Shown: positions 1 through 50,142 of the stretch, piece after piece | Position numbering within the stretch: position 1 is the first letter of the stretch | How the letters are laid out: each line of letters opens with the position of its first letter | DNA from: Actinomycetota bacterium | GTDB taxonomy: Bacteria > Actinomycetota > Actinomycetes > Nanopelagicales > Nanopelagicaceae | Reading direction: 5' to 3' | NCBI GenBank assembly: GCA_016870715.1 | Contig: VGAL01000007.1 | Span: 1-50,142, forward strand | Length of the DNA: 50,142 bases | Program-made: the position numbers and the translations under genes | The notes under the pieces: model-generated | Database searches by the model: none | What the model was told of the DNA's origin: nothing | Seen by the model: only the letters and a program-made list of their open reading frames with translations

Positions 1-17
1 CCGTGAAGAGTAGGGCC

Positions 18-707
18 ATGGTGCGAGCGCTAGTCACGGGGGGATCGCGGGGTTTGGGCTACGAGGTTGCCAGAGGGCTACTTGCTCACGGAATCGACAC
101 CACCATCCTCGGTCAGAGCGCAGAGAACGTGGCGAGGGCATCGCGAGAGCTAGGTATTTCAGGAATCACCTGCGACGTTCGGGACTTCAACCGTCTGCAG
201 GAGATCAAATCCCAGCATCAACCATTCGACATTATTGTGCTCTCACATGGCGTGATGTCAGAGAAAATGTCGAAGACTATGAAGGCAACGAAAGAGGATT
301 GGGATCGAACGATTGATATCAATCTTTCCGGTGTATTTAATGTGGTGAATACTTTTGCCGACCATATGGTTGAGCAGCGAAATGGTCGAGTCATTGTGTT
401 TAGCGCATGTCTTGGACGTATGTCAGGGCCAGGTAATGCAGGCGGACTTGCGCCCTATCGAATTAGCAAGGCAGGAGTAAATGCTTTTGTTCGCAATTTC
501 GCCCACGAAACTGGATTAGGCGCACGCGGCGTACTTGTTGATGCAATCTGCCCTAATCACTCGAAGACTGACATGGGCGGACCCAATGCACCGCGTACAG
601 CTGCCGAAGGTGCAGAAACTGCAATCTGGTTGGCAACGCGAGATTTCACTCCTGGAGTCGATCAGACCGGATTACTTTGGGAAGATAGAGAAGTGGTGGC
701 GTGGTGA
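18..707 (+). CDS. SDR family NAD(P)-dependent oxidoreductase
   Basis: Short-chain dehydrogenase/reductase with a Rossmann fold. The N-terminal nucleotide-binding motif TGGSRGLG lies at about residues 7-14, the helix-4 Asn is in INLSGVF, and the catalytic Ser...YxxxK set appears as VFSA followed by YRISK. The usual NNAG is replaced by LSHG. The segment TDMGGPNAPR followed by EGAETAIWLATR resembles carbonyl-reductase-like SDRs, so a carbonyl or oxoacyl substrate is plausible but cannot be fixed. I chose the ATG at 18 because the TGGxxxGxG motif then starts at the usual distance; a GTG at 3 would add five residues, and the true start could lie upstream of the window. The stop overlaps the next gene's start, so the two are probably cotranscribed. 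Confidence 0.88.
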   Translation: MVRALVTGGSRGLGYEVARGLLAHGIDTTILGQSAENVARASRELGISGITCDVRDFNRLQEIKSQHQPFDIIVLSHGVMSEKMSKTMKATKEDWDRTIDINLSGVFNVVNTFADHMVEQRNGRVIVFSACLGRMSGPGNAGGLAPYRISKAGVNAFVRNFAHETGLGARGVLVDAICPNHSKTDMGGPNAPRTAAEGAETAIWLATRDFTPGVDQTGLLWEDREVVAW

Positions 708-1096
708 TAGCAAAACTGAGAGATGAACTTTTCTTGCGACGAATTACCTCGACCATTATTGGTGGAGAGGCGCTTTTACTTTTCTTCTTGGCGCTATTTC
801 TTGTCATCGAATCATTTATCGCTCAGGTTAAGAATGTCGATGCCTTAATTGCTGAGATTGCTTTCGCCATTTTGGGTGGATTTGGTCTGCTTATGGCTGC
901 GAAAGGAATTAGGCGGGGGAAAAGATATGGATATTCCCCTGCAATGTTGGCAAATCTGATTGCTCTCGCCGTTTCGTACTACATCTGGCAGGGTGGGTGG
1001 CCAGGAATTTCTCTGATGCTTGGCTCATTTGCGGTTCTTGCGATTATCGGAATCCTTTTGATTACAGCTCAATCTGCACAACTCGAAGAAGATTGA
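704..1096 (+). CDS. Small integral membrane protein, unknown function
   Basis: A hydrophobic protein of about 130 residues with four predicted membrane helices: residues ~16-38, ~45-63, ~79-96 and ~103-122, with a basic KGIRRGKR stretch between the second and third. The tail QLEED is acidic. I do not recognise a named family. The GTG at 704 gives a 4-nt overlap (GTGA) with the upstream SDR stop; a GTG at 701 is equally readable. Translational coupling to the SDR is likely. No catalytic motif is visible, so no function is proposed. Confidence 0.7.
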   Translation: MIAKLRDELFLRRITSTIIGGEALLLFFLALFLVIESFIAQVKNVDALIAEIAFAILGGFGLLMAAKGIRRGKRYGYSPAMLANLIALAVSYYIWQGGWPGISLMLGSFAVLAIIGILLITAQSAQLEED

Positions 1097-1115
1097 ACCT
1101 AGTTAAGAATTCACT

Positions 1116-1712
1116 ATGAGTATCAATAACCATGCGCGAGAGTTAGTGCGGAATGACGGTTTAAAAGATCTACTCACTGGTTTAATGACTTTTCCCGCAT
1201 TCTTAGATAGTGCACTTCGGGAGCTTAAATCTATGGAGCGAAGTGGTGGTACGAGGAATCTCTTTTTGATCTCAACAATGGAGCGCGACAATGCGGGAAA
1301 AATAGCGTTGTCTATAAGGTCAGAGTACGAGTTAAGCGATAGAACTGAGGAACAGATCTATAACTTAGCTGCACGAGTGTTAACGCTTGGCAAAAGTATC
1401 TCCGAAAATTTGCGAGCAAATGATCTGGTTGCTCGTTATACATTTGCAGATATTCTCGTGCTTACATCAGGTAATTATGAAGAAGTAAAACGAAAACTGG
1501 AGATAATTGGCGAGAGGTTAACGGCAGGAGTTGTTGGACTTGCACTTCATACGCTGAATCATTCTCAAGCTGTTTTTAATTCCCACACCACTCACGATTC
1601 CCACACCACTCATGATTCCCACCTAAACCAGGAGAGTGAGCAGGATCTGCGAAAAAGAGTAACCAACGCTATTTCTACCCTTGAACGCAAGATGCTCACG
1701 CACACCCAGTAA
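1116..1712 (+). CDS. Degenerate GGDEF-like domain protein upstream of Tad cluster
   Basis: A 198-residue protein whose first ~145 residues follow the layout of a GGDEF (diguanylate cyclase) domain: the N-terminal DLLTGL..FxxxL motif near residue 19, and a later NLRANDLVARYTFADILVL stretch where 'D.vaR.GGDEF.vll' is expected. The GG(D/E)EF active loop is replaced by TFADI and the metal-binding Asp region is not preserved, so it should not make cyclic di-GMP. Residues ~155-171 are a repeated DSHTTH tract rich in His and Thr, caused by an 18-bp tandem duplication; the C-terminus is a short charged helix. It lies 85 nt before tadA and may be a regulatory or scaffold component of the pilus locus, standing where actinobacterial clusters often carry a TadZ-like gene. 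That role is inference. Confidence 0.6.
   Translation: MSINNHARELVRNDGLKDLLTGLMTFPAFLDSALRELKSMERSGGTRNLFLISTMERDNAGKIALSIRSEYELSDRTEEQIYNLAARVLTLGKSISENLRANDLVARYTFADILVLTSGNYEEVKRKLEIIGERLTAGVVGLALHTLNHSQAVFNSHTTHDSHTTHDSHLNQESEQDLRKRVTNAISTLERKMLTHTQ
1580..1622 (+). repeat. 18-bp tandem repeat, two copies plus a partial
   Basis: The unit TTCCCACACCACTCACGA at 1580-1597 recurs at 1598-1615 with one change, and a third copy starts at 1616 and decays after about seven bases. It is in frame and encodes the DSHTTH repeats of the GGDEF-like protein. Confidence 0.85.
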
Positions 1713-1797
1713 TTTCTTGTAGACATTCGGCAATTAAATTATCAACAGAGTTGGATAATGAAGTCGGCGTCGTACGGTAGTAGGAGAGAGTTCTGCC

Positions 1798-2859
1798 GTG
1801 ACAGGTCAATTACAAAACCTTCTTGACGACGATTCGGTAGAGGAACTCTGGATAAATTCTCCAAATCGTATTTTTATAGCACGCAATGGGCGAACAGAAC
1901 TAGTTCCACTCATTATGACGGGAGAAGCGATCAGAGATGCGATAGAGCGAATGCTGGCTTGGAGTGGACGGCGAGTTGATTTATCCCAACCTTTCGTCGA
2001 CGCACGATTGCCCAATGGCGCCCGACTTCATGTTGTGATCCCCGATATAACGTCAGAATTTTGGACCCTCAATGTTCGAAAGCGCGCCTTAAGAGCATTT
2101 ACTCTTGCAGATCTTATAGAGGTCGAATCATTAGATGTCGAAATTGCAGAGTTGCTCCGCACCCTTGTCCAATCAGAGGCAAACATTCTTGTAAGTGGCG
2201 CAACTCAAGCCGGTAAAACAACGGTGCTTAATTGCCTACTTGGAGAGTTACATGTGTCGAGCAGGCTCATTTCTATCGAGGAAGTATTTGAACTCGTACC
2301 ACGTGTTGCCGATCACGTAGCGCTACAAACACGTCAGGCCAATCTTGAGGGCAACGGTGAAGTCACACTTCGGATGTTGGTTCGGGAAGCTCTTCGCATG
2401 CGACCTACTCACCTGGTAATCGGTGAAGTTCGTGGGGCCGAAGCGCTTGACCTTCTCCTCGCCCTGAACTCTGGAATTCCCGGATTGGCAAGCATCCATG
2501 CAAATTCGCCCGTTGACGCGCTACGGAAGTTAGCCGCGCTCCCACTACTCGCAGGCGCCAATATCAACCGTGATTTTTCATTAGAGGCAGTACAGGAAAA
2601 CGTCGATGTGGTAGTTCATTGTCAAAAGGATCGCTCCGGGAAACGTCGAGTCTCGCAGATATCTCTAGTCCCAAAAAATCTCTTCCAAAACCAACTTAGA
2701 GTAGAGGATCTCATCCGATGGGAGATTGATAGGTATCAGACTGGTCAAGTGGATTTTGATGCATATCCTAAGTTGATAGAGGCTAAAAAATTACTCAATC
2801 AATTCTCTGGATTGGAAACTCACCGGAGAAATTCAAACATCTTCCGAAGTAATTCCTGA
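1798..2859 (+). CDS. tadA: TadA/CpaF-type pilus assembly ATPase
   Basis: Hexameric secretion ATPase that powers Flp/Tad pilus assembly at the inner face of the membrane. The N-terminal domain begins near 'VEELWINSPNRIFIARNGR', typical of CpaF/TadA. Walker A is GATQAGKT (residues 134-141), the Asp-box-like ISIEEVFEL follows, and Walker B is LVIGEVRG with the downstream His-box 'GLASIHANSP'. At 353 residues it is compact, like other actinobacterial TadA proteins. The GTG start at 1798 is preceded by TAGGAGAG at 1781-1788. The stop TGA shares its last base with the ATG of the next gene. It is the first gene of an operon of seven pilus genes. Confidence 0.93.
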   Translation: MTGQLQNLLDDDSVEELWINSPNRIFIARNGRTELVPLIMTGEAIRDAIERMLAWSGRRVDLSQPFVDARLPNGARLHVVIPDITSEFWTLNVRKRALRAFTLADLIEVESLDVEIAELLRTLVQSEANILVSGATQAGKTTVLNCLLGELHVSSRLISIEEVFELVPRVADHVALQTRQANLEGNGEVTLRMLVREALRMRPTHLVIGEVRGAEALDLLLALNSGIPGLASIHANSPVDALRKLAALPLLAGANINRDFSLEAVQENVDVVVHCQKDRSGKRRVSQISLVPKNLFQNQLRVEDLIRWEIDRYQTGQVDFDAYPKLIEAKKLLNQFSGLETHRRNSNIFRSNS

Positions 2860-3698
2860 TGGCGATTGCAAAATTACTTTTCTTTGCACTATTTACCTCG
2901 GGAGCATTTCTGTTCTTCTCCCTTAATTCGCGTTTGAGAATTATCACTCAACCAAAATTTATAAAAGAAAGACTTTATCGAGCACTTACATTTATCTCGT
3001 CCCAGGCAATCTTTTTCTCATTGGTCTTTCTAATCACCAGAAGTGTGAATATATCTCTTCCAGTATCAATTATTTTGAGCTATATCCCAAGAATATATAA
3101 GAAGAGTAAAGACAGAAAAGAGGATGAAGCTCGACGAAAATCCTGGCCATTGGTCATAGATCAGCTTTCCACGGCGACCGCTTCAGGAGTTTCGCTTCAA
3201 CGAGCACTGAGTGAGATGGTTACTAGAGGACCACTAGCACTCCAAGATGAATTTCAAAGTTTCAAAAACTCTTTTGCAAGTTCAGGGAGTCTGACAATCG
3301 CATTGAATGATTTTGTATCTGCCGCAGCCCTTCGTGAAGCAAAATCACACTACCGAATGGCTGCCCAACTAAAATCTACGATTCTGATTGCTCGAGATTG
3401 TGGGGGTCAAGAAATCGGACCCATCTTGAGGAACTTAAGTATGCACTTACGGCAACGGGAACGCGCATTTGATGAAATTGCTATTCGGCAAAACTGGATT
3501 AAGAATGGCGCTGCTTTGGCCGCCTTGACACCTTGGTTACTGCTGTTAGTGCTTTCACTTCACTCCCAAACAATCGATGCTTATAACTCTAATGCTGGAA
3601 GAACTGTATTAATTGTTGGCCTCATTGCTACTGGCCTCGCGTATAAATGGATTTACTATATTTCAGAATCTTTATCTTCAGGAAAAAGATCGAATTGA
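2859..3698 (+). CDS. tadB: TadB-like type II secretion F-domain protein
   Basis: Inner-membrane platform protein of the Tad pilus. Hydrophobic helices lie near residues 5-22 and 45-72, and two closely spaced C-terminal ones at ~220-240 and ~248-268. Between them is the cytoplasmic four-helix T2SSF domain, recognisable from 'WPLVIDQLSTATASGVSLQRAL' at about residue 95 and 'IARDCGGQEIGPILRNLS' near residue 180. It overlaps tadA and the next gene by one base each, so the three products are likely made in fixed ratio. Assignment as TadB rather than TadC rests on gene order. Confidence 0.85.
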   Translation: MAIAKLLFFALFTSGAFLFFSLNSRLRIITQPKFIKERLYRALTFISSQAIFFSLVFLITRSVNISLPVSIILSYIPRIYKKSKDRKEDEARRKSWPLVIDQLSTATASGVSLQRALSEMVTRGPLALQDEFQSFKNSFASSGSLTIALNDFVSAAALREAKSHYRMAAQLKSTILIARDCGGQEIGPILRNLSMHLRQRERAFDEIAIRQNWIKNGAALAALTPWLLLLVLSLHSQTIDAYNSNAGRTVLIVGLIATGLAYKWIYYISESLSSGKRSN

Positions 3699-4570
3699 TG
3701 ATGGGCAAATATTTAATTTTTTTGATCTCTACTGTGATGTTGATTTGTGGAATATATATGACTTACAGATTCATTCTCAAATCTGGAAGTAGAAAATCTT
3801 CATCTATTCGATTGGAAAAAAAGTATCTAGGTTTCTTAGATGAAATAAAGGAACTCATCGGCGTATCAAGAACAGAGATTCTTTTAGAAATATTCATGAA
3901 GTTGATATTTCTGGCGATTCTTCAGCTGTTTATCTCGCAAGCTTTGGCTCTCGATTTCATTCGGACTGTGACCCTGATGATTTTTTCAGCTCTCGGATTT
4001 ATCTACTGGATGTTGAACTATCGAAAACGTATTTTCACCAAATATCTAGAGGAATTCGAGGTAGATTTTGCGGACTTTGTTGAGTCTCTATCATTGGCTG
4101 TGAATTCGGGTCTCTCCCTAATGAGCGCTGTCTTGAGAGTTATTCAAGAATATAAAGAGATGGAAAAATCACCGAAACAATCTCTGGAGCCGAAGCGGCT
4201 TTACATTCGAAGAATTCGGAAAATACCTCCTCTCATGCGGGAGTTAGGTATCTTAGAGTCGAAGGTCGTAGATGGAGAATCCGTTCAGCAGGTATTTGAT
4301 TTTCTTGCTTGGCGCCTAAAATCAAGTGCGCTGTCAAATTTCGCCGATGTCATCACGATTACATTGTCTCGAGGTACGCCATTGGCAACACAACTAGGTG
4401 AGTTTGCTTTGAGTATGCGAGAGGCACAGAAGAGAGTGCTTATGGAGCGAGCAGGGCGGGCGGAGATCAAAATGATGGTGCCAGTTGTCTTCTTGCTACT
4501 ACCTATATCAGTGCTTTTCGCATTGTGGCCAAGTTTTCAACAGTTACAACAATTGGTGATCACTCCATAG
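3698..4570 (+). CDS. tadC: TadC-like type II secretion F-domain protein
   Basis: Second membrane platform subunit of the Tad pilus, about 290 residues. It has an N-terminal helix (LIFLISTVMLICGIYMTYRF), a helix pair around residues 65-105, the T2SSF segment 'FADFVESLSLAVNSGLSLMSA', and a C-terminal hydrophobic helix (MMVPVVFLLLPISVLFALW). The motif 'EAQKRVLMERAGRAEIKMMVPVVF' is characteristic of TadC-type proteins. The start at ATG 3698 (or ATG 3701) is preferred because it overlaps the tadB stop by one base; an upstream in-frame GTG at 3647 would lie inside tadB. A terminator-like hairpin follows the stop. Confidence 0.86.
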   Translation: MMGKYLIFLISTVMLICGIYMTYRFILKSGSRKSSSIRLEKKYLGFLDEIKELIGVSRTEILLEIFMKLIFLAILQLFISQALALDFIRTVTLMIFSALGFIYWMLNYRKRIFTKYLEEFEVDFADFVESLSLAVNSGLSLMSAVLRVIQEYKEMEKSPKQSLEPKRLYIRRIRKIPPLMRELGILESKVVDGESVQQVFDFLAWRLKSSALSNFADVITITLSRGTPLATQLGEFALSMREAQKRVLMERAGRAEIKMMVPVVFLLLPISVLFALWPSFQQLQQLVITP

Positions 4571-4572
4571 TT

Positions 4573-4602
4573 ATGTGGAGTCTCTCCACGTAAAAAATTT
4601 TT
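4573..4602 (+). terminator. Terminator- or attenuator-like hairpin after tadC
   Basis: An 8-bp stem ATGTGGAG/CTCCACGT with a TCT loop (4573-4591) is followed by AAAAA and a short T-run. It sits between the assembly genes and the pilin candidate. It may let the pilin mRNA level differ from that of the machine genes, or protect a processed pilin mRNA. The T-run is not immediately adjacent to the stem, which lowers confidence. Confidence 0.45.
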
Positions 4603-4653
4603 CTTTGGAAATGTGAGTGTAAACAATTTCAAGATTCTCGGAAGGAAGTGTTC

Positions 4654-4989
4654 ATGAAGTGGCGCCTGATTCGCGGTCAACTCTGGTTAATCAAATTCCT
4701 GAACAGTATTATCAAATTTCAAGATTCACTTTTAGGGCATGGATTACTGATGATAAAGCAGTATCGCTATGGAAGAGGTAAGGAAGCAGCAGGAACAGCA
4801 GCAGGAGCAGGTGTGCGAAGTCGGATACTCGTAAATTCGCATCTATCACATGAGCGTGGCGATGTGCCTGGATGGGTTTTAGTCGTTCTGATGACAGCCG
4901 GATTAGTGACTGGCATCTGGACCGTTGCCGCTCCCCGACTCAATCAAATTCTTCGCAGCTCTCTAGATTCCATGAATGCAATCAGGTAA
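4654..4989 (+). CDS. Flp/Tad pilin-like small membrane protein
   Basis: A 111-residue protein with a basic N-terminal half and a single hydrophobic helix near the C-terminus preceded by HERGDVPGW. This ERGDVPGW-hydrophobic arrangement and the short amphipathic tail (APRLNQILRSSLDSMN) resemble the small Flp-type pilin found in actinobacterial tad clusters. The canonical prepilin peptidase context (Gly, then Glu at +5) is not obvious. A Gly/Ala tract (EAAGTAAGAG) comes from an imperfect CAG-rich repeat. The ATG at 4654 is well placed behind GGAAGG at 4640-4645; a GTG at 4648 is too close to it. The 3' end overlaps the next gene by 14 nt. Position between tadC and tadE supports the assignment. 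Confidence 0.6.
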   Translation: MKWRLIRGQLWLIKFLNSIIKFQDSLLGHGLLMIKQYRYGRGKEAAGTAAGAGVRSRILVNSHLSHERGDVPGWVLVVLMTAGLVTGIWTVAAPRLNQILRSSLDSMNAIR

Positions 4990-5503
4990 CTCTCGCTTTG
5001 GAGAGGTCTACGTATGGTTTTGGTCCGTTTTGTTCTGCGCCAAAACTAACAGCCGTAATCAGATTAAGTTAGATCAAAACCCTGCCGGTCAGGGTTCCAC
5101 TTATTACGGATATAGCGGAAATCTCGAGAGTGAGACGATCACAGAACAGAGAGCGCGAGAAAATGGAAGTGTTGACGCACTATTATTTATCATTCCAATA
5201 ATTTTCTTGATGATAATTCTTATTTCGCTTTTTCAATATGGATTGACGCTTAACACATTGAATTCGAGTGCAGTGTTAATCGGACGAGATATAGCGCGCG
5301 AGCCTGAGATGTCACGCACCACCGCAAAAGTTCAATCATTAATTGAAGAACATAACTTGGGAGTTGTGGACTTTCATATAATGAATTTCCCAATAGGAAA
5401 TAGAGTGGTTATTCAATTGGTTCTCATTGGGAAGACGTTCAAAGTGGGAGGGTTCTCGATTACTCCATCTGCCCGAAGTTTAATTCTTCAAGACTCTTGG
5501 TGA
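4976..5503 (+). CDS. TadE-like pseudopilin
   Basis: TadE family protein of the Tad pilus. A transmembrane helix at residues ~68-90 (ALLFIIPIIFLMIILISLF) is preceded by ENGSVD, which matches the E-x-G-S/A-x-x-(E/D) pattern at the start of TadE pilin helices. After the helix, 'LNTLNSSAVLIGRDIARE' is the typical TadE 'AAR.gAR' region. The pre-helix region of about 65 residues is longer than usual, but no better start was found, so the N-terminus is uncertain. It probably forms a minor pseudopilin in the cell envelope. Confidence 0.7.
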   Translation: MQSGNSRFGEVYVWFWSVLFCAKTNSRNQIKLDQNPAGQGSTYYGYSGNLESETITEQRARENGSVDALLFIIPIIFLMIILISLFQYGLTLNTLNSSAVLIGRDIAREPEMSRTTAKVQSLIEEHNLGVVDFHIMNFPIGNRVVIQLVLIGKTFKVGGFSITPSARSLILQDSW

Positions 5504-5506
5504 ATT

Positions 5507-5887
5507 TTGGTTCTCCTGTTTCAGTTAAGGTACCTCAACTTCCAGCGTAATGAATATGGAAATACAGTTTTAGAGTTTCTTTTTTTTCTGACGCTCTTCC
5601 TTCTCCCTATTACGATTTTTTTCTCTCAAACAACGACACATTCAATAAGAGCCCTTCGAGAAGAGGAAATGTTCCGTGAAGTTGTTCAGATTCTCAAATC
5701 TGGTGAAGATTTCGCTCATTCAGTAAGTATTTCAAGAAGATTCTTGACTCTTCATAATTCATCACAAGAACTCGAAGTTAGGTGTATTTCAGGGACATGT
5801 CCTCGTCGTGGAAGCTTGATGAAGATCACGCTTAGTGGAGGCGGAAAGAGACTCGAGGCCTTTCTGGAGGGTGGCCGTTGGAATTGA
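5507..5887 (+). CDS. Second TadE-like minor pseudopilin
   Basis: A 126-residue protein with the pseudopilin-like start 'NEYGNTVLEFLFFLTLFLLPITIFF': a Gly-Asn-Thr-x-x-Glu transition into a hydrophobic helix at about residues 20-38, followed by a charged soluble region with two Cys near the C-terminus (RCISGTC). A TTG start at 5507 is assigned for lack of an ATG or GTG in a suitable place; it begins just after the previous stop. The 3' end overlaps the next gene by about 10 nt. Assigned to the TadE/TadF-type group by context and helix position only. Confidence 0.6.
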   Translation: MVLLFQLRYLNFQRNEYGNTVLEFLFFLTLFLLPITIFFSQTTTHSIRALREEEMFREVVQILKSGEDFAHSVSISRRFLTLHNSSQELEVRCISGTCPRRGSLMKITLSGGGKRLEAFLEGGRWN

Positions 5888-6378
5888 TAAAAGCTCCTTT
5901 AATGTCATTGAGATGTAATCGAAGGTTCAAGTTAAAGAGCGAAAATGGTTCAACGTTGCCTCTGTTGATTGGCCTCGTCTTGTTTGCATTATCAATATAT
6001 ATTGTTGCCGTAAACATCTATTTCCTGGGCGCATCTAAGATCAAACTAGAGCAATGGGGCGAGGAATTCATCTCGAGCTTATTTCAAGAGATTTCCTATC
6101 AGGAGTATTTCTTTGATGCCGATGAACCTATCAGAGATGATGTGCGTAGCTTTGTCTATGTTGGGTGCTCAGACTTACTCCTACAGATACAGAGAAAGTT
6201 AAATGAAGTCCATCCAAATCGGCGATTTAAATCGACAAGGTGTGCCGCTGGTCGAATTTCACTCGTGATTGAAGAGAGAGTTAAATTGCCTTTTGCACCC
6301 CAAGGACTTTCAAATTTTGAACCAAGAGTCACTGCACATGTAGAGGCGGGGCTTCAACGAGTCCGAAAAGATAGGTAA
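5878..6378 (+). CDS. TadE/TadG-like pilus-associated protein
   Basis: A 166-residue protein with one N-terminal hydrophobic helix (STLPLLIGLVLFALSIYIVAV, residues ~25-45) preceded by KSENGS, the same E-N-G-S junction seen in the TadE-like protein two genes upstream. The rest is a soluble domain with two Cys (GCSD, RCAAG) and no catalytic motif. The TTG start at 5878 overlaps the previous gene; an ATG at 5902 is an alternative. It resembles the small 'secretion/helicase neighbourhood TadE-like' proteins of actinobacteria. It is the last gene of the pilus cluster. Confidence 0.6.
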   Translation: MELIKAPLMSLRCNRRFKLKSENGSTLPLLIGLVLFALSIYIVAVNIYFLGASKIKLEQWGEEFISSLFQEISYQEYFFDADEPIRDDVRSFVYVGCSDLLLQIQRKLNEVHPNRRFKSTRCAAGRISLVIEERVKLPFAPQGLSNFEPRVTAHVEAGLQRVRKDR

Positions 6379-6391
6379 ATAAAGGTGGTCT

Positions 6392-6426
6392 TATCTCGAG
6401 ATAGTTGAGATTGGGGTCCCCATAAT
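6392..6426 (+). promoter_or_regulatory. Palindromes and -10-like box ahead of prfB
   Basis: A perfect 12-bp palindrome TATCTCGAGATA (6392-6403) is followed by GGGGTCCCC (6413-6421) and then CATAAT (6421-6426). If CATAAT is a -10 element, transcription would start at about 6433, at the ATG at 6434, giving a leaderless prfB mRNA. No convincing -35 was found. Confidence 0.35.
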
Positions 6427-6445
6427 TCCAAGTATGATTATTCTC

Positions 6446-7549
6446 ATGTCGGAGCGCGAATATCAGCAAGAGATAGATTTGCTTGCTCAAAAACTCACGA
6501 CCATAAAAAGCGTTCTCAATCTAGATTCGATGGCAAAACAGGTTGTGAAACTTGAAGAAGATGCAGCGAATCCAAATCTTTGGGACGATCCAGAAAATGC
6601 AACTCAAGTAACGAGCAAACTCTCGCGCCTTCAGAGTGAAATCGCTCAATTCTCTAAGTTGGGGAGTCGACTCAGCGACCTTCCCATCTTGATTGAACTT
6701 GCACAGGGCGAGCGAGATATGAGTTCTTTGAAAGAGGCTGAAAACGAGCTTGACTCCTTAACTCGAGCAATAGGTGAATTGGAAGTCCGAACTCTGCTCA
6801 ATGGTGAGTACGACGCACGTGATGCGCTAGTCACTATTCGTTCGCAGGCGGGGGGAGTTGAAGCGGCCGATTGGGCTCAGATGCTATTTCGGATGTATAC
6901 CCGATGGTGTGAACGCCATGTTCACAAGTTTGATGTATTGGATACCTCGTATGCTGAAGAGGCAGGAATCAAGTCAGTTACATTTCGGGTTAGCGCTCCT
7001 TATGCCTACGGGACTTTATCTGTGGAGCAGGGGACTCATCGCTTAGTTCGCATCTCGCCCTTTGATAGTAATGCTCGCCGGCACACCTCTTTCGCTGGAG
7101 TAGAAGTAGTGCCTGTAGTCGACCAAAGCGACCATATCGACATCGATGAGAAGGAGTTACGTATTGATGTTTATCGCTCAAGCGGTCCAGGTGGTCAAGG
7201 GGTTAATACAACTGACTCTGCAGTTCGAATTACACATATCCCCACTGGAATAGTTGTTTCATGTCAGAACGAGCGTTCACAGATTCAAAATAAGGCTACT
7301 GCCATGGCTGTTTTGCAGTCGAAATTGTTGGATCGTAGACGGCAGGAAGAGCAAGCAAAAATTGATGCCCTTAAGGGAGATAACTTTGGATCTTGGGGCA
7401 ATCAAATGCGTTCCTATGTGCTGCATCCATATCAGTTAGTAAAAGATCTTCGTACTGATTATGAAGTGGGAAATACCGGAGCTGTACTTGACGGCGAAAT
7501 TGATGATTTCATCGAAGCGGGAATTCGCTGGCGAAGACAGAGTGAATAA
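6446..7549 (+). CDS. prfB: Peptide chain release factor 2 (RF2)
   Basis: Class I release factor that recognises UGA and UAA stop codons and triggers peptide release on the ribosome. The catalytic loop is [17 protein letters not shown], with the GGQ whose Gln is normally methylated by PrmC (encoded later in this window). The RF2-specific tripeptide anticodon SPF is present in [11 protein letters not shown], which separates it from RF1. The 367-residue reading frame is continuous: the programmed +1 frameshift of many prfB genes is absent, so this control of RF2 is not used here. The start may be ATG 6446 (MSEREYQQ) or ATG 6434, the latter being consistent with leaderless transcription. Confidence 0.96.
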
Positions 7550-7571
7550 CCCTGCACGAATAACCCTGCAC
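7544..7571 (+). repeat. 14-bp tandem duplication spanning prfB stop codon
   Basis: GAATAACCCTGCAC occurs twice back to back (7544-7557 and 7558-7571). The first copy contains the prfB stop TAA at 7547-7549. The remainder of the 165-nt gap before ftsE holds no recognisable gene. Confidence 0.9.
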
Positions 7572-7714
7572 CGACTTTTTAACTGCGAATCTGATAACTT
7601 TTTTCAGCCACACCCCGCTGTTTTCCTCAGATTTTTTATTACATCCGAGCGTTTAATCCCGCGTAAATCCCCTACTCTCTCTAGAATCAGGAACTGGAAA
7701 GAGGTGGCGAAGAG

Positions 7715-8404
7715 TTGATCAAGTTTGAAAATGTAAGTAAGACCTATCCAAACCAAGAGCGGCCAGCCCTCGAAGGTGTGAACCTTGAGGTGGCCAAGGG
7801 CGAATTTGTTTTCTTGGTGGGCCTTTCGGGTTCTGGTAAGTCGACCTTTCTTCGCCTAGTCCTTAAGGAGGAGAATCCAACCTCGGGGAAGATTTTTGTT
7901 GCCGGAAAAGATTTGAGCAAACTTTCGGGTTGGAAAGTCCCAGAGCTTCGCCGCCAAGTAGGAACCGTATTCCAAGATTTCCGACTTCTGCCCAATAAAA
8001 CAGTTTTTGAGAATGTCGCCTTCACTCTCCATGTTCTTGGATATTCTCAGAAAGAGATCAATCGCGAGGTTCCGGAGGTACTTGAGCTCGTGGGACTCGA
8101 AGGGTACGGCGATCGTCGACCTTCTCAACTTTCTGGCGGTGAGCAGCAACGAGTAGCAATTGCTCGCGCCTTTGTGAGCCATCCTGCAATCCTGATTGCG
8201 GATGAGCCGACAGGAAATCTTGACCCCACCATGAGCGTGGGAATCATGAAATTACTGGACCGAATCAATCGAACCGGAACCACGGTAGTTATGGCCACTC
8301 ACGACAGTGGAATTGTTGATCAAATGCGCAAACGAGTAATCGAACTCGAAGGTGGGCTCGTAGTTCGCGATCAGGTTCGTGGCGTATACGGGTATAGCGG
8401 CTAA
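7715..8404 (+). CDS. ftsE: Cell division ATP-binding protein FtsE
   Basis: ABC-type ATPase that pairs with FtsX at the division septum to control peptidoglycan hydrolases. It has Walker A GLSGSGKS (residues 36-43), Q-loop FQDFRLL, signature LSGGEQQR, Walker [10 protein letters not shown] and a switch His in ATHD. The length of 229 residues is normal. The start is a TTG at 7715 behind GAAAGAGG. It begins the conserved block ftsE-ftsX-peptidase-smpB-ssrA. In most actinobacteria ftsE and ftsX overlap or nearly so; here a repeat array separates them. Confidence 0.95.
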
Positions 8405-8407
8405 GTA

Positions 8408-8514
8408 AACGAGCAGAACGAGCAGAGCAGAACGAGCAGAGCAGAACGAGCAGAGCAGAACGAGCAGAGCAGAACGAGCAGAGCAGAACGAGCAGAGCAG
8501 AACAGAGCGAGCAG
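8408..8514 (+). repeat. 14-bp tandem repeat array between ftsE and ftsX
   Basis: Six perfect copies of AACGAGCAGAGCAG occupy 8417-8500, preceded by a partial copy (8408-8416) and followed by a decayed one (8501-8514). The array begins four bases after the ftsE stop and fills most of the 123-nt ftsE-ftsX gap. It is purine-rich on the + strand, so open reading frames on the minus strand here are artefacts of the repeat. Confidence 0.95.
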
Positions 8515-8527
8515 TGAGGAGCGGGAG

Positions 8528-9430
8528 ATGAGAGCACGGTTTGTGATGTCGGAGGTCGGTATCGGCCTGCGGCGCAACCTCACTATGACCTTTGCTGTAA
8601 TCGTCACCGTAGCAACATCTCTCTCGCTGCTGGGATTCGGTTTACTCTCCAACTCTCAAGTAGGAGTTATGAAAGATTACTGGTACGACAAGATTGAGGT
8701 TTCAATCTATCTATGTGGAGATCTTTCCGAAGCACCGTCATGCTCCGCAGGTAAAATAACGATTCCGCAAAAAGATCAGATCGAACAAGATCTCAAAGCA
8801 ATTCCAGTTGTGCAAAATGTTTTTTATGAATCGCAGGCCGATGCATTCAAGAGATTTCAAGAGCGATTTAAAGATTCAGCTATTGCACAAAATGTAACGC
8901 CCGATCAATTACCCGAGTCATTTCGCGTAAAGTTAAAAGATCCGACACAATTTGCTGTTATTGAAAGTGCATTTTCTGGTCGACCAGGTGTAGATGTAGT
9001 TCAAGATCAACGTGCAATTCTTGAGAAGTTCTTCAGGCTTCTTAATGTATTGCGAAATGGCGCGCTATTTATTGGGTTGATTTCTGTGCTCACGGCAGCG
9101 CTGTTGATTTCAAATACCATCAGGATTGCCGCCTTCAATCGACGGCGCGAAACCGGAGTTATGAAACTCGTTGGCGCATCGAGTTTCTCAATTCAATTAC
9201 CTTTCTTATTAGAGAGCATCTTCTCCGCGATTTTTGGATGGGCTGTCGCGCTTGGTTTGCTCTCGGGCTTCAAAGTATTAATTGATCAACGAGTAGCACC
9301 TTTACTTACCTTTACGAGATTCTTCGGGTGGGATGCAGTGTGGATTGCCTCTCTACAACTACTTGCTGTGGGGCTTTTCGTCGCCGCATTGGCATCCTTA
9401 ATAACTCTGCGCCGCTTTGTGAAGGTTTAG
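8528..9430 (+). CDS. ftsX: Cell division membrane protein FtsX
   Basis: Permease-like partner of FtsE. The 300-residue protein has four membrane helices: TM1 at ~19-41, then a large extracytoplasmic loop (~42-172) expected to contact peptidoglycan hydrolases, then TM2 ~176-197, TM3 ~222-245 and TM4 ~268-293. The cytoplasmic motif 'RRRETGVMKLVGAS' after TM2 is characteristic of FtsX. Two Cys in the extracytoplasmic loop (YLCGDLSEAPSC) could form a disulfide. The ATG at 8528 is preceded by GAGGAGCGGGAG. Confidence 0.95.
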   Translation: MRARFVMSEVGIGLRRNLTMTFAVIVTVATSLSLLGFGLLSNSQVGVMKDYWYDKIEVSIYLCGDLSEAPSCSAGKITIPQKDQIEQDLKAIPVVQNVFYESQADAFKRFQERFKDSAIAQNVTPDQLPESFRVKLKDPTQFAVIESAFSGRPGVDVVQDQRAILEKFFRLLNVLRNGALFIGLISVLTAALLISNTIRIAAFNRRRETGVMKLVGASSFSIQLPFLLESIFSAIFGWAVALGLLSGFKVLIDQRVAPLLTFTRFFGWDAVWIASLQLLAVGLFVAALASLITLRRFVKV

Positions 9431-9512
9431 AGCGAGCAACCACCTTGCAAACCGCTATTTTCACCAATTTATCCACCATTTAGGGCTGTTAAAAAGCCCG
9501 TAGAATTGGGAT

Positions 9513-10625
9513 ATGAATAAGTCGCAATTCCAAGCGATGGCGATCGTCCTTTCGTTGATGATTGCCTCCTTTGGCATGGGCTTTTTCACTAATTCTCAAG
9601 GTTCTTCAGTCGACCAAGCGCTCGAGCAGATTGCCGCAGAACAGAAAATATCTCCAAGTGAATTGGAGCGCGCAGCGATTGAGGGGATGCTTCGAGCATC
9701 GGGGGATCGTTGGTCGAATTACCGAGATGCTGATGAGGTGGCGGCGCAAGAGGATGAACTTGATGGACGTTATAGCGGAGTTGGCATCTGGCTTCGTCCC
9801 GGAAATGGTGGAGGCACCGAGATCGCGGGAGTGAAGTCAGGGTCAATCGCTGATGAAGCGGGGTTAAAAGTTGGCGATGTCATTGCACTAATTGACGGAA
9901 AAGATTTCTCCTCGGCAGATCTTCCTGCAACGGTTGCGGCGTTACGTGGCAGACCGGGCTCAACATTAGAAATCAAAATCCTTCGCAACGGTCTAGATAA
10001 TGATTTCACTTTAGTGAGAGAGAATATTGCTTCACCGGATGTACGCATTACTGAGCTAGCAGATGGTGTAGCGCTTATAAGGATTGAAGCCTTTAGCGAG
10101 CAGGTATCACGCGATACTTTAAATGGATTATCACAATTGCAATACGAAAAAGGGATAGTGATTGACCTCCGAGATAATCCGGGCGGCGTGCTATCTGCTG
10201 CAACTGATTTTGTTCAATTATTCATTCGGTCAGGATTAGTTGTCTCTTATGACCGTGGAAGTGGAAAGCGAATCGCAATCGAGGCAGCGAATGCCAAACC
10301 AATCAACGTGCCACTTACCGTGATAGTAAATGGAAATACGGCAAGCTCTGCTGAAGTAGTCGCAGGAGCGCTCCAAGATCGTAATCGTGGTGTCGTTATT
10401 GGCACACAAACTTTCGGCAAAGGCTCGGTACAAGAGAGTGTGACGCTAAGCAACGGCGCTAGCCTGGAGACAACTGTAGGAAAGTTCCGCACTCCCTCGG
10501 GGCGTTTTATTGATAAACACGGAATCACTCCTGATGTCTCTGCCTCTGAACGTGAATCAATTACGCGCAGCTTGGAAATTCTCAAAGCTCTCAATGCAAT
10601 CAGCGACCCAGTTAAGGGGAGTTGA
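9513..10625 (+). CDS. S41 family C-terminal processing peptidase
   Basis: Membrane-anchored serine protease of the CtpA/Prc type that trims envelope proteins. It has an N-terminal signal anchor (residues ~7-26), a PDZ domain at about 85-160 containing YSGVGIW and GLKVGDVI, and the protease core. The catalytic dyad is Ser278 in TASSAE and Lys303 in TFGKGSVQ, 25 residues apart as in known CtpA proteins. 'IDLRDNPGG' is the typical core motif. The neighbourhood (ftsEX upstream, smpB downstream) is conserved in actinobacteria and suggests a role in cell wall maturation or division. The natural substrate is unknown. Confidence 0.93.
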
Positions 10626-10627
10626 TC

Positions 10628-11098
10628 ATGAAAGAAGCGGGAAAAAAATTAATCGCCCAAAATAAAAAGGCACGGCATGATTACATCATCGATGATGTCT
10701 TTGAATGTGGGATTGTGCTCTCGGGAACTGAAGTGAAATCTCTTCGGGCGGGGCGAGCGTCACTTGTTGATGGCTTTGCCATGTTTGACGATGGCGAGCT
10801 CTGGCTACAAGGAGTTCACATTCCAGAGTATTTCGAGGGAAGTTGGAATAACCAGCCGCCGCGGAGAAATCGCAAACTTCTTATGCATAAGCGCGAACTG
10901 AGCCGTTTGATGGGAAAGGTCAAGGAGGGTGGCACTACGTTAGTTCCGCTCTCCATTTACTTCTCTAATGGCAAGGTGAAAGTCGAATTGGCGCTTGCCC
11001 GTGGAAAGAAAGCTCACGACAAGCGCGAAGCGCTTAAAGAACGAGAGGCAGGGCGGGATATCGCAAGAGCGCTCGCTGCGAAAAACCGAGGCGAATAA
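10628..11098 (+). CDS. smpB: SsrA-binding protein SmpB
   Basis: Binds tmRNA and delivers it to ribosomes stalled on broken mRNA. The 156-residue protein shows '[29 protein letters not shown]', the '[13 protein letters not shown]' strand, and the conserved basic C-terminal tail ([23 protein letters not shown]) that enters the empty mRNA channel. The ATG at 10628 is preferred over TTG 10622 because it follows AAGGGG at a normal distance. Its partner tmRNA is encoded 282 bp downstream. The last codons lie inside a 39-bp tandem repeat. Confidence 0.97.
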
Positions 11099-11177
11099 AT
11101 CACTCCCGCGTTCTCTCCGAAAAACCGAGGCGAATAAATCACTCCCGCGTTCTCTCCGAAAACCTGAGGCGAATAGG
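11079..11177 (+). repeat. 39-bp tandem repeat spanning smpB stop codon
   Basis: A 39-bp unit covering the last codons of smpB and its stop (11079-11117) is repeated perfectly at 11118-11156, and a degenerate partial third copy follows from 11157. Each full copy carries the CGAGGCGAATAA end of smpB, so the gene terminus has been duplicated. The rest of the smpB-ssrA gap (11178-11380) shows only a weak possible -10 (TAGACT near 11310). Confidence 0.93.
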
Positions 11178-11380
11178 TTAGGAGCCACCTGTTAACTGCC
11201 AGTCAATGGCGATTCGGTGAGTGTTGTAACGGTGGCTTTCGATTATTCCGGCGCACGAGCATGAGAGAAAAGCTGCAAGCGCTAGGGAATTTTTCCTCAC
11301 GATAATCCGTTGTAGACTATGACAACAATTTCATAGTGGAAAAGCTTCTTTTTCACCCAAGTATTACCTTTCAAACCTTG

Positions 11381-11747
11381 GGGGTGAACGGTCTCGACTT
11401 CGTTGGTTGAGCTAGGGGAAGCGGGCAGAGGAAGCCGGAATGATCTCTTTAACCACATCCGCGCAAACAATCAAGCGCCAGTAAAACTGCCGCTGATTAC
11501 GCCCTCGCTGCATAAGCGAGCCTCGTAATCCGTTAGCCCAGGCTTGCTCTCGTCCTGGAATCTAGCGTCGCTAGAGGGCTGACTATCTCTGAGTGTTATA
11601 GATCAGAGGTGGGAACACTTTCTATAACTGAGTCTGTCGATTACTTGTGTGTATGAGAATCGGGACTGAGAAAGCGTCAAACACACTACGCCCGTAGAAG
11701 CCCTACTTCAGTTGCGAAGGACCCGGGTTCGATTCCCGGCACCTCCA
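11381..11747 (+). ncRNA. ssrA: Transfer-messenger RNA (tmRNA)
   Basis: A one-piece tmRNA adjacent to smpB. The 5' end GGGGGTG (11381-11387) pairs over seven positions, one a G-U, with CACCTCC (11740-11746) to make the tRNA-like acceptor stem. The T-arm is CCGGG-TTCGATT-CCCGG, and 'GTGAACGGTCTCGACTT' is the conserved tmRNA 5' block. The tag reading frame ends GCC-CTC-GCT-GCA-TAA (stop at 11513-11515) and reads ...SKTAADYALAA, the usual ALAA degradation tail; if resumption is at GCC 11477 the tag is 12 residues. The discriminator A is at 11747, and CCA is not encoded (CTC follows). The transcript is about 367 nt before CCA addition. Confidence 0.95.
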
Positions 11748-11870
11748 CTCATAATTCACGCCTACCGGATTCCACAAATGTCTTGCAATCGTCAGCCAAA
11801 TACTGGCTTTCCATCGAGATGGTCTGAGTTGACCCTGGAATTGTCCTAACCCCAGTTCTACAGTGTGGGG

Positions 11871-13751
11871 ATGGCGCGCTCCAAGGCTTCCATTTCTATC
11901 GGTCGAACAGTGCTCGCTTGCGTGCTCGCTATTTCACTTCCCACCTCGGCAATTCACATTGCCGCCGCCGCAACCTCTGATGATCCGAAGACTTTTTTAC
12001 TTCCAGCATTCAATGGTGAGAATGGCGCTAGCGGTGTGGGCGTGATTTTTGATGATTCACAAGCTGCGCTCAGTTATGCATCAGGACTTGGTGATACCAA
12101 TGTAAATTTTAATCCAGATGGAAATCAAACCTTTGGCGCCAAGCTTTATTGTAAGAACCTTCAAGATCCAGCATGTGCTAACACGAAAAATTTCAGTATT
12201 TTCGCAATCTTGCAACCGTGCAAATCAGAGAGTGATCTCTATTGCATACAAGAGGTCTATGCAAAGACTTCAGGTGGGAAAGTCTCAGGAAAATATGTTG
12301 AAAGCATCCCCGCCGCAGGCCCCACCGATTTTGTGGGCGATAGCGCTGTGGGATTACCAAGTGGCGGTCCGCCATCAGTCTGGCAGATACCTGGAATAAA
12401 GAACTCTTCTGGTGGTGACAGCTATTCACTTTTTGTCTCTACTCGAGGGAAAGGCCAGCGCAGCTCCGCCTCATCCGTACCGACTTTCCAATTTAACGAG
12501 TACACCGTGGCCCTTTATGCAACCTCGATGAAGAGTGGCACATATCAATTGGTGACAGCCGATGGAAATGGCCTCGACGCAATAGTGGGTGGTGGGTGCG
12601 CGACCAATAGTGAGAGCAAATGTGCGCTGCGAGAATCATTCCCAATGGATGGCACTTCTTTTGGTGTATCTATTCGTTTCCCAAAAGCGCCCTCTAATTG
12701 GTTCTATGGTCGTTTGAGTAAGCCATCGTTTACCTTGAATAAATCAGCTTCGGGAAGCGCTGTCGTGCTAGATGTATCTGGTGAGCCGGTAACCGTGCCA
12801 GTGCTTTACGGTAAAAGTCCTTGGGCGAGCCTTTCACCAGATTTGCAAAAGTATTACCAAGGGGGTTTCCCGAGTGTAGGAAAGATGTATGGCGTATCTG
12901 ATCCCAATAAGTGGGATGTGGCACATCTAGCAAGCAGCAAGGATTTTGATGTCCTAAAAGCATGGATACCGATTGTGAAAGATACTGCGGCTGCATTGAC
13001 AACGCAGTGGTATTTCAAAGCGTCGAATGAAGGTTCAGATCCTCGTTTTGCTTCGCGCGATGACCAGGTGGATGGAATTGTTACTAGTAATGCGACGGCA
13101 TACGTACCTGGGCCGCCCACCTTCAATCAACAGACTCAATCCTTGGAATATCAGGTTGGTGCTCCACATTACAAGCCATCGGGAACGGAGAAATTCCGAG
13201 GCACTTACGATTTAACTATTCGCGCTGATGCTGCCCGTGCTATTTATGGATTTGCGAAGAATGTTCCCGTCAAAGCAACTGTTTCAATCGTCTCGGAAAA
13301 CGGACAAGAGATTGCAGCACAGGAACAGGTAGGGGAGAAGGATGGCTGGTTCTTCCTCCGCGCCGAGAATTTCACCTTCTCCTCGCCAAAACTACGAGTA
13401 AAACTTGTGCAATCTGGTGCATCGAGTGGTGGTTCATCTGGCAGCGCGGGTGGTAGCGCAGGTGGCGGTAATAACTCTGGCGGTTCCGGAAATCAAGGGG
13501 GAAATAACCAGGGCAATTATGCAGATACTGTGAAGTGCGATGGCTCAGGTAAATGTTGTGACGCCAGCGGTAAATGCACAACCGGGAATCCTGTCGGTAC
13601 CAATAACTCAGGCGGATCTAAGAGCGCTGCAGCTGCAAAGACTTATGTAGTGAAATGCAGCGCAAAAGGTGGGAAGAGTTGGGTTGCCCGTGGCGTAAAT
13701 CCAAAATGTCCCAAGGGTTATAAGCAAGTCTCGAAGAAGTTAGAGAAATAG
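11871..13751 (+). CDS. Large secreted protein with Gly/Ser linker and Cys-rich C-terminal tail
   Basis: A 626-residue secreted protein of unknown function. A Sec-type signal peptide (basic start, hydrophobic VLACVLAISLPTSAIHIAAAA) ends near residue 34. A long extracellular region of mostly beta-type composition follows, with paired Cys (CKNLQDPAC, CKSESDLYC, CATNSESKC). Residues ~510-550 are a Gly/Ser/Asn-rich linker. After it come a Cys cluster (KCDGSGKCCDASGKC) and a final segment YVVKCSAKGG...NPKCPKGYKQV with a strongly basic end. There is no LPXTG motif and no C-terminal membrane helix. The ATG at 11871 was chosen; a GTG at 11865 is possible. It is monocistronic, downstream of ssrA and convergent with the HNH gene. 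It could be a surface or adhesive protein, but this is inference. Confidence 0.75.
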   Translation: MARSKASISIGRTVLACVLAISLPTSAIHIAAAATSDDPKTFLLPAFNGENGASGVGVIFDDSQAALSYASGLGDTNVNFNPDGNQTFGAKLYCKNLQDPACANTKNFSIFAILQPCKSESDLYCIQEVYAKTSGGKVSGKYVESIPAAGPTDFVGDSAVGLPSGGPPSVWQIPGIKNSSGGDSYSLFVSTRGKGQRSSASSVPTFQFNEYTVALYATSMKSGTYQLVTADGNGLDAIVGGGCATNSESKCALRESFPMDGTSFGVSIRFPKAPSNWFYGRLSKPSFTLNKSASGSAVVLDVSGEPVTVPVLYGKSPWASLSPDLQKYYQGGFPSVGKMYGVSDPNKWDVAHLASSKDFDVLKAWIPIVKDTAAALTTQWYFKASNEGSDPRFASRDDQVDGIVTSNATAYVPGPPTFNQQTQSLEYQVGAPHYKPSGTEKFRGTYDLTIRADAARAIYGFAKNVPVKATVSIVSENGQEIAAQEQVGEKDGWFFLRAENFTFSSPKLRVKLVQSGASSGGSSGSAGGSAGGGNNSGGSGNQGGNNQGNYADTVKCDGSGKCCDASGKCTTGNPVGTNNSGGSKSAAAAKTYVVKCSAKGGKSWVARGVNPKCPKGYKQVSKKLEK

Positions 13752-13754
13752 CCA

Positions 13755-15209
13755 CTAAGCCACTTCATTGATAGGGCGAGCCGGCACGGAATAACTCTTT
13801 CCATATGGTGATGTCCATGTACATGAACCATCCGGATTGCTAATGATTTTCCAACCGCCATGAGTTTTCAATCGATGGTGGCGGCGACAGAGCGCCCCCA
13901 AATTTCCGGGGTTTGTCTCACCACCTTCTTCCCAAGGAATCGCATGATCTATATCGCTTAACTCCGCTGCTCTTCGACAGCCGGGAAATCGACAGGTTCG
14001 ATCCCGTGCCGCGATAAATTCAATGAGCGCTTGAGGAGGTTGGTATCGCTCCCGGCCGAGATCGAGTAATTCACCTGTTACTGGGTCGGTAATAAAACGT
14101 CGCCATTGATGTGAAGTTGCTAACTCTCGGGCGAGAGTGGCAGGTATTGGCCCATATCCACTCAACTCAGCAGGGTTTTCTGCCAACCCCAACAAGGTAG
14201 GTAGGTCCACAATGACGTTGATAGTCATCGCCGAGGTTTTTCGCTTGATACTCGATTTTTCTGCGGGCGTAATGTGAGAGTTATTCACCTCATTAAATTT
14301 GCTAGTACTGGAATTAGCAGAGCCGCTGGAATTAGCAGAGCCACCGGAGTTTGCAGAGCCACCGGAGTGACTCATCTCTTGGGAAGAGTCAGCGCGCTCA
14401 GCGCTCTCTTCACCTTTGGTAAAGAATTCAACAAAGGCATCGGCGCGACGTTGATCGGCGGTATGGGTTCTACTCTCCGCATGAATCTCTCTGATTCGCA
14501 GTTCGAGTGAGCGCATTACTAATCGAGCATCAGGGGCAGTCAAAAGTGCAGAGATGGTAGCCATTCCATCGCGTTCTGGGTAGCAGAGGACTCTCCGCTC
14601 CTCTCGTGCGCTAGCAAATCTCTCCGCCAACTCCTCGGGTTGCACCTGCGCGACAGCTTTTCGCATAGCTACTGCAATTTGATTCGGAGTGGAAAACTCT
14701 GCACTTGAAAGCGCTTTCGCTTCGATCTTTGCGATAACAGATTTATCTATACCCCCATAAATTAGAGGTGCACTCTCGCGAGCAATAGCGTTTGCGTGAG
14801 CAGTCGAGATTGAACCATCGGCAAGTGCGCGAGTAGTTTCGGGGAGATGATGGACCAAGAGCGTGGCAGTATCGATGCGATGTTGGGCAGTATTTGGGCT
14901 AATTCGAAGTGCAGCGGCAATCTCTTCGCGCTCTTGATCGTTAATCTCAGAGGTGATGGCAGCGCCATTAGCACCGTACCCTTCGAATGCGCCACCGGAT
15001 TGCGCTCCAGGTTGGTCGAGTGAAATTAAGTACGTTACCTCGTGTATATGTGAGTTGAGCCATGAGAGATGCTTTTCGAGTGCTGCGAGGAGCTCAACTC
15101 GACCATCAGGAGTGAGTTCATATCGAGAGAGTGAGGTGAGTTCGACCAAGTGTGCAGCGCTAGGACGGGCGCTTTTAATCTCGGATACCCGTTGGTCGAG
15201 GAGGTTCAT
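13755..15209 (-). CDS. DUF222 and HNH endonuclease domain protein
   Basis: Member of the actinobacterial DUF222-HNH ('13E12 repeat') family. The N-terminal two thirds is the helical DUF222 region (REEIAAALRISPNTAQHRI, then LADGSISTAHANAIA). A low-complexity Ser/Gly/Asn linker follows, built from 18-bp repeats (14310-14363). The C-terminal HNH nuclease motif is DRTCRFPGC...ELSDIDHAIPWEEGG...NLGALCRRHHRLKTHGGW, with all expected His, Asn and Cys residues, so it should bind metal and cut DNA. Family function is poorly defined. The start is either ATG 15209 or TTG 15239 (ten residues longer); neither has a clear ribosome binding site. The gene ends three bases from the convergent secreted-protein gene. 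Confidence 0.85.
   Translation of the reverse strand: MNLLDQRVSEIKSARPSAAHLVELTSLSRYELTPDGRVELLAALEKHLSWLNSHIHEVTYLISLDQPGAQSGGAFEGYGANGAAITSEINDQEREEIAAALRISPNTAQHRIDTATLLVHHLPETTRALADGSISTAHANAIARESAPLIYGGIDKSVIAKIEAKALSSAEFSTPNQIAVAMRKAVAQVQPEELAERFASAREERRVLCYPERDGMATISALLTAPDARLVMRSLELRIREIHAESRTHTADQRRADAFVEFFTKGEESAERADSSQEMSHSGGSANSGGSANSSGSANSSTSKFNEVNNSHITPAEKSSIKRKTSAMTINVIVDLPTLLGLAENPAELSGYGPIPATLARELATSHQWRRFITDPVTGELLDLGRERYQPPQALIEFIAARDRTCRFPGCRRAAELSDIDHAIPWEEGGETNPGNLGALCRRHHRLKTHGGWKIISNPDGSCTWTSPYGKSYSVPARPINEVA
14310..14363 (-). repeat. 18-bp tandem repeat encoding Ser/Gly/Asn linker
   Basis: Three 18-bp units (14310-14327, 14328-14345, 14346-14363), starting GGAATTAGCAGAGCC on the + strand, are 80-90% identical to each other. 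They are in frame with the HNH gene and encode the repeated GSANS linker. Confidence 0.85.
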
Positions 15210-15273
15210 GGGCGAGATGATTGTGTGAAGCGCTGACAATTAATTGGTGGCACGGTGGAGGCTGTTGATAAGT

Positions 15274-15358
15274 CTGGATCAACCCTGGATTAACCCTGGA
15301 ATGCGTTTAGGTGGGCATCGCTTACTTGGGAATGCGCAGAGCCCCGCTCTGGTTATAT
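15274..15358 (+). promoter_or_regulatory. Divergent intergenic region: 11-bp tandem repeat, inverted repeat and TATA-like box
   Basis: Between the HNH gene (minus) and the pirin gene (plus) lie CTGGATCAACC repeated almost exactly (15274-15284, 15285-15295), a perfect 6-bp inverted repeat CAGAGC-CCC-GCTCTG (15337-15351), and an AT-rich TTATATATT at 15353-15361 that could be a -10 element for the pirin gene. The inverted repeat overlapping the expected spacer or -35 zone could be an operator. All of this is tentative. Confidence 0.35.
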
Positions 15359-15441
15359 ATTGTGGTGGGTGAGTAATTGAATTTTCAATCAAGTGTCAGC
15401 CAAGCTATTAAAGATGAGCAGAACGAGCAAGGAGGCCGCAG

Positions 15442-16467
15442 ATGCCAGCGGTAACCGTCCCCGACATCACCATTCTCCCGCGCGTTGACGCCAACCCATC
15501 ATCAGACAAGAGCCGCCCGCGAACCGTCAAGCAAGTGACCACAGCCCCTCAAGGTTTCGAGGGTGAGGGATTTCCCGTTCGTCGTGCATTCGCTGGTATC
15601 GATCTTGCAGAGCTCGATCCATTTATCCATCTCGATCAAATGGGCGAAGTTGAATATGCGCCGGGGGAGCCAAAGGGCACTCCATGGCACCCGCATCGCG
15701 GTTTCGAAACCGTCACATACATCATTGATGGCATCTTCGATCACATGGATAGCAATGGTGGTGGCGGAACAATTACTAATGGCGATACTCAATGGATGAC
15801 AGCCGGCGCCGGCATCCTCCACATCGAAACTCCACCTGAGCATTTAGTAGTTAGCGGCGGCCTCTTCCACGGATTCCAACTCTGGGTCAACCTTCCTAAA
15901 GCACAGAAATGGTCACCTCCTGCCTATCAAGATGTTCGCGCAAATGATGTTGCTCTACTTGCATCGCACGATGGTGGCGCGCTCCTTCGCGTAATCGCCG
16001 GCGAGGTCGGAGGCCATAAAGGTCCAGGGCGCACCCGCACACCCATCACACTTATTCATGCAACGCTCTCGCCCGGCGCGCAACTTCGACTTCCATGGCG
16101 CCAAGATTTCAACGCGCTCGCGTACACACTCAATGGTTTTGGAACGATGGGTCTAGAGCGTCGCCCAGTGAAGTCAGGTCAGATGACTCTGTTTGGACCC
16201 AGTTATGGCGAGAGCGACTCCATCATCATCTCAGCGGATGATAAACAAGAATCACGTATGCCCCAGATGGATGTCTTTATCCTCGGTGGCCAACCAATTA
16301 AAGAACCGGTCGCATGGATGGGCCCATTCGTGATGAATACCAAGAGTGAAGTCTTACAAGCTTTCGATGATTTCCAGAAGGGAAAGCTCGGTCGAATCCC
16401 AACCATAAAACGACCTGGCGATCTCCATAAGATTCATGGAACCCCAGATGAACTTCAAGAATCCTAG
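15442..16467 (+). CDS. Pirin family protein
   Basis: Bicupin protein of the pirin family. The metal-binding N-terminal cupin motifs are present: HPHRGFETVTY, a Glu/His-bearing GDTQWMTAGAGILHIE, and FHGFQLWVNLP. The 341 residues include a C-terminal second cupin (ITLIHATLSPGAQLRLPW) and the pirin C-terminal region ending 'GPFVMNT'. Known pirins act as quercetin dioxygenases or redox-sensitive regulators; which applies here cannot be told. The ATG at 15442 follows AAGGAGG at 15429-15435. The same GAGCAGAACGAGCA sequence that makes up the ftsE-ftsX repeat occurs once just upstream (15417-15430). Confidence 0.92.
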   Translation: MPAVTVPDITILPRVDANPSSDKSRPRTVKQVTTAPQGFEGEGFPVRRAFAGIDLAELDPFIHLDQMGEVEYAPGEPKGTPWHPHRGFETVTYIIDGIFDHMDSNGGGGTITNGDTQWMTAGAGILHIETPPEHLVVSGGLFHGFQLWVNLPKAQKWSPPAYQDVRANDVALLASHDGGALLRVIAGEVGGHKGPGRTRTPITLIHATLSPGAQLRLPWRQDFNALAYTLNGFGTMGLERRPVKSGQMTLFGPSYGESDSIIISADDKQESRMPQMDVFILGGQPIKEPVAWMGPFVMNTKSEVLQAFDDFQKGKLGRIPTIKRPGDLHKIHGTPDELQES

Positions 16468-16488
16468 GTAATTCCCGACTAGAGAATT

Positions 16489-17889
16489 TTAGAGCGATTT
16501 AAGAGCGCTTACTACTTTCGTGAGCGAGGCCTTCGCATCACCAAAGAGAAGCGTGGTCTTCGGGTCGTAGAGCAGTTCATTCTCGATTCCCGCAAACCCT
16601 GGGCGCATTGAACGCTTTAAGAAGATGATATTCCCTGATTGTTGAACATCAAGAATAGGCATGCCATAGATCGGACAGCCAGGCGTGGTTTTTGCAGCAG
16701 GATTGACCACATCATTAGCGCCAATAACTATCGAAACATCGGTCTGTGGGAAGGTCGGATTGATCTCATCCATCTCCACCAATTGGTCATACGGAACATT
16801 CGCTTCAGCAAGCAACACATTCATATGTCCAGGCATACGACCAGCAACCGGGTGAATTCCATACGCAACATCGATGCCTTTAGCAGTTAAAAGATCAGCT
16901 AACTCACGGACGGTATGTTGCGCTTGTGCAACAGCAAGACCAAATCCGGGAACAATAACTACGCGTCGGGCGTAATTGAGCAGGATTGCTACATCCTCCG
17001 CAGAACCAGATTTAACCGGACGGGTATCAGCTGTTCCTGCAGCAGTTGCAGTGGCGGTGAATGCGCCAAAGAGAGTGCCAAAGAGTGAACGTCCCATCGC
17101 CTCTGCCATCAAACGGGTCAAGATAGTTCCAGAGGCGCCTACAAGCGTTCCCGCGACAATCAACAAAGTTGCCTCTAATACATAACCACTCGCGGCAACA
17201 GTCAAACCGGTGAAGGCATTAAGTAACGAGATAACAATCGGAACATCTGCTCCACCCACAGGCAGCACAAAGAGGATTCCAAAGAGCGCGGAGAGGCCCA
17301 TCAGCACCATGACTGATGTCGTATCTGCTGCAGAGTAAACCCACCCGCTACAGACCAGAATCGCGACTAGGTTTCCTGCGATAACAAAGCGACCACCAGG
17401 GAAAATCACCGGGCGCGTAGTCATCAATTCTTGCAACTTCAAGAAGGTAACAATTGAGCCGGTAAATGAAGTAGTGCCTACAACTACTGTGAAGATTGTG
17501 GCAATGAGAACGGCGGCGCCAATTGCACCTGCCTTCTCGGCAGCTTCTTCACCTAACTTCAAATACTCGACAATTGCTACGAGCGCAGCAGCGCCGCCAC
17601 CAACTCCATTAAAGAGCGCCACCAACTGGGGCATCTGAGTGAGTTGAACTTTGCGGGCGGCAGGTACGCCAATCACCAAACCTACGACAATAGCTCCCAG
17701 AATAAGTGGGAGATTTTTCAGCGGTAATTGATCGCCATAGAAGAAGACCACCAAGGTTGCGATAGTCGCACCAGCGGCCCCAATGAGATTTCCGCGACGA
17801 GCGGTCTTGGGGTGAGAGAGGCCTTTAAGCGCCAGGATGAAGCAGATTGCGGCGACGAGTCCGATGAGGTCATAGAGATCGCGGCTCAC
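16489..17889 (-). CDS. pntB: NAD(P) transhydrogenase subunit beta
   Basis: Membrane and NADP(H)-binding subunit of the proton-translocating transhydrogenase, which uses the proton gradient to reduce NADP+ with NADH. The N-terminal two thirds has about eight to nine membrane helices. The C-terminal dIII domain contains VVIVPGFGLAVAQAQHTV, the GYGxG-like nucleotide-binding loop, then VAYGIHPVAGRMPGHMNVLLAEA and SIVIGANDVVNPAA, all standard for PntB. At 466 residues it is full length. Its start is directly adjacent to the pntAB stop, so it is the last gene of the argF-pntAA-pntAB-pntB transcription unit. Confidence 0.96.
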   Translation of the reverse strand: MSRDLYDLIGLVAAICFILALKGLSHPKTARRGNLIGAAGATIATLVVFFYGDQLPLKNLPLILGAIVVGLVIGVPAARKVQLTQMPQLVALFNGVGGGAAALVAIVEYLKLGEEAAEKAGAIGAAVLIATIFTVVVGTTSFTGSIVTFLKLQELMTTRPVIFPGGRFVIAGNLVAILVCSGWVYSAADTTSVMVLMGLSALFGILFVLPVGGADVPIVISLLNAFTGLTVAASGYVLEATLLIVAGTLVGASGTILTRLMAEAMGRSLFGTLFGAFTATATAAGTADTRPVKSGSAEDVAILLNYARRVVIVPGFGLAVAQAQHTVRELADLLTAKGIDVAYGIHPVAGRMPGHMNVLLAEANVPYDQLVEMDEINPTFPQTDVSIVIGANDVVNPAAKTTPGCPIYGMPILDVQQSGNIIFLKRSMRPGFAGIENELLYDPKTTLLFGDAKASLTKVVSALKSL

Positions 17890-18207
17890 TTATTTCACCT
17901 CACCCGATGTATCGCTACTAGCTGGCTTCTTCTTCACCTTAAACATCTCCAACATTCGATCAGTGACGACAAAGCCACCGACCATATTGATTGTCGCCAG
18001 CACAATGGCAAGTAGCGAAAGGGTGAGCTGTAACGTGTTATCGCTATGTGATGCAACGATAATCGCACCCACGAGAATCACGCCATGAATCGCATTCGCA
18101 CCGCTCATCAATGGGGTGTGAAGAGTCGAGGAGACCTTCGATACCACTTCGAAGCCAACAAATACTGCCAAGACAAAGATAGATATCAACGCAAGACCGC
18201 TACTCAT
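17890..18207 (-). CDS. pntAB: NAD(P) transhydrogenase subunit alpha, membrane part
   Basis: A 105-residue membrane protein equivalent to the C-terminal membrane portion of E. coli PntA. Three helices are visible: ~5-24, ~35-56 and ~60-82. The typical 'TPLMSGANAIHGVILVGA' stretch is present. A charged tail (VKKKPASSDTSGEVK) ends the protein. It overlaps pntAA by four bases (ATGA) and abuts pntB, so the three subunits are coupled. The split alpha subunit is the usual form in actinobacteria. Confidence 0.94.
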   Translation of the reverse strand: MSSGLALISIFVLAVFVGFEVVSKVSSTLHTPLMSGANAIHGVILVGAIIVASHSDNTLQLTLSLLAIVLATINMVGGFVVTDRMLEMFKVKKKPASSDTSGEVK

Positions 18208-19355
18208 CGCCCACCTCCACTTGCACCGGAGAGCGCTGTTTTCGCGCCTTCATGACGAATCTCGCCTTGATGAGTAACAGCGCTCGCCGCGATGATTTCA
18301 TCGTCGAAATCTAGATGGAGCGAACTCGTGCCCTCTTCGCTCTTGACCATCAGCATCAACAAGTTCATGCAGTTCTTAGCAAAGAGTTGCGAGGCATGAA
18401 ATGGCAATTGGCTCGGTACATCTTTACCGCCCCAGATTCGAACGCCATTCACTTCGATGATTTCCCCTGGTTGTGAATCAGCGACATTGCCGCCGCTCTC
18501 TGCTGCAAGATCGACTATGACTGAACCAGATTTCATCGCTGCCACCATCTCTTCCGTGACCAATCTCGGCGCAGGGCGACCAGGAACTGCAGCGGTAGTA
18601 ATGACCACATCGGCGCTGGCTAAGAATGGAGTGAGCAGTTCCCGTTGTTTTGCCGCACGCTCTTCACTCATCTCGCGGGCATATCCACCCGCACCCTCGA
18701 GAGCCTCTAACTTCAAATCGATAAATGTTGCACCCATCGATCGGACTTCATCTGCGGAGGAGGGACGAACATCGTATGCAGAGACAACAGCGCCTAACCG
18801 GCGTGCGGTTGCAATCGCCTGAAGTCCGGCTACACCCGCGCCAAGGACCACAACATTTGCCGGAGTAACTGTTCCGGCCGCGGTCATAAGTAATGGGAAG
18901 AAGCGCGGCGATAGCTCAGCGGCAATAAGCGCTGCTCGATATCCAGCGCAGAGCGCTTGCGAGGTAAGGGCATCCATCGATTGCGCCCGCGAGATACGGG
19001 GGACCAATTCGAGTGAGAATGAGGTGGCCCCCGCTTTTGCGGATGCGCTAATCGCATCGAGGGATTGATTGGGAGCGAGGAATGAAATAGTGATTGCACC
19101 CTTTTTGAGCTGGGCAAATTGCGCAGCAGTCAAAGGATTCACAGAGAGCACGACATCAGCCTTGCTGATTTCACTTGCTGAACCCATCTCTGCCCCAGCT
19201 GCAATCATCGCTTGATCTTCCGCGAGCGCATCTACCCCTGCCCCTGACTCAACCGAAACGGTAAATCCAGCGCGGATATATTTGGTGATGACATCAGGGA
19301 CTATGGCAACGCGCTTTTCACCCGCTTTAGACTCGCGCGGAACAAATATATGCAT
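18204..19355 (-). CDS. pntAA: NAD(P) transhydrogenase subunit alpha, NAD-binding part
   Basis: Soluble NAD(H)-binding dI subunit, 383 residues. It shares the alanine dehydrogenase/PNT fold: N-terminal 'VPRESKAGEKRVAIVPDVITKYIRAGF', the Rossmann motif VVVLGAGVAGLQAIATARRLGA, and the QSMDALTSQ loop (residues ~135-145) that contacts NADP(H) domain III. The ATG start lies behind AAAGGGAG on the minus strand. Only 39 nt separates it from argF upstream, with no terminator seen, so cotranscription with argF is likely. Confidence 0.95.
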   Translation of the reverse strand: MHIFVPRESKAGEKRVAIVPDVITKYIRAGFTVSVESGAGVDALAEDQAMIAAGAEMGSASEISKADVVLSVNPLTAAQFAQLKKGAITISFLAPNQSLDAISASAKAGATSFSLELVPRISRAQSMDALTSQALCAGYRAALIAAELSPRFFPLLMTAAGTVTPANVVVLGAGVAGLQAIATARRLGAVVSAYDVRPSSADEVRSMGATFIDLKLEALEGAGGYAREMSEERAAKQRELLTPFLASADVVITTAAVPGRPAPRLVTEEMVAAMKSGSVIVDLAAESGGNVADSQPGEIIEVNGVRIWGGKDVPSQLPFHASQLFAKNCMNLLMLMVKSEEGTSSLHLDFDDEIIAASAVTHQGEIRHEGAKTALSGASGGGR

Positions 19356-19394
19356 CTGCCACTCCCTTTGAGCTCTACTAGCCCTTTAAGCAGG

Positions 19395-20357
19395 CTATAC
19401 GGTACCGCGAAGGTCCTTATTTATCAGATGGAAGAGGAGCGCTTGAATTGTGGTTCTACGGTGAAAAGCTTGGCGCCAGACCACTGATTTAGCCCCGTCA
19501 ATCACCTCAGCAGTGACCTCTTCACCACGATGAGCAGGTAAACAATGCATGAATATTGAGTCCGAGGTGGTGAGATCAAGAATCTTTTGGTTGACGGCGA
19601 ATGGCGCTAGATCACGTAACTTCTCAGAACGGACGCTCTCATCATCACCCATAGACATCCAGACATCGGTGTAGAGCACACTTGCATCGCGCGCGGCGGA
19701 CTCTGGGTCATGAGAAATCTCAATTACACCACCGTGTTCGCGCGCAATTTTCTGCGCGCGTTCAACGACTGTGTTGTTTGGCGCCCATTTACCAGGTGGG
19801 GTAGCGATAACGATATGTGCACCAAGGCGTGCGCCCATTAACATCCAAGCGTTCGCCATATTGTTGCCATCACCAAGGTAAGTAAATTTTCTCCCTGAAA
19901 CTCTCTTCCCAAACACCTCTCGTATGGTCACCCAATCTGCAAGAAGTTGGGTCGGGTGATCATCGTCAGTGAGTGCATTGATTACAGGAATGCTCGCCCA
20001 CTTCGCGAACTCGTTGACATCTTCTTGAGCGTAGGCGCGAATGATGAATGCCTTTGCAAAATTGCTAATTATTCGCGCGGTATCCGCGATTGTTTCGCCA
20101 CGCCCAATTTGCAACTCATCTCCGCGAACGAATATCGGAGTGCCACCCAGGTGCGCCACAGCGCTCTCTGAGGCAAGTCGGGTTCTCGTCGATGCTTTAT
20201 TCATATATATAACAACGCTCTCACCTGCGATGAAGCTTGACTCTGAGAGCGGCTTCACAGCAAAGCGTGCTGCAGTATCGAGGAGAAGTTCGAGGTCATC
20301 CCGGCTGAGCGCATCTGAGCTCACCACATCTTTAAGGTGACTGCCAGCGAGAGTCAT
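19395..20357 (-). CDS. argF: Ornithine carbamoyltransferase
   Basis: Makes citrulline from ornithine and carbamoyl phosphate in arginine biosynthesis. The carbamoyl-phosphate loop is KASTRTR, followed by 'SESAVAHLGGTPIFV', and the ornithine-specific HCLPAHRGEEV motif with the catalytic Cys is near the C-terminus. 'DDDHPTQLLADW' is the conserved HPxQ region. At 320 residues the length is normal. No other arg genes surround it; instead it heads the operon with the transhydrogenase genes. It is divergent from the DUF3039 gene. Confidence 0.96.
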   Translation of the reverse strand: MTLAGSHLKDVVSSDALSRDDLELLLDTAARFAVKPLSESSFIAGESVVIYMNKASTRTRLASESAVAHLGGTPIFVRGDELQIGRGETIADTARIISNFAKAFIIRAYAQEDVNEFAKWASIPVINALTDDDHPTQLLADWVTIREVFGKRVSGRKFTYLGDGNNMANAWMLMGARLGAHIVIATPPGKWAPNNTVVERAQKIAREHGGVIEISHDPESAARDASVLYTDVWMSMGDDESVRSEKLRDLAPFAVNQKILDLTTSDSIFMHCLPAHRGEEVTAEVIDGAKSVVWRQAFHRRTTIQALLFHLINKDLRGTV

Positions 20358-20437
20358 AAAGGCAAGGGTACGCCTTCACCCTTTAGGCTTGCACCAGTGC
20401 GCCGTTGCACCAAAACTCGTGTATTGATAGGGGCGTT

Positions 20438-20671
20438 ATGAGCATCAGGGAGCGGATAGAGACGCTGGTCCGCCCGAAGAGTAACGGCGTTGATGAGGGT
20501 GATCATGAGCGCTTTTCTCACTATGCAGATAAAGCGAAGATCACCGAATCTGCAGTCACGGGCAAGGCGATTCGTGCGCTCTGTGGCAAGAAATGGGTCC
20601 CCACTCGTGACCCACAAAACTTTCCTATTTGCCCAACATGCAAAGAGATTTTTAGTCGTCTAAAGCAATAA
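20438..20671 (+). CDS. DUF3039 family protein
   Basis: A 77-residue actinobacterial protein with the family signature 'ALCGKKWVPTRDPQNFPICPTCKEI'. Three Cys (one in ALCGK and two in CPTC) suggest a small metal-binding site. Function is unknown. ATG 20438 is preferred because everything upstream in frame falls in the divergent argF promoter region. It ends ten bases before the GH18 gene and may be cotranscribed with it. Confidence 0.82.
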   Translation: MSIRERIETLVRPKSNGVDEGDHERFSHYADKAKITESAVTGKAIRALCGKKWVPTRDPQNFPICPTCKEIFSRLKQ

Positions 20672-20681
20672 TGCTCATATT

Positions 20682-22541
20682 ATGAATCAGAAGCCGACCA
20701 GATTCATCTCCTGCACTACCTCTGTTGCGCTCGCTTTGGTCTTGATGCTCACCTCTGGGCTTTCCCATGCAGCGGCAAGCTCTCCCGCACCGAGTGCAAG
20801 TTCAGATTCCTCCACCGCCCCTTCGACGATTGCACCGCAACCCCAGACAAGTGCCAATCCTGCAGTTGGGAGTGGGAACAAACCAGCACGAAAGATCTAC
20901 ACCGGTTGGATTCCTTATTACAGCGTCCGTGCTTCGGTTGCTCGTTCAATCGCCTACCAGGAGATGATGAGTGAAGTCTCTCCATTTTGGTATTCACTCA
21001 CGAGTTCAAAAACAATCAAGAATCAATTCACATCGGCCAATCCTTCATTGAAGATGGCAGAACAGGTCCAACTCTTACGATCGCAAGGGCTAAAGATTCT
21101 CCCTGCAATCACCGATGGCACGAAGAAATTAGTCTTATCTGGATACCTAGGAAAAGAAGGCACTCGTAAAGAAGTTGTTACAGCTATTACCAACCTGGTC
21201 GTTAACAATAATTTTGATGGAATCGACTTAGATCTTGAGGGATTCGCATTCGTCGACGGGTCATCATCATGGAATAAAACCAAACCTTTATGGACAGAAT
21301 TCATTAAGGAGCTCTCCGCAAGCCTTCACTCACAGGAGAAATTGCTTTCGGTCACCACGCCCGTGGTATTTGATCCTGCTTCGGGTAGAAAAGGTTCGTA
21401 TCACGTCTATAACTGGGCGGGGATTGCTCCATACATTGATCGATTACGAATTATGACCTACGACTTTTCAGTGGGTAAACCAGGCCCAATCGGACCGCTG
21501 GAATGGAGCGAAAGCGCATTGAAGTACGCAATCTCAGTATTGCCAGCATCGAAGGTGTGGGTTGGCATACCTGGATACGGGAGAGATTGGATTACAAAGG
21601 TCGAAGGGAGCTGCCCTAAGAATGTCGCTAATTTAATTAAGGCAGGTACGAAAGCAGCGGTCTTTGATGCCGCAAAAGGATCTGATTTGGCATTGGCTTA
21701 TGGCGCTACACCTGTCTATGACGGAGTCCGTGGCGAAGCCACGTTTACCTATCAAAAGACCTATAACGGCGAAAACGATGCAGGTGAACCAGTTTCCTGC
21801 ACCGCAACTCGAGTAGCGTGGTATCAAGATAAGCGCGCCTATCTAGCTCGTGCAGAATTTGTCACTAAATATCGAATTGGTGGTCTAGCGCAATGGACTC
21901 TTAGTCAGGCAAGTCCTGAATCAATCGATGCCCTTTTAGAATATGCTCGTACAATCGGTCCAGATGAAGTTGTAGCGAAGATTTCATCAAAAGAGATCAC
22001 CTCACAATATGGAGAGACAAAACGACTCGAAGCGCTCTTTGCACTTAAAGATAAGTCGCCGATTGAAAATCTCGATGTAGTTTTCCAATTCCGACGGAGT
22101 GAGCAAGATTCCTGGAGTGATTTAACAAAAGTACAGACTGGACGAGATGGATTAGCGCAAGTTGATCTACTTGTAGGTGGTGCACTCAAGTTCCGCGCTA
22201 TCACCGAAGAGACATGGGAGCGTCTTGCTAGCCAAACTGAAATAGGTACTCTCAAAGTAACGCGATCACTTTCAATCTCGGCACCTACCCATGGAAAAGT
22301 TGGAGCAGCGCTGGAAATTCTTGCCCAAGTGACCCCTCGCGAGGGTGAGGTCACGCTGCAAGTTCGACGGGGTGGAGCGTGGCAAGATCTCGATGCGGGC
22401 GAGGTTTCGCCGCTCAACGGTGGCCATCTCTTTCTGGTCTATCCTAAAGCGCAAGGGTTTGAGACCTTTCGAGTGACAGTTGCAGCAAGTGAAAAATACA
22501 ATGGTTCCGAGGGTGAGCCCTTTACAGTTCTTATCCGATAA
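20682..22541 (+). CDS. Secreted glycoside hydrolase family 18-type protein
   Basis: A 619-residue secreted protein. The signal peptide (basic N-region, hydrophobic [18 protein letters not shown]) is followed by a Ser/Pro/Ala-rich spacer to about residue 68. A GH18 barrel then spans ~70-430, with the catalytic signature [11 protein letters not shown] placing the acid at Glu186, and downstream 'RIMTYDFS' and '[11 protein letters not shown]' as in chitinase/SafA-type barrels. Two beta-sandwich domains complete the protein. Candidate substrates are chitin, peptidoglycan or other GlcNAc polymers; the resemblance to spore-type and wall-type GH18 enzymes rather than secreted chitinases leaves a wall-remodelling role open. 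It precedes clpS by 22 nt. Confidence 0.87.
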
Positions 22542-22563
22542 TTCGGTGGAGAGTGGAGGCGTG

Positions 22564-22881
22564 ATGATTTCGACTCCTAAAGTAAGTACTGCAGATACCG
22601 AAGTCACTCCTTCAGACTCTGTTGAAGAATTTTTACGCTCACTTCATGACAAACCATGGGTGACCATTGTCTGGGACGACCCAATAAACCTCATGTCATA
22701 TGTAACCCATGTTTTTATGGCTGTCTTTGGTTACTCCAAAGATAAAGCGCATCAACTCATGTTGCAGGTACATAACGAAGGCAAGGCAATCGTCAGCAAT
22801 GGAACTCGAGAAGAGATGGAGCATGATGTCGCGATGCTCCATGAATATGGTCTCTGGGCCACCCTCCAGAGAATGGAGTAG
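22564..22881 (+). CDS. clpS: ATP-dependent Clp protease adaptor ClpS
   Basis: Adaptor that delivers N-end-rule substrates to ClpC/ClpA. The core '[20 protein letters not shown]' and '[21 protein letters not shown]' carry the substrate-pocket residues. At 105 residues the length is normal. ATG 22564 (or GTG 22561) follows GGAGG at 22554-22558; longer in-frame starts would lie inside the upstream gene. It is followed five bases later by DUF2017, the usual actinobacterial pair. Confidence 0.95.
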
Positions 22882-22886
22882 ATACA

Positions 22887-23483
22887 GTGAGTGGATTTTC
22901 TCGTAAGCGAAATGGCGAGATCCTTGCGACCTTCTCGCACTACGAGGGCGCCATATTAAAGAGCCTTACCGAACAGATTCTCGAGCTCCTTGGTGAAGGC
23001 GATGCGCCGGCAGATCCTCTCCTTGCAGTAGTGGGAATCTCAAGCAATGACTCCCTCCCCGAAGATCCCGTCCTTGCGCGACTACTTCCCGATGCGTATA
23101 AAGAAGAGAGCGATGCTGCAGAATTTCGCCGCTACACCGAACATAGCGCGCGCGAGAAGAAGCGAGCCCACGCTCACGCAATCCGCGACATTTTGATGGA
23201 AAATCTCGGCGATCACGCTCTCGATTTAACTGAACCTGGTTTAAATAAACGAGAAGAGCTCCACTTCATTCTCCCTGAAGAGAAAGCCCAGATGTGGTTA
23301 ATGGGAATCAACGATATGCGCCTTGCCTTAGGTACGCGCCTTAACGTCACACCTGATGCTCAAGAACGATTTGCGGCAATGAGGGATGAGAGCCCAGATA
23401 AGGGAATTTATAACTTATTTGCATGGTTAGGGTGGCTGCAAGAAATCTTGCTCGACATTTTGACTGATACAACTAAGAAGTAG
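22887..23483 (+). CDS. DUF2017 family protein
   Basis: A 198-residue protein of the actinobacterial family that is encoded directly after clpS. Recognisable segments are 'DPVLARLLPDAYKEESDAAEFRRYTE' and the C-terminal 'NLFAWLGWLQEILLDIL'. It is soluble and mostly helical with no catalytic motif visible. A link to Clp proteolysis is inferred only from gene pairing. The GTG start at 22887 is five bases after the clpS stop. Confidence 0.88.
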   Translation: MSGFSRKRNGEILATFSHYEGAILKSLTEQILELLGEGDAPADPLLAVVGISSNDSLPEDPVLARLLPDAYKEESDAAEFRRYTEHSAREKKRAHAHAIRDILMENLGDHALDLTEPGLNKREELHFILPEEKAQMWLMGINDMRLALGTRLNVTPDAQERFAAMRDESPDKGIYNLFAWLGWLQEILLDILTDTTKK

Positions 23484-23496
23484 GCGTAGATCAAGA

Positions 23497-23533
23497 ATAA
23501 AAAAAGAACCGGACAGATTTCTCTGTCCGGTTC
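23497..23533 (-). terminator. Rho-independent terminator for the rhodopsin gene
   Basis: A perfect 12-bp stem GAACCGGACAGA/TCTGTCCGGTTC (23506-23517 and 23522-23533) with a four-base loop. On the minus strand it is followed by a run of T (complement of the A-run at 23497-23505), so it terminates the rhodopsin transcript. On the + strand it may also stop readthrough from the clpS-DUF2017 side. Confidence 0.92.
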
Positions 23534-23570
23534 TCGACTAGTTCTTTACTAGTTGAATGATGAGAAGATA

Positions 23571-24338
23571 TTAATCTTCCTTCATTCCTTCTGCAGCAGA
23601 CTTCATGCGTGCAATCTTGTAGATCGTGAGACCGAAGACGCACTTTGCCAAAATATCTGCAATGGTGTAACCAGTCTGGCGCCATACGAATGCATCCGTA
23701 TCTCCGATATCGAAGAGTGGGAACATGTATGAGATTGGGTATACACCCCATGTAGCAATGAGAAGCATGCGTAGCCGTCCGACTGTCGCTGCAACGCCCG
23801 CTGGTTGACGCTCAAGTGATGCGCCAAGTTCGCGGAAGAGTACATAGAGGATGTAGAGGAATGGAATCGTTGAGAGAACGCCCCAGATGATCTTGGTGTT
23901 GTTGTCCATGGAGATTTCTCCTGGGTAGCCAAGACCAATCATCAGCGCAGATGCGATGACAAGGCGATTGGTGAGCGAGGAAGCTACTTCCTTTGCGAGC
24001 GCAAGAACTGCGATTGCCTCAACAAGAAGTAGTGGCACGGTAAGAATCCAGTCCACATAGCGATAGCCCTCGTTGAAGGCGTTATTGGCGCCGCGAACGG
24101 TGATGCTGTAGCCATCGCCAGCTGCCTCGTGGAATGAGTTGAAGATTCTCCAGTAGTGGTAACCAGCAATGAAGGTAACCATCGAGGAGAGGACAAGGGC
24201 CTTACGGTACTTCGGGAGTACACGTGGTTGGGAAACCAATGTGTACACCGTGCATGCGATCATGCTGATGAGGCCAAAGGAGAGGGTGTTGTAGATCCAG
24301 TTAAATTGCCCCTCGGTTAATGCGACAGCATTTGACAT
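23571..24338 (-). CDS. Actinorhodopsin, light-driven proton pump
   Basis: Seven-helix retinal protein of 255 residues that pumps protons outward in light. The retinal Schiff-base Lys is K232 (ADILAKCVFG). Helix C reads YRYVDWILTVPLLLVEA: the proton acceptor is D96, T100 is conserved, and E107 is the donor, matching proteorhodopsin D97/T101/E108. Leu104 at the colour-tuning site predicts green absorption. H61 in GYHYW pairs with the acceptor, as in proteorhodopsin. G153 in helix E (IIWGVLST) may be the fenestration Gly that lets a carotenoid antenna reach the retinal in xanthorhodopsin-like pumps (inference). ATG 24338 is chosen over a start 27 residues upstream because MSNAVALTEGQFNW is the natural N-terminus. 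It is monocistronic with its own terminator. Confidence 0.96.
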   Translation of the reverse strand: MSNAVALTEGQFNWIYNTLSFGLISMIACTVYTLVSQPRVLPKYRKALVLSSMVTFIAGYHYWRIFNSFHEAAGDGYSITVRGANNAFNEGYRYVDWILTVPLLLVEAIAVLALAKEVASSLTNRLVIASALMIGLGYPGEISMDNNTKIIWGVLSTIPFLYILYVLFRELGASLERQPAGVAATVGRLRMLLIATWGVYPISYMFPLFDIGDTDAFVWRQTGYTIADILAKCVFGLTIYKIARMKSAAEGMKED

Positions 24339-24592
24339 AGAGGTGATGCCTTCCGTTGTAGTGCCCCAGGGGCATTTTGCCCACCGGGAGGCGCCAGCCA
24401 AGCCAGGCCCCGATATCAACGGTCTGGCTCTTTAAGCACCTGTTGCCCCAAGGGTGAGGCCTGGCTCACAAAGGTGCAAGCAATAAATGCCCTTTTTCAT
24501 TAATTTTTTTAATAAATAATCCCGTAGAACACGACAAATCGGACAGAGGCCCAGACCCTACCCCGCAAAGCCCGTGACCTACTCTTACCCCC
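24339..24592 (-). promoter_or_regulatory. Rhodopsin upstream region with three GGYCTGGCT-type repeats and inverted repeats
   Basis: This 254-nt divergent gap contains AGCCAGGCC (24401-24409), GGTCTGGCT (24421-24429) and GGCCTGGCT (24458-24466): two direct copies and one inverted copy of the same motif, the outer pair being perfect 9-bp inverted repeats. The last copy lies in GTGAGGCCTGGCTCAC (24454-24469). TGCCCC-A-GGGGCA (24362-24374) is a further inverted repeat close to the rhodopsin start. An AT-rich tract (24485-24520) probably holds the promoter. On the plus side TACTCT at 24575-24580 could be a -10 for a leaderless transcript of the next gene. Confidence 0.5.
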
Positions 24593-25012
24593 ATGACCCT
24601 TCGCATTGGCGCTCATCTCGTTACTGCCCTCTGGGAGCATGCCGAGCGGGAGCATCCGATCGAGGCATGCGGGGTGATTGCTGGCCCGGCGAGCGCGAAT
24701 CTGCCCACCCGACATATCCCGATGGAGAACTCCGCATATTCGCCCACCTTCTATGAGTTTGAGTCGAAGGCGCTCCTGCGGCTTTATCAAGAGCTCGATG
24801 ATCTTGACGAGGCTCCGATAGTCATTTATCACTCACATACCTCGACTGAGGCCTATCCATCGCGTACCGATATTGCATACGCCGGCGAGCCGGGGGCGCA
24901 TTATGTTCTCTTATCTACTCGCGAAGAGATTGCACCTAGAAGCGAACTCCGTTCCTTTCGAATCATAGATGGCGTTGTTACCGAAGAATCAGTGGAAATC
25001 ATCGGCGATTAG
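24593..25012 (+). CDS. mec: JAMM/M67 metallopeptidase (Mec-type, CysO processing)
   Basis: A 139-residue zinc peptidase of the JAB1/MPN/Mov34 fold. The full JAMM motif is present: Glu24 in PIEACGVIAG, then H80-S-H82-x7-S90-x2-D93. In Mycobacterium the homologue (Mec) releases cysteine from the CysO-cysteine adduct. The neighbours here, CysO and CysM, match that pathway exactly. The start is ATG 24593, only seven bases downstream of a possible -10 element, so translation may begin on a leaderless mRNA. No membrane segment. Confidence 0.92.
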   Translation: MTLRIGAHLVTALWEHAEREHPIEACGVIAGPASANLPTRHIPMENSAYSPTFYEFESKALLRLYQELDDLDEAPIVIYHSHTSTEAYPSRTDIAYAGEPGAHYVLLSTREEIAPRSELRSFRIIDGVVTEESVEIIGD

Positions 25013-25044
25013 CGTGAAGGCGAACGCTACGGAATAATAAAGAT

Positions 25045-26305
<1,261 letters not shown>

Positions 26306-26314
26306 GCTCTTCTC

Positions 26315-27139
26315 ATGAGCGAGCCCACTCTGTCAGCCGGAGACCCAAGCGCTCCCCTTGGAGTCTTTGATTCTGGAGTCGGCGGGCTCACCGTTGCGCG
26401 TGCGATTTTGGATCAACTTCCTAATGAACCCATTCTCTATATAGGTGATACCGCGCGTGGACCTTATGGACCCCGACCGCTCGCCGAAGTCCGCTCCTTT
26501 GCTCTGGAGATTATGGATAACCTCGTTGCGCAAGGGGTTAAAGCAATCGTGATCGCATGCAACACCGCAAGCGCGGCGATGCTTCGCGACGCTCGCGAGC
26601 GATACAGCATTCCAGTTATCGAAGTGATTCAACCTGCGGTACGCCGTGCAGTGGCTGCTACCCGAAATGGCAAAGTGGGTGTGATTGGCACACAGACCAC
26701 GATTGATTCCCGCGCATATGTGGATGCCTTCGCTGCCGCGCCACATTTACAGATTACTTCTGTGGCATGTCCGCTATTTGTCTCGTATGTCGAACGAGGG
26801 GAAACTTCAGGACGCGAGATTTTGAAGATAGCCCAGGAATATCTCAAACCAATCATCGATGCCGATGTAGATACTTTGGTCTTGGGTTGTACTCACTACC
26901 CATTATTAACTGGAATCATCTCGTATGTCGTTGGCGATAAGGTCACTTTAGTTTCTAGCGCTGAAGAGACTGCGAAAGATCTCTATCGAACTATCGCTGA
27001 TGCAGGCTTAGAGCGACCTGATCATTCGAAACCTCCAACCCATCGATTCTTGGCAACCGGAGATACCCGCACCTTCTCAGCGTTAGCGCGCCGCTTTCTT
27101 GGTCCAGAGGTACGAAGTGTCGATACCCTTATCTTATGA
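26315..27139 (+). CDS. murI: Glutamate racemase
   Basis: Supplies D-glutamate for peptidoglycan. '[16 protein letters not shown]' starts the catalytic domain. The two catalytic Cys are in IACNTASA and LGCTHYPLL, each flanked as expected, and '[13 protein letters not shown]' is conserved. The 274 residues are normal for the family. The stop overlaps rph by four bases (ATGA), so murI, rph and rdgB form one unit, the conserved actinobacterial order downstream of cysM. Confidence 0.96.
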
Positions 27140-27876
27140 GCGCTGATAAAACTCCGATCGATAGCAGAATCGACAGCAGAAGCAGTAATCATCTTCGAGA
27201 TGTTCGATTCACACGAAATTGGTCTGAACATCCAGAGGGGTCAGTGCTCGTCGAGTTTGGTAAGACTCGAGTGCTCTGCACTGCATCATTTACTGAAGGC
27301 GTACCGCGTTGGATGCAAGGGCAAGGCAAAGGGTGGGTAACAGCGGAGTATTCGATGCTGCCACGTGCCACCCATACTCGCTCCGATCGCGAGAGCGTGA
27401 AAGGAAAACTAGGCGGTCGTACTCAGGAGATTTCTCGGTTGATTGGTCGATCATTGAGGTCAATTATTGATATGTCAGCGCTGGGAGAGAACACCATCAT
27501 TATCGATTGCGACGTTCTTCAAGCCGATGGTGGCACGCGAACCGCTGCAATTACTGGAGCATATGTAGCCCTTGCCGATGCAGTGACGTGGGCGATGGCC
27601 ACGGGGATTGTTACGAAGTCTCCAATTACAGATTCTATCGCTGCAATCTCGGTGGGGATTATCGATGGAGTGCCCACTTTAGATTTATGTTACGAAGAGG
27701 ATGTACGAGCCGAAACAGATATGAATGTTGTCTGCACCGGTTCGGGCAAGTTTGTCGAGGTGCAAGGGACTGCCGAACGCGACCCATTTGATCGCGCTCT
27801 TCTGGATAATCTTCTCGATCTCGCCCTGGGTGGTTGCCAGCAGTTAGCGACTTTACAAAAAAAGGCGCTCGCTTAA
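27136..27876 (+). CDS. rph: Ribonuclease PH
   Basis: Phosphorolytic 3'-5' exoribonuclease that trims tRNA 3' ends. The family block '[34 protein letters not shown]' and the phosphate/active-site '[20 protein letters not shown]' are intact, including the catalytic acidic residues. At 246 residues it is typical. A 12-bp duplication (27157-27180) creates the repeated IDSR near the N-terminus, ahead of the folded part. Its start overlaps the murI stop, and its stop directly abuts the rdgB start. Confidence 0.96.
27157..27180 (+). repeat. 12-bp tandem duplication in rph N-terminus
   Basis: ATCGATAGCAGA (27157-27168) is followed by ATCGACAGCAGA (27169-27180). It is in frame and adds four residues. 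Confidence 0.85.
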
Positions 27877-28482
27877 GTGCAGATAGTTCTTGCAACGAGA
27901 AATAAAGGGAAAATCAAGGAGCTTGAGCGGATTTTCGCTGAAGAACTGCCGGATGTTCACCTTTTAGGAACTGACAGCTTTCCCGGCTTGGCCGATGTTC
28001 AAGAGACAGAAGATTCCTTCGAGGGGAATGCGCTACTAAAAGCTAAAGCAGTCTCTGACTTCACTCATCTTCCGGCAATTGCCGATGACAGCGGCCTAGC
28101 AGTTGACCATCTTGCAGGAGCGCCGGGAATCTACTCTGCGCGCTATAGCGGGATTCACGGTGATGATGAAGCAAATCTCCAAAAAGTTCTTCGCGAGATG
28201 GAGGGCGTGAGTAATCGCCGCGCCCAATTCGTCTGTGCTGCTGCATTCGCAGCGCCCAATGGTTACACACATGTTTTGCGCGCACAGATGGAAGGAGCAT
28301 TGATAACAGAGCCTCGCGGTGAGAATGGTTTTGGTTATGACCCGATTTTTCTGCCGAGTGGGTATCTCCAGACCACAGGTGAAATGGCGCCAGAGTTGAA
28401 GGATTTAATTAGTCATAGAGGGAAAGCGATGCGCGCACTGGCTCATCTGATTTCTCAGGAGCAAGAGAAGTGGCGAAACTAA
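27877..28482 (+). CDS. rdgB: dITP/XTP pyrophosphatase (RdgB/HAM1)
   Basis: Housekeeping nucleotide pyrophosphatase that removes non-canonical purine triphosphates. The N-terminal 'IVLATRNKGKIKELERIF' is the family nucleotide-binding start; 'ADDSGLAVDHLAGAPGIYSARYSG' is the active-site block; 'GENGFGYDPIFLP' and 'SHRGKAMRAL' complete the signature. The GTG start at 27877 follows the rph stop without a gap. The 201 residues are normal. Confidence 0.96.
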   Translation: MQIVLATRNKGKIKELERIFAEELPDVHLLGTDSFPGLADVQETEDSFEGNALLKAKAVSDFTHLPAIADDSGLAVDHLAGAPGIYSARYSGIHGDDEANLQKVLREMEGVSNRRAQFVCAAAFAAPNGYTHVLRAQMEGALITEPRGENGFGYDPIFLPSGYLQTTGEMAPELKDLISHRGKAMRALAHLISQEQEKWRN

Positions 28483-28497
28483 ATCTAGTTAAATCAA

Positions 28498-29715
28498 TTA
28501 GAGCCGCTCGAACTTTCGCACTTCAGGAAAGAGCAATGAGAAGAGAATTGCGATTACGACTAAGAGGGCAGCCCCGTTTAATGTGAACTCCACGCCAAAC
28601 TTATCTGCCAACGGTCCAGCAAGCGCCAAGCCCACTGGTCTGAAAAGCATCACGATTACTCCGTCGTAAGCGGCTACGCGCGATAGCGCTTCTCGAGGGA
28701 TTCTGGTTTGGAGCGCGGTATCCCAAATAGTCTTCCAAAGATCAAAGACCACACCCCAGACAAATGCCGCCACAATAATCACCCAGAGTGGTTGCGGTTT
28801 GGCAATAGTCCAAATATAAATCGCAAGAAAGACTGTTAGGCCCATCATGGTGAACATTGGATACTTAGGGTGGAATCTCATCGCTACCAATGAACCAACG
28901 ATGAGCCCAACTGATACCGCAGTGAGGACCATCGACCAGGATTTCGCTCCATCAAACTTCTCTTTTGCAACAAGAGGGCCCAAGACATTCTCTCCTGCCG
29001 CCCAGGACATCACGATGAAGGCAAAGCAGATATCGATGACTACTAGCCAGCGAAAGGAGGTGAATACTCGCCATCCTTCTTTGAGATCGTGTAAGACAGT
29101 GTTCTCGACTATCTCCATCGGTGGAGTTACATGCTTGAAGGTGTAGACGACTATTCCGGCAATAAGAAAAGTTGCTGCATCAACTGCAAGTGCGAAGGTA
29201 CTTCCGATGGTACTTACAAGAATGCCAGCGAGCGCAGCACCAAAGATGAGCGCCGAGTTAGAGAACATGTTGTTTAGAGCATTAGCTTTTTGCAGGGCTT
29301 GATTCGGTAGCAGTGCAGGGAGTACGCCATGAAATGCCGGCCACCATATTCCGAGGAGTAATCCGCACCCGACATTTACGATGACAAAGACCCAGAATGG
29401 CACATTTCCGGAGGCAAAAAATGAAACCTGGAAAAAGAGCAAAAGCGCAGTGATGATGTCGCCGTATGCAATCCATTTGGCTCTTCCATATCTATCAGCG
29501 ATGACACCACCAAAGGGGAACATGATCAACAACGCGACGGTGTTAATTCCAAGAATCGTGCCGAGCAGAGTTGCACTTCCATTGGGGAGATCAAGAACCG
29601 CAAAGGCCAGTGCAACTGGCGCCATTCCATTTCCAACATTGGAGACAAAGCGTGCGAAGTAGAAACGTCCTACATATTTCTCTTTGACTAATTCTTGTAG
29701 CTTCACCAGCGTCAA
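28498..29715 (-). CDS. MFS transporter
   Basis: Major facilitator superfamily membrane protein of 405 residues with about 11-12 helices. The loop motif FGGVIADRYGRAKW between helices 2 and 3 is the MFS motif A. The overall pattern (FARFVSNVGNGMAPVALAFAVLDL at the start) resembles EntS/MFS_3-type exporters, so drug, siderophore or metabolite efflux is possible but the substrate is unknown. The start is TTG 29715 or GTG 29706. It lies on the minus strand, 8 nt downstream of the tRNA-Leu gene and convergent with rdgB (16-nt gap). Confidence 0.88.
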   Translation of the reverse strand: MTLVKLQELVKEKYVGRFYFARFVSNVGNGMAPVALAFAVLDLPNGSATLLGTILGINTVALLIMFPFGGVIADRYGRAKWIAYGDIITALLLFFQVSFFASGNVPFWVFVIVNVGCGLLLGIWWPAFHGVLPALLPNQALQKANALNNMFSNSALIFGAALAGILVSTIGSTFALAVDAATFLIAGIVVYTFKHVTPPMEIVENTVLHDLKEGWRVFTSFRWLVVIDICFAFIVMSWAAGENVLGPLVAKEKFDGAKSWSMVLTAVSVGLIVGSLVAMRFHPKYPMFTMMGLTVFLAIYIWTIAKPQPLWVIIVAAFVWGVVFDLWKTIWDTALQTRIPREALSRVAAYDGVIVMLFRPVGLALAGPLADKFGVEFTLNGAALLVVIAILFSLLFPEVRKFERL

Positions 29716-29722
29716 TCCAATC

Positions 29723-29806
29723 TGGTGCGGGAGGTGGGACTTGAACCCACACGACCGAAGTCACAGGTTCCTAAGACCTGCGTGTCTGCCATTTCACCAC
29801 TCCCGC
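29723..29806 (-). tRNA. tRNA-Leu (anticodon UAG)
   Basis: Read on the minus strand, GCGGGAG (29806-29800) pairs with CTCCCGC; the T-loop TTCAAGT is flanked by GTGGG and CCCAC. The anticodon loop CTTAGGA places UAG at 29773-29771, and a variable arm of class II size follows. CCA is encoded (29725-29723). It reads CUA and possibly other CUN Leu codons. Confidence 0.95.
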
Positions 29807-29830
29807 CTGAGATAAGTGGCGTGTTACCTG

Positions 29831-29857
29831 GCTAAGGGTAAGGCCGATACCCTTAGC
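29831..29857 (+). promoter_or_regulatory. Perfect 10-bp hairpin at the argS start region
   Basis: GCTAAGGGTA (29831-29840), a seven-base loop AGGCCGA, then TACCCTTAGC (29848-29857). The hairpin ends three bases before the proposed argS GTG (29861), and its purine-rich strand and loop are the only Shine-Dalgarno-like sequence nearby. There is no T-run, so it is not a simple terminator. Confidence 0.6.
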
Positions 29858-29860
29858 GGT

Positions 29861-31534
29861 GTGAATCCGGCGGAGCTATCTCGGGCGATATTGGGCGCGA
29901 TCTCGGAATTTTGCGCCACTTCTGGCCAGGATTTCGGCGCTCTATCCGAACACCTTCCGCTCGAGCTTCCCTTGGAGCGACCTAAGAATCGGGAGCATGG
30001 GGATTATGCGAGCTCCATCGCCCTCCAGTTGGCGAAATCTGCTGGACGGAACCCCCGCGAATTAGCAATAACCTTTGCTCCCCTTATTCACGCACTGCCG
30101 GGAGTAGCAAAGGTGGAGATTGCTGGTCCCGGTTTTCTCAACATCACCCTCGCCCAAGGAGCCCAAGGTGCGATTGTCCGCGAGGTACTTACGCAAGGAG
30201 CGCGCTATGGATATGGCGATGCGCTTGCTGGCTTAACTATCAATTTGGAATTCATCAGCGCTAATCCGACCGGACCACTTCATCTTGGTCATACTCGTTG
30301 GGCTGCAGTTGGAGATTCCATTGCTCGCGTCTTGATTGCAGCGGGTGCACGCGTCACGCGCGAGTTCTACATCAATGATCGCGGCACTCAAATGGATTTA
30401 TTCGCGGCGTCACTTCATGCGGCAGCACATGGATTACCTACTCCAGAGAATGGCTATCACGGTGGCTACATCAATGAACTTGCACAATTGATTGTCGCTA
30501 ACAATCCATCTATCTTGAATTTAAGTGGTGAGGATGCGATTGCGGCATTCAAAGAAGCTGGATACACTTGGCAGTTGCAAGAACAGAGAGATGTTCTCGA
30601 TAAATTCGGAACGCACTTTGATGTCTGGTACTCCGAAAAGTCGCTCCATGATTCCGGAGCCGTATCTACCGTTGCGCAACGTCTCGAAGAGAAGGGACAT
30701 ATTTTTCATGCAGATGGCGCGGTCTGGTTACGAACCACAGATTTTGGTGATGATAAAGATCGGGTATTAGTGAAGGCAGATGGGGAGCTGACCTATTTCA
30801 CTTCGGATACTGCTTACTATCTTGATAAACGCTCTCGTGGATTTAATCTATGTATCTACCTCTTAGGGGCAGATCATCATGGATATGTTGGGCGCCTTAA
30901 AGCCTTAGTTGCCTGCGCTGGGGATGATCCTGAAAAGAACATCGAAGTGCTTATCGGACAGATGGTGAAAATCTTTGAAAATGGAGAGGAAATCAAACTC
31001 TCAAAACGTGCTGGAACAATCATCACGTTGGAAGAGTTGGTAGAGAAGGTTGGCGTAGATGCTGCCCGATATACGTTGAGCAGATATCCAACAGATACCC
31101 CATTAACTCTTGATGTCGATGTATTGAAGAAGCATTCCAATGACAATCCGGTCTATTACGTGCAGTATGCACATGCGCGTATCAGCGCGCTATTGCGAAA
31201 TGCGAAGGATTTGGGTGTCTCTCTAGAAGTTGCGGATTTCCAAGAAGAACTCCTCATTCATGAACGTGAGAATGAACTGGCTGGTGCCATCGCACAATTC
31301 CCACAGGTTGTGCTCACAGCGGCACATGTTCGTGGCCCACATAAAGTCGCCCGATACCTTGAGGAAATTGCCGGCCTCTATCACCGTTTTTATAACGACT
31401 GTCGAGTGCTACCAATGGGAGAAGAGAAACCCGCCGCACTCCATAGCTCGCGCGCGTTACTCTGTACTGCAACTAGGCAGGTACTTGCCAACGGACTGGA
31501 TCTACTTGGCGTGAGCGCACCGGAGCGAATGTGA
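29861..31534 (+). CDS. argS: Arginyl-tRNA synthetase
   Basis: Charges tRNA-Arg. The HIGH signature appears as ANPTGPLHLGHTRWA, and the KMSKS region as EIKLSKRAGTIITLEELVE; 'YINDRGTQMD' is the class-I ArgRS motif. The N-terminal additional domain and C-terminal anticodon-binding helices ending LDLLGVSAPERM are complete. The length is 557 residues from GTG 29861; an in-frame GTG at 29816 would add 15 residues with no family similarity (MACYLAKGKADTLSG) and would run through the hairpin. The stop overlaps lysA by one base. Confidence 0.94.
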   Translation: MNPAELSRAILGAISEFCATSGQDFGALSEHLPLELPLERPKNREHGDYASSIALQLAKSAGRNPRELAITFAPLIHALPGVAKVEIAGPGFLNITLAQGAQGAIVREVLTQGARYGYGDALAGLTINLEFISANPTGPLHLGHTRWAAVGDSIARVLIAAGARVTREFYINDRGTQMDLFAASLHAAAHGLPTPENGYHGGYINELAQLIVANNPSILNLSGEDAIAAFKEAGYTWQLQEQRDVLDKFGTHFDVWYSEKSLHDSGAVSTVAQRLEEKGHIFHADGAVWLRTTDFGDDKDRVLVKADGELTYFTSDTAYYLDKRSRGFNLCIYLLGADHHGYVGRLKALVACAGDDPEKNIEVLIGQMVKIFENGEEIKLSKRAGTIITLEELVEKVGVDAARYTLSRYPTDTPLTLDVDVLKKHSNDNPVYYVQYAHARISALLRNAKDLGVSLEVADFQEELLIHERENELAGAIAQFPQVVLTAAHVRGPHKVARYLEEIAGLYHRFYNDCRVLPMGEEKPAALHSSRALLCTATRQVLANGLDLLGVSAPERM

Positions 31535-32889
31535 TGGCCGATGAGAATCGATCAAATAAGTTGAACGGATTGATTTGGCCTGCCACTGCGAAGTGCGATG
31601 AGAAGACTGGCGAACTCTCGATTGGTGGCATGAAGGCATCCGAGTTGATTAAGCAATTTGGCACCCCAGCCTTCATCTTGGATGAATCAGATTTCCGCGC
31701 TCGGGCAGAAACCTTTCGCGATGCAATTCATAAGTTCTTTGGAGCTGATGCCGAGGTCTACTACGCGAGTAAGGCATTCACCTCAGTGGCGACATGTAAA
31801 TGGCTTGAAGCCGATGGCGTGAACCTTGATGTATGTACAGGGGGAGAGTTGGCTCTGGCGTTAGCTGCCAATTTCCCACCGAATCGAATTGAAGTTCATG
31901 GAAATAACAAGTCAGTGGCGGAAATTGAAGAGGCTATACAAGTAGGGGTGCGGTACATCGTTGCCGATTCACTTATTGAACTTGATCGTATCAATTCAAT
32001 CGCTGGGCGCCTTGGGAAAAGGCAATCAATCCTCCTCCGACTCACTCCTGGGATTTCGGCGCACACTCATGAATCTATTGCGACAGCGCATGAAGATGTG
32101 AAATTTGGTTTCTCTATTGCAAGTGGCGCTGCAATGCTTGCAGCGGTAACTGCTATAAATAGAGAGCACCTCATTCTTGAAGGCGTACATTGCCATATTG
32201 GTTCACAGATCTTTGATGATTCTGGGTTCATACTCGCAATCGAGCGCCTCATCAAATTTATCGCTGAGGTAAAAAAGTCTCACGGCGTTGAACTTCATCA
32301 CTTAAATTTTGGTGGCGGCTTCGGAATCGCATATACAGATTTAGATGACCCGATGGATATTCATCATGTGCTCCAGAAGATTCACGAGGCACTTGTTGCA
32401 CAATGTGAGAAGAACGAGATCGCGATGCCGACCATCGCAATCGAACCAGGTCGAGCAATAGCTGGTCCTGCGATGGTGACGTTGTATGAAGTAGGCACAG
32501 TTAAAGATGTGGTTTTAGAGGATGGCAAAACCCGCACATACATCTCCGTCGATGGCGGCATGAGCGATAACATCCGGCCATCCCTGTATGGCGCTGAGCA
32601 CATCGCACTGTTAGCCAATCGAATCTCTAATGCTCCGACTGCACCATCTCGTGTAGTTGGTAAACATTGCGAGACTGGGGACATCGTCATTCGTGACATC
32701 GCGCTCCCCAGTGACATCGTTCCTGGAGATGTATTGGCCATACCGGCAACGGGCGCTTACGGCAGAAGCATGGCAAGTAATTACAACCATATTCTCCGAC
32801 CACCAGTGATCGCCGTTCGCGATGGTGTGGCAAAGACCATTATTCGCCGCGAGAAAATCTCAGATTTGCTCGCCCTTGAAGAGGGATAG
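31534..32889 (+). CDS. lysA: Diaminopimelate decarboxylase
   Basis: PLP enzyme for the last step of lysine biosynthesis. The PLP Lys is in YYASKAFTSVATCKW; 'LEGVHCHIGSQIFD', 'LNFGGGFGIAY' and 'IEPGRAIAGPA' are family motifs, and the catalytic Cys lies in KHCETGD. The 451 residues are normal. ATG 31534 overlaps the argS stop. The order argS-lysA-hom-thrC-thrB is the standard actinobacterial aspartate-family operon. Confidence 0.96.
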   Translation: MADENRSNKLNGLIWPATAKCDEKTGELSIGGMKASELIKQFGTPAFILDESDFRARAETFRDAIHKFFGADAEVYYASKAFTSVATCKWLEADGVNLDVCTGGELALALAANFPPNRIEVHGNNKSVAEIEEAIQVGVRYIVADSLIELDRINSIAGRLGKRQSILLRLTPGISAHTHESIATAHEDVKFGFSIASGAAMLAAVTAINREHLILEGVHCHIGSQIFDDSGFILAIERLIKFIAEVKKSHGVELHHLNFGGGFGIAYTDLDDPMDIHHVLQKIHEALVAQCEKNEIAMPTIAIEPGRAIAGPAMVTLYEVGTVKDVVLEDGKTRTYISVDGGMSDNIRPSLYGAEHIALLANRISNAPTAPSRVVGKHCETGDIVIRDIALPSDIVPGDVLAIPATGAYGRSMASNYNHILRPPVIAVRDGVAKTIIRREKISDLLALEEG

Positions 32890-32936
32890 CCGCTCGGATT
32901 CCTCGAGGTAGCCCCTTAATGTGGGAGAGTTAGACA

Positions 32937-34247
32937 ATGGAAAGCCGCTCAGCACGCGATTGCATCGCTATCGCCCTGCTCGGCGCAGGATCAGTGGGAA
33001 GTAATGTCGCTGCCCAGCTAGTTGCGGGCCATGATGACCTGGCGGCGCGTGCGGGAGCGGAACTGAAATTAGTTGCTGTTGCCGTCAATGATGGCAAGAA
33101 AGCACGACCTGAACTCGAACGAGCGGGCGTAAAAGTCACAACAGATGCCCATGCCTTAGTGAACGACCCTGCTATAGATGTCGTCATCGAGGTAATAGGT
33201 GGCATCGAACCAGCGCGCACTCTCATTCTTGACGCTTTAAATTCTGGCAAATCAGTGGTGACCGCTAATAAAGCGTTATTGGCTCAACATGGTGGTGAGT
33301 TATTCGAGGCAGCAGCAAAGAATAATGTCGACCTCTATTTCGAAGCAGCGGTTGCTGGTGCTATCCCAATTATTCGTCCACTGCGCGACTCACTCGCTGG
33401 AGATCATGTTGCTCGTGTGATGGGCATTGTGAATGGAACTACAAATTTCATTCTTAGTCAGATGTCTAACCATGGAATCTCTTTTGAGGCTGCTCTCAAA
33501 GAGGCGCAGTCGCTTGGTTATGCGGAGGCAGATCCCACAGCAGATGTCGAGGGTTTCGATGCAGCAGCTAAAGCATCGATACTTGCGAGCCTAGCGTTCC
33601 ACTCTCGAGTAAGTGGTAGCGATGTTTATCGAGAGGGAATCTCTGAAATCACAGCAGACATCGTTCGTATTGCTGCTGAGATGGAACATGTTGTGAAATT
33701 ATTAGCAATCGCAGAGCTGACTCGCGATGGGAAAATTGCAGTACGAGTACATCCGGCTCTCATTCCCAATGCACACCCACTCGCAGCAGTTCGAGATTCC
33801 TTTAATGCAGTCTTCGTGGAAGCAGAAGCTGCTGGCGAGTTAATGTTCTATGGACGTGGTGCAGGGGGCGCTCCTACCGCCTCTGCCGTGTTGGGCGATT
33901 TAGTGGCAGTCGCGCGCCACAGAGTAATTGGTGGCTTGGGACCACAAGAGAGTACTTACGCGGAACGTGAGATTGCGCCAATGGGGCAGACGCTTACTCG
34001 CTACTTGATTCGCCTCAATGTCAACGATCGTCCAGGTGTACTCGCATCGGTTGCAAATGTCTTCTCTTCACATTCAGTCTCGATCCAAACTGTTCGTCAG
34101 GATGGTCGCGGCGCGCAAGCAGAGTTGATTGTGGTCACACACACCGCATCTGATACCGCGCTCGCTGAGACAGTGGAAGGCTTGCGAAAGTTAGATACCG
34201 TTCGCTCAGTCGAGAGCGTTATTCGAGTCGAAGGTGGCAACTTCTAA
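32937..34247 (+). CDS. hom: Homoserine dehydrogenase
   Basis: Reduces aspartate semialdehyde to homoserine, the branch to threonine and methionine. The N-terminal NAD(P) site is [14 protein letters not shown]; the catalytic region includes '[14 protein letters not shown]' and '[28 protein letters not shown]'. A C-terminal ACT domain ([20 protein letters not shown]) suggests threonine feedback. The 436 residues match actinobacterial enzymes. The gap after lysA (47 nt) holds no terminator. The stop overlaps thrC by one base. Confidence 0.96.
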
Positions 34248-35320
34248 TGTTTGGAAAGAAACAAGCGCGACCCTGGCGTGGAGTTATTAATGAGTATCGC
34301 CATCGACTTCCAGTTTCTGCGCAGACTCCGATATTCACTCTCAATGAGGGGGGCACTCCACTTGTGTATGCCTGTGTCCTCTCGGAGATGTTGGATGGAG
34401 AGGTGTGGGTCAAGGTAGAAGGTTCAAATCCCACTGGTTCTTTCAAAGATCGCGGCATGACGTTGGCGATGAGCAAAGCAGCAGAAGATGGCGCCAAAGT
34501 TGTGGTCTGCGCATCAACGGGTAATACCAGCGCTAGCGCAGCCGCTTATGCGACAAAAGCAGGGATGATTCCTGCGGTATTGGTTCCACAAGGAAAGATT
34601 GCGATGGGCAAGTTAGCGCAAGCTGTCATCCATGGCGCGAAGTTGCTACAAGTAGACGGTAATTTCGACGATTGCCTCACTCTTGCTCGACAATTAGCAG
34701 AGAATTATCCGGTCGCACTTGTGAACTCGGTTAATCCATATCGTCTTCAAGGTCAGAAGACCGCGGCATTTGAAATCATCGATTCGCTGGGATTCGCACC
34801 TGATATACATGCGCTTCCTGTGGGCAATGCCGGCAATATCACCGCATATTGGATGGGTTATCAGGAATACCATCGCGATCGGGTTGCTAGGTCATTGCCA
34901 GAGATGTGGGGATTCCAAGCAGAAGGCGCAGCGCCAATCGTTCGCGGCGCAATTGTCGACAAGCCTGAGACTATTGCTACGGCGATTCGCATTGGGAATC
35001 CCGCATCATGGAAAGAGGCAGAGGCTGCGCGCGATCAGTCAGGGGGTCGTATTGATTCTGTTACCGATGAAGAGATTTTGAGCGCGTATCGCTTGATTGC
35101 AGGGCGTGAGGGAATCTTCTGTGAACCATCATCAGCCGCAGGCCTTGCTGGTCTACTCAAGATGAAGGCGGCAGGTGCGCTTCCTCGGGAGAAGAAAATT
35201 GTTATTACGGTGACGGGCAATGGATTAAAGGATGTGCAATGGGCTCTCGAAGGCTCGGCTGACCCTATTGTTATCCCTGTCTCGCTCAGCCAAGCCGCTA
35301 AAGTTTTGGAGCTATCCTGA
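34247..35320 (+). CDS. thrC: Threonine synthase
   Basis: Converts O-phosphohomoserine to threonine with PLP. The PLP Lys is in [14 protein letters not shown]; '[14 protein letters not shown]' and 'LPVGNAGNI' are the substrate and phosphate-binding loops. At 357 residues it is the shorter actinobacterial type. One-base overlaps at both ends (TAATG and TGATG) imply tight translational coupling to hom and thrB. Confidence 0.96.
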
Positions 35321-36252
35321 TGGTCTCTCGCCCAACATTTCGCGCGACTCCGGTGACTATTCGCGTTCCTGCTACCAGTGCAAATCTTGGCGCCGGATTT
35401 GATTGCCTGGGACTTGCATTGGAAATCTACGATGGTTATGCGGCACAAGTTCTTGATGAACCAGGGCTAGATGTAGAGATCGCTGGCGAAGGTGCAGAGA
35501 CCTTACGTAAAGATGAGAAGAATCTCGTCGTTGCCTCTATGAATGCAGCCTTCGATCACATGGGCGGACGTCCACGAGGCCTGGCGCTGCGCGCACTCAA
35601 TGCGATACCTCATGGCAGAGGCTTGGGTTCCTCGTCGAGTGCGATTATTGGTGGACTTGTATTGGCTCGCTCTCTTGTAATCTCTGGAACGGAGCGACTC
35701 AACGATAGCGATTTGCTTGCATTAGCGACTGAGATCGAAGGGCATTCAGATAACGTCGCAGCAGCATTTCATGGCGGGGCAACCATCGCATGGGTTGAAG
35801 ATGGTTCTGGGAGAGCGATTTCAATCCCAGTAGATCTGCGAATTATGGCTATTGCATTTATTCCCACCAAAGCAGGAGAGGTTGCAACGAAGAAGGCTCG
35901 CGCTCTTTTGCCAGAGTCAGTGCCTCATATTGATGCTGCAGTCAACATCTCGAGAAGCACATTGATGGTGGAGGCGCTCTCAAGAAAACCAGAATTGCTT
36001 TTCGCGGGAACAGAAGATCGAATCCATCAGTTCTATCGACAAAGTCAGATGCCAAAGAGTTATGAATTAATGACCACGTTGCGCGAAGCCGGTGTCGCCG
36101 CTTTCATCTCAGGCTCTGGTCCCACAGTTCTTGCCCTTCACTATGGATCTGTTGCTGACGCTCAGGAAATTGCACGAGCAGGGGAGGGCGCGTTCACCAG
36201 TCAGATCGTTGGCGTGAGCGCCAAAGGGGCCCACAATCTCGATTTGCGCTAG
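35320..36252 (+). CDS. thrB: Homoserine kinase
   Basis: GHMP-family kinase that phosphorylates homoserine. The N-terminal 'VRVPATSANLGAGFDCLGLALE'-like region begins the fold (the residue order here is IRVPATSANLGAGFDCLG), the ATP-binding loop is IPHGRGLGSSSSAI, and the C-terminal 'FISGSGPTVLAL' is the third GHMP motif. At 310 residues it is normal. It is the last gene of the threonine block, with a small GC hairpin (36288-36301) in the 149-nt gap before rho. Confidence 0.95.
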   Translation: MVSRPTFRATPVTIRVPATSANLGAGFDCLGLALEIYDGYAAQVLDEPGLDVEIAGEGAETLRKDEKNLVVASMNAAFDHMGGRPRGLALRALNAIPHGRGLGSSSSAIIGGLVLARSLVISGTERLNDSDLLALATEIEGHSDNVAAAFHGGATIAWVEDGSGRAISIPVDLRIMAIAFIPTKAGEVATKKARALLPESVPHIDAAVNISRSTLMVEALSRKPELLFAGTEDRIHQFYRQSQMPKSYELMTTLREAGVAAFISGSGPTVLALHYGSVADAQEIARAGEGAFTSQIVGVSAKGAHNLDLR

Positions 36253-36401
36253 CCCCAAGGGGAGGTGTTACTCTTCTCCCATCGCCAGGGGATTTTTCCC
36301 CGAACTTACATAGAGCGATTAACTGATTTCCTTCTCAATTTTTCCCAATCATTGCGAATTGCGAAATCACAGTGAAACTACATCAACATGAATGAGGCAT
36401 A

Positions 36402-38072
36402 GTGAGTGAAGTAAGTACTCGTAAAGCAAAGCCCGCTGGCGATCTATCTGCCATGCTCCTTCCAGAACTTCGAAAGGTCGCCACCCAACTGGGTATTGAA
36501 GGCGCTGCGAACTTGGCTAAGGGTGATCTGGTCCAAGCAATTGCTGATTTGCAGGCGGCAAATCGCGCGGCAGCGGCAAAAGAGAAAGAAGCGCGCCAAT
36601 TAGAGCGGCAACAAGAGCGTGAAGAGCGACGTCGCGAGCGTAACCAAGGGCGAAACCAAAGTTCTGAGGAGGGCAACTCCTCTGACTCATCCGATTCCGA
36701 TGACGATAGCTCTGTTGGTAGTTTTGGTGAAAATTCCTCTGGTAGCGATTCTGAAGGTTCTACTGATCGGAATGATCGCAGCAATCGTAACGATCGTAAC
36801 GATCGTGATGGCGGGCGACGCGATCGTCACCGTGACCGTGATCGGGGCGACCGGAACGATCGTGCCCGCGATCGCGGCCGAGATCGCAGTGATCGTGGCG
36901 AGCGCGATATGACCATCCGCGAAGATGATGTATTGATTCCCGTGGGTGGATTACTCGACATTCTTGAGAACTATGCATTCGTGCGCACTGCCGGATATCT
37001 ACCCAGCCCAAATGATGTCTATGTTTCGATGCAACAGGTTCGTCGATATGCGCTCCGTAAAGGTGATGTCATCACTGGTGCGGTTCGAGAGCCACGCGAG
37101 GGTGAGCGCCGCGAGAAGTTCAACGCATTGATTCGCTTAGACACTATTAATGGAATGGATCCAGAAGAGTTGCGAAATCGCGTCGAGTTCACCAAGCTCA
37201 CGCCGCTTTATCCGCAAGAGCGACTTCGCCTTGAGACTCAACCAAATGTGCTCACCACTCGAGTCATCGATCTCATTGCCCCAATCGGTAAAGGCCAGCG
37301 TGGATTGATTGTTTCGCCGCCAAAAGCAGGTAAGACCATGGTCTTGCAATCCATTGCCAATGCCATCACGACAAACAATCCTGAGTGTCATCTCATGGTT
37401 GTTCTTGTCGATGAGCGCCCTGAAGAAGTTACCGATATGCAACGTTCGGTCAAGGGCGAGGTCATCTCCTCTACCTTCGATCGACCAGCAGAAGATCACA
37501 CGATGGTGGCCGAGCTAGCAATCGAACGTGCAAAACGTTTGGTCGAATTAGGCCATGATGTAGTAGTTCTCCTTGACTCCATCACACGTCTTGGTCGTGC
37601 ATACAACATTGCAGCCCCTGCCAGTGGACGAATCCTCTCGGGTGGCGTTGATTCAGCAGCGCTCTATCCGCCGAAGAAGTTCTTTGGAGCTGCACGAAAC
37701 ATTGAAGATGGTGGTTCCCTAACAATTCTTGCAACCGCTCTTATCGATACAGGTTCTCGTATGGATGAAGTTATCTTCGAAGAGTTTAAAGGAACTGGAA
37801 ATATGGAGCTCAAGCTTGATCGCCGCATGGCAGACAAGCGAATCTTCCCGGCGGTTGACGTCGATGCTTCCGGTACTCGTAAAGAAGAGATTCTCATGGG
37901 CGCTGAAGAGTTAAACATCGTCTGGAAACTTCGCCGAGTCCTCCATGCACTTGATCCGCAGCAGGCTCTCGAACTTCTCCTTGAGAAGATGAAGGGGACC
38001 AAATCCAATGTGGAATTCTTGATGCAGGTCCAGAAGACCACTGTTGGACCAGGTACTGAGGGCGATAAATAA
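36402..38072 (+). CDS. rho: Transcription termination factor Rho
   Basis: Hexameric RNA helicase that ends untranslated transcripts. An N-terminal Rho_N helix bundle ([18 protein letters not shown]) is followed by a long disordered insert (residues ~65-165): first Ser/Asp/Glu-rich, then Arg/Asp/Asn-rich repeats such as [10 protein letters not shown]. This type of insert is common in high-GC gram-positive Rho. The RNA-binding core then starts ([14 protein letters not shown]), with Walker [12 protein letters not shown], Walker B and the Q/R loops intact. The total is 556 residues. The GTG start at 36402 is assigned; no ATG precedes the Rho_N domain. Confidence 0.96.
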
Positions 38073-38084
38073 GGGGATTAGCCC

Positions 38085-38113
38085 TTGCGAGAACTCCTCG
38101 GTACTCTTATCTA
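38085..38113 (+). promoter_or_regulatory. Possible promoter for rpmE
   Basis: TTGCGA (38085-38090), 17 bases, then TATCTA (38108-38113), about 80 nt before the rpmE ATG. The -35 is fair and the -10 weak. It would allow rpmE transcription independent of rho. Confidence 0.3.
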
Positions 38114-38195
38114 CCTAAGCGAGCCCAAAAGTTGCTGGTTCCCAAGTGCGGCCAAAACCCACTTGATCCAGCGAAAATGAAATGGAGCAAAAATA

Positions 38196-38414
38196 ATGAA
38201 GGCTGAGATTCATCCAGAGTATGTAGAGACAACCGTCTCCTGCTCATGTGGCGCAACATTCACTACCCGCTCAACTGCCAAGAACGGTGCGATTTCCGTT
38301 GATGTCTGTTCGGTTTGCCATCCCTTCTACACCGGCAAGCAGCGCATCCTCGACACTGGTGGACGCGTCGCTCGTTTCGAAGAGCGTTTGAAGAAATCAG
38401 CTAACAAAAAGTAA
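38196..38414 (+). CDS. rpmE: 50S ribosomal protein L31, zinc-binding form
   Basis: Small ribosomal protein of 72 residues. The Cys set C16-x-C18 and C38-x2-C41 is that of the zinc-containing C+ form of L31. The conserved '[23 protein letters not shown]' is present. In many bacteria the C+ form is replaced under zinc limitation by a C- paralogue; none is in this window. A strong terminator follows. Confidence 0.97.
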
Positions 38415-38424
38415 CTTTGCAAAG

Positions 38425-38466
38425 ACCGCACCTCCGCCTGTCTAGACAGGCGGGTGCGGTTTTTTA
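38425..38466 (+). terminator. Rho-independent terminator after rpmE
   Basis: An extended hairpin: outer stem ACCGCAC/GTGCGGT and inner stem CCGCCTGT/ACAGGCGG closing on CTAG, followed directly by six T. The prfA ribosome binding site (GGAGGGG) begins just after it, so prfA either uses readthrough or a promoter overlapping this region. Confidence 0.93.
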
Positions 38467-38480
38467 ATTGGAGGGGCCAG

Positions 38481-39563
38481 ATGTCAGCCAACGAACGGTT
38501 TGCAAGTGCAGACGATCTTGTCGCTGAGCATGCAACCATCGAAGCGCAATTAGCAGACCCTGCAATTCATGGTGACAGCGGAAAAGCTCGCCAACTAGGC
38601 AAGCGTTATGCGCAACTTGGACCGATTGTCGCTGGATATAAAAGGTGGCGCGCGGCAAATGATGATCTGCTTGCAGCGCGTGATTTAGCAAAAGAGGATC
38701 CTTTATTCGCTGGAGAAATCCCAGCGCTCGAAGAGGGTGAGGCAATTGCAGCAAAGGCCCTTGAAGAGTTGTTGCTTCCACGCGATCCTAATGATGATCG
38801 GGATGTGATTGTCGAAATCAAAGCAGGTGCAGGGGGAGAGGAATCTGCGCTCTTTGCCGGAGATCTCCTTCGTATGTATCTTCGCTATGCCGAAACTCAA
38901 GGGTGGAAGGCAGAGATCATCGATGCCACCGAAAGTGATTTGGGCGGATATAAAGATGTCTCTATCGCCATTAAGAGCAAGGGAGTTCCCGAACCAGGAC
39001 GCGCTCCCTATGCGAAGTTGAAGTTCGAAGGTGGAGTCCACCGCGTGCAGCGCGTTCCTGAGACAGAATCGCAAGGGAGAATCCACACCTCAGCCGCCGG
39101 AGTTCTCGTCCTTCCGGAGGCAGATGAGATCGACGTGGAATTAAATATGAATGATGTGCGCGTTGATGTATATCGCTCGAGTGGCCCCGGTGGTCAAAGC
39201 GTCAACACAACCGATAGCGCGGTCCGGCTTACCCACATTCCGACCGGAATCGTCGTCTCCTGCCAGAATGAGAAGAGCCAACTTCAGAATAAAGAGTCAG
39301 CGCTGCGAATCTTGCGCGCACGATTACTTGCCGCTGCGGTCGAAGCTCAAGAGGCGGCAGCTGCAGCCGAACGTAAGAGCCAGGTTCGCACCGTAGATCG
39401 CAGCGAACGAATTCGCACCTACAACTTTCCAGAGAATCGACTAAGTGATCACCGAGTAAATTTCAAATCTAATAATCTCAATGTGGTCCTTGATGGCGAC
39501 TTAGATCCGGTAATTCAAGCCTTGATTGATGCGGACAAGGCAAGCCGACTTGCCGCTGGTTAA
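38481..39563 (+). CDS. prfA: Peptide chain release factor 1 (RF1)
   Basis: Recognises UAA and UAG stops. The GGQ loop is [17 protein letters not shown]. The RF1 recognition region reads [20 protein letters not shown], with PET at the PxT tripeptide position, a known RF1 variant. At 360 residues it is normal. ATG 38481 follows GGAGGGG at 38470-38476; the upstream in-frame start lies inside the terminator. prmC follows four bases after the stop. Confidence 0.96.
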
Positions 39564-39567
39564 CGAT

Positions 39568-40392
39568 ATGGCAAGTGCTCGAGAATTATTGGATTGGGCA
39601 GCGCAACAGTTACTCGCCACTAGCGAAAATCCTGAACTTGATTCGCAACTACTTCTCTCAGAAGCAACCGGACTTACTCGAACTCAGGTGAGATTTGCAG
39701 ATGCAATTACTAGTGCGCAAGCAGATGAATTTCGCCAGTGGATTGCGCGCCGAAAAAATAGTGAACCCATCCAATACATCACCGGGCGTTCCTATTTTCG
39801 CGCCCTTACCCTCCATGTAGGCCCAGGAGTATTGATACCCAGACCAGAAAGTGAAATATTGGTAGAACTTGTTCTTGAAAGAGTAGAAAATCTTGGCGTT
39901 GTTAAAGTTCTGGACCTTGGGGCTGGCTCTGGAGCGCTAGCAATTGCAATCGCCAGTGAACTCTCTGGAGCATCAGTCACGGCACTTGAGAAAGATGCTC
40001 TAGCACTTGAATGGCTTCAAAAAAATGTCATTGCACTCAATACAAATATCGAAGTCCTCCACTTGGATGTGATTGATTTTTCTCGTGCCGGACACTTTGA
40101 TGTCGTAATCGCCAACCCGCCATACATTCCCAATACACATTCCTTACCTCATGAAGTCAGCGCCTTTGAGCCTCATGGTGCGCTATTTGGCGGCACATCT
40201 GGATTGGAGATTCCAAAGCTATTTGTGGAAGCGGCTGCGCGATCATTGAAGAGCGGTGGCCTACTGGCTATCGAGCATCATGAGGAGCAAGGCGAGCAAA
40301 TCCGCGAGATTCTTGGGGAATCTTTCACGAGAATCGAACTTCACTATGATTTGAACAAACGTCCACGTTTTAGCAGCGGGGTAAGAAAGTAA
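39568..40392 (+). CDS. prmC: Release factor glutamine methyltransferase
   Basis: Methylates the GGQ glutamine of RF1 and RF2, both encoded in this window. An N-terminal helical domain (SARELLDWAAQQLL) is followed by 'YITGRSYFRALTLHVGPGVLIPRPESE', SAM motif I VLDLGAGSGALAIAIA, and the catalytic NPPYIPN. The 274 residues are typical. ATG 39568 was chosen since the longer frame overlaps prfA. It overlaps tsaC by one base. Confidence 0.95.
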   Translation: MASARELLDWAAQQLLATSENPELDSQLLLSEATGLTRTQVRFADAITSAQADEFRQWIARRKNSEPIQYITGRSYFRALTLHVGPGVLIPRPESEILVELVLERVENLGVVKVLDLGAGSGALAIAIASELSGASVTALEKDALALEWLQKNVIALNTNIEVLHLDVIDFSRAGHFDVVIANPPYIPNTHSLPHEVSAFEPHGALFGGTSGLEIPKLFVEAAARSLKSGGLLAIEHHEEQGEQIREILGESFTRIELHYDLNKRPRFSSGVRK

Positions 40393-41036
40393 TGGCAGAG
40401 TTAGTTGATATCACAAATCCCGCAGCGATAGACCGTGCGCTTCGAGAGATTCGATCTGGAAATGTAATTGCCATGCCAATCGATAGCGGATACATATTTG
40501 CAGCTGATGCATTCAATCGCATGGCAGTCAGCGCACTTCACCTATTGCGCAACGATCCAGTAGGTCAGGCAGCATCGGTAATGATTGGAGATAAGAGTCG
40601 AATTGTTGGCATCACGCGAGACATCTCAACTGCCGCCCACCAATTAATCTCCACGTTCTGGCCAGGAATGTTGACCCTTTATCTATCTCCTCATCCCGCC
40701 CTGACGTGGGACCTGGGTGATGAACGTTTACTTGATCAAGTTGCTGTACGCGTGCCCAACCATGATTTTGCAATCCGTCTTCTCAATGAGACTGGACCTC
40801 TTGCAGTGGCTGGAGCAGCACTTACTGGTCGCACACCTTTTGCTCAGCCGATACTTATTAATGAGGTCTTTGGTTCAAACCTAGATTTGATCTTCGATGG
40901 CGGTGAGATCCCAGCCCGAGCGCAGAGCACTGTGGTGGATTGCACAGTGAACAGGCCTCTGGTGGTTCGCCAGGGAGATATCGATTTCGCGAGCCTTCGC
41001 CAGGCCTGCCCTGAGATAAGCCAGGATGTGGGATAG
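40392..41036 (+). CDS. Divergent TsaC/Sua5 (YrdC-domain) homologue
   Basis: By position (prfA-prmC-sua5) and overall length (214 residues) this is the threonylcarbamoyl-AMP synthase gene for the tRNA t6A modification. The YrdC fold is recognisable from 'VIAMPIDSGYIFAADAF', 'FWPGMLTLYLSPHP', 'VAVRVPNHDFAIRLLNETGPLAVAGAALTG' and 'STVVDCT'. However, key consensus segments are altered: PTDTVYGL is PIDSGYIF, the Lys/Arg-rich KxRPxxxPL region is RNDPVGQAASVMI, and SANxSG is AGAALTG. It may be a fast-evolving active enzyme or a non-catalytic paralogue. The start overlaps the prmC stop (TAATG). Confidence 0.8.
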   Translation: MAELVDITNPAAIDRALREIRSGNVIAMPIDSGYIFAADAFNRMAVSALHLLRNDPVGQAASVMIGDKSRIVGITRDISTAAHQLISTFWPGMLTLYLSPHPALTWDLGDERLLDQVAVRVPNHDFAIRLLNETGPLAVAGAALTGRTPFAQPILINEVFGSNLDLIFDGGEIPARAQSTVVDCTVNRPLVVRQGDIDFASLRQACPEISQDVG

Positions 41037-41085
41037 ATTTCCGACTCTATAAATGAGAACCAGTGAAGAGAGTAGGGAGGGTGCG

Positions 41086-42345
41086 TTGAGCGCCAAGTAT
41101 TACGGAGCCAGTTATGAAGCGCTGGAATCCCAAGATCCCGAAGTAGCGGCAATGCTCATCTCGGAACTGGAGCGCGAGCGAAATGGCTTACAACTTATTG
41201 CCAGCGAGAACTTCACCTCACCTGCTGTCCTTGCTGCGCTGGGTTCGACTCTCTCAAATAAATATGCCGAAGGGTATCCAGGCAAGCGTTATTACGGCGG
41301 ATGCGAAGAGGTAGATAAGGTCGAAGAGTTGGCAATTGCGCGAGCCAAAGAATTGTTTGGCGCGGATCATGCCAACTTGCAGCCCCACTCTGGAGCGAGC
41401 GCAAATATCGCGGTCTATCAAGCCTTCACAAAACCTGGTGACACCGTTTTAGCAATGTCGCTTCCGCATGGTGGGCACTTGACCCATGGTTCAAAAGTAA
41501 ATTTCTCTGGTAAGTGGTTTAACGTCGAGTCATACGGAGTTCGACAAGATACTGAACTTATCGATTATGACGAATTGCGAGATCTTGCCGTCAAACATAA
41601 ACCAAAGATGATTTGCAGTGGCGCTACTGCTTATCCCAGTTTGATTGATTTCAAACGGGTTCGTGAAATCTGCGATGAAGTTGGGGCAATAATGTGGGTC
41701 GATGCCGCACACTTCATCGGACTCGTCGCAGGTAAAGCGATCCCCTCACCGGTTCCCTATGCAGATGTCGTCTCATTCACTACTCATAAAGTTTTACGTG
41801 GTCCACGTGGCGGCATGATTTTGGCAAAAGCTGAACATGGCGCCGCTATTGATAAGGCAGTCTTCCCAGGAATGCAGGGCGGACCCATCATGAGTGCAGT
41901 CGCGGCGAAAGCGGTCGCACTTAAGGAGTGTCTACAGCCGAGCTACCAGAGATATGCGAAGGATGTCATTAGTAATGCGCAAGCGCTCGCCGCTGGTCTA
42001 GTGGATGAAGGAATGCGCGCAGTGTCTGGCGGAACTCAGACGCACTTGGCGTTGATTGATGTCCAGGCTCTAGGTGTGACAGGTAAAGAGTCCGATGAGC
42101 GCTGCGGTAGCGCTGGCATCACGCTCAACAAGAACTCGATTCCTTTTGATCCGCAACCTCCCTCTATCACTAGCGGTATTCGCGTGGGAAGTCCTTCGGT
42201 TACGACTCAAGGAATGGGAGTCGGCGAGATGCGAACAATCGCCTCACTCATAGCTCGAGCTATCAAGGAGCCAACTGCGGCAGCGAAGATATCTGGCGAG
42301 GTAAAGGAATTGTGCAGACGCTTTCCTGTTTACCCTGAAAACTAA
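41086..42345 (+). CDS. glyA: Serine hydroxymethyltransferase
   Basis: PLP enzyme interconverting serine and glycine with tetrahydrofolate. The PLP Lys is in SFTTHKVLRGPRGG; 'LIASENFTSPAVLAALGSTLSNKYAEGYPGKRYYGG' is the family N-terminal signature in nearly identical form. The assigned TTG at 41086 is placed behind AGGGAGG (41073-41079); an ATG at 41053 would add 11 non-conserved residues. The length is 419-430 residues. glyA in this prfA-to-atp block also occurs in Streptomyces. It overlaps the next gene by one base. Confidence 0.95.
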   Translation: MSAKYYGASYEALESQDPEVAAMLISELERERNGLQLIASENFTSPAVLAALGSTLSNKYAEGYPGKRYYGGCEEVDKVEELAIARAKELFGADHANLQPHSGASANIAVYQAFTKPGDTVLAMSLPHGGHLTHGSKVNFSGKWFNVESYGVRQDTELIDYDELRDLAVKHKPKMICSGATAYPSLIDFKRVREICDEVGAIMWVDAAHFIGLVAGKAIPSPVPYADVVSFTTHKVLRGPRGGMILAKAEHGAAIDKAVFPGMQGGPIMSAVAAKAVALKECLQPSYQRYAKDVISNAQALAAGLVDEGMRAVSGGTQTHLALIDVQALGVTGKESDERCGSAGITLNKNSIPFDPQPPSITSGIRVGSPSVTTQGMGVGEMRTIASLIARAIKEPTAAAKISGEVKELCRRFPVYPEN

Positions 42346-43439
42346 TGCGTGAGCATCTTCTAGCGCTCTTAATCACAGGAATATTTGTCTATCTCTTAAC
42401 GCCCATCGCACGAACCATTGCGATCAGATTTGGTGCGGTTGCAAACGTTCGCTCTCGGGATGTACATAAAGAAGTGACTCCACGGTGGGGTGGAGTTGCC
42501 ATCTGGCTCGCCATCATGTTGGGAATTCTGATTGCGTCGCAATTGAAATTATTAAGTAAGGCATTCCTTCAGGATCAACAGATCCGGGGAATCTGCATCG
42601 CAGCGACAGTTATTTGCCTTCTTGGAGTGATTGATGACAAGTGGGGCTTAGATGCCATCACAAAATTAGCTGGTCAAACTCTCGCAGCCGCAATCCTGGT
42701 TAACTTTGGCGTGCAACTCCTCTGGTTGCCACTTAATGGGGTGACGATGTTGCCCACCTCGTTAGGACAACTAGTCACAATTCTCATCATCCTTGTCACG
42801 ATTAATGCGGTGAACTTCATCGATGGTTTAGATGGACTTGCTGCAGGGATTGTTGCCATCGCTGCAGGTTCATTCTTCGCCTTCGCCTATCTCTTATCAG
42901 TCGTTTATAACTTTGATCGAGCAGGCGCTCCATCTTTACTTACCGCAATCATGCTCGGTGCTTGCCTAGGTTTTCTTCCACACAATTTCTATCCTGCGCG
43001 AATCTTTATGGGAGATTCTGGTTCGATGCTCCTTGGTTTACTCCTCGGTGTTGCTGCTATCACTCTTACTGGCCAGATTGATGCGAATGCAATCGCTTCT
43101 CAGAATTTGGCTCCAACTCTTGTCCCGCTTCTTCTCCCATTTGCAGTGCTTGCGATTCCGTTAATTGATCTGCTTCTTGCAATTATCCGTAGAACGCGCG
43201 CTGGTCGTTCACCATTCGCACCAGATATGGGACACCTTCATCATCGCTTGTTAGCTCGTGGACATTCGCAACGAAGTGCAACCTTCATGATGTATCTCTG
43301 GACCTTACTTGTGGCAGCACCTGTATCTGCATCAGCATTTATCTCGTGGCGCATTAACTTACTCTTGTCACTTGCGCTCTTCGTGCCGATTCTCGTCCTC
43401 ACTCTCAAACCTATAAAACCTGAATCCGCACTCAAGTGA
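42345..43439 (+). CDS. WecA/Rfe-type glycosyl-1-phosphate transferase (MraY family)
   Basis: Integral membrane transferase that moves a UDP-sugar phosphate onto a polyprenyl phosphate carrier, starting synthesis of a wall glycan. About ten helices are visible. The family motifs are 'RDVHKEVTPRWGGVAIWLA', the catalytic 'GVIDDKWGLDAITKL' with the DD pair, 'NAVNFIDGLDGLAAG' and 'FMGDSGSMLLG', and the His motif 'DMGHLHHRLLARGHSQR'. At 364 residues it matches mycobacterial WecA (Rv1302), which has the same location upstream of atpI. The substrate sugar (GlcNAc in most) is inferred. Confidence 0.93.
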   Translation: MREHLLALLITGIFVYLLTPIARTIAIRFGAVANVRSRDVHKEVTPRWGGVAIWLAIMLGILIASQLKLLSKAFLQDQQIRGICIAATVICLLGVIDDKWGLDAITKLAGQTLAAAILVNFGVQLLWLPLNGVTMLPTSLGQLVTILIILVTINAVNFIDGLDGLAAGIVAIAAGSFFAFAYLLSVVYNFDRAGAPSLLTAIMLGACLGFLPHNFYPARIFMGDSGSMLLGLLLGVAAITLTGQIDANAIASQNLAPTLVPLLLPFAVLAIPLIDLLLAIIRRTRAGRSPFAPDMGHLHHRLLARGHSQRSATFMMYLWTLLVAAPVSASAFISWRINLLLSLALFVPILVLTLKPIKPESALK

Positions 43440-43813
43440 TCAATTACCCGGCGCTATTTCTTAAAGGTGCAATAACTCCTGCACTTATCATCGGAATTAT
43501 CGGAACGGTACTTGCCACCGTTGTAGCAGGAAGCAGAGGTCTCTTTGCTGGACTTGCAGCTCTGATTGTCGTTCTTCTTTTCTTCATCATCCATCTCATT
43601 ATTGCGGCGACGACGCGTACTCTTGATCCGCGCCTTACCTTCGCTTTTGTGGCTTTGAGCTTCTTGACCAAACTCATCGGAATGGCGGGATTTATGATTG
43701 CGCTCTCACGAACATCAATCGATCGGCCATGGTTTGCCGGTGTTGCCTTCGCCACAGCAGCGGGCTGGCTGGTCGGCGAGATGCTCGCCTATCGACGGTT
43801 GCTCCACCTGTAA
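43436..43813 (+). CDS. AtpI-like membrane protein
   Basis: A 125-residue protein with four helices: ~8-28, ~35-58, ~72-90 and ~97-115. Position between rfe and the ATP synthase genes corresponds to the mycobacterial atpI gene (Rv1303). Sequence similarity is weak, so the name is by context. The GTG start at 43436 overlaps the rfe stop by four bases. Its stop codon lies inside a 13-bp tandem repeat. Confidence 0.7.
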   Translation: MINYPALFLKGAITPALIIGIIGTVLATVVAGSRGLFAGLAALIVVLLFFIIHLIIAATTRTLDPRLTFAFVALSFLTKLIGMAGFMIALSRTSIDRPWFAGVAFATAAGWLVGEMLAYRRLLHL

Positions 43814-43850
43814 TAGGCTCCAGTAAAAGGCTCCAGTAATAGGCTCAAGC
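43812..43850 (+). repeat. 13-bp tandem repeat spanning the AtpI-like stop codon
   Basis: AATAGGCTCCAGT (43812-43824), AAAAGGCTCCAGT (43825-43837) and a third partly decayed copy (43838-43850). The first copy begins within the TAA stop (43811-43813) of the upstream gene. Confidence 0.88.
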
Positions 43851-43874
43851 CATGGTGGAAGAGAGGCAGGGAAG

Positions 43875-44090
43875 ATGACTGAACCCCCTCGCAAAGCCAG
43901 GAGCAGTCGCGGCGAAGAGAGTGCGCTCTGGTCAATTCTGGGCTATCTCATCTCCGGGCAAATTGTCTGGGGTGGGATTGGTTGGCTCATCGATCGATGG
44001 CTTGGAACCTCATTTGTGGTGCTCATCGGCCTCTTAGTCGGAATGGGTTCATCTATCTACCTGGTCTGGCTCCGATACGGGCGGCGCTAG
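43875..44090 (+). CDS. AtpZ/AtpI-like small membrane protein of the ATP synthase operon
   Basis: A 71-residue protein: a charged N-terminus (RKARSSRGEES) and two helices (WSILGYLISGQIVWGGIGWLI and FVVLIGLLVGMGSSIYLVW). The GGIGWLIDRWLGT motif is typical of the AtpZ/AtpI-type proteins encoded ahead of atpB, which help assemble the c-ring or supply Mg2+. The ATG at 43875 follows GGCAGGG. Confidence 0.82.
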   Translation: MTEPPRKARSSRGEESALWSILGYLISGQIVWGGIGWLIDRWLGTSFVVLIGLLVGMGSSIYLVWLRYGRR

Positions 44091-44111
44091 GGGTTTAGGC
44101 CCCGAGTGATT

Positions 44112-44149
44112 TCGCGCAAGTGGCAATTTCCCCATAGGGTTTGGCGCGA
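44112..44149 (+). promoter_or_regulatory. Inverted repeat in the atpB leader
   Basis: TTCGCGC (44112-44118) and GCGCGAA (44143-44149) form a 7-bp inverted repeat in the 112-nt gap before atpB. It could fold in the mRNA leader or act as an operator; no clear -10/-35 pair was seen. Confidence 0.3.
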
Positions 44150-44202
44150 AGCACGGTGATCAGCGACTAGTGGTGGCCAGTAATGGAAGGAATGGGTAGC
44201 GA

Positions 44203-44982
44203 GTGATTCGGTTAGCTACTGAAGGAGAAGGCTTCAAGCCTCCTAGCGCAAAAGATTTCGTGCTCCCGCCAATATTTGGTGACAACGCTTTCACAACCAA
44301 ACCAATCTTCTTGGTTTTTCTTTCAGTAATTCTTATCTCCACATTCTTCATTCTCGCCGCACGTAAAGCTGCGGTAGTGCCCTCCAAGCTCCAATATGCG
44401 GGGGAGAGCGTTTACGGCTTTGTCCGCGACAATCTTGCAAAAGATGTCATCGGCCATGAATTCATGCGCTTTGTCCCTTACCTCTTCACGCTCTTCACCT
44501 TTATTTTGGTAAATAACATTTTTGGCATCGTTCCAATGTTGCAATTTCCAACGATGTCTCGCGTGAGCTTCCCATATGTCTTAGCGATCATCACCTTTTT
44601 CGTCTTCCACTATGTAGGAGTGCGAAAGCAAGGCGCATTTAAATACATCAAAGAGATTATGTTCATGCCGGGCGTTCCAAAAGCGGCATACATTCTCATC
44701 ACTCCTCTTGAACTTCTGACCTTCTTCCTTGTGCGGCCACTAACCCTCTCACTCCGTCTCTTTGCCAATATGTTTGCTGGCCACTTGCTGTTATTGGTCT
44801 TCATTTTGGGTGGAGAGCACTTACTTCAAGGAGTGATTGGGCTGAAGCTAATCAGTCCGTTTGCTTTCTTCATCGGCATCGTGCTGACCTTCTTCGAATT
44901 TATGGTTCAGTGCCTGCAGGCCTACATATTCACTTTGCTCTCAGCGCTTTACATCGCGGGGGCGCTGGCGGATGAGCACTAG
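44203..44982 (+). CDS. atpB: ATP synthase Fo subunit a
   Basis: Stator membrane subunit forming the proton half-channels. The 259 residues contain five or six helices. The essential Arg is in [20 protein letters not shown] (helix 4-5 region), and '[19 protein letters not shown]' is the conserved final helix. The GTG start at 44203 is assigned behind GGAAGGAATGG; no ATG precedes the first conserved region. Confidence 0.94.
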
Positions 44983-45062
44983 AGAGAGCACGAGAAAGAT
45001 TTTGTATCAACGGTAGGGCGCCCGTCCTATCGAAAAGAACGAAAGGTAGAAAAGGTAACAAC

Positions 45063-45798
<736 letters not shown>

Positions 45799-45828
45799 GC
45801 GAAATATAGTTTCCGGGAGTGAATTGAT

Positions 45829-46620
45829 ATGGCACTTGAGATGAAGGGCGCAAGCCGCCAAGCGTTAATCGCGCTTCGTGGCGTTGCTGGCAACCCTTCA
45901 GGTGATGAAGCGGGGCGAATCTCCCAGGATTTGTTCACGGCAATCCAGGTTCTTGATTCCTCACTTCCACTTCGACGCGCCCTCACAGATCCCACTCGTG
46001 AGAGTGCGAGCAAGAGCGCGTTGGTTGATGATCTCTTTGCCAAGTCCTTATCTGCTCCAGCTCTGACAATAATCAAGAGTGGTGTGAGTGAGCGATGGTC
46101 CAGCCCTTCAGATTTACCTGCTGGACTTGAAGTGATTGCAATCGAAGTAGAGGCAGGAGCAATTGACGGGGTAGATGTGGAGCTGATGGGAATTGCCCAC
46201 GCATTAAGTGGCGCCAGAGAGTTATCTGGTGCGCTAATGGGTGGACGGGCAATCGATTCCCTCGTATCAGATCTCTTCTCACAGAAGGTCTCTGCTCCCG
46301 CTTTACGTATCGCATTAGCGATTGCGCGCAATTTGCGAGGTCGCCACTATGTAGCTGCCCTCGAAGAGAGTGCGAATGTTGCTGGCGCTCGTCGAAAAAA
46401 GACGGTCGTACACGTACGTAGCGCTATTGCTCTTACTTCTGCGCAGAGCGATCGACTACGTGCCAGCTTAGGTAAAGAGTTGGGACGCGATGTGTCACTT
46501 GATTTAACAGTCGATCCATCAGTACTTGGTGGAATCGAAGTGCAATTTGATGATGACATGGTTGACGGCACCATCGCCCGACGCCTTGCTCATGCCGGTC
46601 GAACGCTGACGAGTAATTAG
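45829..46620 (+). CDS. atpH: ATP synthase F1 subunit delta
   Basis: Links the b stalk to the F1 head. The C-terminal 'DRLRASLGKELGRDVSLDLTVDPSVLGGIEVQFDDDMVDGTIARRLAHAG' is the conserved delta signature. The 263 residues are longer than the ~180 of E. coli, as is common in actinobacteria, owing to an extended helical N-terminal region. A polypurine leader (46629-46695) separates it from atpA. Confidence 0.93.
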   Translation: MALEMKGASRQALIALRGVAGNPSGDEAGRISQDLFTAIQVLDSSLPLRRALTDPTRESASKSALVDDLFAKSLSAPALTIIKSGVSERWSSPSDLPAGLEVIAIEVEAGAIDGVDVELMGIAHALSGARELSGALMGGRAIDSLVSDLFSQKVSAPALRIALAIARNLRGRHYVAALEESANVAGARRKKTVVHVRSAIALTSAQSDRLRASLGKELGRDVSLDLTVDPSVLGGIEVQFDDDMVDGTIARRLAHAGRTLTSN

Positions 46621-46695
46621 AGCTAACTAAGCGAAGTAATAGAGAAGAAGAAATCCAGAAGTAACCCAGCTAGAACTAGGTAGAAGGAGAAGAAG

Positions 46696-48330
46696 ATGGC
46701 CGAACTCACGATCCGCCCCGAGGAGATTCGTGATGCCCTGGCGAAATTCGTTAAGAGTTTTGAACCAGGTGGCGCTACCCGCGAAGAGACAGGTGTAGTT
46801 GTCGAGGCAGGTGATGGAATCGCTCGTATCGAAGGTCTTCCTTCGACGATGACCAATGAGTTGCTGCAATTTGAGAATGGCACTCTTGGGCTGGCGCTCA
46901 ACCTCGATGTACGCGAGATTGGTGTGGTTATCCTCGGCGAGTACACCGGTATTGAAGAGGGAACAACGGTCCGTCGTACTGGCGAGATCCTCTCTGTTCC
47001 GGTCGGCAATGGCTTCCTCGGTCGTGTAGTTGATCCACTCGGTCGTCCAATCGATGGCAAAGGTCCAATCGCCGAAGAGGGGCGCCGTGCGCTCGAACTT
47101 CAGGCGCCTTCGGTTGTGCAACGTCAACCTGTTAAAGAGCCAATGCAAACTGGAATTAAAGCAATTGATGCGATGACTGCGATCGGGCGCGGTCAACGTC
47201 AGTTGATTATTGGTGACCGCCAGACTGGTAAGACTGCCATTGCAATCGACACCATCATCAACCAGCGTGAAAACTGGAAGTCAGGCGATCCAAAGAAGCA
47301 GGTTAAATGTATTTACGTAGCGATCGGCCAGAAGGGTTCGACCATCGCATCCGTTCGCGCAGCTCTTGAAGAGGCTGGCGCACTTGAATACACAACTATC
47401 GTCGCTTCACCTGCATCTGATCCAGCAGGATTTAAATATCTTGCGCCGTATACCGGTTCTGCAATCGGACAGCATTGGATGTACAAGGGCGAGCATGTAT
47501 TGATCATCTTTGATGATCTTTCCAAGCAAGCTGAGGCATATCGTTCAGTCTCTCTCTTGCTACGTCGTCCACCAGGCCGCGAGGCATACCCAGGAGATGT
47601 CTTCTACTTACACTCACGTCTACTCGAGCGTTGTGCGAAGCTCTCGGACGAAATGGGTGGCGGTTCGATGACTGGCCTTCCCATCATCGAGACGAAGGGT
47701 AATGACGTCTCTGCGTTCATCCCGACAAACGTCATCTCTATTACCGATGGACAGTGCTTCCTTGAAACTGACCTCTTCAACGCAGGTGTTCGACCAGCAA
47801 TCAACGTCGGTATCTCGGTATCGCGCGTAGGTGGTTCGGCACAGACCAAAGCAATTAAGAAGATTGCTGGACGTTTGCGTCTAGACCTCGCGCAGTTCCG
47901 CGAACTCGAAGCCTTCGCTGCTTTCGGTTCCGACCTTGATGCTGCATCAAAGGCGCAACTTGAGCGTGGTTCACGAATGGTTGAGTTGCTCAAGCAAGGT
48001 CAGTACTCACCATATTCAGTCGAGCGTCAAGCAGCTTCGATTTGGGCAGGCACCACCGGACAACTCGATGAGATTCCGGTCCAAGATATCCGTCGATTCG
48101 AGAGCGAGTTCCTTGATTTCATCGGAACTGAGCGGAAGGCAATCTTCGATGTGATTGCTGAAACGCGCGATTTAAGTGATGACACTGTTGCATCCCTCAA
48201 AGAGGCAATTGCTGCTTTCAAGTCACGTTTCGTGCCATCAGCGAGCAAGCCAGTAAACGAGGCGCCAGCAGAGGCTCTTGAGGGTGAAGGCAATGAGCAG
48301 ATCACTCGAATGGTTCCGGTGAAGAAGTAA
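46696..48330 (+). CDS. atpA: ATP synthase F1 subunit alpha
   Basis: Non-catalytic nucleotide-binding subunit, 544 residues. Walker A is GDRQTGKT, the [15 protein letters not shown] loop and the Arg finger in the [16 protein letters not shown] region are intact. The C-terminal tail ([17 protein letters not shown]) is slightly extended and acidic, as in other actinobacteria. The ATG follows GGTAGAAGGAGAAG. atpG starts three bases after the stop. Confidence 0.97.
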
Positions 48331-48333
48331 CCA

Positions 48334-49242
48334 ATGGGCGCACAACTCCGCATCTACCGACGCCGAATTCGTTCGGTTAAGGCGACAAAGAAGATTACGA
48401 AGGCGATGGAGCTTATTTCCGCTTCTCGTATCGTGAAGGCGCAACAGCGCGTCAATGCTTCTACGCCTTATGCCAACGAACTCACGCGGGCAGTTACTGC
48501 GGTTGCATCCTTTGCATCAGTTGATCACCCACTTACCTCGTTTGAGCCCAACCCAAAGCGCGCAGCCGTTCTTTTGATTACTGCTGATCGCGGTATGGCT
48601 GGCGCCTATTCGAGTAGCGCAATCAAAGAGGGCGATCAACTCATTGCTGCGTTACGTCAACGTGGACTTGATGCCAAGGTGTATATCGTTGGCCGCAAGG
48701 GACTCTCGTATTACAAGTTCCGCGATCGTGCGATTGCTAAGTCATGGACTGGCATCAGTGATAACCCGACATATGCAGCGGCCAGTGAAATTGGCAAGGA
48801 GCTAATCAAGGCGTTTATCGCCGATTCAGCGACTGATCCTGATGGCGTTGCCGAACTTCACGTGGTCTATACCGAATTCCGCTCTATGGTCACCCAAGAG
48901 GCGATGGCAAAACGTATGTTGCCGCTCGAGGTTGTCGAGAGCACAGGTCCAGTGGGAATCCTTCCCATGTATGAATTTGAACCGAGTGCAGATTCGGTTC
49001 TTGACGCGCTACTTCCAAAGTACATAGAAGCGCGTATTTACAATGCTTTGCTCCAGTCGGCGGCATCAGAACATGCTGCACGTCGTCGTGCAATGAAGTC
49101 AGCAACCGATAATGCTGATGAGTTGATTAAGTCGTTCACTCGAAAGGCGAACGCAGCTCGTCAGGCAGAAATCACCCAAGAGATCAGCGAAATTGTAGGT
49201 GGCGCAGATGCGCTTGCCTCTGCGATGGCAGGAAGCGAGTAA
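48334..49242 (+). CDS. atpG: ATP synthase F1 subunit gamma
   Basis: Central rotor shaft, 302 residues. The N-terminal coiled-coil helix '[26 protein letters not shown]' and the C-terminal helix '[35 protein letters not shown]' are the two shaft strands; '[13 protein letters not shown]' is the family Rossmann-like core. The length is typical, without the small mycobacterial insertion. Three bases separate its stop from atpD. Confidence 0.96.

Positions 49243-50142
<900 letters not shown>

Follow-up and report, generated by a model that had tools for sequence, protein, structure and literature searches.

Functional RNA oligomers are described in PMC7357161 as rarely observed in nature. In HIV-1 (the DIS) and other retroviruses, a leader hairpin with a six-nucleotide palindromic apical loop joins two RNAs, and the palindrome of the DIS is flanked by strictly conserved purines (PMC7357161). 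According to the same source, the oskar mRNA homodimerises via a six-nucleotide palindromic loop, while the bacterial leader hairpins of the guanidine-II (mini-ykkC) riboswitch kiss via self-complementary loops (PMC7357161). A hairpin with a seven-nucleotide loop, made up of one nucleotide and a six-base palindrome, is found about 79 nt before the actinorhodopsin gene in the stretch of DNA analysed here (50,142 nucleotides, hereafter the window), which derives from a member of the Nanopelagicaceae.

The window genome falls in the genus of strain IMCC26077, which has been assigned to acI-C1 (PMC5301498). Its rhodopsin is a member of the bacteriorhodopsin family (Bac_rhodopsin, Pfam PF01036 match), is encoded on the minus strand with its start codon at 24338-24336, and has orthologues throughout the acI lineage, with the gene being present in 241 of the 296 Nanopelagicaceae genomes. 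The acI are very common lake bacteria, and rhodopsin serves as a light-driven pump. A 254 bp region separates the gene from a divergent gene on the plus strand. At 24593-26305, the divergent genes, whose products are by domain matches a Prok-JAB protein and a member of the ThiS family, are followed by an ORF which we take to resemble a cysteine synthase, an order presumably like that of the mycobacterial mec-cysO-cysM set. The intergenic region had been highlighted in a sequence-only reading for three copies of the motif GGYCTGGCT within 66 bp, and all three are indeed present as exact matches:

23571-24338, minus strand: actinorhodopsin gene, 255 amino acids plus stop codon (Pfam PF01036; orthologues in the family)
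24401-24409: motif copy 1, exact, AGCCAGGCC on the plus strand and GGCCTGGCT on the minus strand
24421-24429, plus strand: motif copy 2, exact, GGTCTGGCT
24458-24466, plus strand: motif copy 3, exact, GGCCTGGCT, in the spacer of the putative promoter and not conserved in the genus

The outer copies (1 and 3) form the perfect 9-bp inverted repeat that had been claimed, while copies 1 and 2 form an inverted repeat matching at eight of nine positions. The window has four matches to the motif, where 100 dinucleotide shuffles averaged 0.67 and never gave as many as four; three of the four fall inside the 66 bp, locally above chance. There is no enrichment across the genome, where 18 sites compare with 14 for a reversed control pattern. 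A CRP/GlxR-like site, made up of the perfect inverted repeat with GTGAG..CTCAC at copy 3, was considered and set aside, as its half-sites are spaced by eight nucleotides instead of the six of the CRP/GlxR consensus and it decays in relatives.

When the upstream regions of five genomes of the window genus were aligned, the longest invariant run comprised 23 nt (CAGACCGTTGATATCGGGGCCTG, window 24426 to 24404, minus strand), covering most of copies 2 and 1 and everything between them, while 53 of the 156 alignment columns outside this run are invariant. A 19-nt core has one exact match per genome in four sampled members of the genus, always before rhodopsin, with one further site bearing three mismatches in genome G000. 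A covariance model of the genus leaders (R2) likewise retrieved the leader and nothing else in all five genomes. Copy 3 is lost in the relatives in the alignment. In this comparison of related upstream regions, proposed earlier as a check on the motif, the invariant core thus falls on copies 1 and 2. That copy 1 also matches copy 3 as a perfect inverted repeat is probably a coincidence. The relevant pair is copies 1 and 2, which make up the two sides of a single hairpin within the 5' leader predicted for the rhodopsin mRNA. The elements of this leader and its putative promoter, listed from the promoter towards the gene, are:

24474-24479, minus strand: putative -35 box TTGCAC, placed by eye by alignment with leaders L015 and L067
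24451-24456, minus strand: putative -10 box CACCCT, placed by eye, 17 nt from the -35 box
24435-24441, minus strand: 5' strand of outer helix P1, from the consensus fold of five genus leaders
24402-24428, minus strand: hairpin A (P2), with arms 24419-24428 and 24402-24411, corresponding to motif copies 2 and 1
24412-24418, minus strand: seven-nucleotide apical loop UGAUAUC of hairpin A, with the palindrome GATATC at 24412-24417
24389-24395, minus strand: 3' strand of outer helix P1, from the same consensus fold
24365-24388, minus strand: hairpin B (P3), with arms 24380-24388 and 24365-24372, from the genus consensus fold
24349-24354, minus strand: Shine-Dalgarno sequence GGAAGG, read from the sequence and invariant in the genus

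The register of hairpin A was set by comparison with 139 leaders of the family; in the window hairpin itself a rival CCG/CGG register is more stable by about 0.7 kcal/mol and buries one end of the hexamer. As a single sequence, the window leader folds only moderately better than its shuffles (z -2.1); a fold of the plus strand was discarded, being little better than shuffles (z -0.84). Covariation among the genus leaders amounts to 0.236 against 0.189 in shuffled alignments, a value reached by 12 of 500 shuffles of only five sequences. Within this, the covariation of P1 is weak in the window genus and strong at the equivalent place in the genera with CATATG loops, while the hairpin at the place of hairpin B covaries strongly in Planktophila-type leaders. 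It is likely that the window carries a structured leader.

A two-box fit across the 139 leaders returned the pattern (T)TGCAAA, a spacer of approximately 16-17 nt and CACAAT; in 73 of the 139 it ends 25-26 nt ahead of the loop. In the window, a scan with the sigma-70 consensus found no promoter and the automatic two-box fit chose other boxes than those listed above. If the listed boxes are right, transcription would start near 24444-24447 and thus 5' of copies 1 and 2 and 3' of copy 3. Several further elements were observed in these upstream regions. In other families of actinobacteria, the 130 nt preceding rhodopsin repeatedly contain a box similar to TTGCG, in many cases CAACTTGCG or CAAGTTGCGG (by eye, for example in L325, L326, L335 and L336), which resembles the TTGCAA box of the Nanopelagicaceae. 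The sequence TGTCCGAWTT (window 24536-24545, minus strand) is present upstream of rhodopsin in 21 of the 185 stretches, where 0.07 would be expected, mostly 187-200 nt 5' of the start codon, which is the end of the examined stretch, and at three sites in the window's own genome; it is possibly a candidate regulator site common to rhodopsin and the divergent gene. Two overlapping terminator-like stems with a weak T tract lie at 24540-24563 (minus strand), 5' of the putative rhodopsin promoter.

Across the Nanopelagicaceae, 249 leaders were assembled from the family genomes with rhodopsin and from genome contigs and reduced to 185 that are unique over their last 130 nt, leaving out L173 (99 nt), L231 (for which no start codon was found), leaders shorter than 130 nt or containing N, and duplicates. 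With a hairpin defined by at least five of nine pairs and a seven-nucleotide loop whose last six letters are palindromic, 137 of the 185 leaders carry a CTCGAG (76), CATATG (56) or GATATC (5, the window genus) loop approximately 79 nt before the start codon. Together with two further palindromes from single genomes these make up the set of 139, in 130 of which the loop begins 74-88 nt 5' of the start codon. When the best hairpin with a seven-nucleotide loop was chosen with palindromy ignored, its hexamer was palindromic in 88 of 143 leaders, compared with 35 of 1836 across 20 sets of shuffled sequences. The hexamer occurs just once in each of the 139 leaders, where 3.3 second copies would be expected, and its mean unpaired probability in predicted folds is 0.65-0.82 in the three main classes, so that the self-complementary hexamer is predicted to be exposed in the apical loop, as in a DIS-like kissing loop.

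Among 174 genomes sorted by genus, GATATC occurs in g1, CTCGAG in g2, g13 and one g11 genome, CATATG in g4, g6, g7, g10, g11 and four g2 genomes, and TACGTA in one g6 genome, while five g2 genomes have in common the non-palindromic loop CCCCACG and no palindromic loop was found in g3, g5, g8, g9, g12 and g14. None of the three palindromes is present in 48 of the 185 leaders, among which L108 carries TACGTA. A possible GAATTC loop in L085 was not counted as support, given that the model R1 described below aligns this leader differently. The loops CCCTGGG and CCTTAGG of L030, L050 and L052 are self-complementary save for the central base (by eye) and may represent a variant form of the palindromic type. 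In a separate group (L061, L065, L070, L075, L077, L082, L083, L093, L288 and L290) the palindromic-loop hairpin before rhodopsin is replaced by CCGAG-(4 nt)-CTCGG, perhaps another leader type. Among twenty rhodopsin leaders from outside the family (19 full length and one of 202 nt), two isolated palindromic loops were found, one at -95 and one, a TTGCAA box, at -108, and the palindromic loop therefore looks, on present sequences, confined to the Nanopelagicaceae. Selection for the self-complementarity of the loop is probable, though with the hexamers nearly constant inside each clade it is backed by few independent switches of palindrome.

The base-paired nature of the leader is borne out by compensatory changes, which are found in related genera and are weak in the window genus. 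In 39 CTCGAG leaders, both sides have changed in 16 of the 18 pairs that make up hairpins A and B, with a covariation of 0.537 against 0.236 in shuffled alignments and at most 0.193 in versions slid out of register. In 20 CATATG leaders, the same holds for 14 of the 16 pairs formed by P1 and hairpin A (0.668 against 0.269 shuffled). Both sets are a diverse choice from the 76 and 56 leaders of their class, with five long CATATG leaders omitted from 25. At pairs 1-8 of 96 distinct hairpins, the sense strand of rhodopsin shows 137 G-U pairs for 34 A-C mismatches, counted ungapped in sequences of shared ancestry and hence not as independent events; a joint alignment of these hairpins was set aside, as its loops were misaligned. 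Without the closing pair, which is mostly U-G and perhaps truly part of the loop, the counts are 73 to 31 in the 96 distinct hairpins. Symmetry at the DNA level would give equal numbers of both, and the excess of G-U therefore argues for an RNA structure. It is highly probable that a structured leader precedes rhodopsin in the family.

Covariance models were built from the CTCGAG leaders only (R1) and from the CATATG leaders (R3). With R1, 59 of 60 selected leaders were recovered, among them leaders of the CATATG class. In 61 whole genomes it gave one match each in 37, of which 33 adjoin the rhodopsin start in nine genera, while the off-target matches (G038, G035, G295 and G004) are weak (E 0.005-0.06); that in G004 is its sole match in the window genus. 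In g3 and g5 it is hairpin B and the Shine-Dalgarno stretch, not hairpin A, that account for its matches. R3 matched 16 of 41 genomes in seven genera. The window leader has no meaningful score with R1 or R3, nor did the R3 genome run give one for the window genus; by analogy in position, geometry, loop register, palindrome and gene, instead of model score, it would belong to the same kind. Model placements and loop-to-start distances put the leader at a fixed place before one orthologous gene. No match to the window stretch is present in Rfam 15 even at an E-value of 5, and a search of 20 rhodopsin loci matched nothing but tRNAs and, elsewhere, a single SAM-IV riboswitch, which lies close to the rhodopsin of Planktophila versatilis (L031 4921-5030, minus strand). 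Viral contigs yielded no relative. A literature search with little coverage of subscription journals found no publication on this leader or its regulation, on an RNA motif of rhodopsin genes, or on the control of rhodopsin output in acI. These comparisons show, for the family, the structure, its position, the palindromes and the restriction to rhodopsin.

Of the two possibilities offered in the sequence-only reading, an operator with several sites and a structured 5' leader, it is the leader that is upheld. A DNA operator for a dimeric regulator responding to light, oxygen or nutrients would account for the presence, close to a promoter, of an inverted repeat whose centre is palindromic, but the repeat set is not conserved, copy 3 lies upstream of the putative transcription start and the hairpin downstream of it. 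The motif also lacks genome-wide enrichment and the core occupies one place per genome, while the stem arms vary freely yet retain pairing of the RNA type, with more G-U than A-C on the sense strand, and an operator is thus highly improbable. That the repeats are functionless products of chance in a GC-rich stretch would fit the unconserved copy 3 and the moderate fold of the window leader, but is contradicted by the invariant 23-nt run, the covariation in the family and the single model match per genome at rhodopsin, and is scarcely credible. A riboswitch for a ligand such as a retinal precursor, flavin or an ion, with the loop as a tertiary-contact or aptamer-dimer element, would agree with a multi-helix leader ending at the Shine-Dalgarno site and has a precedent in the self-complementary loops that pair in guanidine-II riboswitches (PMC7357161). 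Against this, Rfam holds no match, few positions beyond the loop and the Shine-Dalgarno context are invariant across genera, and the leader precedes rhodopsin only and has not spread to other genes, which makes a riboswitch quite improbable.

Binding of the leader by a putative protein that recognises loop and stem, in which case the palindrome would reflect a dimeric protein or its loop preference, is an unlikely reading, though one with more in its favour. Within clades the loop hexamer is fixed (76 of 76 for CTCGAG) while stems vary; stem and loop are both invariant in the window genus, and the leader is kept with a non-palindromic loop in some genera. A loop recognised as one strand, however, gives no reason for three or four distinct hexamers that are all self-complementary.

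The best explanation on the sequences at hand would be a structured leader, probably controlling translation, whose loop pairs with itself in trans, and to this reading as a whole we give an even chance. A cis-acting leader RNA would precede rhodopsin in most Nanopelagicaceae (acI), running from outer helix P1 through hairpin A with its seven-nucleotide loop and hairpin B to the Shine-Dalgarno site. The loop hexamer of one rhodopsin mRNA could then form six base pairs with the same loop of a second mRNA, the partner suggested by a hexamer that is self-complementary and present only once per leader. Pairing of the loop with the Shine-Dalgarno sequence was dismissed, being possible by eye only for the CCUC of the CTCGAG class. 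The dimer may alter the translation or decay of the message, an effect suggested by the leader adjoining the Shine-Dalgarno site, and dimerisation would tie the output of the pump to the abundance of the message. The start of transcription, the dimer, its effect and its trigger are what we infer. Computed extended dimers of the isolated hairpin gain 12.2, 14.9 and 9.8 kcal/mol in three palindromic examples and 2.6 kcal/mol in one non-palindromic example, which are rough figures and not kissing energies, while the AU-rich hexamers form weak duplexes, with -4.2 kcal/mol for GAUAUC and -3.6 kcal/mol for CAUAUG. A kissing dimer of mRNAs through the palindromic loop is a serious if slightly disfavoured possibility. 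More tentatively, and with considerable doubt, acI rhodopsin mRNAs may dimerise in trans via a kissing loop in their leaders as a counterpart of retroviral dimer initiation reached independently, with the dimer sensing message abundance or gathering messages at the membrane and so setting the amount of pump, and with palindromes swapped while self-complementarity is kept. This would carry the sharp prediction that a leader with a swapped palindrome keeps its function and one with a broken palindrome loses it. The conserved leader RNA offers a definite handle on the control of rhodopsin output in acI, and, if its loop joins two mRNAs, would represent a rare natural RNA homodimer in bacteria.

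Compared with the guanidine-II riboswitch, in which conserved ACGR loops form a kiss of two base pairs and guanidine is the ligand, the loops described here are six-base palindromes that differ among lineages, precede one gene only and have no Rfam match. The oskar dimer involves a eukaryotic 3'-UTR and localisation, whereas the element here is a bacterial 5' leader adjoining a Shine-Dalgarno site. The closest likeness is to the HIV-1 DIS, in that a 5' leader hairpin has a six-nucleotide palindrome in its apical loop, and the hexamer register of the DIS is the same, with two nucleotides before and one after when the closing pair is counted as open. Unlike in the DIS, the 5' flank here is C, U, A or G, often a pyrimidine, and so departs from the purine flanks, while the 3' neighbour of the palindrome is nearly always G or A. 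The setting also differs, being a bacterial mRNA leader before rhodopsin with partly AU-rich hexamers and a dimer that is only proposed, and the likeness to the DIS implies no common descent.
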